From positions 1 through 41,765 of IMG/VR virus record IMGVR_UViG_3300037293_000271: a DNA stretch of 41,765 bases. The stretch is one strand, 5' to 3'. The DNA is from a virus. The notes below the pieces were generated by a model. It did no database searches and was not told where the DNA came from. It saw only the letters and a program-made list of their open reading frames with translations. Shown in pieces: positions 1 to 41,765 of this stretch (the stretch's first letter is position 1; every line of letters starts with the position of its first letter). The position numbers and the translations under genes were made by a program.

Positions 1-6
1 AATAGA

Positions 7-37
7 TTGCATCATAAAAAGTATATTCCTACATTTG
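7..37 (+). promoter_or_regulatory. Promoter of the tRNA-Met gene
   Basis: TTG at 7-9 and TACATTTG at 30-37 are separated by 20 bases, matching the Bacteroidota consensus TTG-N19/20-TAnnTTTG. The box ends 14 bases before the mature tRNA 5' end, which leaves a short leader. This is host DNA outside the prophage and supports the assignment to Bacteroidota. Confidence 0.75.
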
Positions 38-51
38 CGATTCGAAAAAAC

Positions 52-125
52 AGCGGGGTAGCTCAGATGGTTAGAGCGTCGGATTCATAACCCGGAGGTC
101 TGGGGTTCGATCCCCCATCCCGCTA
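52..125 (+). tRNA. tRNA-Met (anticodon CAU)
   Basis: The cloverleaf can be drawn by hand. Acceptor strands are AGCGGGG (52-58) and TCCCGCT (118-124) with discriminator A125. The D stem is GCTC/GAGC (61-64 and 74-77). The anticodon loop TTCATAA has CAT at 86-88. The T stem is TGGGG/CCCCA with loop TTCGATC (106-112). The top of the anticodon stem has an A-C mismatch. CCA is not encoded. The CAU anticodon could also belong to a tRNA-Ile with lysidine, which cannot be told apart here. The prophage crossover lies at its 3' end and the gene remains complete. Confidence 0.93.
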
Positions 126-127
126 CT
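112..127 (+). other. attL: attL core (16-bp direct repeat)
   Basis: CCCCCATCCCGCTACT here is repeated exactly at 41639-41654. It covers the 3' part of the tRNA T arm and acceptor strand plus the first bases after it. Integration therefore regenerates a whole tRNA at this end, as is usual for tyrosine-recombinase phages that use tRNA genes. Confidence 0.92.
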
Positions 128-170
128 GCTTTCAAACTCCTATGTTAACTGCCAGGGAGTTACGGCAAAA

Positions 171-1409
171 ATGAGATGTGCGGATTTGTTATATGACAAC
201 AATATGACAAACGAACGTGCATCTCATTTGCATTTTGAAGACAAATACAAATTAATAGGTATGTCCGAAAAATATCCCTTCAAACCCGCTCGGCTCGCAG
301 ATTTAGGCGGAAACGACTTATCGAAGCCTTGGTACGTCGAATACTACGTCTGGGATGAAAAAGCCGAAAAACTTCGCCGGAAAAGATTAATGCTTGCCGA
401 AAGTACAATTAGAGAAAGGTACAAGATGGGGAAACTGGCAATCGCTCAGATCAATGCCAAGTTAGAAGCCGGAGCAGTTGTAAATATGCGACCACGCCCC
501 AAGAAACACCCGATCGACGGAAATTCCAAAATCGCAGAAAGCATTACATTTTACATTGATTTCAAACAGAGGTACGTCAAGAAACGTACTTATATGTCGT
601 ATTTCAGTGACCTCAATAGTTTACTGAAATTCTTAGAAGAGAAAAATTTGGATAGGTTACCTCTCGGGCAATTCAACAGCGACTACGCAATTCAGTTCTT
701 AGATAGTATAATCGTTGAACATTCACTTTCTAACCGCCGTCGTAATAATCTCAAAGCTTCCATATCATCTTTCTTCAGTTTTTTCGTGACTCGAAAGATG
801 ATTGACGAAAATCCCTTCACCGGAATTACCAAGCTCAAAACAAAATCAAGTAAGCACGTACCTTATACACCGGAGAAGTTCGGCAAGATGAAAGCGGCAA
901 TTTGTGAATCAGATCCGCAGCTCTGGCTATTCATCTGTTTCATATACTTTATATTCATCCGGCCGGGCGAAGAACTTCGCAGGTTACGGGTTCGCGATAT
1001 TCGGCAGAAAACAATAGTCGTGATGGGAGAGGCGGCAAAAAATAGTCAGACCGAGCATATAATGATACCAGCAGCGTTGGAAGCAATTATTGTAGAGAAT
1101 AATTTACGTGATTTACCTGAAGACTACTATATTTTCTCAAAAAATCGCAGACCCGGCACGCACCTGCTCGGAAAGAACAATTTCTACAAACGTCATCTGA
1201 TTTTTTTAAAATCAATGAAATTCGACCAACCCCACGACCTTTACGGATATAAGCACACCGGGGTAATATCCTTATTCTTGGCAACGCAAAATATTGAACT
1301 TATCAGAAAACAATGCCGTCACGCCGACATTGCCACAACCGAAAAATATCTTAGGGACCTGGGTCTTTTTATCAATTACGATGAAATTAACAAATTTCCA
1401 GCCATCTGA
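171..1409 (+). CDS. int: Tyrosine recombinase (phage integrase)
   Basis: This 412-residue site-specific recombinase would integrate and excise the prophage at the adjacent tRNA. The order is an N-terminal arm/SAM-like region (about 1-225) and then the catalytic domain. Visible active-site residues are R264 (in RPGEEL), K290, K361-H362 (YKHTG), H384 (CRHAD) and nucleophile Y393 (TTEKY). The second catalytic arginine is replaced by lysine (KHTG), as I recall for many Bacteroidota phage integrases. An in-frame ATG at 204 (MTNERASH) is an alternative start that would leave the putative arm sites mostly upstream. The gene converges on the protease gene, with the two stop codons directly abutting (TGATCA at 1407-1412). 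Confidence 0.95.
   Translation: MRCADLLYDNNMTNERASHLHFEDKYKLIGMSEKYPFKPARLADLGGNDLSKPWYVEYYVWDEKAEKLRRKRLMLAESTIRERYKMGKLAIAQINAKLEAGAVVNMRPRPKKHPIDGNSKIAESITFYIDFKQRYVKKRTYMSYFSDLNSLLKFLEEKNLDRLPLGQFNSDYAIQFLDSIIVEHSLSNRRRNNLKASISSFFSFFVTRKMIDENPFTGITKLKTKSSKHVPYTPEKFGKMKAAICESDPQLWLFICFIYFIFIRPGEELRRLRVRDIRQKTIVVMGEAAKNSQTEHIMIPAALEAIIVENNLRDLPEDYYIFSKNRRPGTHLLGKNNFYKRHLIFLKSMKFDQPHDLYGYKHTGVISLFLATQNIELIRKQCRHADIATTEKYLRDLGLFINYDEINKFPAI
191..211 (+). promoter_or_regulatory. Candidate integrase arm-binding sites, left
   Basis: ATATGACAA occurs twice in the same orientation (191-199 and 202-210), 11 bp apart. ATATGACAAC recurs at 41544-41553 next to attR. Repeats shared by both att flanks are typical of arm-type binding sites of tyrosine integrases or of excisionase. 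They lie inside the first codons of the integrase gene if its first ATG is used. Confidence 0.5.
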
Positions 1410-2150
1410 TCACTCCCTCACCACCCAACAATCCCAAACCTTCGTTTTATCGGCGGCGTAACCATATTCCAGCCAGAAATGACCGTCAATGCCCCATTTT
1501 TTGCCGTAAGAGTTCCGGCATAAAAAAGCCTGTTTTGATTCGTCATAGCCAACAACCAAAACTGCATGACCGCCCTTCACGGTATCGCCAAAAAATAGGT
1601 TCATATAACCTACTTTTTCGGCTCTGTCCCAAGACTCATTATATACAATCATTCCCGCAATGAACGGGAAACCATCAGCAAGGCAACGTTTCATTTCTTC
1701 AAAACTACCATCTTCAATACGTTCGTACTTTGTGATTCGTCTTGTTTCGGCGGTGGCAACAAGTTCCAACGGTGGTGTGCGAAAAACATTAACCAACTTG
1801 TATTCCCAATCTCTCTCCCGGACCAAACCAACCTTGTTCGCCATTTTGACAATATCACGGATGTACGCCCCGCTGTCTTCCTGAGTCAAACCAATAACTT
1901 GCCGCCCGAAGTAGTAGGAAAACAATCGGCTCGGTCGTGCTGACCTTCGCCGGGCTTTTCCGTCCAGAAACTGAATTGCTCCCGCAAGAGCATTAGCCGT
2001 GCAGCTTCCAATATCACCTTGGTCATAAGCATTACGCCGGATAATAGGTCTCAAATCAACCCTATCAGGCATCTTTTCAATTTCGTTTTTCGCTTCAAAA
2101 GCAAAATCCCGAATATCGAGTTTCCCTTTTTCTAAATTCATACCCGCCAT
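1410..2150 (-). CDS. Papain-like (C1 family) cysteine protease
   Basis: The 246-residue protein has the C1 peptidase signature: oxyanion-hole Q44 and nucleophile C50 in DQGDIGSCTA, H195 in GGHAVLVVGYD, and N213 in CRNSYGKKWG. There is no signal peptide, so it is cytoplasmic or carried in the virion. It is the last gene of the late operon and overlaps the preceding tail gene by 13 bases, which implies co-expression with structural proteins. Possible roles are virion protein processing or attack on host proteins or peptides during entry or lysis. The family call is firm and the role is not. An ATG three codons in (2141) is an alternative start. Confidence 0.85.
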   Translation of the reverse strand: MAGMNLEKGKLDIRDFAFEAKNEIEKMPDRVDLRPIIRRNAYDQGDIGSCTANALAGAIQFLDGKARRRSARPSRLFSYYFGRQVIGLTQEDSGAYIRDIVKMANKVGLVRERDWEYKLVNVFRTPPLELVATAETRRITKYERIEDGSFEEMKRCLADGFPFIAGMIVYNESWDRAEKVGYMNLFFGDTVKGGHAVLVVGYDESKQAFLCRNSYGKKWGIDGHFWLEYGYAADKTKVWDCWVVRE

Positions 2151-3535
2151 AGCTCTAAATTTGATTGTTGTGTAGAATTGAACGGAATTAACTGTTTCCC
2201 GATCATATAATTTTGCCCCTGAATATGCACCGCCACCGTTTCGCCCTGCTTTCGGTGCATGTCAAGATCGGCAATATCCAAAGCGTTCAAAGTTGCCGGA
2301 GTTGTCACGGAATACGTTTTGGATCTGAATTTTTCGTAAGCAGAAAAATAAGCATTTTTAATGCCCGTCGGAGTGAGGCTCACCCCGCCGTAAGTATTTT
2401 TCGATGTCGGGATACCCGACTCCAGACCGCTCCAAAAGCAGACCCTCGGAGCATTTCTTACCGCACCCTGGTTAAGCTGATCAGACCGCCCAACCTGATC
2501 GGTTTTCAACTGTCCGTTTTCTTCCAGAACTCCCGAAAAAGCAGTCGCAATTTTGAAAAGTTGGTCACGTTCGTTCGTGGATGGTGACGCATAACGCTCA
2601 AATACTGATGGGATCGGTTTCATTTTTGCGTCTGAAGTATCAACCATCATATCAATTTCCAAGCGGTTAGAAAACTCCGGCGATTTGAATTTCAGCTCAG
2701 GAAACTTATTACTCCAGTCTTTTTGTACAGATCTGCCAAAATACTCATCAGCGAAATTCAGCGTTACCCTTTTTCTGAAAACATCCACCCAAACCGCAAG
2801 ATTGAAAGCCTTTCGCAGCTCTATCAAGAATTGTCGCAGCGTCAGTTCCGGCAAGTGGTTGGAGTAAGCAATTTCCGTCAAACCATCCAGACTGTGTACA
2901 TTATATAGAACCAAACGGCTCAGTATGGCATCAGTCAAAAAATCACCGGAGAATTTCACCCCGGTTACTTGAGTAATTCGCTCAAGTAAAAACCGCACGA
3001 ACAAAAACGGCACTTTCGGGCCTGGCATAAAATTCGTTCCGTCATGGTCGTTTACGTGGCCGGAATATCCAACCACCCCTCCGTTCGTGCCGTAAAAGCC
3101 CGGATTATTAATTCGAGGGAAGCAATACTTCGCCGTCGCCACGCTTGGGTTCGTCGGGAGCGTTCCCGGAATAACTTCATTTCCGAGCGGCAATTCAGTC
3201 AAAAGCGTATCCTGATAATCACCGAATAACTCCCCAAAATTTTGCGTATAAAACACCGTAAAACCGTTACTTCCAACGTTTTTCAGGCTCACAAAACCAC
3301 GCTCAATCAACCTGCCGTCCATAAACTGCTCACTGAAGTAATCCTTGAATTTGAATGCAACCTGCATATTCCCAAAATTCCCGAATATCGAGTTGTTTGT
3401 CGGGTTATCCGGCAACACAAAATCAAGGATTTTAGAACCCCGCAGCGTTTCGAACTCCAACAACGGGTTACTCCGCTCAAGCGTAATCGCCTGAGTTCCC
3501 ATAACCGCCTGCTGTCCATCAATCAATAATTCCAT
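2138..3535 (-). CDS. Tail/baseplate structural protein (putative)
   Basis: This 465-residue protein is encoded directly after the tape measure gene, where siphophages place distal tail and baseplate proteins. The sequence is beta-rich and aromatic, with no transmembrane segment, signal peptide or enzyme motif that I recognise. The N-terminal region (MELLIDGQQAVM) reads like an insertion/hub-type tail protein of Bacteroidota prophages. The assignment rests on position, size and composition. The exact role (distal tail, hub or adhesion) is not resolved. Confidence 0.6.
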   Translation of the reverse strand: MELLIDGQQAVMGTQAITLERSNPLLEFETLRGSKILDFVLPDNPTNNSIFGNFGNMQVAFKFKDYFSEQFMDGRLIERGFVSLKNVGSNGFTVFYTQNFGELFGDYQDTLLTELPLGNEVIPGTLPTNPSVATAKYCFPRINNPGFYGTNGGVVGYSGHVNDHDGTNFMPGPKVPFLFVRFLLERITQVTGVKFSGDFLTDAILSRLVLYNVHSLDGLTEIAYSNHLPELTLRQFLIELRKAFNLAVWVDVFRKRVTLNFADEYFGRSVQKDWSNKFPELKFKSPEFSNRLEIDMMVDTSDAKMKPIPSVFERYASPSTNERDQLFKIATAFSGVLEENGQLKTDQVGRSDQLNQGAVRNAPRVCFWSGLESGIPTSKNTYGGVSLTPTGIKNAYFSAYEKFRSKTYSVTTPATLNALDIADLDMHRKQGETVAVHIQGQNYMIGKQLIPFNSTQQSNLELWRV

Positions 3536-3548
3536 ATCATATAGTTAG

Positions 3549-3579
3549 CCCCCTCATCTAAGGAGGGGGATGGGGGAGG
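3549..3579. repeat. GC-rich dispersed hairpin repeat, copy 1
   Basis: CCCCCTC (3549-3555) pairs with GAGGGGG (3563-3569), followed by a G-rich tail. Similar C-run/G-run hairpins occur at 7922-7955 and 11684-11719. It fills most of the gap between two tail genes. It looks like a short host-type dispersed repeat rather than phage coding sequence. Confidence 0.55.
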
Positions 3580-3584
3580 TAATA

Positions 3585-6500
3585 TTACAAATCCGCTTTC
3601 CGTCTAACATCCGCCTGAGCCATCGCCGCACTATTAATTTCGTGCAAGCTAATCCCTGAAGGCTTCTCCCGTATTCCGGTAAGTGTTTCATTCGCCGTCC
3701 GCTGTATCGCCGCAATTTCACGGAGCGTGTCAGCCGCCCGTTCCGTTGCCGCCGTCATGCGGTTCATCGTATCAATCGTTCGTGAACTCGCAGGTTCAGA
3801 AAAATCAACCTTCCCGCCAATAATCCCGCCACTGGCGTAATGCCCGGCTTGCAGATAGTTCACGTAAGGGCCGCCGTCGGTTCTGATGCTCGCACCATTT
3901 CGGTGAATGCTGCTATGCAATAATCTATCAACCAAAGGCTTATTATTGGCATAGGTAAGTTTAGAGAGGATGGGTTCGCCGCCTTCAATTTCACCCTGAA
4001 ACATTTTCGTCTTATCATTCCAAAGCTTTATACCGCCCTGTGAGTGGCTCGGTCCTTCCGGGATAAAGCCACCACTTTCAAAACGGGGTACCGTAAAATT
4101 CCAATCGAAATCAAAATTTGGAATGCCTGGTGCACCTTCGGCTTTTACTTCGCCAATCAAGTTTTTAAGGGCAGTCCATTTATTAATAATGTCCTGATAT
4201 TCGTTCGCCGTAATTTTTCCGGCATCGAGAGCCTCTTGAGCTTTTTTGATAATTTCATCATACCCGGCTTTCATCAGTTGCTTTAACTGCTCAAAACTTT
4301 CAGCAAGAATAGCATCCCGCTCCGTTCCAAGCCGCACAAGCTCACCATTGTAGCGGTCCGCTTCTGCGGTCAGTAAATCATTTTTTACCTGCTCGGCAGC
4401 AACCAATTCCGCATTCTTCTCTTTCTCCCGGAGAATGTCGGCAGCCTTCTTTTCAAATCGCAACTTTTCGATGCTCTCCTCGGCTTCCTTTGTTATTTTC
4501 TCCGTTTCGGTGAGTTCCTTTCGTTTGCCATCCTCTGAGTTGATTATGTATTCAAGCTCGGTATTCAGCTTTCCTTGAAGTTCTGCAAGTGCGGTGGTTC
4601 GGGCATCACGAGCGGCATTTATAGCTGTAATAGTAGCTTGATCGGTTTCTTCCGTGATGGCTTGATCAGCAAGGGCAAAAGCCGCAAGTATCTGGTTTCG
4701 CTTCTCCGCATATTCCGCCAGTATCGCGGTTTTCTCTTGTTCGTTGGCAACAAGTTCCAACAGGCGTTGCCCTTGCAATTCCCTTATTTTAGCCGTTTCA
4801 GCGGTAAATTCGGTATCTGCAAGAGAGCTGAGTAAATCATACTTATCGTTGATTCTCCTGACTTCTACGGAATATGCCGCCTCGATGTTTGCAATGATCT
4901 GTTTGTTATAATCATCTTCCAACTTCTTCTTTTTCTCATAATTATCGTTGGCGTACTTGCCAATTTTTAATTCATTTTCAATGTGCAGCTCGTAATTGAA
5001 CATGTCATCAACACCGTCAGTAAATAAATCCCAACGCTTCGGAGGTTCTAATTCAGAAATCTGGACCAACTTACTGTAAGCGGAGTTGATTTTTTCCAAG
5101 TCGAATAAGTCAGCGTAATTACTGGCAAACTCAATAAAAGCATCGCCCGCTTCACGTAAGTAAACTTTCAAGTCTTCAGCGTATGCCTTAGCACGTTTCT
5201 TTGCCCCGTTAAAAATGTTATCTACGACAGAAATCACTACCGAAGCAGCCCCCATAGCAACGCCCAACCAATCACCAGTTGCCATCGCTTGAGGAATTTT
5301 AGCAACAACATCTAATGCTTGATGACCTACCGAAATCCACGCTTTTTTCATTTCGAGTGCCGCCCGCTCCGTTGCTGTTGTAGCAGATTGCATTTGCCTG
5401 TCAACATTGCGTTCAATAGCATTCAATAGACTTCCCGCAAGGTTGACGGCAATGTTCGTAAAATCTTTAAGAGCTTCTTTATCCCCATCCAACAAAGCCT
5501 TAAAAGCATTTTTCAAAGCAGAGAAAATATCCTTTTTCTCTGCAACCATTTTAGCATCAATTGCCGCCACATCTTTCTGGAAAATCGTTGCCGCTAAGGT
5601 CTTATCAGCAAAAAGTTTGGCATTTATAGCATTAATCTCCGCAGCGGTTATCCCCTCCCTTGATTTCGCAATCAAAGCTTTCGCTTCAATCAACCTGATT
5701 GTTTCTTTATACTCAATTTCCCGGAGTTCACGCCCTAGCCGGAGCTTCTCATTTATCGTAAGTTTTTCATTCAGGATCTCACTTTCTAAAATTGCCTTTT
5801 TTGTCGCAAACTCGGCAAGTTTAATGCTCTCAAGTCGTTCATCGTCCTTTTTCTTGGTTTCAGCAGCGGCTTTGTCATCGAGGGCTTCAATGTCTTTGAT
5901 TAGCTCCGCTTTGAGTTCCTTTTCCAGCAAAGCGTAACTTTCTTTAGAAAGGTGCTTTTCGTCCAGAGCTTCAATCTCAGCCTCAAATTTCTGCATTAGA
6001 TGCACCTTATTACGGGTCAAATCATCTTCAATGGCGTTGGTTGCCATTATATCCAATCGCTTAAAGAGTGCAGCGGTGTCCTTCTCCGTAGCCAAACGCA
6101 GTTTTTCTGCTTCGTCAGCGGCTTTTTTATTGTCCGCAGCCTGTTTGTCAAGTTCAGTTTTATTAGACTTCGTTACATCCTTATGGGCTTTGATAACCGG
6201 AGCCTTAAAACTCTCACCAAATGCAGCTCCTTCTTTCTTACCGTTACCCTTCGCAGCATCAATTGCGGCAAGAGTTTCCTTAATCCGGGTCATTTTCAAA
6301 TCATGCATCTTCTTTTTGTAGGAATCATTAAAAGCGTCACCTGCTTTGTTTCCTACGTTTTTGAGTGCATCAATTACAGAAGCATAATTCGCCGTCGCAA
6401 TTCCTTTTAATACCGTCGCAATGGTCTGACCTACCACTTTCACTACTTCCCACAAAGCGTAGAAACCTACCCGTACCCGTTCAGAATTTTGGTACATGGT

Positions 6501-7853
6501 CACAAAAGCACCAACCAGTAAAGAAACCGCAGCAATCAAAATCCCGATCGGGTTCGCAGACATCACTAAGTTCAATAATCGTTGGGCTATTACGGCAGAT
6601 TCAGTAGCAATTACCCGCCCTTTCTCAGCCGCTGCGTGAGCCAAAGCACTCGCCGCCGCCGCAATGTTGGCGGTATTCAAAGAAACTATGGCTACCACTA
6701 ATCCGGTGATAATACCAATATTGTCCCGGATGAACGAAGGAATGGCAACAATAGCTTTCAAAAACATCAGGGCGTATTCAATACCGGAAGCCAATCCACC
6801 CAACAACCACAAGAAAACTGGCTTTAGCTGCTCACCGATGGCAAGTTGGAGTTCGTCAAAAGCATCGCCGAGATTATTAACCGTACCGCTCAAGGTGGCT
6901 GATATTATGTCAGTAGCACCCATAACGCCCTCGGCATTTTCCTGAAAATAAACCATTGCTTGGTTCATTCCGTCGAGGCTTTTGTCTACCGTTATTTCAG
7001 TACCCTTAAAAGAGAGCTGAACTTGGTCGCCCATAGATTTCGCCCCGATAGAAAGCTCTTTAAAACGCTCATTTTGTCCGGTTGCTCCGTCCATAAGTGC
7101 CTCGGCAAGTTGGTCAAAACTTTTGCCAGATACTGCCGCAACGTCTGCCATCGCTTTCATTTCTTTCATAGAAGGCTGCAAACCACGGTTTACGTATTTT
7201 ACGTAACTGTCGGTTAGCTCATCTACTGAAAAAGGCGTAGTGCTTGCCAAATCTTTTATGTCTTGCATCGCCGCCACGGCTGCACTTTGGCTACCAAGTG
7301 CGTGACCCAGCACCGCCTCATACTTCTCAAACTTAGCCGTAATATCAAACACCTGCCGCCCAAAATCATAAATGGCAGAACCCGCCTGTTTGACCATCTC
7401 AAAAGCAAACGCCGCCGTAAAGTTGGCTTTGAATTTCATCCAAAAACCATCTTGCTCTTTTACTTCCCGCCCGAGGTTACGCATTTCAGCGTTAGTTTCG
7501 TTCAATTTACGATTGATCGGCTCAAGCTGATCCATTTTCTCCAGCCATTCCTTAGAGCCAATCTCAAGTTTCTTAATATCTTGAGTTAAAACCCGCTTCG
7601 CTTTATTCAGGTCGTTGATAGAAGCCGTGTTCACATCAATGCTCCGGGCGGTCTTCAGCATTTCTACATTAATGTCTTTTTGCAGGTCCTTCAGCTCACG
7701 CCATTCGTCAGATCCTTTCTTGCCGTTCGTCTCCATAAGCCGGAGCTGGGCGTTTACGTCGCCAAGCCCTTCCTTCAAAGAATCTACCGTCCGTTCAGCC
7801 TCATCGCCAAGAATTTCCAGCCGCAGCCTCGCAACATCTTCCATCTGTGCCAT
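3585..7853 (-). CDS. Tail tape measure protein
   Basis: This is the longest gene, with 1422 residues from the ATG at 7853 (MAQMEDVARL). The N-terminal half is alpha-helical and coiled coil. A conserved tape-measure core (DLASTTPFSVDELTDSYVK, then AVSGKSFDQLAEALMD) is followed by hydrophobic segments around residues 350-470. Long helical repeats rich in Lys, Glu and Ala run to the C-terminus. The protein sets tail length and is threaded into the tail tube. An upstream ATG at 7880 would run the frame through a perfect hairpin, so I chose the internal start next to that hairpin. It follows a late-promoter-like element at 7904-7916. Confidence 0.92.
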   Translation of the reverse strand: MAQMEDVARLRLEILGDEAERTVDSLKEGLGDVNAQLRLMETNGKKGSDEWRELKDLQKDINVEMLKTARSIDVNTASINDLNKAKRVLTQDIKKLEIGSKEWLEKMDQLEPINRKLNETNAEMRNLGREVKEQDGFWMKFKANFTAAFAFEMVKQAGSAIYDFGRQVFDITAKFEKYEAVLGHALGSQSAAVAAMQDIKDLASTTPFSVDELTDSYVKYVNRGLQPSMKEMKAMADVAAVSGKSFDQLAEALMDGATGQNERFKELSIGAKSMGDQVQLSFKGTEITVDKSLDGMNQAMVYFQENAEGVMGATDIISATLSGTVNNLGDAFDELQLAIGEQLKPVFLWLLGGLASGIEYALMFLKAIVAIPSFIRDNIGIITGLVVAIVSLNTANIAAAASALAHAAAEKGRVIATESAVIAQRLLNLVMSANPIGILIAAVSLLVGAFVTMYQNSERVRVGFYALWEVVKVVGQTIATVLKGIATANYASVIDALKNVGNKAGDAFNDSYKKKMHDLKMTRIKETLAAIDAAKGNGKKEGAAFGESFKAPVIKAHKDVTKSNKTELDKQAADNKKAADEAEKLRLATEKDTAALFKRLDIMATNAIEDDLTRNKVHLMQKFEAEIEALDEKHLSKESYALLEKELKAELIKDIEALDDKAAAETKKKDDERLESIKLAEFATKKAILESEILNEKLTINEKLRLGRELREIEYKETIRLIEAKALIAKSREGITAAEINAINAKLFADKTLAATIFQKDVAAIDAKMVAEKKDIFSALKNAFKALLDGDKEALKDFTNIAVNLAGSLLNAIERNVDRQMQSATTATERAALEMKKAWISVGHQALDVVAKIPQAMATGDWLGVAMGAASVVISVVDNIFNGAKKRAKAYAEDLKVYLREAGDAFIEFASNYADLFDLEKINSAYSKLVQISELEPPKRWDLFTDGVDDMFNYELHIENELKIGKYANDNYEKKKKLEDDYNKQIIANIEAAYSVEVRRINDKYDLLSSLADTEFTAETAKIRELQGQRLLELVANEQEKTAILAEYAEKRNQILAAFALADQAITEETDQATITAINAARDARTTALAELQGKLNTELEYIINSEDGKRKELTETEKITKEAEESIEKLRFEKKAADILREKEKNAELVAAEQVKNDLLTAEADRYNGELVRLGTERDAILAESFEQLKQLMKAGYDEIIKKAQEALDAGKITANEYQDIINKWTALKNLIGEVKAEGAPGIPNFDFDWNFTVPRFESGGFIPEGPSHSQGGIKLWNDKTKMFQGEIEGGEPILSKLTYANNKPLVDRLLHSSIHRNGASIRTDGGPYVNYLQAGHYASGGIIGGKVDFSEPASSRTIDTMNRMTAATERAADTLREIAAIQRTANETLTGIREKPSGISLHEINSAAMAQADVRRKADL

Positions 7854-7890
7854 AAAAAAGAGCAGTTTTGTACGTGACAAAACTGCTCTT
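7851..7890 (-). terminator. Terminator-like hairpin immediately before the tape measure start
   Basis: On the minus strand a perfect 13-bp stem (7890-7878 with 7870-7858, 7-nt loop) is followed by six T residues that run into the ATG at 7853. It has the form of an intrinsic terminator. It lies between the promoter-like element at 7904-7916 and the gene, so it could act as an attenuator or RNA-processing/stability element. Confidence 0.7.
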
Positions 7891-7903
7891 CTAAACCAAT
7901 AAA

Positions 7904-7916
7904 TAACAGGGCAAAA
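7904..7916 (-). promoter_or_regulatory. Late-promoter-like 13-bp element, copy upstream of tape measure
   Basis: The coding-strand sequence TTTTGCCCTGTTA is preceded by TATT, giving TATTTTTG, a perfect TAnnTTTG box. The same 13-mer occurs exactly at 11838-11850, 19739-19751 and 30710-30722, always upstream of a minus-strand late gene. It lies about 50 bases before the start codon at 7853. Confidence 0.6.
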
Positions 7917-7921
7917 ATACT

Positions 7922-7955
7922 CCCCTCCCCGTCGCTGGGGAAGGGTTGGGCCGGG
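7922..7955. repeat. GC-rich dispersed hairpin repeat, copy 2
   Basis: A C-run/G-run hairpin closely resembles the copy at 11684-11719 and shares the core TGGGGAAGGGT. It lies between the tape measure leader and the gene at 7975-8499. Confidence 0.55.
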
Positions 7956-7974
7956 CTGGCGTACCAGTAAGGTT

Positions 7975-8499
7975 TTAAACAGGTTTTATATACTTCAAAC
8001 TCACCTCAGCCATTTTAATGCCCATTTCCTTCCGCATCACCCGCAGGTAAGCCATTTTGTTCTTATTGTACCATTTCCGTTTCTGGTCCGGCTTGTAAAT
8101 TGGTATCATTCGGCGGTGAAAAGCAATCTGCCGGGCAATTCGTTCAATAGCAATTTCGGTAGTCGGCACAGCCTTACTTTTAGAAGTATAACCAGGAATA
8201 AACGCAAATTTCTCAATGCCAACTTGTGCCACCCATCGCTCAAAAACCTCAATCGGTGGTAGTTTAGAGTAAATCAGCTTGTTCATATCTACATATCGCC
8301 CGTACTCACGGAAATAAATATCCGCCACCGCCACAAAGCCATTCACCTGAGCATTGACCTCAAAGTGCATCGAGCGAGAAAGCTCACCAGTAAAATCAAT
8401 ATTCGCCTGCCGCAAAGCATTCTTAAACAGCGTAACGCCATCTTTCGCCAATATCTCTGTCAGCAAAACCAACTCTTTATCGTAAGCAACTCTATCCAT
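7975..8499 (-). CDS. Tail completion / minor tail protein (putative)
   Basis: This basic 174-residue protein has the pattern EYGRYVDM followed by a helical, Lys/Arg-rich C-terminus. It lies immediately upstream of the tape measure in transcription order. It starts one base after the stop of the preceding gene, so the two are probably translationally coupled. The size, position and N-terminal helix followed by a GRYVDM-type strand recall HK97 gp10-like tail-completion proteins, but I cannot confirm the family. Confidence 0.5.
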   Translation of the reverse strand: MDRVAYDKELVLLTEILAKDGVTLFKNALRQANIDFTGELSRSMHFEVNAQVNGFVAVADIYFREYGRYVDMNKLIYSKLPPIEVFERWVAQVGIEKFAFIPGYTSKSKAVPTTEIAIERIARQIAFHRRMIPIYKPDQKRKWYNKNKMAYLRVMRKEMGIKMAEVSLKYIKPV

Positions 8500-8500
8500 A

Positions 8501-10546
8501 TTAGGTTATCGCTATGTAAACCTTATCACCGTTCACAAACTGAGCATTAAAAGCGATTTTCTTAAACCACTCACTGCTCGTTTCAGTCTGCACCAATGCC
8601 CCGTTTACGTAAATTTTCATCGTGCGTAAAACGTTATTATTTGATTTTAAATACCAGTGCAAATCGTAGTTTGAACCCGGTCCGCTCAAAACAGGAAAAC
8701 CAACATCCCACGTGTTTTCGGGATAAACATCCGTTTGGTTTGGTTGTAAATCAGTATTATTGTTAAACCACACATTTCCCGGGCGATAACCGCTACCGCT
8801 GGCACTAATACCAGTACCCGCCGTTTTCTGAGTATCAAAGCTGTTTAGCCTAATCCAAAAACGCCCACTCGGCACAGTTACCACATAATTCTGCGGGAAA
8901 GCACTGCAACTCCCATTGCTGTCAGCATAAGCCTGCGTATTTAAGCTCAGCCATTCCGCTTCAGCTTTCGCATCCGCATCCGCTTGGCTCACATTACTGC
9001 CCCAAGCTCCCGCCGCAATCGCAATAATAGCAAAGCCGCCCACTTCATTTGCCGCACACGTTGCCCGCACAAAAGTACCCTGTCTGCTTATCGCCGCACT
9101 CAAAAAAGGAGAATTAATAACCGAGCAAGTACTGCTCGTAATCGCCGGAATATACCCCGCTTCACCAGCGATATTCGCCTTGATTTTTCGGGGGGAAACC
9201 GCCGTATTATTATCAAGAAAGAACAACTCCAAAAGCGTGACCTTGAGCAGCCCGTTAAAGCGTCCACGCCCGTCAAGTTCGCAGGCCGTCGCAATAGGTC
9301 GCCAAGCCGTCAAACGTTGTGCAGCAGAAGATAAAATCGGCAATTCAAAAACATTCTTAACCTCTTTAGAAAGCGTAAAGGTTACCGTTTCATCCCGTAA
9401 CATATCATTCACAGAATTATACGGCATCGCTGCTCGGCTTCGTAAAGCAACGGGCAGGTGCGAACGTTCCGAAATCATAAAAATCTGCTCAGAAAACATC
9501 AACTGATAAACAAACGAGTAGGCGGCGGGTACAATCGCTCCGGTGTTTATTTTCATTATTTGCCGCCCACGTACTTCCTGAATACTTGTATCAGAAAGCT
9601 CCGCTTCGTAGCCATAGCCCGTAAAAACCTGACCCTCCTGAGCTTCAATTTCAACGCTATCCAGCCGGTCGCCGGCGGTGATAAAAGTTTCAAAATTTCC
9701 GAGAGCAGATTCAAACAAAAAATAGTTCACTTCGTGCCTAAATCGGCGGTCAATCCAATACGTCCGCAGCTCACTGACACGTTCGTCATTTTCATCAGTC
9801 AGCCAAACAGAGTAATTCACCACATCAGCAGCTAAGCCCAACGCCTTAACCCCAACCGCAATACAATACACATTCATCACCTGCAAGCTCTGATAAGTCA
9901 CCAGAGTTTGCACCCCAGAAGAGCCGTCCGTTTTCAAAAAATAAACCCTGAGGTTGATTTCCGTGGGCACATCCGCAAAATGTGTCAGAAAATACAAGTG
10001 TTCCGGCTGATCGGCACGCACTTCGGAGTCAAAAGTTTTCGTAGAAAGAAACTTTCTCGCAACGCCCAAATAATCCGTGAAAACCCGCTCTCGGTATTCG
10101 TCGTAATATTTCGGCTCAACGCCCCCCTTCAATACATACCGCGTCGGGTAAGATATTTCGTTTACCGTAACATCATTATTTTTGATGATGGCTTTGCAGT
10201 AATACGCCCGTACCATGCCATCACAGACTTTTACGCCCGTTTGGTTAAAATCGGGTTTGGTGGTAAACAGCAACGCATCAAGCAATTTTGAAACGTCAAA
10301 ATACGCACCTTCAAATATAATCGCCGAGCCATCCACAACCTTCGGTTTCTCCCGGGCTTCCAGCGTTTCAATCAGCTCGAAAGTTTCAGTTCCGTATGTT
10401 TTGATGGCGTAGATTTCGAGGTAATACATCAAGCCGCTGCGGTCTGATAAATTCACAATATCCCACGCCGGAACGTTAACAATAATCGGGTTGCGGCTCA
10501 AGTCGAGCGGCAAAGGCGTACCCACCGCCATAGTTTCAACCTGCAT
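8501..10546 (-). CDS. Large tail protein with DUF5977-like segment
   Basis: The 681-residue product of the tail operon has a mostly beta-rich N-terminal two thirds. At roughly residues 480-575 lies a segment with SQADADAKAEAEW, AYADSNGSC and a VPSGRFW strand. This is the pattern of DUF5977, a small repeat domain common in Bacteroidota surface and Rhs-like proteins. The C-terminus has a further beta-sandwich-like region (NDLHWYLKS-type strands), plausible for host-surface contact. It overlaps the upstream gene by 11 bases. I call it a tail or adhesion protein. The start could also be the ATG at 10531. Confidence 0.6.
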   Translation of the reverse strand: MQVETMAVGTPLPLDLSRNPIIVNVPAWDIVNLSDRSGLMYYLEIYAIKTYGTETFELIETLEAREKPKVVDGSAIIFEGAYFDVSKLLDALLFTTKPDFNQTGVKVCDGMVRAYYCKAIIKNNDVTVNEISYPTRYVLKGGVEPKYYDEYRERVFTDYLGVARKFLSTKTFDSEVRADQPEHLYFLTHFADVPTEINLRVYFLKTDGSSGVQTLVTYQSLQVMNVYCIAVGVKALGLAADVVNYSVWLTDENDERVSELRTYWIDRRFRHEVNYFLFESALGNFETFITAGDRLDSVEIEAQEGQVFTGYGYEAELSDTSIQEVRGRQIMKINTGAIVPAAYSFVYQLMFSEQIFMISERSHLPVALRSRAAMPYNSVNDMLRDETVTFTLSKEVKNVFELPILSSAAQRLTAWRPIATACELDGRGRFNGLLKVTLLELFFLDNNTAVSPRKIKANIAGEAGYIPAITSSTCSVINSPFLSAAISRQGTFVRATCAANEVGGFAIIAIAAGAWGSNVSQADADAKAEAEWLSLNTQAYADSNGSCSAFPQNYVVTVPSGRFWIRLNSFDTQKTAGTGISASGSGYRPGNVWFNNNTDLQPNQTDVYPENTWDVGFPVLSGPGSNYDLHWYLKSNNNVLRTMKIYVNGALVQTETSSEWFKKIAFNAQFVNGDKVYIAIT

Positions 10547-11006
10547 TTACGTAAGCGTTTGCGTTCAATAAAACATTAAATTCTAACCGCCAGCCACAAA
10601 AATGACCACTCCAGCCCCGGTCAATCTCACCAATTTCCATTTGAGATTCCATATCAAGAAACCCCTTGTTCTTATTATCTTTTACGAGCTGGGCACGGAA
10701 GCGGCTCATCAAACGATACATTTCCGTCAGCTTTGCATGATAGTCGGCATTGTCACCAATATCAATTTTACTGATGAAGCTCACGCCCGTTTTGTAAGCG
10801 TCCCAATACTGTCCCGCATCGTTTTTTGAAGGATGAATAACCGGGCTTTGTAACCAAACCAACGGGAAGTCAAATTCAGGATCGCCCGCCGAGTGATCCA
10901 TGCCAAATTCTGCCCCGCCAAAGAAGAAAAACTTAACGTCAGAGTCAGCATCCGCCCAAGCACGGAAGTAGGCCAGATAATCACCAAAATCACCACTTAA
11001 TAACAT
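10536..11006 (-). CDS. Small tail-operon protein, unknown function
   Basis: The 156-residue protein is acidic in its first half (ADADSDVKFFFFGG) and ends with WSGHFCGWRLEFNVLL. It has no signal peptide and no known motif. It lies between the first tail-operon gene (stop at 11014) and the large tail protein, overlapping the latter. This size and place fit a tail terminator or tail-tube accessory protein, but the sequence alone does not prove it. Confidence 0.55.
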   Translation of the reverse strand: MLLSGDFGDYLAYFRAWADADSDVKFFFFGGAEFGMDHSAGDPEFDFPLVWLQSPVIHPSKNDAGQYWDAYKTGVSFISKIDIGDNADYHAKLTEMYRLMSRFRAQLVKDNKNKGFLDMESQMEIGEIDRGWSGHFCGWRLEFNVLLNANAYVNAG

Positions 11007-11013
11007 ATCAGTA

Positions 11014-11808
11014 TCATTTTTGAGTTGTCGCCCTAATATTACAATGCTTCAAATACAGCCAAAGCGTATGAGCATTAGTACCACATACCTTTTCAAAATT
11101 ACCATACAACCCATCACGTGCAATATCTTCCAAAACCGCAATCCAGCCCTCACCATTTTCAAATAGAGGTCTGTCGCCGTTGTCTCCGGCAAAAACCGGA
11201 GCGTAAATTTTCATGAACTGTTCGTTCATACCTTCCCAGTATTGCAAGATGCTGTAAGCCTTCCAAAGCGGCAATTCCAAAAACCCCGCCGCTCGGCTCT
11301 CACATTTTTCAGAATCAAAATCCGAACGTTTGGCTGATATCAGTTCAAGCGTAGTCAAGAACCGTCTAAAAGTCCGCAACCAATTTTGCTCCGGTCGGCA
11401 AATAACCGCCAACAAATTGCCCAGAGCCTTATTGTCTTTCCCGCCACTGGTGGCAAAGCGTAGGTAATACATATTTGTCAGAGCAAGCTCAATACCCGAA
11501 GTATCACCATAGTTTGGAGCTGGCAAATAACACCATTTTCTCGCGACCCTCACCCGCTCAAAAGGCTTCGTAATCAACTTAGAATCCCAAAGCCAAGCCA
11601 TCTCAGCGTAAGACCCAGAACCGGTAATCTTCAAAAGCTCATCCAAAATCAAAAACTGGATTTCCTCAGTCGTTTCAGGATCTCCCTTCCCCATCGTTGG
11701 GGAAGGGTCGGGGATGGGGTTTTGAACAATCGGGTTCTTCAACTGCAACACCAGCGGCATCACAAGCTGGAGCTGCTCTTCACTAAGTTCGCCGTAGCCT
11801 GTTATCAT
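11014..11808 (-). CDS. First protein of the tail operon, unknown function, containing an in-frame repeat
   Basis: I chose the ATG at 11808 (MITGYGELSEEQ) because the promoter-like element at 11838-11850 lies 30 bases upstream and an earlier start would read through it. This gives 264 residues, mostly helical, with several Trp/Tyr pairs. Residues about 30-43 (PIPDPSPTMGKG) are encoded by a GC-rich hairpin repeat (11684-11719) that looks inserted into the gene without breaking the frame. The function is unknown; by position it is a connector or tail-assembly protein. Confidence 0.65.
   Translation of the reverse strand: MITGYGELSEEQLQLVMPLVLQLKNPIVQNPIPDPSPTMGKGDPETTEEIQFLILDELLKITGSGSYAEMAWLWDSKLITKPFERVRVARKWCYLPAPNYGDTSGIELALTNMYYLRFATSGGKDNKALGNLLAVICRPEQNWLRTFRRFLTTLELISAKRSDFDSEKCESRAAGFLELPLWKAYSILQYWEGMNEQFMKIYAPVFAGDNGDRPLFENGEGWIAVLEDIARDGLYGNFEKVCGTNAHTLWLYLKHCNIRATTQK
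11684..11719. repeat. GC-rich dispersed hairpin repeat, copy 3, inside a coding region
   Basis: A perfect 9-bp stem, CCCTTCCCC (11684-11692) with GGGGAAGGG (11699-11707), is followed by TCGGGGATGGGG. It is related to the copies at 7922-7955 and 3549-3579. Here it is translated in frame within a virion-region gene. Confidence 0.65.
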
Positions 11809-11837
11809 GTTCAAATTTGACAAAACGAAATCTGTGA

Positions 11838-11850
11838 TAACAGGGCAAAA
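11838..11850 (-). promoter_or_regulatory. Late-promoter-like 13-bp element upstream of the tail operon
   Basis: This is an exact copy of TTTTGCCCTGTTA (coding strand), 30 bases before the start at 11808. It sits just downstream of the palindrome at 11873-11931 and its T-run. Confidence 0.6.
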
Positions 11851-11872
11851 AAAAATGGTAACTCGAAAAAAA

Positions 11873-11931
11873 ATAACAGCCGCTTGACTACATTGCTCTA
11901 TCGAGCAACGCCGCAAAGCTTGCTGTTATAA
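11873..11931 (-). repeat. attC-like imperfect palindrome C (or terminator)
   Basis: The outer arms ATAACAGC (11873-11880) and GCTGTTAT (11922-11929) enclose an inner hairpin TTGCTC/GAGCAA and short GCTT/AAGC pairs. On the coding strand it reads TTATAAC ... GTTATTT and begins six bases after the stop of the 11938-12135 gene. It resembles palindromes A and B of the same island. The eight Ts that follow on the coding strand mean it may also act as a terminator. Confidence 0.5.
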
Positions 11932-11937
11932 GAAATG

Positions 11938-12135
11938 CTACTTACGTGAACCTCGTATTAATTCACGTTTCATAATTTTGCAATTATCGTCTTCGTAATC
12001 TTCTTCTTTCAGATTTCGCTTGCTGTAAATGGTATTTATTGAAAGCTGAATGATTTCGCTTTCGTTTTTGAAAAGAATGTCAAGCGAACCGTACAGCACA
12101 GTACGGTTCGCATTTTTGTCTATGAATATCAGCAT
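11938..12135 (-). CDS. Small hypothetical protein of the cargo island
   Basis: The 65 residues have a plausible compact fold. An N-terminal strand segment (MLIFIDKNANRTVLYG) is followed by helices, and the protein ends in a basic tail (KIMKRELIRGSRK) that suggests nucleic-acid contact. It lies 31 bases after the stop of the upstream cargo gene and probably shares its transcript from the promoter at 12583-12613. It is followed by palindrome C. I do not recognise a named family. Confidence 0.6.
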   Translation of the reverse strand: MLIFIDKNANRTVLYGSLDILFKNESEIIQLSINTIYSKRNLKEEDYEDDNCKIMKRELIRGSRK

Positions 12136-12166
12136 TATTTTTTTTGTGTTTTAAGGGGCGATGTTA

Positions 12167-12535
12167 TCAAAAAATCAATTGCTTTGCTTGGCGTAAAGTG
12201 ATTGAATATACTTTTTTCTCTTTAGCATCGTCCTCCCACTTGTCAAGCGAGCCGTCAATTAACCTAATCTCAAATTTTAAACTGTCTTTGTAATTTTCAA
12301 TTAGAGCCTCTTTGTTTTCTTTAAGCATTTCGTGTAGTTCATTTACTGCAACGGCGTAACGCATCCCCCAAACCCGACCACCTAAAACCCTGCCTGCATT
12401 GCTTTTTTGGATGCAATATTCCTTAAATCTACCGTCGTGTGTGCCATAATCGCTACACCATAACATAAAAACGGGACGATCTTTTGTCGGCGTGATAAAT
12501 GTTGTTTCTGTTTTTACTTCTCCTAAATTTGTCAT
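12167..12535 (-). CDS. Hypothetical cargo protein
   Basis: I chose the ATG at 12535 (MTNLGEVKTET) because a strong promoter lies at 12583-12613, inside any longer frame. The result is a 122-residue soluble protein with Trp-rich middle strands (VFMLWCSDYG and GRVWGMRYAV) and a helical C-terminal part. No family is recognised. AT-rich codon use and a private promoter set it apart from the surrounding late phage genes and fit a cargo gene expressed in the lysogen. Confidence 0.7.
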   Translation of the reverse strand: MTNLGEVKTETTFITPTKDRPVFMLWCSDYGTHDGRFKEYCIQKSNAGRVLGGRVWGMRYAVAVNELHEMLKENKEALIENYKDSLKFEIRLIDGSLDKWEDDAKEKKVYSITLRQAKQLIF

Positions 12536-12582
12536 CGTAGTATTTGTCTTACAATCAAAGTTCCTTCCCTGATTGCTTGATA

Positions 12583-12613
12583 CAAATATAGTTACTATAT
12601 TAATACGAGTCAA
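12583..12613 (-). promoter_or_regulatory. Strong Bacteroidota-type promoter of the cargo island
   Basis: On the minus strand TTG (12613-12611) and TATATTTG (12590-12583) are separated by 20 bases. This is the same geometry as the tRNA promoter in this window. The predicted start is about 40 bases before the ATG at 12535. Confidence 0.8.
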
Positions 12614-12669
12614 GTGTTTTAGATAAATATATTTACAATAACTAGCTATTTAGCTATTACCCGCACTTC

Positions 12670-12733
12670 TTACAACAAAGGCTTATATGCAATGCGGCGA
12701 AGCCGACACAGGCACATAGCCAAAACGTTATAC
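12670..12733 (-). repeat. attC-like imperfect palindrome B
   Basis: On the coding strand it runs from GTATAAC (12733-12727) to GTTGTAA (12676-12670). The arms GGCTATGTGC and GCATATAAGCC pair with one bulged A. The centre is a perfect CGGC-TTC-GCCG hairpin. The TAA stop of the DUF4326 gene (12728-12730) is part of the first box. No T-run follows, so it is not a normal terminator. Bulged bases, AAC/GTT end boxes and a stop codon inside the box are features of integron attC sites. Confidence 0.55.
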
Positions 12734-13099
12734 ACAAGCACTACCTATACGTTCCAAAATAGCATCTATGTGGCAAGGGGAAGAAAGCGAGCAAAAGCAA
12801 GCTAAATCCTTTCCTTTAAGTTCTTCAAGGCTCGGTGGGGTTAAGAGATGTGGGTGGCCTTTTTGCAATTTGCCATCTAACCAATGCCCATACAACTCTA
12901 CAATATCTTTTGTTTCAAATCCACCCGAAACACTCCAATAACACCAAGGGCTACCAATCAGCTTGCCTTGCTTGCAATAAAGTATCCACCCATCAGGAGT
13001 AAGCTTAAAGGGATTTCCCCACTTTGTAGGTCTGCCAATGTATTTAGCGTTTTCAGGCATTCTCCAGCCTTTTGTTCGCTTTCTTTGTATTCGTTTCAT
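12728..13099 (-). CDS. DUF4326 domain protein
   Basis: The 123 residues from the ATG at 13099 match the DUF4326 pattern throughout: KGWRMPENAKYIGRPTKWGN near the start, LKGKDLACFC and then PCHIDAILE at the end. DUF4326 proteins occur mainly in phages and mobile elements. Their conserved Cys and His residues suggest metal binding, but no reaction is established that I know of. The gene is bounded by palindromes A (upstream) and B (its stop codon lies inside B), the arrangement expected of a mobile gene cassette. Confidence 0.88.
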   Translation of the reverse strand: MKRIQRKRTKGWRMPENAKYIGRPTKWGNPFKLTPDGWILYCKQGKLIGSPWCYWSVSGGFETKDIVELYGHWLDGKLQKGHPHLLTPPSLEELKGKDLACFCSLSSPCHIDAILERIGSACV

Positions 13100-13135
13100 A
13101 ATAAAATTTTTATAGTTAATAATCCGTGACAGTGC

Positions 13136-13179
13136 ATAACGTTGAGTGTATGTGCCACTACTCATACACTCAACGTTAT
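13136..13179 (-). repeat. attC-like perfect palindrome A
   Basis: Two 17-base arms (13136-13152 and 13163-13179) are perfect inverted repeats with a 10-base loop. On the coding strand it starts ATAACG and ends CGTTATGC. The TAA stop of the small gene at 13176-13277 is part of the first box, as with palindrome B. There is no T-run on the minus strand. Confidence 0.6.
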
Positions 13180-13277
13180 TTTAACCATCTCCAAACCACC
13201 ACTACAATCAAAAATATAACCGCCAAAACCCAAGTCGTGTCATTGTTTTGATTCGGCATTGAGTTACGGTTTTTCAT
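13176..13277 (-). CDS. 33-residue single-span membrane peptide
   Basis: A short frame from the ATG at 13277 to TAA encodes a polar N-terminus (MKNRNSMPNQNNDTTW) followed by a hydrophobic span (VLAVIFLIVVVVW) and the end RWLK. A perfect TATATTTG box (13288-13281) ends three bases before the ATG, which would give a leaderless or nearly leaderless message. Its stop codon lies in palindrome A, paralleling the DUF4326 gene. It could be a small toxin-like or membrane-regulatory peptide; the function is unknown. Confidence 0.5.
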   Translation of the reverse strand: MKNRNSMPNQNNDTTWVLAVIFLIVVVVWRWLK

Positions 13278-13280
13278 ACC

Positions 13281-13288
13281 CAAATATA
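13281..13288 (-). promoter_or_regulatory. Promoter box TATATTTG before the small membrane peptide
   Basis: This is a perfect TAnnTTTG box on the minus strand. A TTG stands 17 bases upstream, within the preceding terminator stem. It directly follows the T-run of the terminator at 13290-13320. Confidence 0.5.
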
Positions 13289-13289
13289 C

Positions 13290-13320
13290 AAAAAAATCCA
13301 CGCCGCAATGCAACGTGGAT
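13290..13320 (-). terminator. Terminator of the lysis operon
   Basis: On the minus strand the stem ATCCACG/CGTGGAT (13320-13314 with 13302-13296) is followed by a run of Ts. It lies after the spanin-like gene, which ends at 13345, and separates the lysis operon from the cargo island. Confidence 0.8.
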
Positions 13321-13344
13321 TCCAGTTAATCTATTCAACCTAAT

Positions 13345-13791
13345 CTAATCTTTCACCCATTTCCAGCCCTCCGTATAAGTGCTATCTTTCAAATTCCCCC
13401 AAAAATTTTGCGTACGGTCAATCAAATCAATCCGGACGGGGTTCTTCACTAAATACTCGTTTTCATTACGCAGCTTCACCCGTTCTTTCTGAAGAACAGA
13501 AACAACAGATTGCATACCATCAATTCGCTTTGCAAATGCGGTACTATCAGCCTGTCGAATTGCTGTCAGCCTACGAGCAGCGGCATGGGTAGAATCCAAC
13601 ACCACGCCCGCAAGCTTAACATCCTGTTTCGCCGCATCACGCTCCGCAATCAAATCCCCATTGTCAGCGCGAGCTTGGCGAAGGCCGTCACGTACCTGCC
13701 CCATCCTGCAAGAATGAAACTGAGAAAAAAGCACCACCATCGCCGCCACAATCAAGCCCGACTTCCAGTTTTTTAAAATTTGTATTATCAT
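13345..13791 (-). CDS. Spanin-like / Rz-like lysis accessory protein
   Basis: The 148-residue protein has one N-terminal membrane span (about 10-28, LIVAAMVVLFSQF) followed by a long charged coiled-coil region (about 30-115). This is the topology of inner-membrane spanins, which help disrupt the outer membrane in Gram-negative hosts. Its ATG overlaps the holin stop by one base (TAATG), so the two are translationally coupled. Sequence identity between spanins is too low for a family match by eye, so the call rests on topology and context. Confidence 0.65.
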   Translation of the reverse strand: MIIQILKNWKSGLIVAAMVVLFSQFHSCRMGQVRDGLRQARADNGDLIAERDAAKQDVKLAGVVLDSTHAAARRLTAIRQADSTAFAKRIDGMQSVVSVLQKERVKLRNENEYLVKNPVRIDLIDRTQNFWGNLKDSTYTEGWKWVKD

Positions 13792-14270
13792 TACCCGTTT
13801 AGCTTACTTTCGTTCTTAATAGAAATTTTGTCCAGCAAATCCACCAACGGCTGAAAAACCTTATTAGGGTACAGCCTATTCCCATTCATCACCACGCTGC
13901 GTGCTTCCAACGCCACAATAATCATGAGAAAAGTAGTAAATACAGTATCCCCGTTATTCCATCCAGTCTGTACCAGCAGCAACCCCAACTGCTGTGCCAC
14001 TTTCAAATAGAAAAAATACACCACCGCTTTATAAATTAGCGTGGGCAACTTTTTCCAATCAAACTTCTGCTCTTTGAGGGCAATAATAATCCCCAAAACA
14101 GCATCAAAACAAAAACAGACTATCAGGCTTTCAACTGCTAATTGGTCTGTGTCTGACACCTGAATAACAAGTGCCGTTACAATACTTAATGCCAAAATTG
14201 GTGATTTAATAGCCGCCCAAATTAGCATAGATAGGTTTGCAAAAGTTTTAAATAATTCTTCAAAATTCAT
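13791..14270 (-). CDS. Phage holin
   Basis: The 159 residues from the ATG at 14270 (MNFEELFKTF) contain three to four membrane spans: around 15-35 (LSMLIWAAIKSPILALSI), 45-65 (ESLIVCFCFDAVLGIIIAL), 80-100 and 110-128. The pattern AVLGIIIALKEQKFDWKKL matches the phage_holin_4-type family (phi-LC3/TcdE holins), with a charged loop after the second span. It forms the membrane lesion that triggers lysis. It is coupled to the spanin-like gene and lies downstream of the amidase. Confidence 0.85.
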   Translation of the reverse strand: MNFEELFKTFANLSMLIWAAIKSPILALSIVTALVIQVSDTDQLAVESLIVCFCFDAVLGIIIALKEQKFDWKKLPTLIYKAVVYFFYLKVAQQLGLLLVQTGWNNGDTVFTTFLMIIVALEARSVVMNGNRLYPNKVFQPLVDLLDKISIKNESKLNG

Positions 14271-14274
14271 CGTC

Positions 14275-16317
14275 TTATAATTGTATCCGTTGTACAGTCG
14301 TGAATGTTCCGGCTGTAATAATTTTAGTTTCCTCGCCTGCATTTGGAAGGCTTATCGTATGATTGTTCACCCCTTCGCCAGAAAACATATCCAAAGCCAA
14401 AACCAACGCCTCAGACCCGTCAGAGCTTAATTTGTACGCAATAAGCGGTTTTTTGTCGCGATAAGAATCTTCAACTGCCATAGGATACACCCACTCAGTT
14501 TTTGCCTCAATAATATCTTTGTGCTTGCTCACCTGCCAAACTCCACGCTGCAACCAGTCAATGTTTTTCAGGTTGTTTCTCGCATACATTTTACCCGCAA
14601 CTGGGGGTAATTTTTGCCCCGAAAAACTAACCGCAGCGTAAGGATAATCCGAAATCGAAGTCGTCCACTGTACCGGGTCGCTCCAACAATTATACCCGTC
14701 TCCAACGGCAACAGTCCACACCCCCCAATTGTACATGGTTTGGTTGAAAACAGCGGGCTTGTTGTAGAAAACGTAATTAGATCCCGTCGGGGTGGTCGGC
14801 GATAGCTGCCACCCCTCCATAATTTCAATGTCATGCCATATTGATGCAAGAGTCAATTTCTTTGGGTAGTACCGCTTGTTGGCTTGTAGCTCAAGAAGGT
14901 AATGGTGAATAATGGCGTCGTCTGTTGGGAAATTCTGATAACCTCCAATCAAATTAACGTCAAGGTATTTTGCGTAGTCCGGTTGCCCACCAAACTTCTT
15001 GTACCGATTACGGAACTCGCTTTCGGTTCCTAAAAAACTGCTAATTCCGGCGTAATCGGCATGATTAAAAGTCCCATTAAGCGTCGAGCGGCTTGTTGAA
15101 AGCCCGGATTGCATCCACGCTCCAAGCTTCGCATTATAGTTCTGCTCAGAATACCACCGAAGGCAATTCGTAAGTTTGTAACGCTCAGAATCAGGAACGC
15201 CAAACATAACAGCTTCCCAATTCAACATTATATAAGCATAACTGCTATATGGTCTAATAGAGTATTTGAAGCTTTCAAGAATAGTCGCAGCGGGAGTTTC
15301 AGTAATCCACTTTTGAAACTCAGACGTTGGCGTAACGTAAGGTCGCGGGCAACCAATCCGGTGTACCCACTCATCGCTCAAAAAGAAAACCCGATTTTTT
15401 ACGTCCGTCGTGTTTTTCGCAAAAGTAACACCCCGCTCCAGCATTGCATCCGAGCTTCTTTCCGTCTCAAAATCCGCAATTACAAATTTGCCTGAGGGAA
15501 GGGAAAATTTCGGAAACTTAATATCAAACTCAAACAGTCGCGTTGTGGTATCAACTACGTAATCAGGACCAACCGCCCGCTTCACATCAGTGTACACATT
15601 CTGCTGTACCCACTTGCCAAACTTCCAAGGCAACTCCGTAGTCTCGAAAATCAACGGATTATAATCATAGCCCGGAATGCCCGAGCTCGGAGCAGTCTCC
15701 GCACTTCGCCAGTCAACAGCACCCAGAAAATAACGGGAAATTTTGGAATCAACACTCCAGTTAATATTGGCCGTCGAAAACTTGCCGTTCGCATTTTTAA
15801 ACGAAGAAAAAACATCCACATTCGCCACCCGAAAAATTGGCGGCGGTTTCGGCGGAGTACCTTCAATCACAAACTTTTTACTCGCAGACCCTTCGCAGCT
15901 CGTACCCTTAATTACTAGCGTATAAGTACCTCCGTTTAGACTCGGTTCCGGAAAAATAACTACGTTCGATGTCGGGAAAAACTCACCCGTAATGCCTCCA
16001 ATCTGCCAAGTTCCCGCACTTAAATTAGCAGCATCAAACTGGAAAGAGATATTCTTATCATCCGCCACAACTTTCAGCAGAGAAAAACGAGAATCCCCAT
16101 TATCACAGCTCACTAATTTCTGCGGCGGCAAAACAACCGGGGGCAACATTTTGGAAACATTCGGCGAAAAAATAAAACTCGAATCCGCCGAAAAAAACGC
16201 ATCCTTCAAAAGGTATTTCCCCTTTGAGTTCGTCAAAGTATCTTGAGCGAACGTGTCAGTTCGAGCGAAGTCGAGAAACATCCCGAACGTCAGCAATAAG
16301 AAAAGTATTTTTTTCAT
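14275..16317 (-). CDS. Large exported protein, unknown function
   Basis: The 680 residues start at the ATG at 16317. A signal peptide is visible (MKKILFLLLTFGMFLDFART, ending near TFAQ). The N-terminal third is beta-sandwich-like. The middle has many Trp, Tyr and Asn residues and long helices (LLELQANKRYYPKKL), recalling carbohydrate-active enzymes, and the C-terminal domain is beta-rich. Possible roles are a cell-surface modifying enzyme or a lysogenic conversion factor. Residues about 13-23 of the signal peptide are encoded by a dispersed repeat (16255-16277) that also occurs in the scaffold-like gene. It sits among lysis genes, where an exported protein of this size is unusual. Confidence 0.75.
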   Translation of the reverse strand: MKKILFLLLTFGMFLDFARTDTFAQDTLTNSKGKYLLKDAFFSADSSFIFSPNVSKMLPPVVLPPQKLVSCDNGDSRFSLLKVVADDKNISFQFDAANLSAGTWQIGGITGEFFPTSNVVIFPEPSLNGGTYTLVIKGTSCEGSASKKFVIEGTPPKPPPIFRVANVDVFSSFKNANGKFSTANINWSVDSKISRYFLGAVDWRSAETAPSSGIPGYDYNPLIFETTELPWKFGKWVQQNVYTDVKRAVGPDYVVDTTTRLFEFDIKFPKFSLPSGKFVIADFETERSSDAMLERGVTFAKNTTDVKNRVFFLSDEWVHRIGCPRPYVTPTSEFQKWITETPAATILESFKYSIRPYSSYAYIMLNWEAVMFGVPDSERYKLTNCLRWYSEQNYNAKLGAWMQSGLSTSRSTLNGTFNHADYAGISSFLGTESEFRNRYKKFGGQPDYAKYLDVNLIGGYQNFPTDDAIIHHYLLELQANKRYYPKKLTLASIWHDIEIMEGWQLSPTTPTGSNYVFYNKPAVFNQTMYNWGVWTVAVGDGYNCWSDPVQWTTSISDYPYAAVSFSGQKLPPVAGKMYARNNLKNIDWLQRGVWQVSKHKDIIEAKTEWVYPMAVEDSYRDKKPLIAYKLSSDGSEALVLALDMFSGEGVNNHTISLPNAGEETKIITAGTFTTVQRIQL
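16255..16277. repeat. Dispersed repeat (GAGCGAAGTCGAG family) inside a signal peptide
   Basis: These 23 bases match 29620-29642 at 22 of 23 positions. Both copies are translated in the same frame, giving LD-x-ARTD. Related GAGCG(A/G)AGTCGA cores are at 16345-16369 (one base differing) and 30488-30507. This resembles short repeats scattered through Bacteroidota chromosomes. Confidence 0.7.
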
Positions 16318-16344
16318 AATTATTTTTAGTAAAATCGTCGTAAA

Positions 16345-16369
16345 TGTCACCCTGGGCGGAGTCGAAGGG
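16345..16369. repeat. Dispersed repeat (GGCGGAGTCGAAGGG type), intergenic
   Basis: A hairpin-prone element with CCCT/AGGG ends occupies the 59-base gap between the Acb2-like gene (stop at 16377) and the exported-protein gene (start 16317). It shares the CGGAGTCGA core with the other copies of this family. Confidence 0.6.
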
Positions 16370-16376
16370 CTTCCCG

Positions 16377-16694
16377 TTAATCCTTACAAGTAATAGCTTT
16401 TACCATTCTCATCCGAGCATCTTCGAGCATAGTTATTGCCGTAGATGCATGGCGTTTTACCCCGCCTGATACATCAGAATTTCTCAGATTGTTCATCTGA
16501 TCAATAGCGTCCGCTATTGTTTGTTTTGCTGTGCTAACTTCATCGTTTCCTGACGGATTGAAGTCTAATCCTACTGCCTTTTGTCCAAAACTTTGACCTT
16601 CCATTTTTAAAATTTGTTTATTTTTTAATCCCTTAGCAGCCGCGTTTTGCCCTGCTATAATTTCTTCGTGAAAATGCTCCTTTATCGCTCCCAT
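16377..16694 (-). CDS. Candidate Acb2/Tad1-like anti-defence nucleotide sponge
   Basis: This 105-residue soluble protein has a central motif VGLDFNPSGNDEVSTAKQ followed by two predicted helices; the second reads RHASTAITMLEDARMRMVKA. An FNPSG turn, a helix, and then a helix with A-T-x-x-E-x-A-x-M-x-x-VKA-x-T is the pattern I associate with the Acb2/Tad1 hairpin domain (DUF7681). Those proteins bind cyclic nucleotide or cyclic ADP-ribose signals and block CBASS or Thoeris defence. The match is from memory and the usual MWAVKA is MRMVKA here. It lies two bases downstream of the amidase, in the late lysis operon. Confidence 0.55.
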   Translation of the reverse strand: MGAIKEHFHEEIIAGQNAAAKGLKNKQILKMEGQSFGQKAVGLDFNPSGNDEVSTAKQTIADAIDQMNNLRNSDVSGGVKRHASTAITMLEDARMRMVKAITCKD

Positions 16695-16696
16695 AA

Positions 16697-17170
16697 TTAA
16701 TTTATTGTAATGACCCCCTCCGGTACATCCCGCAGCAAAATCGGTTCTTGTAATAGTATATTAATACCTTTCATGAAATCCTTCACCTCAAAACTCGGGC
16801 AAGCCTTCGCCACACCCGGAAAATCCCTATGTCCCTTAATTTCAGCGTGAGGAAATTGAGCCTTCAGCTTCCTGAGTAATAATATTTGAGAAGAAATCTG
16901 AGCCGCCGTCCGGTTATCACTCGGTACATTCTTAGTATCCACCCCGCCTATATAGCTAATGTGAATAGACGTAGAATTATATCCCCTCACGCCGTTAGAA
17001 GTTTTTTCAATGCTCAAAAGCTGCACAATATCACCGTTTGGTTTAATCACAAAATGATACCCCGGGCTTTTCCAACCAAGGTTGTTATGCCAGTAATTTT
17101 GCATACTTGCAATAGTAGTAGTCTGCGGCGTTGCCGTGCAATGCAGTACGATGTATTTAATGTCTCTCAT
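16697..17170 (-). CDS. N-acetylmuramoyl-L-alanine amidase (endolysin)
   Basis: This 157-residue amidase_2/T7-lysozyme-type enzyme cleaves the bond between MurNAc and L-alanine in peptidoglycan. The zinc ligands are visible: H10 in YIVLHCTAT, H114 in KGHRDFPG and C124 in KACPSF. There is no signal peptide, so access to the wall would depend on the holin. It overlaps the upstream virion gene by 4 bases (ATGA). Its length equals the single-domain form of the family, with no separate wall-binding domain. Confidence 0.93.
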   Translation of the reverse strand: MRDIKYIVLHCTATPQTTTIASMQNYWHNNLGWKSPGYHFVIKPNGDIVQLLSIEKTSNGVRGYNSTSIHISYIGGVDTKNVPSDNRTAAQISSQILLLRKLKAQFPHAEIKGHRDFPGVAKACPSFEVKDFMKGINILLQEPILLRDVPEGVITIN

Positions 17171-18141
17171 AGCACTCCAAAAGTTTTAGATTTATCATTT
17201 TTAAACCGCCCGCCCGTTTTGTCAATCACTCGTGAGCTGTACAATTCAGAATTAAAATATTCAGGAAAAACCGTGGCACTGGCGTTCTCTTGCAAGAAAT
17301 TTACCACTACCGTATAAAGCCCTTTTACCTTATCAGAAACCACCAAGGCAAGTTCTTGCCGCCGCTCACGTGGTAGCATATCTTCATTCTGAATACCATC
17401 AGATTCAGAAATCAATCGCCAATCCTCAGAGATATTGAGGTAAGGCAACGCATCCGCAATAGCTTTGTGCGTCATCCAGTTGCGTACTTTGTTTAGGAAA
17501 GAAGTTTCCAAGCCGCCCAAAGTGTCCGGAATAAATTTAGCCTTCAGTACAATCCAAAAATTATCGCCAAGAAGTTCCGGTACAAGCTCTTGAGTTTGCT
17601 CAAGGTACTTTCTCAACCCCAAGTACATTCTCACGCTATCATTAGCGTGCGGGAAAAACTTGGTAAGAACAACCGCAGAGCCAACCAACAAATCAGGGCG
17701 TAAGGAATAAGCATCGCTGCTTTTCCACGTGCCAAAATCAGCGGCGTTTTTTTCCAGGTACTTGAGAGCCATTTCCAACGCCCGGTCGCCGCGGTTTCGG
17801 GCATCAACCCGCCCGGCTGCCGTTCCCCATTTGCTCACCGCTTGCATATGCTGCGGGCTTGCCACGGCTTTACCCATATCGCCCGTGGTGTTTGATAATC
17901 GCAGATAACCACTAAAATCGGCGTATGCAGCAGCGGCAATTTTCAAGAAATCCAGCACTTTCGTTTGCTTTGCGTTAGGAGTTTCAACACCAATTATTTC
18001 CTCGTAGAATTCTTCGGAGATAAATGGTATGATATAGAACAGCTCCGCCTCCCTCACAAAGCTTTCAAACGTGCTCCAGCTCATCGTCCGCTGTATGCCA
18101 CCGTAATACTTTTTAAACTCTATTATGTCGTTTATTAGCAT
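17167..18141 (-). CDS. Virion-module protein after portal, unknown function
   Basis: The 324-residue protein starts MLINDIIEFKKYYGGIQRTM, with helical N-terminal and C-terminal thirds. It overlaps the portal stop by one base and the amidase start by four, so it belongs to the portal operon. The N-terminus recalls a Bacteroidota phage family I tentatively associate with DUF6712. A head-tail connector or head-associated role is likely from position only. Confidence 0.6.
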   Translation of the reverse strand: MLINDIIEFKKYYGGIQRTMSWSTFESFVREAELFYIIPFISEEFYEEIIGVETPNAKQTKVLDFLKIAAAAYADFSGYLRLSNTTGDMGKAVASPQHMQAVSKWGTAAGRVDARNRGDRALEMALKYLEKNAADFGTWKSSDAYSLRPDLLVGSAVVLTKFFPHANDSVRMYLGLRKYLEQTQELVPELLGDNFWIVLKAKFIPDTLGGLETSFLNKVRNWMTHKAIADALPYLNISEDWRLISESDGIQNEDMLPRERRQELALVVSDKVKGLYTVVVNFLQENASATVFPEYFNSELYSSRVIDKTGGRFKNDKSKTFGVL

Positions 18142-19439
18142 CAGTTATCGGGGTTTGCTGGAGATGATTTATCGCCTTCCGGCGTAGAGTTGTACGTGTA
18201 GCTTTCAATCCGGGCAATGCCGAGATACTTAGTAGGTTCAAGCCCATCAATCCGCTTCGCAATTCGGAGCGGTTTGCAGAGCATTTCACGGTCAAAAACG
18301 GTAAGATAGTCTTGTAAATAATTTGCCTCAGCAATAATTTCTTTTCCACTACTACCCATCTGTGAGCCAAGCTGCACCCCTGCAAGTTTACCCGGTACGC
18401 CATGCCCAGAGCTTTGCACCAAATTACCCGCTTCAAACATTTTTATAAATGCTTCATCTTTAATCGGGTTATTGAGTGGCGTAACCTTAATTTCTTTGAG
18501 ATGAGCTTTCCCGTCTTGAGAGTAACGGGAGAAAGTGGTGAGCACTTTATTGCTTTCATCAATACCAGAAAGCACCTCAAATATTTCATTGATGGTATCT
18601 TCCTTGAGTTGCTCTTTTTCCTTCACCGTTAAGCCCTCAACTTCAAAGTAATCATCCGGGATGCTGATATGGTGCGTAACAAAAAAACCATTTTTGAAAG
18701 CAGCATCGTAGTAGTCGGGTACTCGGTTTGTAACACCCGCCCATTTCGCCGTACCCCACCACGGGGCTAATCCGTAAAACTTCTGCCCAGGAGTTTTCGC
18801 AATTACATGAATCACAGAAACTGGGTACTTAGTTGGATCAGTTGGGTCATAGGCATTATAAACCGCACAGTCTTCCTGCTTAATTCCTTTTACAAAGCCC
18901 ATTTCGGGATGTACCCAAAAACGTTCTATTTTTTTTCCGGTTGGCTTTTCGGCTCGAATTTCGTTATTATCAATAACTTCAAGGCTTTCAACTTTCCTGT
19001 TTAAACCAAGTGTAAGCAATACGTTTAATTCGGAGCCAAAAGCCAACTGATAGCAGGCAGATTGCCAATAATCTGAAACCTCAAGCCGCTCAGTCCATTC
19101 GTCAAAGCTTTCAGAGAAAAAAGGAACATGAACTTCTTTGTTATTATCAATAATTCTATCAAACAACCTAAAACCACCGCCACCAATAAAGCAACCTTGA
19201 GTTTTCAAAAGCTGCCATTTATTCGGACTTTCGGTAGCAATTTTGTGCATCTGCAACAACTTATCATCATTGCCACCACGTGTGATGTACTTACCACTTG
19301 CCGTCTTTTTAGCAGCACTTTTGCTTTTTACAAACTCGTCAGCATCATAAATCTCTGTTTCACCTTTACCAAAGCTGATAGCAACGGCTTGAGTAGCATT
19401 ATAATTATGAATGTATAATTTCTCGTTAACCTTTCTCAT
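18141..19439 (-). CDS. Phage portal protein
   Basis: The 432 residues start at the ATG at 19439, which overlaps the preceding stop as ATGA; a start three codons earlier is less likely. The order of a core fold with FWVHPEMGFVKG, a membrane-proximal clip region (YYDAAFKNGFFVTHHI), a wing region with EQLKEDTINEIFEVL and a C-terminal helical part (GSSGKEIIAEANYLQDYL) fits Bacteroidota siphophage portals. The portal forms the dodecameric DNA channel at the capsid vertex. It lies downstream of the large terminase, the classical place. Confidence 0.8.
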   Translation of the reverse strand: MRKVNEKLYIHNYNATQAVAISFGKGETEIYDADEFVKSKSAAKKTASGKYITRGGNDDKLLQMHKIATESPNKWQLLKTQGCFIGGGGFRLFDRIIDNNKEVHVPFFSESFDEWTERLEVSDYWQSACYQLAFGSELNVLLTLGLNRKVESLEVIDNNEIRAEKPTGKKIERFWVHPEMGFVKGIKQEDCAVYNAYDPTDPTKYPVSVIHVIAKTPGQKFYGLAPWWGTAKWAGVTNRVPDYYDAAFKNGFFVTHHISIPDDYFEVEGLTVKEKEQLKEDTINEIFEVLSGIDESNKVLTTFSRYSQDGKAHLKEIKVTPLNNPIKDEAFIKMFEAGNLVQSSGHGVPGKLAGVQLGSQMGSSGKEIIAEANYLQDYLTVFDREMLCKPLRIAKRIDGLEPTKYLGIARIESYTYNSTPEGDKSSPANPDN

Positions 19440-19708
19440 GCTTCCCAATTAATTTCCTGCCCGTTAAATTCTACAAGCAAATCAATGTAAATGTTAAATT
19501 CGTGTTTGCCGCCAACTTCCCGGAGCTTCAAAAGTCCGTTTCTGCTCCAGTATTTCCGCTGGTTCAAATCGCCCCGGCTATTATGAACCAAGACGCATTT
19601 TGCCTTTTCAGTCCAATCGCCGTTCTTTTTCCTCGCACCAATACTAAATACCCGTCCGGGTACAAGCATTTCTCCAAGAGCTGCACTAATACTGAGCGTA
19701 CTTTTCAT
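19436..19708 (-). CDS. Small protein coupled to portal, unknown function
   Basis: This 90-residue beta-rich protein starts 31 bases downstream of the late-promoter-like element and overlaps the portal start (ATGA). It has no signal, span or known motif. It is the first gene of the portal operon; a virion accessory role is inferred from position. Confidence 0.6.
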   Translation of the reverse strand: MKSTLSISAALGEMLVPGRVFSIGARKKNGDWTEKAKCVLVHNSRGDLNQRKYWSRNGLLKLREVGGKHEFNIYIDLLVEFNGQEINWEA

Positions 19709-19738
19709 GCAACAATGTTAATTATTGCCGTTAAAGAT

Positions 19739-19751
19739 TAACAGGGCAAAA
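19739..19751 (-). promoter_or_regulatory. Late-promoter-like 13-bp element upstream of the portal operon
   Basis: This is an exact copy of TTTTGCCCTGTTA on the coding strand, preceded by AAG as at 30710-30722. It lies 31 bases before the ATG at 19708. Confidence 0.6.
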
Positions 19752-19830
19752 CTTTTTTAATGCTTAATGCAAGATTTTTCAGCGTACAGCATTTATAACT
19801 AATCAGTTACAAAGAATTTCTATTTTTCAA

Positions 19831-19905
19831 GACCATATTTATGACAGCCAACTCCGCCACTTTGGCGAAACCCGCAGTTGCAGGTTTCAAAAAATGAATA
19901 TGGTC
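19831..19905 (-). repeat. 75-bp imperfect palindrome at the 3' end of terL
   Basis: The outer arms GACCATATTTAT (19831-19842) and ATGAATATGGTC (19894-19905) pair at 11 of 12 positions. Inside are CAACT/AGTTG and a perfect CGCCA-CTT-TGGCG hairpin. The outer arm begins at the terL stop codon. It lacks a T-run, so it is not a standard terminator. It may be an RNA processing/stability element or a small mobile repeat. Confidence 0.55.
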
Positions 19906-21484
19906 AGCGGCGAGCGGTGATAATTCCGGTGTTCAGCCATGTACTGTTCGGTAAGAATCTGCGATATTTTGCCCAGAGGATGTAATCAAACGCATCTGTG
20001 CTATCGGTGGCGTATTCTCGAAGCCGAGCCTTACCTTCGCTGCTCTTGTCTTTCTTGAATGACTTGTCAACCTTCACCAGCGTGTTCTGAAGTGCGATAA
20101 GCAGAGCCTTGTTGGTATTGATGTTGAACCGCAGCTTGGGTAGCCGTTCGGACGACTCTTCGAGCATCAGGTTAACAAGAGCATACTTATCTTTGTGGGA
20201 AGGATAGGAAGTCAGCTCACGCCGGAAAACCGTCCAGCCCAAGGAAGTTAGGACTTTATCGAATTGGTCGAAAAACGGTCGGTTGTCAGCGGATGTTGTT
20301 GCGGACGTGGAATTGCCCCCGGGATCTCCGTAAACGAAAACGTCTTTATTCTCGTGGTTGGAATACGTTTCGTTCAGCCACTCAGCCAATTTCTTGACAA
20401 GATTCTCATGATGGATTTTCTTATCGAGAGGCTTCTTAAATTCTGAGTTGATAAATCGAAGTTCTTTGCCTATCTCCTGGCAAACCAACAACCAACATAT
20501 ATCGGTGTTAAAATCAAGGCTTACTTCGAGTGGCTTATCAACTAAGTAGTCATTACTTTGATACACCAACAGCCCGGCAGAGCCGCTTGTGTTGTATGTG
20601 TAGCTTTGTTTGTAACCGTGCTTTCCGTTTGTTGTAAGCGTATGATAGTAGGCGTTGGGTAGTTTGAGTACGCGCCTGTTCTCGACTTCGACGTCATACT
20701 TCCATGGATCCATCAAGTCATGCAGGCGTGGGCCGTAATCATCGGGCAGGTTATCTTGATTATCACGATAGGTAGATTCAAGAAACAGGTACTCAGGTGG
20801 ATTAGCTAACAACTCCGTTTCATCCATCTTAGCCCGTCGATCAAGCATATCCAAATACTTAACCTCTGTCTCGTATATCCAATTTCCTTCAACTGTCCAG
20901 GAAGCTGAGCTGAAATTAAAGAAGCCATATCGCCACGGGTGATTTCGGTAGGAAACGGATACATTCTCTTTTCCTCGGAAAGCAGGTAAAAGCACCTCCT
21001 GAATAAAGCTGTAATCCATCGTTGCGGATTCGTCCACAAGAATTCCGTCAATGCTCAAGCCCCGGTTTGTATGTTTCAAATCCTGACTAATTAACCGGAA
21101 GGTACAGCCGTTGATGAACGTAATGGTGTACTGATAAGCCTTTCTGCCGGGCTTCTTATAGGGTTCGCCCCATTTTTTAGGAGGAATTTTTCCAATAACG
21201 TAAACGCCCCAGGGCGAAACCTGCGGATCGTACTCGTGATAACCCAATAATTCAAGAGCTTCACGAATGGATTGAATCAGCACGGAATCTATCTGTACGT
21301 AAGTTAACCCCGCAATTGCCCAAGTCGAGCGGGGCATGGCGTTGAAAATAAGACCCATTTTCATTCCCAAACCGACGGATTTTCCCGAACCACGACCGCC
21401 AATAAATGATTTACGTTTTGCCCGGGATTTTAGCAGTTTCCATTGTTTTGCGTTCGGGGCAACGTTCATGACCCGGTTACTCAT
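19904..21484 (-). CDS. terL: Terminase large subunit
   Basis: The 526-residue packaging motor has a Walker A (GGRGSGKS, 29-36) and a Walker B (IDGILVDES with D151-E152) in the N-terminal ATPase domain. The C-terminal RNase H-like nuclease has D324 in VSLDFNTD, D387 in VYGDPGG and a third acidic site near D497/D500 (TDAFDYILW). It cuts concatemers and pumps DNA through the portal. It overlaps the small-subunit candidate by 8 bases. Length and domain order are normal. Confidence 0.96.
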   Translation of the reverse strand: MSNRVMNVAPNAKQWKLLKSRAKRKSFIGGRGSGKSVGLGMKMGLIFNAMPRSTWAIAGLTYVQIDSVLIQSIREALELLGYHEYDPQVSPWGVYVIGKIPPKKWGEPYKKPGRKAYQYTITFINGCTFRLISQDLKHTNRGLSIDGILVDESATMDYSFIQEVLLPAFRGKENVSVSYRNHPWRYGFFNFSSASWTVEGNWIYETEVKYLDMLDRRAKMDETELLANPPEYLFLESTYRDNQDNLPDDYGPRLHDLMDPWKYDVEVENRRVLKLPNAYYHTLTTNGKHGYKQSYTYNTSGSAGLLVYQSNDYLVDKPLEVSLDFNTDICWLLVCQEIGKELRFINSEFKKPLDKKIHHENLVKKLAEWLNETYSNHENKDVFVYGDPGGNSTSATTSADNRPFFDQFDKVLTSLGWTVFRRELTSYPSHKDKYALVNLMLEESSERLPKLRFNINTNKALLIALQNTLVKVDKSFKKDKSSEGKARLREYATDSTDAFDYILWAKYRRFLPNSTWLNTGIITARR

Positions 21485-22022
21485 CTAGTTCAATGGTTTG
21501 GATTTTCTTCTCGGCAGCGTAGTGGTTATCAACTTTCACATTGAAAACAATTTTGGCAGGTTTATCAAAGTCTTTCGGATCGTGACCTTCCTTCTCTTCC
21601 TTCATGATCTCGTAATATTCATCTGCTTTAGACCGGGCTTGGAGAGCAACGATATATTGCTTGTCTTTCAGAGCTAGCTGACTTAGCAAATCGAAGTATT
21701 CAGCAGATGCTACCCGCCGACCATCTTTGTCAACCTCCGAAATACTGCCGTGAAGTAATATGGATGCAGAAAGGTCATATTCAGCCTGCCGCCGCTCGAT
21801 GGTGTAATCTTTCCGCAAAGCATCAATAACCATTTGCTTAGTTCGCCCCATGGCATAGTAAGACCATGCCTTCCGGTAGCGTTCAAGCTTCTCGGCTTCC
21901 ATTTCAGATAATTCTGAAAATTCGATTTCTCCAAGATAAAACAGAAAGTATTTTTCCATTTCATCTTCCCGCACTTTGAGAAGGTTCTTGACCCGTTTAC
22001 ATTTGTATTTTTTAATATTCAT
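21477..22022 (-). CDS. terS: Terminase small subunit (putative)
   Basis: The 181 residues start at the ATG at 22022 (MNIKKYKCKRVKNLL). The basic helical N-terminus, the central helices (KAWSYYAMGRTKQMVIDALR, an HTH-like DNA-recognition segment) and the acidic C-terminal tail fit a small terminase subunit. It lies directly before terL with an 8-base overlap. There is no enzyme motif. The leader carries a strong hairpin (22026-22060) and the GTTCCTTTC element. Confidence 0.7.
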   Translation of the reverse strand: MNIKKYKCKRVKNLLKVREDEMEKYFLFYLGEIEFSELSEMEAEKLERYRKAWSYYAMGRTKQMVIDALRKDYTIERRQAEYDLSASILLHGSISEVDKDGRRVASAEYFDLLSQLALKDKQYIVALQARSKADEYYEIMKEEKEGHDPKDFDKPAKIVFNVKVDNHYAAEKKIQTIELDE

Positions 22023-22025
22023 AAC

Positions 22026-22060
22026 AATGCCCTCGGTACAAAAATGTAACGAGGGCATTG
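22026..22060 (-). promoter_or_regulatory. Leader hairpin before the small terminase gene
   Basis: An 11-base arm, CAATGCCCTCG and its exact complement, encloses one mismatch and a further TACA/TGTA pair with an AAAA loop. It lies between the element at 22065-22074 and the ATG at 22022. No T-run follows on the minus strand, so a translational or stability role is more likely than termination. Confidence 0.6.
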
Positions 22061-22064
22061 GCTT

Positions 22065-22074
22065 TGAAAGGAAC
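22065..22074 (-). promoter_or_regulatory. Shared GTTCCTTTC element, copy at the terminase operon
   Basis: GTTCCTTTCA on the coding strand also occurs at 25546-25555. A nine-base version is at 33580-33588. Each is preceded by TTTG or TTTA and lies 32-52 bases before the start of a gene group. By analogy with the four late elements it may be a promoter's initial region. Confidence 0.4.
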
Positions 22075-22079
22075 TAAAT

Positions 22080-22649
22080 TTAATCGAATAGACCGTTTCC
22101 GCATTCGCCCAGCAAGGCACTTTTTGCAGCTTCGAGAGCTTCATGTTCACCATCTTGGAGTTGATGATTTTCCAGCAAAATTCCTTCATCGAAGAAATGT
22201 TTCCATGAGCGTTTTAACGCCTTACCTTTCCTGGTATGTTTATCCAAAGCAAAATCAGGAATCGGACGGAATTTTTGATCGTGGCAAATATAATTTTCAA
22301 CCGTGAGCCAATCAATCAGCCTACTTTTAGGAGATCTGCACAATGCTATAACTGCGTGAATCAGAAACAGCCGCTCCGGGAAGTTGGTAGTATCTTTCTT
22401 CTTGAGTAAATCCATGTAGTTTTTATAGAGCGAAGCAATAAGCACGGGCATGGTTGGGTTTGCGAAACCAATATCCTCGGAAGTTATTATTTTCATCCGC
22501 TTCCATAAATATTCATGAAAATTGCTAATGTCGAGTTCAACCGCCCAAAATATTGCGTCAGCTTCCAACCCACGTCTTACACACTTTTGGAAAGCGGAGC
22601 TGCACTCAAAAAAATCGTAACCATTTTTAGTTTTTACTTCGTATCTCAT
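22080..22649 (-). CDS. Free-standing RarA/MgsA C-terminal-like protein
   Basis: The 189 residues match the C-terminal oligomerisation/clamp-loader-like part of RarA (MgsA) ATPases, without the AAA+ domain. Visible features are SSAFQKCVRRG, DAIFWAVELD, KRMKIITSEDIGFANP and CRSPKSR, which parallel SAFIKS, DAALYWLARM, AsEDIGnADP and aPKSN of RarA. A distinctive tail, IPDFALDKHTRKGKAL ... HFF, follows. Host RarA acts at stalled replication forks, so a phage copy may bind or mimic it or act on SSB or replication. It is coupled to the SymE-like gene (ATGA). Confidence 0.7.
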   Translation of the reverse strand: MRYEVKTKNGYDFFECSSAFQKCVRRGLEADAIFWAVELDISNFHEYLWKRMKIITSEDIGFANPTMPVLIASLYKNYMDLLKKKDTTNFPERLFLIHAVIALCRSPKSRLIDWLTVENYICHDQKFRPIPDFALDKHTRKGKALKRSWKHFFDEGILLENHQLQDGEHEALEAAKSALLGECGNGLFD

Positions 22650-22822
22650 AGTGCTAATATTGTTATTCGTCCGTTTTCAACCTTTACCGAGCAATTTGTA
22701 TCTATTGTAAATCCTGCTTTTTCTAAATAATCACCTTCCATTTTTAGGGAAGGAATCCAAGAGCCGTCCCATTTTGTCCGGCGATACTTTTTGTTGATTT
22801 TGACTTTTCTGTAATCTTCCAT
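22646..22822 (-). CDS. SymE-like toxin-domain protein
   Basis: The 58 residues start at the ATG at 22822. The frame is open further upstream only to a GTG inside a hairpin, which I reject. The segment WIPSLKMEGDYLEKAGFTID ending KVENGRITI matches the SymE fold (P-x-L-x-(L/M)-x-G-x-W/Y-L-x-x-A-G-F then V-x-V-x-x-G-x-I-x-I). SymE of E. coli is an SOS-regulated type I toxin with an AbrB-like fold. I see no obvious antisense RNA promoter on the plus strand. It overlaps the RarA-like gene by 4 bases. Confidence 0.6.
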   Translation of the reverse strand: MEDYRKVKINKKYRRTKWDGSWIPSLKMEGDYLEKAGFTIDTNCSVKVENGRITILAL

Positions 22823-22871
22823 TACTTTTGTACTGTTTACTCGTTTTGTGATGATTCGTTTGAACGTTTTG

Positions 22872-22899
22872 AGCCCCGCCGCCACAGCGGGGCTTTTTT
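22872..22899 (+). terminator. GC hairpin with a T-run on the plus strand
   Basis: AGCCCCGC (22872-22879) pairs with GCGGGGCT (22887-22894), followed by Ts on the plus strand. On the minus strand, which carries all neighbouring genes, it lacks a T-run. It may stop antisense transcription or act as a weaker minus-strand hairpin after the 22902-23579 gene. Confidence 0.6.
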
Positions 22900-22901
22900 A
22901 T

Positions 22902-23579
22902 TTAAAAATCGACGGTTTCTGACACTGTTTCAAGAACAAATTCGCAACAGTTAATAAGATATTCTGCGTAATAATCTTTGAGATTGAAGCCGAAAATAGT
23001 CTTGAACTGCTCTTCAATTCGTTGAACTAATTCTTCTTGGGGGTTGATGTATTTGCCTGGCTTATTCTTCCTTACAAAATCAATAATTTCATCAATGGTT
23101 AGTTCTGTGAAATTATCCTCATTCATAATTTCAATTTTGACGTCAAGTTGAACTGCATTTGCATCAAACCATTTATTGCTCACGTCACTGAGCCAGTTTT
23201 TATCTCCCCATCTTTCAAAGCATTCCTTCCGGATCTCGAAAACGCTTCGGTTGATAATCGTTTCGGAACTGGTGTAATCACGAGCTTCGATTTTACACAT
23301 AGTCCACATTTTAGCTAATTCGTATGGATTAGTTGTAGCGTCGATTATATCGTAAGGATTACGAAGGTCAACACCTTCCGGAAGGTCAATATTTACTACG
23401 TTTAAATCAGAAATATCAACGAGGTTGAGTTTGTTTAGCACAGTCGTGTTGTTGCGACTAATAGTCACTTTGCGAGCTGTACGCTTTGAATGCTTAATGT
23501 AGTCGGCTTCTGTTGAGCCTTCGTATTTATCAAGGTGGCGAGCTGCATTTGCTCCAATTTTTACAGTTAGTGCTGTCAT
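22902..23579 (-). CDS. Hypothetical protein, unknown function
   Basis: This 225-residue soluble protein begins MTALTVKIGANAARHLDKYE and has basic residues in the first 40 positions (KHSKRTARKVTISRN). An acidic helical remainder includes TELTIDEIIDFVRKNKPGK. I recognise no family. Its start is preceded by the same 39-base element found before the 23683-23871 gene and by the terminator at 23640-23670, so it is probably a separate transcription unit. Confidence 0.65.
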   Translation of the reverse strand: MTALTVKIGANAARHLDKYEGSTEADYIKHSKRTARKVTISRNNTTVLNKLNLVDISDLNVVNIDLPEGVDLRNPYDIIDATTNPYELAKMWTMCKIEARDYTSSETIINRSVFEIRKECFERWGDKNWLSDVSNKWFDANAVQLDVKIEIMNEDNFTELTIDEIIDFVRKNKPGKYINPQEELVQRIEEQFKTIFGFNLKDYYAEYLINCCEFVLETVSETVDF

Positions 23580-23595
23580 TATTAATTGGGTTTTG

Positions 23596-23634
23596 GTGAT
23601 TGATTATGTTACGAACGTCTGCAAGATTGGCAAG
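23596..23634 (-). repeat. Duplicated 39-bp upstream element, copy 1
   Basis: It shares GTGATTGATTA, CGAACGTCTGCAAG and flanking bases with 23889-23927 (33 of 39 positions by eye). It lies upstream of the start at 23579. It is either a regulatory site or part of a tandem gene duplication. Confidence 0.65.
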
Positions 23635-23636
23635 AA

Positions 23637-23670
23637 AAAAAAGCCTAAAATCAATTATTTTAGGCTTTTT
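23637..23670 (-). terminator. Bidirectional terminator
   Basis: A perfect 12-bp stem (23640-23651 with 23657-23668) and 5-base loop has T-runs on both strands. It ends the transcript of the small paralogue at 23683-23871. A decayed copy of the same stem (AAAATCAATAATTTTA, 23940-23955) follows the second paralogue. Confidence 0.85.
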
Positions 23671-23682
23671 TTATCTGAAAAT

Positions 23683-23871
23683 TTAAGGAAGTAATTTGAT
23701 TGAATTTACTCCAAATTCATCAGCGATCTGGCAGGCTGATTTCTTCGCTTTCGAGTACATCCCAACCAGTGTAATTACCTCGCCGCGAATATTGAAAGCC
23801 CAGTTTCCATTGCCTCTTGGGCTTTTTGCATGACCAAAAACATAGAGGTGCGTTTGTACTTTAACTTGCAT
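23683..23871 (-). CDS. Small paralogous protein, copy 1
   Basis: The 62 residues start at the ATG at 23871 (MQVKVQTHLYVFGH). It aligns along its whole length with the product of 23953-24138. Shared residues include RG-x-GNW, an I-x-x-E strand, G-M/L-YS, a helix KK-x-A-x-x-x-A and a final I-x-x-P. The fold looks like a small beta-beta-beta-alpha-beta domain. The function is unknown. Confidence 0.7.
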   Translation of the reverse strand: MQVKVQTHLYVFGHAKSPRGNGNWAFNIRGEVITLVGMYSKAKKSACQIADEFGVNSIKLLP

Positions 23872-23888
23872 AATTGTTTGATATTTAA

Positions 23889-23927
23889 GTGATTGATTAC
23901 ACTGCGAACGTCTGCAAGTTTGACAAG
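23889..23927 (-). repeat. Duplicated 39-bp upstream element, copy 2
   Basis: This is the counterpart of 23596-23634, lying 18 bases before the start at 23871. Together with the relic terminator next to it, it shows that a unit of gene plus flank of about 290 bp was duplicated. Confidence 0.65.
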
Positions 23928-23952
23928 TAGCCAAAACATAAAATCAATAATT

Positions 23953-24138
23953 TTAAGGCATAATTGTAATGAGCCAAGTGCGGTTTTCTTTGGCAATTTC
24001 AATCGCCTTTTTCCTTGATTCTGAATAGAGTCCAGAAATAGAAACTTTCTCTTTCCCGATTCGGGAAATCCAGTTGCCACGACCGTACGGACGTACGCCA
24101 TGGCTGCGTTTATAAAACGCAGTTCTTACATATCGCAT
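23953..24138 (-). CDS. Small paralogous protein, copy 2
   Basis: This basic 61-residue protein (MRYVRTAFYKRSHGVRPYGR) is a diverged tandem paralogue of the preceding entry, with the conserved GRGNW and GLYS motifs. Its ATG lies two bases after the stop of the glycosyltransferase gene, suggesting they are co-transcribed. The basic N-terminus may contact nucleic acid. The function is unknown. Confidence 0.7.
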   Translation of the reverse strand: MRYVRTAFYKRSHGVRPYGRGNWISRIGKEKVSISGLYSESRKKAIEIAKENRTWLITIMP

Positions 24139-24139
24139 A

Positions 24140-24895
24140 TTAAAAAGGAGATTTGAAGTTGATTTGAAAAGGATGGTTGATAGTACCCATTTTGCGGACG
24201 TGGATCACGTCGTCGCCGAAACATTGCTGGAGTTCCTTCAGTATTTTTTCAAGCGTCTCGAAGTTCCGAAATTCAGCTAATCCACCCGCACCAACCCAAG
24301 TATCTGAGTAGTGAAAATAGAAACGGTTGTCCCTCCAAATTTTGCGGTGATAATGAGCATTAAGCCCCGAAATCCAATAATCTTCCTGATAACGTTGCTC
24401 AGGTCGAAAAAATAGTTTAGAGCCTGTGAGGAGCCCAAAAGCACACGTATTTACGTAGCCTGAAACCTGAATTGGTTGCAGGCTCTGGAACGTGAACGGT
24501 TTACCAGAAGTATTGAATCCGAATAAAAACGCTCCGGCACTTCGGGCGGCTCTGGCGGTTGCCTGAATCACATTGTAAATTTCGGTAGGAGTGAGTTTCT
24601 CGGTTTCGCCACGCTCGGTGTAAATGCGTTTCATGTACTTCAAATCATCGTCAAGATGAAAAGCAGAACCGAAATGTTCGTACATCCATTGGCGTTTCCA
24701 AGACAATCCGATGACGTTATCAGGATGGGTTACGATTTCAACATCATACCCGACGTGCTCAATGTATTCTGAAAGTTGAGATTCAGGAATACAGATTATC
24801 GAGTTCGCCACTTTTTTGTGGGTGGTAATGCGTTCAGCCCGCTTGTGGCTGGCGATAAGTACCGGAAGGATTTCCTTTTTTATCGTTTGTTCCAT
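24140..24895 (-). CDS. Glycosyltransferase (GT-A fold, TET-associated type?)
   Basis: The 251 residues start with a strand-helix unit (LPVLIASHKRAERITTHKKV). A metal/nucleotide-sugar site follows at AFHLDDDLKYM (DxD-type motif at about residue 78), then a helical acceptor region and a C-terminal HYHRKIW ... YFHYSDT part. The pattern K-R-A-x-R-x-x-T-x-K, PESQ and P-x-N-x-I-G-L-x-x-K-R-Q-W recalls the phage TET-associated glycosyltransferases thought to glycosylate modified bases in DNA. It overlaps the ParB-domain gene by 16 bases. No base hydroxylase or hydroxymethylase is present here, so the substrate is open. Confidence 0.65.
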   Translation of the reverse strand: MEQTIKKEILPVLIASHKRAERITTHKKVANSIICIPESQLSEYIEHVGYDVEIVTHPDNVIGLSWKRQWMYEHFGSAFHLDDDLKYMKRIYTERGETEKLTPTEIYNVIQATARAARSAGAFLFGFNTSGKPFTFQSLQPIQVSGYVNTCAFGLLTGSKLFFRPEQRYQEDYWISGLNAHYHRKIWRDNRFYFHYSDTWVGAGGLAEFRNFETLEKILKELQQCFGDDVIHVRKMGTINHPFQINFKSPF

Positions 24896-25494
24896 AGCTC
24901 CGTAAACTGTTTAGAAGTTAATACGTAGCTTTCTCCAACATTATCGGTCTTGTAGTCTTTCATTACCTGAAGACCCAGTACCGAGCGGACGAAGTTTTCG
25001 TCAATCGAATTGTCGATCACAATAATCACCGCACTCCATTTCTCCGAATACTTAGGAACAATAGGGTATTCGGGTTCAATCTTTGCCTCAATTTCGGCAG
25101 TTGCATCAGCCAGATCCTCGAAGCTGAAACCAAATTCTTCGAGGTCTAAGAACTCATCGAATTCCTTTCGGAGCATTTCAATATCCCATTCCCCAGCGTG
25201 GCTGTTTTCGATAATCATAACTTCCCGAAGCTCCGCTTCAGTAAGTTTGCGAGTGGCTGACCGAACGTCAATTTCGGTGTCTTGAAGTCCGTACTGGACT
25301 AACAGTTCGCAGCGTTGCTTTCCTCCGAGCAGCGTTCCGTCAAAGTCCCGGACGGGTATGGAAATCATACCGTACTTCTGGACTCGCTCCCAAAGTTTTT
25401 GCCGATCTTTTAACTTGATTTTGCGGGGATTTTTCGCAGATGGCAATAGGTCGCCAACCCTCACCCGTTGGGTGATGAATAATTCATTTATCAT
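24880..25494 (-). CDS. ParB/Srx-domain protein
   Basis: The 204 residues carry an N-terminal ParB-like nuclease/sulfiredoxin fold (about 10-110): VRVGDLLPSAKNPRKI, then FDGTLLGGKQRCELL (the G-G-x-x-R box) and then AELREVMIIENSHAGEWD. The C-terminal half is acidic with a small alpha/beta segment (KWSAVIIVIDNS). ParB-domain proteins beside terminase or DNA-modification genes are common in phages and some act on modified nucleotides. The overlap with the glycosyltransferase implies joint expression. Confidence 0.82.
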   Translation of the reverse strand: MINELFITQRVRVGDLLPSAKNPRKIKLKDRQKLWERVQKYGMISIPVRDFDGTLLGGKQRCELLVQYGLQDTEIDVRSATRKLTEAELREVMIIENSHAGEWDIEMLRKEFDEFLDLEEFGFSFEDLADATAEIEAKIEPEYPIVPKYSEKWSAVIIVIDNSIDENFVRSVLGLQVMKDYKTDNVGESYVLTSKQFTELWNKR

Positions 25495-25545
25495 AATACT
25501 TGCAGATAGTTTTACTCAAGCAAGTAGTAGATTTCCGTTTCTGAT

Positions 25546-25555
25546 TGAAAGGAAC
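25546..25555 (-). promoter_or_regulatory. Shared GTTCCTTTC element, copy before the ParB gene
   Basis: GTTCCTTTCA on the coding strand follows the T-run of the terminator at 25556-25582, giving TTTTTTTGTTCCTTTC. It lies 52 bases before the ATG at 25494. Confidence 0.4.
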
Positions 25556-25582
25556 AAAAAAAGCCCCGGATTTCTCCGAGGC
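25556..25582 (-). terminator. Terminator after the 25620-26027 gene
   Basis: A 7-bp stem with one G-T pair, GCCTCGG/CCGGGGC, is followed by seven Ts on the minus strand. Confidence 0.8.
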
Positions 25583-25619
25583 AATTGCCTTTACGGCTTC
25601 TTATCGGCTCTCCGCCAGT

Positions 25620-26027
25620 TTATCTCTTCCCTATAGCGTTATCAATATACTGCTGCACAGCGTGCAGATCTTCTTTCTTCTTCGAGGGCTTTTCTTTGCC
25701 CGAGAATGCAATCCCGCACTTCGTTTTAAGATACCAACCAAACTTCGTGAATTTAGACTGGTACGGCTTCACATCAACGAAGAAAACTAAACGCTCCCGG
25801 CTTTTAATCGCGTTGGTATGCACAGCTATTGCCGTGATACCAACGCCAAAAACGTTGCGTAAATCAAGCATCAGCGTACTTTCCTCAAGCAAAGCATCAG
25901 ACTTATTGTATAGCTGAAAAAATAGACGATACACGTCTTTCTTTAATTTCTTCGTAACCATGTGGTGAACGTAAATTCCATCCGCCAACTCACTTTCAAA
26001 CTTCTCTTTTTCAGTTACTACGATCAT
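25620..26027 (-). CDS. Hypothetical protein, unknown function
   Basis: The ATG at 26027 overlaps the upstream stop as ATGA, which fixes the start. The 135-residue basic protein has a beta-rich core (GVGITAIAVHTNA, RLVFFVDVKPYQ) and a Lys-rich C-terminal helix (KPSKKKEDLHAV). No family is recognised. It is the last gene of an accessory operon and is followed by a terminator. Confidence 0.65.
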   Translation of the reverse strand: MIVVTEKEKFESELADGIYVHHMVTKKLKKDVYRLFFQLYNKSDALLEESTLMLDLRNVFGVGITAIAVHTNAIKSRERLVFFVDVKPYQSKFTKFGWYLKTKCGIAFSGKEKPSKKKEDLHAVQQYIDNAIGKR

Positions 26028-26716
26028 AATGATTTGAATAAGGTTTCCATGGCGGCAAGTTCTAACAAGCCTTGATTTATTTTTCGCTCCATTTCGTGTT
26101 TCTTCCCTGGCGTGCGTGCCTTGGTTAAAGATGCCTGCCACTTGCTCGGAGATTCCAGGTTGTTTTTGAGGTTTTTGATACGTTTGTTGAGCTCAAACTT
26201 ATTACGTGGCAGTTTATCCGTCCACCCTTCCGGTATTTCCGGAACATCTTCAGCCGGAAGGCATCCGTGCTGGAGATAATAACTTTCCGTGTCTTTTACG
26301 CGTCTCCAGTCTTCCCGCAGTTGCAAAATTCGGGAGGTTATTTCCTCAGCGTTCTGATTTTTAGGAACAGTTTTGAGCGAGTTGGATAACCTGGCTTTTT
26401 CCTGATCAATTTCCTGAAGCTTCCCTTGTATTTCTGATAAAACTTCGTTTGCAATAAAATCTATTGTCTCTGTTTTTTCAGGTATTCTTGGTGCTCTTTT
26501 TCCATCAGCCTCAGCAACTGCGATTTTCCCATTGCCCGCCCGAATATTGGTGCCATGTTCTTTCTGCTCATCTCGCTGAGTTGATTTTTTGAAATTGTCA
26601 TACGCACGTTGGGCAATGAAAAGATCTTCTTCCGTACACCGTCCTTTCCTGAAGTCTTGCTCAAGCAGCTCAAGTTTAGCTTTAAGAGATTTTCTTTGTC
26701 TGACTTGCTCATTCAT
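26024..26716 (-). CDS. Coiled-coil hypothetical protein
   Basis: These 230 residues are almost entirely helical and charged, with heptad-like stretches at about 5-55 and 85-130 (EIQGKLQEIDQEKARLSNSL) and again at the C-terminus. No enzyme motif is seen. It overlaps both neighbours by 4 bases. Such proteins can be scaffolds or adaptor subunits; the role here is unknown. Confidence 0.65.
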   Translation of the reverse strand: MNEQVRQRKSLKAKLELLEQDFRKGRCTEEDLFIAQRAYDNFKKSTQRDEQKEHGTNIRAGNGKIAVAEADGKRAPRIPEKTETIDFIANEVLSEIQGKLQEIDQEKARLSNSLKTVPKNQNAEEITSRILQLREDWRRVKDTESYYLQHGCLPAEDVPEIPEGWTDKLPRNKFELNKRIKNLKNNLESPSKWQASLTKARTPGKKHEMERKINQGLLELAAMETLFKSL

Positions 26717-26898
26717 AGTAGTTTTTTGAAGTCTTCAATCTTATCAAACACCGTAATCGCTTCAAGGTATTCAAACGGCTCTTCGTAGTGGTCGGGTTTC
26801 GGAAATTCCGCTAAGTAGTAATCAAGTAGCTTTTTTAGGGTTTGGGGGCAAATACCTTCACTTTCTAAGTATGCAGTTACGGAAGGATATTTTAACAT
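26713..26898 (-). CDS. Small acidic protein downstream of a structured RNA
   Basis: This 61-residue acidic helical protein (MLKYPSVTAYLESEGICPQT) has no recognised family. It is the first gene after the structured RNA at 26905-27039; the 3' strand of the predicted pseudoknot ends only seven bases before its ATG. It is coupled to the next gene by ATGA overlap. If the RNA is cis-acting, this gene and its two followers are the regulated operon. Confidence 0.6.
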   Translation of the reverse strand: MLKYPSVTAYLESEGICPQTLKKLLDYYLAEFPKPDHYEEPFEYLEAITVFDKIEDFKKLL

Positions 26899-26904
26899 AA
26901 TGTA

Positions 26905-27039
26905 GCCGATTGGTCCTTGCAGATACTTAGAATAGCCATAAGCTCACTCCCGCATACGGCACTTTCAACCGCTTGCCAATCGGCAATTTCTTGCCTGGCA
27001 CGGAAGTGGCTTAATAACTGGCTTGTAAAAGTATCTGCA
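26905..27039 (-). ncRNA. Candidate structured RNA (cis-regulatory or free ncRNA)
   Basis: On the minus strand, TGCAGATACTT (27039-27029) pairs perfectly with AAGTATCTGCA (26928-26918). Inside, CACTTCCG pairs with CGGGAGTG, extended outward by TAAGC/GCTTA and GCCA/TGGC. A hairpin GGCAA-GAAA-TTGCC has a GNRA loop. GCCGATTGG (26984-26976) is complementary over nine bases to CCAATCGGC (26913-26905) downstream of the closing helix, forming a pseudoknot. A TACTTTTG box at 27050-27043 would start the RNA at the closing helix. I know no class that fits. Confidence 0.55.
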
Positions 27040-27042
27040 TAA

Positions 27043-27050
27043 CAAAAGTA
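27043..27050 (-). promoter_or_regulatory. Promoter box TACTTTTG before the structured RNA
   Basis: This perfect TAnnTTTG box on the minus strand lies between the upstream terminator's T-run and the RNA's closing helix. No good TTG is found at the -33 position. Confidence 0.5.
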
Positions 27051-27051
27051 C

Positions 27052-27078
27052 AAAAAAAAGCCCCGCATATAGCAGGGC
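27052..27078 (-). terminator. Terminator of the head operon
   Basis: The minus-strand stem GCCCTGC/GCGGGGC with a TATAT loop is followed by eight Ts, after the stop of the 27111-27449 gene. Confidence 0.85.
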
Positions 27079-27110
27079 TTTTCTTAGATATTTTCGGCAG
27101 TTGCCTATTT

Positions 27111-27449
27111 TTATTCTTTCTCCTCGTTTAGCCGATAGATCGGCTGCGGAGTTACTACGCTCTCGAGACCTGCCCGTTTCTTTCGGTCATTATCCATCGC
27201 CTTCAATTCCCGTTTGGCTTTCGCCTGAGCACGGGTCATGTCAGATGGTTTTTCCTGAGAAAGCACCGCTTCACGTTCATCTAATTTTGCTTCACGTTCA
27301 TCAAGTTCCTTCTCTCGATCATCAAGTTGTTTCTGAAGTGGATGCAGATCTGCTGCTACTTCATCTGCTATAACCTGCTCGGGGGTTTGCTCGGAAGCTG
27401 CTTCGGCTTCCTTATTGGGCGTTTCCGCCGTTGTTTTCTTCGTTGCCAT
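27111..27449 (-). CDS. Small coiled-coil protein of the head operon
   Basis: These 112 residues have an Ala/Glu-rich N-terminal tail, a regular coiled coil (QKQLDDREKELDEREAKLDE) and a basic segment (KAKRELKAMDNDRKKR). It overlaps the upstream gene by 38 bases. There is no signal or span. Head-assembly accessory function is inferred from being the last gene of the capsid operon. Confidence 0.6.
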   Translation of the reverse strand: MATKKTTAETPNKEAEAASEQTPEQVIADEVAADLHPLQKQLDDREKELDEREAKLDEREAVLSQEKPSDMTRAQAKAKRELKAMDNDRKKRAGLESVVTPQPIYRLNEEKE

Positions 27450-27633
27450 TGCTGGTGTCTGTTTGTGATGAGTCCGGTTCTGTTGCCGTAAAAACGCCTT
27501 TCATTCCAGCATTGATAGCAGCTTCAACCATGTCGTCGGTTAGGTTTTCGTCGATACAACACAAGCCGTAACCCGGAATAATCCGTTGCTTACCGCTTGC
27601 CTTGTATCGCTTTTGAAATCTAAAGTTTTTCAT
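27412..27633 (-). CDS. Small head-operon protein with acidic tail
   Basis: The 73 residues begin MKNFRFQKRYKASGKQRIIP and have a compact middle (VEAAINAGMKGVF). A disordered Asn/Asp/Ser-rich C-terminus follows (SNGNEENNGGNAQ). The function is unknown. The long overlap with the next gene (38 bases) falls in the two disordered tails. Confidence 0.6.
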   Translation of the reverse strand: MKNFRFQKRYKASGKQRIIPGYGLCCIDENLTDDMVEAAINAGMKGVFTATEPDSSQTDTSNGNEENNGGNAQ

Positions 27634-27645
27634 AGAAAGATAATT

Positions 27646-28191
27646 TTAATCGCCGGATCCAAAAATCAAGGCAGTTGCCGTAGCTGCATCAAGCGGGCAA
27701 ACGTCAAACTTGTGACCTTCGCTTTCGCCCTTTACGACGTGACCACGCTGCTCCGACCCCCGAATACCAGATTTCGCCGTTTTTTTGGTGACGATAGGGT
27801 TTTGCTTGGAACCAACAACGTGCCACTGATCATCGTTGCCCTCAATAATGTACACAGATTTCGCGTTCATGTGCTTAAGAAGCTCGGCGTTAACAGACTT
27901 TGTAGTCTTCGCAACATTGTACTGAATCATGTGCTTAAATTGATGATAACCATGATCCGAAGCCTGTTCAGAATCCCAAGAAATGGTATTTTCAGGAAGC
28001 TCGTATAAAGCCCATTCTACACCATTGTTCAAAACTGGTCCGGCGGTTATCTCGCCAGTGGCGGTTAAAGCCTCCGTTGGCCAGTTGCCATTAATTGCAC
28101 TTGCAGAAACGACGGCAACTTTTCGGTTTCCGCCTGGATTTGCTGACCCGGTACCATCAGCAACAATTGTTGAAAAATTTACTTGAGGCAT
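27646..28191 (-). CDS. Virion structural protein (tail tube or head-decoration candidate)
   Basis: The 181-residue beta-rich protein lies directly after the major capsid gene. Notable are WALYELPENTISWDSE, SVYIIEGNDDQWHVVG and SGIRGSEQRGH. The ND-x-WH-x-VG and SG-x-RG motifs recur in the protein encoded at 32730-33548 (YILDNNDFWHLVG, SGRRGG), so the two probably share a domain. A tail-tube-like or capsid-associated fold is plausible, but the sequence does not settle which. Confidence 0.6.
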   Translation of the reverse strand: MPQVNFSTIVADGTGSANPGGNRKVAVVSASAINGNWPTEALTATGEITAGPVLNNGVEWALYELPENTISWDSEQASDHGYHQFKHMIQYNVAKTTKSVNAELLKHMNAKSVYIIEGNDDQWHVVGSKQNPIVTKKTAKSGIRGSEQRGHVVKGESEGHKFDVCPLDAATATALIFGSGD

Positions 28192-28249
28192 AATAAAAGT
28201 ATGTTAAAATAACCCGACAATTACTGTCCGGCTATAAGTGAATTAATAA

Positions 28250-29242
28250 TTAAGCTCCGTCGCCGATATAGATACGCTCAGTTGCTGCGATACCTGCTCC
28301 CGTAAAAGCATCCATAAGGTAAGCCAACGAACGGTCACGCTTTTGGTAGTCGAAATCTACATCATTGAGCTTATTAAGATCGTCGTACAAGAAAACCAAG
28401 TTATCCTTCGGAGTAATAATTGGTCGACCAAAACCAGCAACGCCCTGCTCTACGATTATTTCGATGTTAGTACCATCTAAATATTGCTTTGTAAAGCCCT
28501 GATTGTAAGGAAGCGAGCCGTGCAAGGTTCGGTAATTCTCTTCGTAAAAATCTTTGGTTGCAGAATCTACGATTAAGACCGCTTCTCCGCCATAACGAAT
28601 TTCTTCAGGTAAGCTCTTTTTCATAATTTCAAGCTGTGCTACGGCATTATTACCAGTAATCACAGCAATATCAATTACGTTTATTGAGGCAGGTTCATTC
28701 GCAATAATGTCGAGTATTTGCTTCTTCCAACCATTAAACAGACCTAAATAAGATAAATCATTTTCGTCTTCAATAGCAGACCATAACGCCAATCTCATAT
28801 ATTTCTGAATTGACTTTAACAATTCAGTAATCACGAACTCCTCGAAAGGATAAGTTTCAGGATCGATTTTCTGAGTTTTTACCCTTCCCATGTAAGTATT
28901 GTACATGGCAAGAATTTTCGTGTGAGAAAATTTAAGGTCAACCTTTACGGGTTTAACACTTGCTTTTCTTGTCTTGAACTTTGCAACATTATTTTTAGGA
29001 TCGAAAGAATCCTTACCACCCGGCTGCAAAGGGTCGCCCATTATCAAATCAGTTAACACAACCTCTCCAGAGGTTGGTAACATCATTGCAAATTCGTCCA
29101 ATGCTTTGATTGGACTGTTAGGAACACCACCAAAGCCAATCGATAACAATCGGGAGATTATGTATTCTTTATGGTCATACGCATAGTTTTTTAAATCTGA
29201 CGCTATGTCCGTCATGCTAAGAGAATCCGTAGCTACTGCCAT
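28250..29242 (-). CDS. Major capsid protein
   Basis: These 330 residues are the right length for an HK97-fold coat protein. Features include a helical N-terminus, SHTKILAMYNTYMGRVKTQK (spine-like helix region), IDIAVITGNNAVAQLEIMKK and a C-terminal strand-rich part (GFGRPIITPKDNLVFLYDDL) typical of P- and A-domain elements. It follows the S49 protease and scaffold-like genes, the canonical head order. The call rests on order, length and overall pattern rather than a diagnostic motif. Confidence 0.8.
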   Translation of the reverse strand: MAVATDSLSMTDIASDLKNYAYDHKEYIISRLLSIGFGGVPNSPIKALDEFAMMLPTSGEVVLTDLIMGDPLQPGGKDSFDPKNNVAKFKTRKASVKPVKVDLKFSHTKILAMYNTYMGRVKTQKIDPETYPFEEFVITELLKSIQKYMRLALWSAIEDENDLSYLGLFNGWKKQILDIIANEPASINVIDIAVITGNNAVAQLEIMKKSLPEEIRYGGEAVLIVDSATKDFYEENYRTLHGSLPYNQGFTKQYLDGTNIEIIVEQGVAGFGRPIITPKDNLVFLYDDLNKLNDVDFDYQKRDRSLAYLMDAFTGAGIAATERIYIGDGA

Positions 29243-29271
29243 TTTTTTCTATCAATTAAAAGTGAAAAAAC

Positions 29272-29772
29272 TTACTTCTTTTGGCTTTTCTTTTTTGCGT
29301 TAATCGCATTTTGAGTTGCCTTGCTAACTTTCACTTCTTCGCCAGCCACGGCATCAGCGGTATCACGCTGCGGTATCGCTCCTGAAGCTTTGGTGTTTTC
29401 GTACCAATCATTCAGGACCTTATATTCTGCTTTCTTGTCATTCCAATCCTTTGCATCTTTCTGCAAAGCGTTGAAATCAGCAACTGAAATACTCACCATC
29501 TGCGATGCAACTGGCGTATTTACCCGTGCAATTGCCGCCTGTGCTGCGGGTGCATCAGTAGTAGGTGCTGCGGCTTCATTTGCCGGAGCTTCGGTTTCAA
29601 CTTTCGGCTCATCAGCACTGTCAGTTCGAGCGGAGTCGAGAACCGGTGCAGCGTCAGGAGCGGCGTTTGCCGGCTCCTGTTCTGCCCCGTTGGCTGGTGT
29701 GCTTGAGTTAGCGTCTTTAGTGTTTCCGGCAACTTTCGTTTTATAACTTGCCAATGGATTCCAGATTTTCAT
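29272..29772 (-). CDS. Scaffold-like protein with an in-frame repeat
   Basis: The 166 residues have a low-complexity Ala/Pro/Glu-rich first half and a helical segment (VADFNALQKDAKDWNDKKAEYK) and end in a basic tail (NAINAKKKSQKK). Position between the protease and the capsid protein is that of a scaffolding protein. Residues about 45-52 (LDSARTD) are encoded by a dispersed repeat (29620-29642) almost identical to one in the signal peptide of the exported protein at 14275-16317. The disordered region apparently tolerated the insertion. Confidence 0.65.
   Translation of the reverse strand: MKIWNPLASYKTKVAGNTKDANSSTPANGAEQEPANAAPDAAPVLDSARTDSADEPKVETEAPANEAAAPTTDAPAAQAAIARVNTPVASQMVSISVADFNALQKDAKDWNDKKAEYKVLNDWYENTKASGAIPQRDTADAVAGEEVKVSKATQNAINAKKKSQKK
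29620..29642. repeat. Dispersed repeat inside the scaffold-like gene
   Basis: GTCAGTTCGAGCGGAGTCGA and following bases match 16255-16277 with one difference, in the same translated frame. Confidence 0.7.
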
Positions 29773-29777
29773 ATGTT

Positions 29778-30653
29778 TTATGCTTGTTTACGTGCCAAAA
29801 AATCAGCTCTATTCACCGCATCCCCAAGGAATCCGATCCGGTCAGCCATACCGTTTTTTATCGCAGATTTTCCAGAGAACATTTTCCCGGAAAACACATC
29901 GTCAGAAACTTTACTTCGCCCATTTTTCACGGTGGAAATGAATAAATCCCGAACGGGTTTCATTTCGGCTTGAATCTGAGCAATCAACTCTTTACTCAGC
30001 GGCTCAACTTCGTTATACAAAGATTTATCTTCGCTGCCTTCGCTACGAATAATGGTAATTTTATGACCTTCTTTTTTGTAATACTCGGAGCTGTCTTGGT
30101 GCATAGAAAGCACTCCAATCGAACCAACTTCCGACGTTACCGAACTCTCCAAAATAATCTCACGGCATTGGCTCGCAATCCAATAAGCACCGGAAGCCGC
30201 CATGCCCGTTACGTAAGCGACAATCGGTTTTTGAGCGTTTTTAACAACGTGAGAAAACAGCTCAATGCCGTCCACATCGCCGCCGGGAGAATGGATTTCC
30301 AAAACGATTGACGACACGTCTGGATCATTATCCGCCTCAATTACCCAGCTCGCAATATCTTCCGTGCCGTAGCTGCACATTTCACCGTGTCGGGTCATTA
30401 CACCCATCAACGGTATAATTGCCACAAGCCCGGACTTTGTCCGAGCCTTGCCAACATTACGCTCATAATTACGGCTTCCTACTTGGCGGCTGAGCGAAGT
30501 CGAAGCCGTAGCGAAGTAAGGTTCTTGCCGCTTAAGTATTTGTTCGGCGGCGAAATTGTCCATTTTGCCAGCCAATATCAAAGCCGCTACCCGGTTATGG
30601 AAGTTTGGTTCAAGAGCCCATTTAGTGTTGATTAAGTTAGCAATGTTCAGCAT
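29778..30653 (-). CDS. S49 (SppA/ClpP-like) head maturation protease
   Basis: These 291 residues have the S49 serine protease core: VLEIHSPGGDVDG (oxyanion region, about 118-129), then nucleophile S154 in GMAASGAYWIAS and ESSVTSEVGSIGVL. A catalytic lysine is expected near 193-198 (YYKKEGHK). There is no signal peptide, which fits a prohead protease that trims scaffold and capsid proteins. It is the first gene of the head operon, 57 bases after the late-promoter-like element. Residues about 49-56 (TASTSLSR) come from a dispersed repeat at 30488-30507. Confidence 0.9.
   Translation of the reverse strand: MLNIANLINTKWALEPNFHNRVAALILAGKMDNFAAEQILKRQEPYFATASTSLSRQVGSRNYERNVGKARTKSGLVAIIPLMGVMTRHGEMCSYGTEDIASWVIEADNDPDVSSIVLEIHSPGGDVDGIELFSHVVKNAQKPIVAYVTGMAASGAYWIASQCREIILESSVTSEVGSIGVLSMHQDSSEYYKKEGHKITIIRSEGSEDKSLYNEVEPLSKELIAQIQAEMKPVRDLFISTVKNGRSKVSDDVFSGKMFSGKSAIKNGMADRIGFLGDAVNRADFLARKQA
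30488..30507. repeat. Dispersed repeat inside the S49 protease gene
   Basis: GGCTGAGCGAAGTCGAAGCC has complementary ends and the GAGCGAAGTCGA core shared with the copies at 16255, 16345 and 29620. It is translated in frame in the N-terminal linker of the protease. Confidence 0.6.
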
Positions 30654-30709
30654 TCGTCGCCTTTCAATTATAATTCAGCGATACGAACTTACTGCGGGTA
30701 ATGGCAAGC

Positions 30710-30722
30710 TAACAGGGCAAAA
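30710..30722 (-). promoter_or_regulatory. Late-promoter-like 13-bp element upstream of the head operon
   Basis: This is an exact copy of TTTTGCCCTGTTA on the coding strand. It directly follows the terminator at 30731-30751, where a promoter for the next operon is expected. Confidence 0.65.
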
Positions 30723-30730
30723 CTTGCACA

Positions 30731-30751
30731 AAAAAAGGGGCATTAAGCCCC
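30731..30751 (-). terminator. Terminator after the LytTR gene
   Basis: The stem GGGGC/GCCCC with a 5-base loop is followed by a T-run on the minus strand. The stop codon of the LytTR gene (30743-30745) lies in the hairpin loop. Confidence 0.8.
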
Positions 30752-31048
30752 GACTTCTTCTATTACAGCAGGAAAATAACGCCTGCTCACCCGTAATTTT
30801 TCGGTAGAATGTAATTCAACCTGATATTTTTTTACGTCCGAAATCTCAGACTTACGCACGAAAATGGATCGGCTGATCCTCAAAAAAGCCTCCGTGTCAG
30901 GGAGGGTTTGAAGAAATTGAGCCATATTCCCGCCCAACACCGTACGGCATTGATTCGTTACGACTTGAAAGTATCCGACTGTCGAAATCCCGCTCACGAA
31001 AACGATACGTTCGCCAGCCTGATAGATTCGATTTAGTTCCTTTTTCAT
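30743..31048 (-). CDS. Standalone LytTR DNA-binding protein
   Basis: The 101 residues are essentially one LytTR domain, with no receiver domain. Features are GERIVFVSGISTVGYFQVV, a LGGNMAQFLQTLPDT helix, then FLRISRSIFVRKSEI (the R-I-x-R-S-x-x-V segment) and KLRVSRRYFPAVIE at the end. LytTR domains bind DNA as response-regulator outputs; single-domain forms also occur in Bacteroidota. In a late phage operon it could control late transcription or host genes. Its first 152 bases overlap the end of the upstream exported-protein gene in another frame. Confidence 0.8.
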   Translation of the reverse strand: MKKELNRIYQAGERIVFVSGISTVGYFQVVTNQCRTVLGGNMAQFLQTLPDTEAFLRISRSIFVRKSEISDVKKYQVELHSTEKLRVSRRYFPAVIEEVGA

Positions 31049-31487
31049 ACGCTACGCCCTCTCTATAATAGATACAATTAATACACGCCCGTTTGACGAT
31101 AAACAACCCGCCGGAAGTTGATTTTGGATTCACGACGTAAGCAAAATCAGGCTCGTAAACCAGTAAGCCGTTTTCGTCAAACCCCGCCGATGCCGCTAAG
31201 CTGTGGTAAGGTGCTAAACGCTTTACGTTTTTGGAGCCATCGTAGTATTTCACCGTGTCGCTTGATACATTCATGACAGTGAAGAAACTCAACGCTTCCT
31301 TCGAGGAGTCAAACTCGTTTGAGTAATAAGCGGTTCGATGGTCTTCGGGCTGCGAACGAAGAAAAGAGTTGTAGCCCGGAAACGCATCTGGAGAATTACC
31401 CGTGGTGTCAAACTGAATTTCTCCGGTTGTTTGTGCCGTGGTGAGCAAGCAGCTCACCAACAACACTAATGTGATTAAATACTTCAT
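30897..31487 (-). CDS. Exported protein, C-terminus overlapping LytTR gene
   Basis: The 196 residues have a signal peptide (MKYLITLVLLVSCLLTTAQT) with a possible lipobox-like SC. A beta-rich domain with two Cys (KRACINCIYY) follows. After about residue 147 the frame runs over the LytTR gene and looks random (Arg/Ser-rich), so the original stop was probably near residue 150. The function is unknown. It is coupled to the upstream exported protein by a TAATG overlap. Confidence 0.65.
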   Translation of the reverse strand: MKYLITLVLLVSCLLTTAQTTGEIQFDTTGNSPDAFPGYNSFLRSQPEDHRTAYYSNEFDSSKEALSFFTVMNVSSDTVKYYDGSKNVKRLAPYHSLAASAGFDENGLLVYEPDFAYVVNPKSTSGGLFIVKRACINCIYYREGVAYEKGTKSNLSGWRTYRFRERDFDSRILSSRNESMPYGVGREYGSISSNPP

Positions 31488-32146
31488 TATTTATCTTTCT
31501 TCTTTTTGAAAATTCCTTTTAGAATTGGTTCTTTCTCGGGCTCTGGCTCTTCCAAGTCAACATCCTTGAATTGATTTTCAAAGCGTTTTGAAATCCGTTT
31601 TTCTTCTTTGATCTCCAGTACCGCTTCCTCTTTTCGGACTTCTTTAAACATCTGTTTCGCAAGCTTCTCTGTAATTTTTGCCCGCTCAAGTTGATCTTTA
31701 TACATATCAACTTCAAACATAGTATTGCCCATGATTCGCTCGGCACTCTTTTCCGTAATGATAATGCCGAAACCTTTATCCCGTTCGGATAAATTTTTAT
31801 AATCATCAATATACTTTATGGTCCTAATCAGGGCTTTATAGTCAACCGAGTCGGGGTTGTCCTGATAAATCACGTAAGCCAAAGTGTTTCGTATTTGCCG
31901 GGCCTCTTCAATATCAAGAATATTAAGTTTTAACTTCATTTCTTTAACAACATCCGGAATCGCTGGAGCAATTTCTTTCTTTTCTGAATTAATACCTCTC
32001 AAAAGCATCATATTCGGTTCGTGCTTTACTATCCCTTCCGGGGTTAGTTCAATCGCCCCGCCGTTAGTGGCAGCAATGGTAACAGAGCCCTGCCCCGAAG
32101 CTCCAATAAACGCAAAGCACATCAGTGCCAGTAGTAAATTTCTCAT
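31487..32146 (-). CDS. Exported protein with coiled-coil C-terminus
   Basis: The 219 residues start with a signal peptide (MRNLLLALMCFAFIGASGQG). The middle is helical. The tail is highly charged (about 150-219, rich in Glu and Lys) and ends KGIFKKKKDK. No family is recognised. Together with the next gene it forms a pair of exported proteins next to a regulator, unusual between virion genes. It could be a lysogenic conversion or envelope-directed module. Confidence 0.65.
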   Translation of the reverse strand: MRNLLLALMCFAFIGASGQGSVTIAATNGGAIELTPEGIVKHEPNMMLLRGINSEKKEIAPAIPDVVKEMKLKLNILDIEEARQIRNTLAYVIYQDNPDSVDYKALIRTIKYIDDYKNLSERDKGFGIIITEKSAERIMGNTMFEVDMYKDQLERAKITEKLAKQMFKEVRKEEAVLEIKEEKRISKRFENQFKDVDLEEPEPEKEPILKGIFKKKKDK

Positions 32147-32164
32147 GTTTAGATATGTATTTAG

Positions 32165-32728
32165 TTAAAAAATATAAACCTCTTTTCGGCTACCATCCGT
32201 AACCAACCTGATCTCAAAAAGACCTTTCTTTAAAGTATAAACCGATGGTGTTCCAGCACTGCTAAAAGTTACCTCTTCAAACGTAGAGCCGATAGAGCGT
32301 GAGCTAACAACAAAAACAGTGTATCCCGCTGGCAAAACGAAACTTACTTTATCGTTTATGGCGGCATAAACGCGAAACATAAAGCCCCTACTATCTGTAA
32401 ATGCGGGAAATGTGAGTTGTCGTGCCGTAACCGGATCCGCTACGTAAAAGGCATTGTTACTCGCTTCCTGATTTGAAGAAAGTATGACCGATTTACTTGT
32501 ATCGTCTGATCCCTTTAAATTTATCGCTTGCGATAAATTCGTGGTTAGACCAGTTTTAGAAACGTATTGGTTGATCGCTGGCTTTGGACCTTGTCCACCA
32601 ACCCAATCTACTACGCGTAAAACCTCAAAAGTTCCGGTGCCAACAACAGAAAAAACAGGCGAATATCCAGCAAAGCCAGTACCGCCTTGCCGTCCAGAAG
32701 TGATAATTTCAATCTTTGTAGTTTGCAT
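32165..32728 (-). CDS. Tail-fibre-like protein (putative)
   Basis: The ATG at 32728 lies one base after the upstream stop, so I prefer it to the earlier in-frame start. The 187 residues include ITSGRQGGTGFAGYSPVFSV, a collar-like Gly/Pro stretch seen in tail-fibre and baseplate proteins. A beta-rich jelly-roll-like remainder (VSFVLPAGYTVFVVSS) follows. A receptor-binding role is plausible. The call rests on composition and on the BppU-like neighbour. Confidence 0.55.
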   Translation of the reverse strand: MQTTKIEIITSGRQGGTGFAGYSPVFSVVGTGTFEVLRVVDWVGGQGPKPAINQYVSKTGLTTNLSQAINLKGSDDTSKSVILSSNQEASNNAFYVADPVTARQLTFPAFTDSRGFMFRVYAAINDKVSFVLPAGYTVFVVSSRSIGSTFEEVTFSSAGTPSVYTLKKGLFEIRLVTDGSRKEVYIF

Positions 32729-32729
32729 A

Positions 32730-33548
32730 TCAATCGTAGCTGACGTTTTTTTCAATAGTTATAAGTCCCTTCATCACTGTTTCTACAAAGCCATCCGGGT
32801 AGGTGCGTTTAATGTCATAATTGTACTTGCCGGCATTCCTGTTCAGTGAAGTAAACAAGCGTAATTCTGTGTCAGCATTGACAATTGTAAGCCCCTGTCC
32901 GTTAAGCATTGAATAAGACCACCCAACAGAGTTGTCAAGAACGGAATTGGCTTGCAATCGAAAAGTACTTCCCGCAAGAGTTTGAACCGAATTATCCGCA
33001 TTCCTGAAAACGAAGCTTACATCAACGCTATCAGATTCATACAAACAAATGTCGCGAATAGCATAGCGGCGTAGATCCAGTTTCTCCGCAGTGTCCGTAA
33101 GTTCTTCAAATCCCATGTCCGTTATATAAGGTAAGTACAGTGAAGCTATTTCGATACTAAAGGTTGAGCCATTCTTTCCGCCCCGCCGCCCGGATTGTTG
33201 TCCAAAAAACAGCTCCCCGCCGTTGTTTGGGAACCCAACCAAATGCCAGAAGTCATTATTGTCAAGAATGTAAGCAAGCCAACGTCGCTCAGAATGTTGC
33301 GTTAACCACGCTCGGAGTTCCGCCGTGATTTTCGCCACCTCAAAACTAATTGAGGTTAAAAACACCTGACCATTTTTTGAAATAGAAAACTGGCAGGAAT
33401 CGTGCGGCATTAAAACCTCACATATATAAGGAGCTTCGGCGTAAATAATGGAAGCCCATTCGCCTAAAACGGGCGAACTAACAACGCTGCTATCTGTCAG
33501 GATAATGAGACGTTGTACTCCACCAGCGTTAAGTTCCCGAGCATCCAT
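32730..33548 (-). CDS. Baseplate/tail protein with BppU-like C-terminal part
   Basis: I chose the ATG at 33548 (MDARELNAGGVQ) because the GTTCCTTTC element lies just upstream. The 272 residues comprise an N-terminal domain with YILDNNDFWHLVG and SGRRGG, paralogous in pattern to the protein at 27646-28191. The C-terminal domain is Ig-like (YDIKRTYPDGFVETVMKGLI), resembling the N-terminal domain of BppU-type baseplate proteins. It precedes the fibre-like gene by one base. Probable role: a host-facing virion component. Confidence 0.6.
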   Translation of the reverse strand: MDARELNAGGVQRLIILTDSSVVSSPVLGEWASIIYAEAPYICEVLMPHDSCQFSISKNGQVFLTSISFEVAKITAELRAWLTQHSERRWLAYILDNNDFWHLVGFPNNGGELFFGQQSGRRGGKNGSTFSIEIASLYLPYITDMGFEELTDTAEKLDLRRYAIRDICLYESDSVDVSFVFRNADNSVQTLAGSTFRLQANSVLDNSVGWSYSMLNGQGLTIVNADTELRLFTSLNRNAGKYNYDIKRTYPDGFVETVMKGLITIEKNVSYD

Positions 33549-33579
33549 GAAGCGAAGGTAAATAACACAATAAGTGCAG

Positions 33580-33588
33580 GAAAGGAAC
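33580..33588 (-). promoter_or_regulatory. Shared GTTCCTTTC element, copy before baseplate genes
   Basis: ACTTTGTTCCTTTC on the coding strand, 32 bases before the ATG at 33548. It is the third copy after 22065-22074 and 25546-25555. A GCGAAGTC/GACTTCGT hairpin (33604-33630 region) lies upstream. Confidence 0.4.
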
Positions 33589-33652
33589 AAAGTTTGGAGG
33601 TAGCGAAGTCACCGGACGGGACTTCGTTAAAATTGGAGTGAAGAAATTAGAT

Positions 33653-34171
33653 TTAGGATAAAAGTTCTTTGTCGGAGCTTAAACCCACTTCTCGGTCTCT
33701 TTTTCGCAAAACGGCAGCGTTTTCAGACTTGATCTGACTTCCGTATTTTTTGTTGATAAATCTACGGTACAAGTCTTTATCATATTCAACAGAATCAAGA
33801 TCATTCCGCTCGAAGAAATCATTGATAGCTGCATTGTAATTCAGACTGAAGGCAAACCGCCCACGGCAGAAATTTATCACCGCCAGCTCGAAGATAGACT
33901 CCAACACATTTGCAAGAAGAACATAGTGATGGTTTGTCAAATTTCTGACCTTGAGCGGGAAAGTAACCTGAAGAGTAAGCATTTCCATTTCTGATAAATC
34001 TTTCTCCGAATAAGTGATCGGCAAATCCAACTTGTCAAGTGGATGATAACTCACAACTGAACAAATGTGCCTGGCAAGCCAATGACGTTTCTCTATAATC
34101 AAATCATCACTCAACTGGCCCTCGAAGTACTTCTTGATCAGTGGCTTAACAGGAATTTCAAGTTTCGTCAT
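33653..34171 (-). CDS. Hypothetical protein, first of the late region
   Basis: This 172-residue soluble helical protein has LEIPVKPLIKKYFEGQ at the N-terminus and a basic C-terminal end (NKKYGSQIK, RKRDREVG). No family is recognised. It has its own promoter box at 34191-34198 and lies just after the non-coding region, so it is a candidate for an early or middle regulator of the late genes. That role is inference only. Confidence 0.65.
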   Translation of the reverse strand: MTKLEIPVKPLIKKYFEGQLSDDLIIEKRHWLARHICSVVSYHPLDKLDLPITYSEKDLSEMEMLTLQVTFPLKVRNLTNHHYVLLANVLESIFELAVINFCRGRFAFSLNYNAAINDFFERNDLDSVEYDKDLYRRFINKKYGSQIKSENAAVLRKRDREVGLSSDKELLS

Positions 34172-34190
34172 GGAGTCAATTAAGTTTTAA

Positions 34191-34198
34191 CAAATATA
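34191..34198 (-). promoter_or_regulatory. Promoter box TATATTTG
   Basis: A perfect TAnnTTTG box on the minus strand lies 20 bases before the ATG at 34171. No clear TTG is seen at -33. Confidence 0.5.
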
Positions 34199-34783
34199 AG
34201 AATAATTGTCATTTGCACGGGTTTTCCCGTAAAATGATAAACAGTAGTAATAATCCAAGATGCAACACATTTCCACAATTCTCTGAGCAACGAAGAATAA
34301 ATAACTCAACCCTCCAAAACAGCCCTTTTTTCTTATTCTTCTTAGTCGCACTATTTAAGACAGTTAAATTATTGAAAATAAGCATTTTATAAAAATCCAC
34401 GTATTTTCTTTGGCAAATTTAGCAGTCATATTCTGCCGAAAATTTCTTATCCAGTTTTATTCCAGCCCAAACCACTTTTTTAGAATAAGAACTCTTTTTA
34501 TTATTTCTTAGTAATCTTATTCAAATACTAAAAATACTAAGAACACATAAAGCATTGAAATTAAGACTATTAACAATATCAGAATAAAGCGAATAAGAAT
34601 AATAAGAAAATATCTAATAATTTGTTGAAAGGTTTCAAGGAATCGAGAAAGCCCCGGCGTTCTGAGGTCTGAAATTGCACAAAGCCAAGATTTCGCCCTT
34701 TTTCTTTAGTCAACGTAGCAAAAAGAGGATCACTTTAATATATTTTTATACAATTATCTAAATATGTATTTATAAAAAGAGCA
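34199..34783. other. AT-rich non-coding region with GAATAA/TTCTTAG repeats
   Basis: About 600 bases without a convincing gene separate the replication operon from the late genes. The region holds repeated short words: GAATAA at 34294, 34493, 34582, 34591 and nearby, TTCTTAG at 34339 and 34505, and CTTATTC at 34332 and 34515. A small ACGGG-TTTT-CCCGT hairpin lies near 34217. A 63-codon frame at 34209-34400 has no support. It could hold a replication origin or regulator sites. Confidence 0.4.
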
Positions 34784-34815
34784 CAAAAAAACACTAGCAG
34801 CATTGCCACCAGTGT
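34784..34815 (-). terminator. Terminator of the replication operon
   Basis: An 11-bp stem with G-T wobbles (34791-34801 with 34805-34815 and a three-base loop) is followed by seven Ts on the minus strand. It lies 37 bases after the stop of the last replication-operon gene. Confidence 0.8.
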
Positions 34816-34851
34816 TTCCAACCAATTACCCTTAATCAACTACTCAATACC

Positions 34852-35202
34852 TCAATCATCTACAAGATTATATTCTTTCAGCAACTCAATATGTTTTGCT
34901 TGAAATTCCTGTTGCAAATCAGGAGATAGATCAATAATATTCCAATTCACTGCGATGGAAGCGTCAAGGAAGTTATACCATTTTTCAAGTTGCTTTGAGC
35001 GGCCACCCCCATCTATCAGTTTTTCATCACCTACTCGTGAATCATAGAAATGATTTGTGTAGTCTTCTAATATTTTTACTGCATTCTTAGTGGCACTTTT
35101 TGCCTTTTGACCAAAGAACGGAGTCCCTTGCAACGCATCAAGGTTGTCGAGTAAGAGCTGGGCACTTGTAAGTGCAATAGTTGCGTGCTGTTCATTAGTC
35201 AT
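34852..35202 (-). CDS. Hypothetical helical protein
   Basis: This 116-residue soluble protein (MTNEQHATIALTSAQLLLDN) is helical with an acidic C-terminus. The segment LLLDNLDALQGTPFFGQKAK resembles small helical-bundle phage proteins. No family is recognised. It is the last gene of the early operon, overlapping the zinc-finger gene by 4 bases. Confidence 0.6.
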   Translation of the reverse strand: MTNEQHATIALTSAQLLLDNLDALQGTPFFGQKAKSATKNAVKILEDYTNHFYDSRVGDEKLIDGGGRSKQLEKWYNFLDASIAVNWNIIDLSPDLQQEFQAKHIELLKEYNLVDD

Positions 35203-35471
35203 TTGCTTGCCTCCTTTTTGTGTTTGATACTACGGTGAGCCAAAACCCCACGCTCGCCTTTGAACTCTTTTCCACATTCTGGGCACGGAATCATTTCATT
35301 GTCAAGTTTTTGAGCATTGATTTCAGGAACGACCTTCAAAAACTTGTGCATACTCTCGCCAGTTGCGTGGCAGCCAATCCCTATTTTGCGAGCATAAAAA
35401 CGCTGCTCTAACAATTCAGTCGCTTTCCCGTATTCAATTGCATCTTGCCTGATCTGGTCAACTCTGCTCAT
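35199..35471 (-). CDS. Small protein with C2H2-type zinc finger
   Basis: The 90 residues have a helical N-terminal half and, at the C-terminus, CPECGKEFKGERGVLAH followed by RSIKH. This is a classical Cys2-His2 finger (C-x2-C-x12-H-x4-H, residues about 64-85). C2H2 fingers are uncommon in bacteria but recur in phage and plasmid regulators. Likely a DNA- or RNA-binding early protein. Confidence 0.75.
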   Translation of the reverse strand: MSRVDQIRQDAIEYGKATELLEQRFYARKIGIGCHATGESMHKFLKVVPEINAQKLDNEMIPCPECGKEFKGERGVLAHRSIKHKKEASK

Positions 35472-35640
35472 CGCTCACCTCCTTTTCTAAAATGCCAATA
35501 AGGACTCCCTCAGCGTCAGACGCGTAAAAATCATAGAAGGTATTCTCAAAATCTTCTATCCCTTCTGCAGTCCAAACATCCTCATCGACGTGAATCTCAT
35601 ATTTATCGACTCTTGTTACTTCTACTTCAAACTTTTTCAT
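35458..35640 (-). CDS. Small acidic protein
   Basis: The ATG at 35640 (MKKFEVEVTRVDKYEI) gives 60 residues with a beta-hairpin start and a strongly acidic remainder. Acidic small phage proteins sometimes mimic DNA and inhibit host enzymes; nothing specific supports that here. It overlaps the zinc-finger gene by 14 bases. Confidence 0.6.
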   Translation of the reverse strand: MKKFEVEVTRVDKYEIHVDEDVWTAEGIEDFENTFYDFYASDAEGVLIGILEKEVSDEQS

Positions 35641-35647
35641 CTGTCTA

Positions 35648-35845
35648 TTATTTAAGTGAAGAATCAATTTCCTTTTCCTCATAATGCTCACACTCAAACC
35701 CCGCCGTTTTAGCCACGTGCTCGCGCACGGATTCGTGTTTGCAAAACACGTAGCAAAGCGTTTCAACGCCAACGTTACGCCCCTCAGCTAAACTCTGCTG
35801 ACCACCGCTATAACTGTGCTGAATACATTTTCCGCAATCTTTCAT
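35648..35845 (-). CDS. Small Cys/His-rich protein
   Basis: The 65 residues contain five Cys and five His (MKDCGKCIQHSYSGG, ETLCYVFCKHES, FECEHYEE), suggesting metal binding. No family is recognised. It is part of the early operon. Confidence 0.6.
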   Translation of the reverse strand: MKDCGKCIQHSYSGGQQSLAEGRNVGVETLCYVFCKHESVREHVAKTAGFECEHYEEKEIDSSLK

Positions 35846-35855
35846 AATTGTATCG

Positions 35856-36140
35856 TTAATCGGCTTTTACTTCAAATCCACCCGCTGAAATAAGGTCAAT
35901 TATTTTGGGGTTTTTGCGTATCATTTCGCACAAACGAAGCGATATTTTCAAATTCTTTTTTGCCTGCTCCGGCGAGAACTCACCCGTCTCGCCGTTAATC
36001 AAATTCTTGAATTTAAGCCCGCCTAACCATAGATAAGTTGTTCCGGTATAGGGGTTCAAAACAACTACGGGCGTTTCATTTTCCACGAGCGGCAATTGCG
36101 GCCCGTGGAGTGTTTCGGTGTTATTGGTAGAAGGGATCAT
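35856..36140 (-). CDS. Hypothetical early protein
   Basis: From the ATG at 36140 (MIPSTNNTETLHGP) it encodes 94 residues; an earlier in-frame ATG at 36200 would overlap the primase-helicase gene by 80 bases instead of 20. A Pro-rich start is followed by a small beta part (TGTTYLWLGGLKF) and a helical C-terminus. The function is unknown. Confidence 0.55.
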   Translation of the reverse strand: MIPSTNNTETLHGPQLPLVENETPVVVLNPYTGTTYLWLGGLKFKNLINGETGEFSPEQAKKNLKISLRLCEMIRKNPKIIDLISAGGFEVKAD

Positions 36141-39100
36141 CGGCGTTATCCTCAGTTTTAATGAATGAAAGTTCTTCTTTTGTGGCTTCTTTGGAGGCAC
36201 TCGTTAAAATGAATATGTGTTCGGCACTGGTAGTTTTCGGGTGTCCGTATTCATCTTTCGTTTCCACCTTTCTGATATTGCTACCTTGGTCGTCCGGGTT
36301 AAACTCGTACCCCATGTATTTGCAATACGCTTTCAGTTTGTCCTTGAATTTTTGTGATGAATGAGATCTAGTTTTTGTTTCCTTCATGAAGTTGTCAAAA
36401 GCCTCCAGCTTCACAATCCATTTGTTTAGGCGGTCGCCACCTTCCCAGAAATACACATCTGCCCAGGCTTTGAATTGCTCCGTCATTTCCGAAATCAAGT
36501 TTCGCTTGTGTATGTTGTTCAGCGGCGGGGCAATCTTCTTATCTGCACCGAGGTAAAAGCTAATTGTTTGAGCCATGAAATTGTAGTACAGCTCCCATTC
36601 TTTGTCTGGCCACTCAAAGAATAAATTACCGCCAAATTCTTCGTCGGGCTTACGGGTTTCCTTGTAGTCGCCGTCGTCGTTTTTCTCATGGTAATAATCG
36701 CTGTACACCGTGTAGAGCTTTCGGCGTAGGTCACTACTGTCTGTATTTCTGTCTCCAAAATTGCTGGAGAAAATAACCTTGGGGCTGTCTGCGTAGGGTA
36801 TAGAAAAAGAAAGCTTCTGTTTTGGGTTTACCTGAAATTCTCCCGTCAAAGCATCGTACCATGCCCCAAATGCGAAGTAGTCGCAAATATCATCTACGTT
36901 CACGATATCGGTGCTAAAATCCACCCGCTCCATCACGTGCGGGTTGTCCATGAGCTTCGGGTTTCGTCCGCCCAATGTCACCATCACTGGGTTCATCGGT
37001 GTCAGCGATTTCGCAAAAAGGCTTTTCCCGGTACCCCCCTGACTTGCACCTTCTTCAGCAATTCTGCCATCCATTACGAAAATTCCCCACGTGCGGGATG
37101 GGTCTTTATATCTGTGCTGGGCAAAACCAAGACAATACAGTCGATTGATAAAATGCTGACGTTGTTCAAACCGCTCCGAGTCAGTGAGCAGGTATCCGTC
37201 TAAGGAAAACTGAAATTTCTCCCGGTATTTCTTTTCAAATTCAGACGGCACATACACGCCTTTCACTTTTTCGCCTTCAACGTTTTTTGGGTCAAAAATC
37301 CGAACCTTATCTTTTTCGCTTAAATCGTATTTTACGGCGTATTCATCACGGAGCTGCCGGGTTTTAAGTCGGGAACAAATACCGAGCCTTTCCTCCAGCT
37401 CGGCACGCCAATGCACCCGGCAAGTTTGGATAAAGAAGCGGAGAATCTTAGGGCTGTCGTTCAGGATCGTAATATCAAGTAGGCCATCATCACGCCGATA
37501 GACATTGAACATCCGCTCCAAAATTTCGGGCTTGGCAGTGATTACTTTTTGCTCCCAGACATACTTGCCAATGTTTCCTTTTTCTTCTTCAATTCCCGCA
37601 CCGGTAACCTTCCAGGCAATACTTTCATTTTTCTTCTTATAAGCGTTCCATTTTTGGAAAAACAAATACTGAAAATCTGCCCCGTAAGGCTTAAAGTCAA
37701 GCTCACGGTACTCTATATTCGCAAGGCTCGAATCGTTCGTGTTTGGGCTTCGGTACACAATATCACGCAGATCCTCCGGCTGGTTTCTCTCTTTTAGAAA
37801 TGTATTGATATAGTCCTTCATCTGCGAGGGGATCACCTTCCTGACCACGTAGCCATCTACCTGCACAAACTCATAATGCTCCTTTTCTTTCTGCGAGAAT
37901 ATCCGCCCAAAGCCATTGTTAAAAAGGAAGTTGTACATCCGCAGGTTTTTAAATTCGTAACTCATCACCGGAACGCCCTTTTTCTTCAATATCTTGTTGC
38001 CTTTCTTTTTCAACGTCGCATCCCAAAACTGGTAAGGCAACGCAGTTTTGAAGAGCATTTCAAAGTCATAACCGCTGTGCAAGTTCAGATAATCACGCAC
38101 ATCCTTACAGGCGTTGCCGTTTTGGTCTTTGCGTAAAAGCAGCGTGTCCGGCAATTGAATAGTATTAAGTTCAAGATATTCCATCGCCAAGGCGTGGGCG
38201 GTTTCTTTGCCAGTAGCATCTATATCGGGGCAGTTGTAAACCTCCCACGCTTTTTCTTTCAAATCCCACCACATTTTTCCGGTCAACGTTGCCGTTTCAG
38301 AATTAAGCCACACCACCTGATGGCCCAACGCCGCAATATTTAGAGCATCACTGCCGCCCGTTGCAATAATCACTTCCGGGACCTTGAAGGCATTAACCCG
38401 CATTGTTTCAGCGTCTTCGTCGTCGTCGTCAACTTCGTTCAGATCCTCAGCTCTTTTTTGGGCAACAAGATTAGTGAGGGCTTCAAAACCGTGCATGAAA
38501 TCTTTCGGCTTTGAGCCAGTACTGAAGAACCGGTATTTCTTTTGGTCTTTAGGCTTATAGATTTTCTTCCAGTCGCCTTCGTCGATCATAAAAATCGGAA
38601 AATCCTTGGTGCTGCTGTACTTGTAAGTAGTACCGCCCTTGGTGTGTGTGTAGGAAGCAAGGCTTTTGAAATGGTATTTTGCACAAAGGGCAATTCCCTG
38701 CTTTATTTTCAATTCGTCCGTTTTTCCGAGTGCTTTGAAGGCAGCTTTCGCAAACAATATCCGCAGCTCGTCCAATGTCAATTCTTTTTCTTCCATTAGT
38801 ACCGCTCCCTCCAGTTCGGAGGGCTTTGCTGGCCACTTATCAAAAACGGGTTTGGCACTAGTAAAACCACTACCCTCCATTTTGTAAAACGCCGCTACCG
38901 TTGCAATTGCAGCCTTGAAATCAACGCCATCAAAAAACATACAGACATCAACTGCGTTCATGCGTTTACCTTCTCCACCAAAATCAGTGACGTACCACGT
39001 GCCCTCATCTTTGTATAATGCCGCAGATGCTGTTTTCTCCGGGCGGAGCTTAAACTTGTGCCGTTTATCCCGAAACGCCGGAGCAGCATCCGGGCAGCGG

Positions 39101-39156
39101 TGTGTGATATATGCTTCTCCGCCGTCAATTGCTAATATCTCTTGTAATGTAATCAC
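36121..39156 (-). CDS. Primase-helicase (TOPRIM plus SF3-type)
   Basis: These 1011 residues probably start at GTG (39154-39156). An N-terminal primase-associated domain (about 10-95, CPDAAPAFRDKRHKFKLRPE) lacks a zinc-finger Cys set. A TOPRIM-like region (about 255-330) has IATGGSDA and DIDATG. A linker leads to an ATPase with Walker A GASQGGTGKS (703-712) and a Walker B-like VNVDDICDYF (D755-D756), then a sensor-like KVIFSSNF. It is the only replication enzyme here and would prime and unwind phage DNA. It dominates the early operon. Its length is typical of Bacteroidota phage fusions. Confidence 0.85.
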   Translation of the reverse strand: MITLQEILAIDGGEAYITHRCPDAAPAFRDKRHKFKLRPEKTASAALYKDEGTWYVTDFGGEGKRMNAVDVCMFFDGVDFKAAIATVAAFYKMEGSGFTSAKPVFDKWPAKPSELEGAVLMEEKELTLDELRILFAKAAFKALGKTDELKIKQGIALCAKYHFKSLASYTHTKGGTTYKYSSTKDFPIFMIDEGDWKKIYKPKDQKKYRFFSTGSKPKDFMHGFEALTNLVAQKRAEDLNEVDDDDEDAETMRVNAFKVPEVIIATGGSDALNIAALGHQVVWLNSETATLTGKMWWDLKEKAWEVYNCPDIDATGKETAHALAMEYLELNTIQLPDTLLLRKDQNGNACKDVRDYLNLHSGYDFEMLFKTALPYQFWDATLKKKGNKILKKKGVPVMSYEFKNLRMYNFLFNNGFGRIFSQKEKEHYEFVQVDGYVVRKVIPSQMKDYINTFLKERNQPEDLRDIVYRSPNTNDSSLANIEYRELDFKPYGADFQYLFFQKWNAYKKKNESIAWKVTGAGIEEEKGNIGKYVWEQKVITAKPEILERMFNVYRRDDGLLDITILNDSPKILRFFIQTCRVHWRAELEERLGICSRLKTRQLRDEYAVKYDLSEKDKVRIFDPKNVEGEKVKGVYVPSEFEKKYREKFQFSLDGYLLTDSERFEQRQHFINRLYCLGFAQHRYKDPSRTWGIFVMDGRIAEEGASQGGTGKSLFAKSLTPMNPVMVTLGGRNPKLMDNPHVMERVDFSTDIVNVDDICDYFAFGAWYDALTGEFQVNPKQKLSFSIPYADSPKVIFSSNFGDRNTDSSDLRRKLYTVYSDYYHEKNDDGDYKETRKPDEEFGGNLFFEWPDKEWELYYNFMAQTISFYLGADKKIAPPLNNIHKRNLISEMTEQFKAWADVYFWEGGDRLNKWIVKLEAFDNFMKETKTRSHSSQKFKDKLKAYCKYMGYEFNPDDQGSNIRKVETKDEYGHPKTTSAEHIFILTSASKEATKEELSFIKTEDNADDPFYQ

Positions 39157-39184
39157 GTGATTGAATAGGGGGGTAAATTGATAA

Positions 39185-39520
39185 TTAGGATAGCTTTCTG
39201 ATAATGTCGGTAAGTTTGTCGTAAAGCTCTAAAGCTTGTTTTTCATAAGAAGGCATGTAGAGCAGTTGATCGGCCAAGCGTTCGCAAATAGCATCACAAA
39301 ATTCTTTGAGCAAATCCGCCTCAAAACGGTGCATTTCGTAAGGCAATGGGAAACCCCTAAAATCTTGATAATAAGCAATCCTACCAATATGAAAACGGAT
39401 ATCATGCATCGTCTTTTTAAAGCTCGGTAGCTCAATGCGAGCGATGAAATTTAGAGTCTTAGATTCATCCGCCGAAAATTTCAGTTCGCAGATTTCAAGT
39501 CTTTTATCGGCGGCATTCAT
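39185..39520 (-). CDS. Hypothetical early protein
   Basis: The 111 residues are helical (MNAADKRLEICELKFSADES; FCDAICERLADQLLYM). No motif is recognised. It lies 28 bases before the primase-helicase gene and overlaps the zinc-ribbon gene by 4 bases. It could be a primase or helicase partner. Confidence 0.6.
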   Translation of the reverse strand: MNAADKRLEICELKFSADESKTLNFIARIELPSFKKTMHDIRFHIGRIAYYQDFRGFPLPYEMHRFEADLLKEFCDAICERLADQLLYMPSYEKQALELYDKLTDIIRKLS

Positions 39521-39705
39521 GATTCACCTCCTTGTTCTAAATATTCTTTGCTTGGTTTCCATTCACTCCTGCGATAGCAAGAGTGGCAGAAGTAACTTTT
39601 TTCATTCGCCTCTGGGCAAATTTGAACTGGCGTTCGCTTATTACATTTTGGACAAACCACGTTATCCCTAAAAATTGGCAGGTTATGGGTTTCGTCTGTT
39701 TTCAT
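39517..39705 (-). CDS. Small zinc-ribbon protein
   Basis: The 62 residues have two Cys pairs, CPKCNK (about 18-23) and CHSC (about 40-43), a typical zinc ribbon. Possibly a replication or transcription adaptor. It is coupled on both sides (TAATG and ATGA overlaps). Confidence 0.7.
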   Translation of the reverse strand: MKTDETHNLPIFRDNVVCPKCNKRTPVQICPEANEKSYFCHSCYRRSEWKPSKEYLEQGGES

Positions 39706-40028
39706 TACTCCTTCTTTTTATAGCGTTGAACTAATTCCTGCTGCTTCCTTAAGCGGCTAATCTCAAAACTATTAGCACCTTTTGGCGGTGGCGGTGGCGG
39801 GTTCTCCATTTTCGGTACGCTACCTCTTCGGTCCCGCCAATCCTCCAGAGCAAGCTCGTAGATTGCCTGCCCAATTACTCGCAGTGTAGAAATAACGAGG
39901 GCAATCAGAAAAGAAACACCCGCAAAAACGCCCATCACTAGGCCTGTCACAATGCCCCACAAAAACTCGATAAAAATGGAGCAAAGCCCGAAGCCCGCCC
40001 GGATGTAGTAGAAAAATCCTGCTTTCAT
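39705..40028 (-). CDS. Membrane protein with cytoplasmic tail
   Basis: The 107 residues have one to two membrane spans in the first half (about 12-30 and 32-55; VTGLVMGVFAGVSFLIALVI). A Pro run (PPPPPP) and a basic helical tail (RLRKQQELVQRYKKKE) follow. A membrane protein in an early operon could act in superinfection exclusion, but no family is recognised. Confidence 0.6.
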   Translation of the reverse strand: MKAGFFYYIRAGFGLCSIFIEFLWGIVTGLVMGVFAGVSFLIALVISTLRVIGQAIYELALEDWRDRRGSVPKMENPPPPPPKGANSFEISRLRKQQELVQRYKKKE

Positions 40029-40174
40029 GTTAAATAATTATAGAGTTGAACAATAGCCATCACCACGATCATGGCAATGCACAGATGCGGCATCCGCATC
40101 ATGATTTTGTGTGCCGTCACCTCCCATTTTTCGGGAGCCCCTGGCGTTTGGATATTTCGTCTGGATGGGTTCAT
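40025..40174 (-). CDS. 49-residue single-span protein
   Basis: This short frame is supported by its junctions. Its ATG (40172-40174) overlaps the upstream stop as TAATG, and its own TGA overlaps the next ATG as ATGA. The product is MNPSRRNIQTPGAPEKWEVT followed by a hydrophobic C-terminal span (CIAMIVVMAIVQLY). It is coupled to the following membrane protein and may act with it. Confidence 0.6.
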   Translation of the reverse strand: MNPSRRNIQTPGAPEKWEVTAHKIMMRMPHLCIAMIVVMAIVQLYNYLT

Positions 40175-40455
40175 TATTTCGGAATTTTTAAGCCTTGACG
40201 GCTTATGGCTTTTTGAATCTTAGAGTTATTGGAAGATTTCAATGCCAAGACAGCGTTTCGGGTTTTTTCGAGGCTTGACCGTCCTGAAATAATGTTTCTG
40301 TAATCATTAAATCCATCAACCGAGTCGTAGTAAGAATCTCCGGCAACTAACGCTTTAATAATACTAGTACCATTTAGTGCAGAACTCAACGCCTTGAACT
40401 CTTCTCGCCAGTACTCAGTGGAGTACTGATCGTCATTTTGCTTTTTTGCAGCCAT
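40174..40455 (-). CDS. First early protein, divergent from the regulator
   Basis: This 93-residue basic helical protein (MAAKKQNDDQYSTEYWREEF ... SKIQKAISRQGLKIPK) has no recognised family. It is the first gene of the leftward early operon. Its upstream region carries the TACGTC repeats, so it is likely under direct control of the divergent HTH protein. Confidence 0.65.
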   Translation of the reverse strand: MAAKKQNDDQYSTEYWREEFKALSSALNGTSIIKALVAGDSYYDSVDGFNDYRNIISGRSSLEKTRNAVLALKSSNNSKIQKAISRQGLKIPK

Positions 40456-40472
40456 TTCAATTATTTTATTTA

Positions 40473-40513
40473 CTTTACGTCTTAAATACTACGTCTTATT
40501 TTCTACGTCGTAA
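40473..40513. promoter_or_regulatory. Operator region: three TACGTC repeats at 14-bp spacing
   Basis: TACGTC occurs at 40476, 40490 and 40504, exactly 14 bp apart. The outer ends form an inverted pair CTTTACG/CGTAAAG. A GATATTTG box on the minus strand (40526-40519) would place the early start site inside the repeats. These are probable binding sites for the HTH regulator at 40559-40891. Confidence 0.6.
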
Positions 40514-40558
40514 AGATACAAATATCACTTTAATAAATACAAGTAATACTTTAAAATA

Positions 40559-40891
40559 ATGAAGAACTTCAAAGAAATAATTACTAGGAGGCTCGTAGAG
40601 CTTAATAAAACGGCGATTTGGTTATGTGATGAATGTGGATTCTCTCAACAGAATTTGCAGAATATTTACAGCAAGAACTCAACAAAGCCTGAAACATTAG
40701 AAAAGATTGCAGAAACGTTAATGCTATCGCCCGAAGTGTTTTTTAACACGCAGACTTTAGTAAATGAAGAATTAGCCAAGTACGGCTTTAACAGGGAAGA
40801 CGTGGACTTACTCGTTTTGAAAGCGTTACAGATTGTCACGGAAGACAATGAGCGTCTAAAAAACAATCAAACTTTTTTTGAGCAGGGATAA
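40559..40891 (+). CDS. HTH (XRE/Cro-CI type) regulator
   Basis: The 110 residues have an N-terminal helix-turn-helix (about 5-60): IITRRLVELNKTAIWLCDEC, then GFSQQNLQNIY (recognition region) and STKPETLEKIAETLMLSPEV. A helical dimerisation tail (about 70-105) follows. Small single-domain regulators of this kind act as repressor or Cro in compact phages. It is divergent from the early operon across the TACGTC repeats, so it probably maintains lysogeny. There is no RecA-cleavable peptidase domain. Confidence 0.85.
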   Translation: MKNFKEIITRRLVELNKTAIWLCDECGFSQQNLQNIYSKNSTKPETLEKIAETLMLSPEVFFNTQTLVNEELAKYGFNREDVDLLVLKALQIVTEDNERLKNNQTFFEQG

Positions 40892-40932
40892 TTAACAGTT
40901 AAATAGTAGTAATAACCATACCATAAAAGAGA

Positions 40933-41520
40933 ATGAAGAAAATTTACGTGTTATTCTTAGCCGCACTAATTTGTAGCTGCGAAGGACCGCAGGGCATTCC
41001 AGGTCCACAAGGCCCAAGAGGCGAGCAGGGCTTGCAGGGTACATCCGGAGCCAATGGGCTACCCGGTGTTCAAGGAATGCCCGGTATTCAAGGAGCAACA
41101 GGGGCTACTGGGACAACCGGGCAAAAAGGCGACAAAGGAGATACCGGAATCGGGCTTCCCGGACGAGACGGCTCACAAGCAAAAGTTTATGATTTTAATC
41201 TAGACATATCCCGTCCGCTTGCAAGCTTCAAGTATCCGTTAGAGCTGCACCCCCTTGATATTGTTTTCGTTTATATTAACCGCGGAAACAGCTACTCCCC
41301 ATTACCATTCAGGGGCTTCTCAAGAACAACCGACAGGGCAGATTTCGTCAGACTCGACACCAGTTTCGATGCTTGGAAATTCAATTTATACATCGAAAAC
41401 GAAACCGTCATCCCCGCAGGCTCGACCTTCAATTTTCGTGCAGTAATAGTAAGGGGGGTAAAGCCATCTGGCAAAATCCCTGCATACGAAGACTTAGTAA
41501 TCCAGTACGGTATTCAATGA
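40933..41520 (+). CDS. Collagen-like surface lipoprotein
   Basis: The 195 residues begin with a lipoprotein signal ([16 protein letters not shown], lipidated Cys at 16). About 20 Gly-X-Y triplets follow (about 18-80; [13 protein letters not shown]) with several interruptions, and then a globular beta-rich domain of about 110 residues. It is expressed rightward next to the repressor and outside the lytic operons, a typical place for a lysogenic conversion gene. It would be displayed on the host outer membrane. There is no virion context. The family is clear; the benefit to the host is not. Confidence 0.85.
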
Positions 41521-41553
41521 CAGAAAAATGACAGAATTGCAGAATATGACAAC
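41517..41553 (+). promoter_or_regulatory. Candidate integrase arm-binding sites, right
   Basis: ATGACAGA (41517), ATGACAG (41528) and ATATGACAAC (41544-41553) occur in the same orientation. The last is a ten-base match to 191-200 beside attL. Confidence 0.5.
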
Positions 41554-41638
41554 GCTGAGAGGCACTTATGTCAATGCGTAAATTCGCAAAGCGTTGATTA
41601 TAAGAAGCTTAATCAGTTGAAATAGGTAAAGAATCAAA

Positions 41639-41654
41639 CCCCCATCCCGCTACT
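41639..41654 (+). other. attR: attR core (16-bp direct repeat)
   Basis: This is an exact copy of 112-127. Only this 3' fragment of the tRNA is present here, so it marks the phage/host junction. Confidence 0.92.
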
Positions 41655-41661
41655 TAATTTT

Positions 41662-41697
41662 CCCAACATTTATCAAAAAAAATGTTGGGTTTTTTTA
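41662..41697 (+). terminator. Terminator of the original tRNA transcript
   Basis: The stem CCCAACATT/AATGTTGGG (41662-41670 with 41681-41689) is followed by eight Ts, seven bases after attR. Without the prophage it would stand right behind the tRNA gene. The remaining host bases to 41765 hold nothing I can identify. Confidence 0.85.
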
Positions 41698-41765
41698 TGC
41701 CCTCTTCCTGAACTTCGCTGATAAGTTTTTCTGTTCAGCCCAGAACCTTGTGCGGATGCTTATCT

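Follow-up and report, generated by a model that had tools for sequence, protein, structure and literature searches.

The stretch of DNA analysed here (the window), a virus record, is 41,765 bases long and carries large terminase and portal-like genes on its minus strand; the virus looks like a temperate phage of Bacteroidota. A structured RNA is located between the end of the head-gene cluster and the genes p61 and p230. Elsewhere in the window, a tRNA-Met (52-126), a likely attachment site, lies directly before a tyrosine-recombinase-like integrase (171-1409). A ParB-like protein adjoins a TET-associated glycosyltransferase (PF20691) at 24140-25494; the pair is kept in relatives and may serve the phage in DNA hypermodification. 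A collagen-like GXY-repeat protein with a signal-like start containing a cysteine is encoded at the lysogeny end (40933-41520). The features of the RNA locus, in minus-strand order, are as follows.

30653-29778, minus: protease-like gene of the head cluster
29242-28250, minus: capsid gene, after which small genes extend to 27111
27085-27053, minus: intrinsic terminator of the upstream head-gene operon (14-pair stem, T-run)
27050-27043, minus: Bacteroidota -7 promoter element TACTTTTG (TAnnTTTG)
27038-26905, minus: structured leader RNA, class A, spanning the predicted first base G27038 through the pseudoknot 3' strand
27038-27029, minus: P1 5' strand, GCAGATACTT
27023-27019, minus: P1b 5' strand AGCCA, pairs with TGGCT at 26938-26934; certain lineages only
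27013-27000, minus: P2 5' strand, pairs with 26953-26939 with A26944 bulged
26999-26975, minus: P3 hairpin GCCA-GGCAA-GAAA-TTGCC-gat-TGGC, with the pseudoknot 5' strand within its 3' side
26984-26976, minus: pseudoknot 5' strand, GCCGATTGG
26971-26957, minus: P4 hairpin with the 7-nt loop TGAAAGT (26967-26961; family consensus UGNRAGU)
26953-26939, minus: P2 3' strand
26928-26919, minus: P1 3' strand, AAGTATCTGC
26918-26914, minus: linker AAGGA before the pseudoknot 3' strand, conserved (family consensus [AG]GUGA-CC)
26913-26905, minus: pseudoknot 3' strand, CCAATCGGC, 6 nt before the start codon
26898-26713, minus: p61, gene of a small protein of 61 aa, the putative regulated gene (ATG at 26898)
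26716-26024, minus: p230, next gene in the p61 operon, with homologues at the same position in related phages

The putative leader RNA in the window

An earlier, sequence-only reading of this locus had described a structured leader with a long closing helix. The perfect 11-bp helix is present in the minus-strand DNA, where TGCAGATACTT (27039-27029) pairs with AAGTATCTGCA (26928-26918); as RNA it would not stand in full length, since the usual -7 spacing would put the RNA start at G27038 and the transcribed P1 would thus have 10 pairs. The inner helix, CACTTCCG (27008-27001) with CGGGAGTG (26952-26945), and the GAAA-capped hairpin GGCAA-GAAA-TTGCC (26995-26982) were both located on the minus strand as described, together with the 9-bp complementarity between the two pseudoknot strands. 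The distance of the second of these strands from the ATG had been given as seven bases and is 6 nt. The TAnnTTTG box and the terminator before it were found as well, and no terminator occurs between the RNA and the ATG. The predicted fold has a minimum free energy of -60.3 kcal/mol, compared with -38.7 ± 4.2 kcal/mol for dinucleotide-preserving shuffles (z -5.2, reached by 0 of 200).

The full pseudoknot and P3 are mutually exclusive because P3 also uses the nine bases of the pseudoknot 5' strand. Their computed duplex energies in the window are of similar size (P3 -12.2, pseudoknot -14.8 kcal/mol, the latter with no loop cost), and the pseudoknot proposed earlier is probably one of two alternative states.

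Across the family the promoter element is held at a fixed distance from the RNA. Of 46 distinct copies, 31 have exactly 4 nt between the end of TAnnTTTG and the first G of P1, and 34 have 3-5 nt, against an expectation of 0.0026 per 6-nt window. In Flavobacterium johnsoniae the same element spans -12 to -5 (PMC6847099), and with this spacing the predicted +1 is the first base of P1, 27038. As judged from the sequence, the leader would thus be transcribed from a promoter of its own immediately behind the head-gene terminator; terminators occur at the equivalent place in the relatives L089, L015, L010, L012, L178 and L181. In Bacteroidota, where Shine-Dalgarno sequences are absent, structure around the start codon tunes translation (PMC6847099).

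Relatives, covariation and novelty

Scanning viral contigs for close relatives of p61, p230, MCP and TerL returned nothing, and a three-sequence TerL alignment (the window and two distant phages) was needed to reach relatives, which were then found in IMG/VR and in GTDB genomes. Among them is a prophage of Emticicia aquatilis (L089) with a terminase 64% identical. The relatives found through TerL carry the same RNA at the equivalent gene position with helix sequences that are almost entirely different. A covariance model built from the first six sequences gave two further copies. As lower bounds, with the best candidates per genome scored, a second model matched 40 of the 222 collection genomes that belong to the Emticicia family (taken to be Spirosomaceae), while a third, broader model matched 29 of 390 genomes of the order (Cytophagales) and 2 of 395 phylum-wide, both already among the matches of the order. 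A sequence-pattern scan gave 30 hits, of which the L010/L012/L175 group was the only real return, and the RNA was absent from fifty phage records with more distant terminases.

The family architecture comprises P1, P2, a junction with P3 and the T-loop-like hairpin P4, and a pseudoknot from the strand joining P3 and P4 to the 3' tail. Three N-padded alignments of 6, 8 and 21 sequences (A4, A6 and A9), left gapless by MAFFT, were made by hand because minimum free energy folding and MAFFT alone misalign P1 and P2. Being built to fit the structure, these alignments bias the following counts towards it: paired cells amount to 97-98% in all three (66-74% in shuffles) and to 97.7% in the 21-sequence alignment, where 20 of 25 pairs show compensatory changes on both sides, and the covariation scores are 0.69-0.83, against about 0.2 for shuffled and 0.07-0.19 for frame-slid versions. 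Alignment choice cannot be the cause of the near-complete replacement of the P1 sequence in unrelated copies. In the 21 sequences, seven of nine P1 pairs and all six counted P2 pairs are altered on both sides, and the 6-bp core of the pseudoknot is 99.2% paired with three compensatory pairs; the five P3 pairs are 100% paired in the 8-sequence alignment. All nine P1 positions are paired in nearly all of 36 segmented copies. An absence of compensatory changes in homologues, the outcome that the sequence-only reading had named as speaking against it, is the opposite of what was found. A 5-bp element like P1b also occurs in L089 and L178.

Invariant across the 21 aligned sequences are the first two pairs of P1 (G-C, C-G); the near-invariant unpaired or loop positions are GGCA after the pseudoknot strand, UGNRAGU in the P4 loop, and GUGACC before the tail. 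T-loops follow the rule UNNRANN, which the P4 loop obeys in its sequence, and it may be a T-loop.

Rfam 15 (4227 models, known riboswitches and ribozymes among them) gave only tRNA above the gathering threshold in the window and only flanking tRNAs at 20 loci; at a permissive E-value there were chance hits to the upstream terminator only. Literature searches found no description of the RNA family. The structured RNA family is real and new, and the earlier view of a structured leader or riboswitch of no known class is supported by the Rfam result, covariation, constant spacings and alternative pairings. As in riboswitches, a conserved aptamer-like fold with compensatory changes lies in 5' leaders, together with a computed expression platform, an alternative pairing able to hide the start region. 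Self-cleaving ribozymes (HDV-like, twister, pistol, hatchet) were rejected, the Rfam ribozyme models being unmatched.

Phage and chromosomal copies

Copies in the window and in prophages (class A) lie between the head-gene terminator and the gene of a small three-helix protein. Homologues of the head and packaging-module genes of the window phage flank 16 of 17 tested genome-derived class A loci, the exception being L191. The class A-type RNA of that locus (L191:1648-1516, minus) has a P3 that overlaps the pseudoknot fully, and is followed by a Dam-type methylase ORF in place of p61. Class A has 17-23 nt between GACC and ATG, with 6-14 nt left between the pseudoknot 3' strand and the ATG. Most of 22 copies can form a pseudoknot of 9-10 bp, and in nearly all of them P3 takes 3-10 of the bases involved (mean 6.9). 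In several copies the P3 5' strand has the sequence of the tail (CCAACCGGC in L195 and L198), so both compete for the same partner.

Some close relatives are without the RNA. In L013, L014 and L088 the terminator is followed by a p61-like or other ORF, and L011 has neither the RNA nor a p61-like gene. Compared with the near-identical L012 (6290-7000), L011 (7900-8500) shows a clean loss between short GGGT repeats that covers the terminator, the RNA and most of p61; this loss could be an assembly effect. The RNA is dispensable, in that L013, L014 and L088 keep a p61-like gene without it and L011 does without both.

Class B copies are chromosomal, with up to six per genome, and their exact core is absent from IMG/VR. 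They usually precede the gene of a protein of about 95 aa without family, at a GACC-to-ATG distance of about 35-41 nt in intact copies, and their pseudoknot of 6-8 bp overlaps P3 little. In most of them the P1 3' strand can pair with 8-16 nt of the coding start in the constant register AU|GC[AG]AAC, a pairing that tracks changes in the P1 sequence (GCGAAC, GCAAAC, GCGAAG); in L209, L190 and L192 the longest pairing of this strand was found elsewhere. Simple shuffles of the start region equal the observed pairing of single sequences in 7 to 71 of 500, and since such pairing is only mildly unusual, the argument for alternative pairing in class B rests on the constant register. In six or more copies (L190, L197, L204, L207, L209, L231) the ORF is truncated or broken and the RNA intact. 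Two class B RNAs stand in tandem about 420 bases apart at L192:1651-1081 (minus) and at G082:C12:1011396-1011942.

Three helices are predicted with high confidence for the p61 family, which matches no known family, and with lower confidence for the class B protein. The downstream proteins of class A and class B showed no similarity when their profiles were compared, and from their sequences the two are apparently unrelated. Foldseek gave nothing significant for p61 against viral and PDB models or for the class B protein against viral models. Because these proteins are without known function, they give no hint of a ligand.

Defence genes are frequent beside class B. The gene immediately upstream had a PADLOC match (E <= 1e-10) at 11 of 20 class B loci, which are not independent because some copies share a locus by descent, as against 1 of 19 arbitrarily chosen loci in the same genomes. 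The matches were RhuM/Fic, PsyrA, type I modification and specificity subunits, a YhcG-type nuclease, DUF3800 and others. In 19-kb regions (L240-L259) the RNA and its small ORF usually adjoin a defence-type gene, often divergent (RhuM/Fic, PsyrA, HsdM, HsdS, YhcG, RelA/SpoT-like, DUF3800), and L242, L247 and L249 represent one host locus with different cargo in different genomes. Class B RNA may take part in defence or may simply occupy variable regions.

A candidate two-state leader and its alternatives

On balance the RNA probably represents a new family of cis-acting leaders that combine one sensor core with two output platforms and act as a two-state switch on translation initiation. Structure, covariation, the spacing to promoter and start codon, and conserved competing pairings are the basis of the leader reading; cis action is favoured because constant promoter spacing, constant start-codon distance and conserved alternative pairings fit it. 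We infer that the RNA is produced as part of an mRNA, that translation is off in the pseudoknot state and that some signal shifts the balance between pairings.

The RNA would be the 5' leader of the p61 mRNA, beginning at the first base of P1. In one state of class A, P3 would be formed and the tail and start region left unpaired; in the other, the P3 3' strand would pair with the tail, immediately before the AUG, and hinder the ribosome. For class B the choice of the P1 3' strand would lie between its P1 partner and the AUG plus first codons. A molecule or protein sensed by the shared core would tip these choices. The two classes would not switch alike, because class B pseudoknots overlap P3 little. 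For the pseudoknot to form within one molecule, P1 would have to fold back along P2, because a linker of only 4-5 nt has to bridge the P1 base and the top of P2; in several lineages the two helices have similar lengths, which permits the fold-back without proving it. The dispensability of the RNA in L013, L014, L088 and L011 counts against a switch, as do the intact RNAs with broken class B ORFs, which also fit a role of the RNA itself.

The confinement of class A to one phage group and to one position between head and packaging genes would suit a protein-read leader, whose reader (p61, a structural or packaging protein of the phage, or a host RNA-binding protein) represses or activates the operon autogenously with no small-molecule ligand; leaders of this kind are common in phages. 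This explanation is nevertheless unlikely, given the many copies of the same core before an apparently unrelated chromosomal gene and the resemblance of the conserved unpaired core (GGCA, UGNRAGU, GUGACC) to a tertiary fold. A phage-only protein cannot be the sole reader, as the core also precedes the class B gene. For the same reason, with one core before apparently unrelated phage and host genes, autogenous control by p61 is less likely than a reader common to both (a metabolite, an ion or a host protein).

It is quite unlikely that the RNA works as a stand-alone noncoding molecule, either as a packaging RNA like that of phi29, forming rings by intermolecular pairing of tail and joining strand, or as a trans-acting small RNA. 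Its own promoter after a terminator, its position upstream of the terminase genes, segments that could pair between molecules and its retention beside broken class B ORFs all fit such a role, but the start codon follows at a constant distance with no intervening terminator, the close relatives L013, L014, L088 and L011 package without the RNA, and class B copies lie outside phages. Like phi29 pRNA it is a phage RNA of 120-170 nt that its two ends close by pairing, with segments capable of pairing between molecules, and lies near packaging genes; unlike it, the RNA appears to be an mRNA leader and is absent from relatives with similar terminases, and the terminase here is an ordinary large subunit. 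An essential phi29-type packaging RNA was rejected on the grounds that relatives with a homologous terminase are without the RNA and class B is not in phages.

A very stable fold from +1 could protect the mRNA as a constitutive structured 5' UTR (a stability element or insulator) without sensing; this is very doubtful, since mere stability needs neither mutually exclusive pairings nor a conserved unpaired core. Finally, a folded single-stranded DNA recombination site (integron attC-like) or mobile-element end, with covariation arising from DNA hairpins, would account for the dispersal of class B, several per genome, beside varied defence genes in hypervariable loci, but is highly improbable in view of the promoter at fixed P1 spacing, the fixed distance to the start codon, the T-loop-like RNA motif, G-U pairs and pseudoknot, and the lack of a recombinase recognised among immediate neighbours. 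Integron attC sites as such were rejected, as the P1 ends depart from the RYYYAAC/GTTRRRY core and no integrase was recognised among immediate neighbours.

The switch-like leader resembles riboswitches of the SAM-II, preQ1-II and preQ1-III type in its 5' position, in a pseudoknot 3' strand directly before the start codon and in a short conserved unpaired core; it differs in the long P1-P2 closing helix, three-way junction, T-loop-like hairpin and competition of P3 with the pseudoknot, and in having no Rfam match. With T-loop RNAs such as the cobalamin riboswitch and T-box stem I it shares, in sequence only, a nearly invariant 7-nt loop, but it has no Rfam similarity to those families. The phage structured RNAs manA and wcaG came from comparative genomics (Weinberg 2010, PMC2864571). 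Like them, the present RNA was found by covariation, is common to phages and bacteria and lies upstream of genes; sequence, structure, host range and genes are different, and Rfam, which includes most motifs of that study, was unmatched.

A new, well-supported structured RNA family is thus added to a bacterial branch with few known leaders, and one core with two output platforms, in phage and host, makes it a good orphan riboswitch candidate. A speculative and in itself improbable extension is that class B copies are host counterparts reading the signal which the phage uses to time its packaging operon, so that infection would be detected and a small effector of the defence island turned on. 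The association with defence on the host side and with packaging on the phage side poses a testable question on RNA-based sensing during infection.
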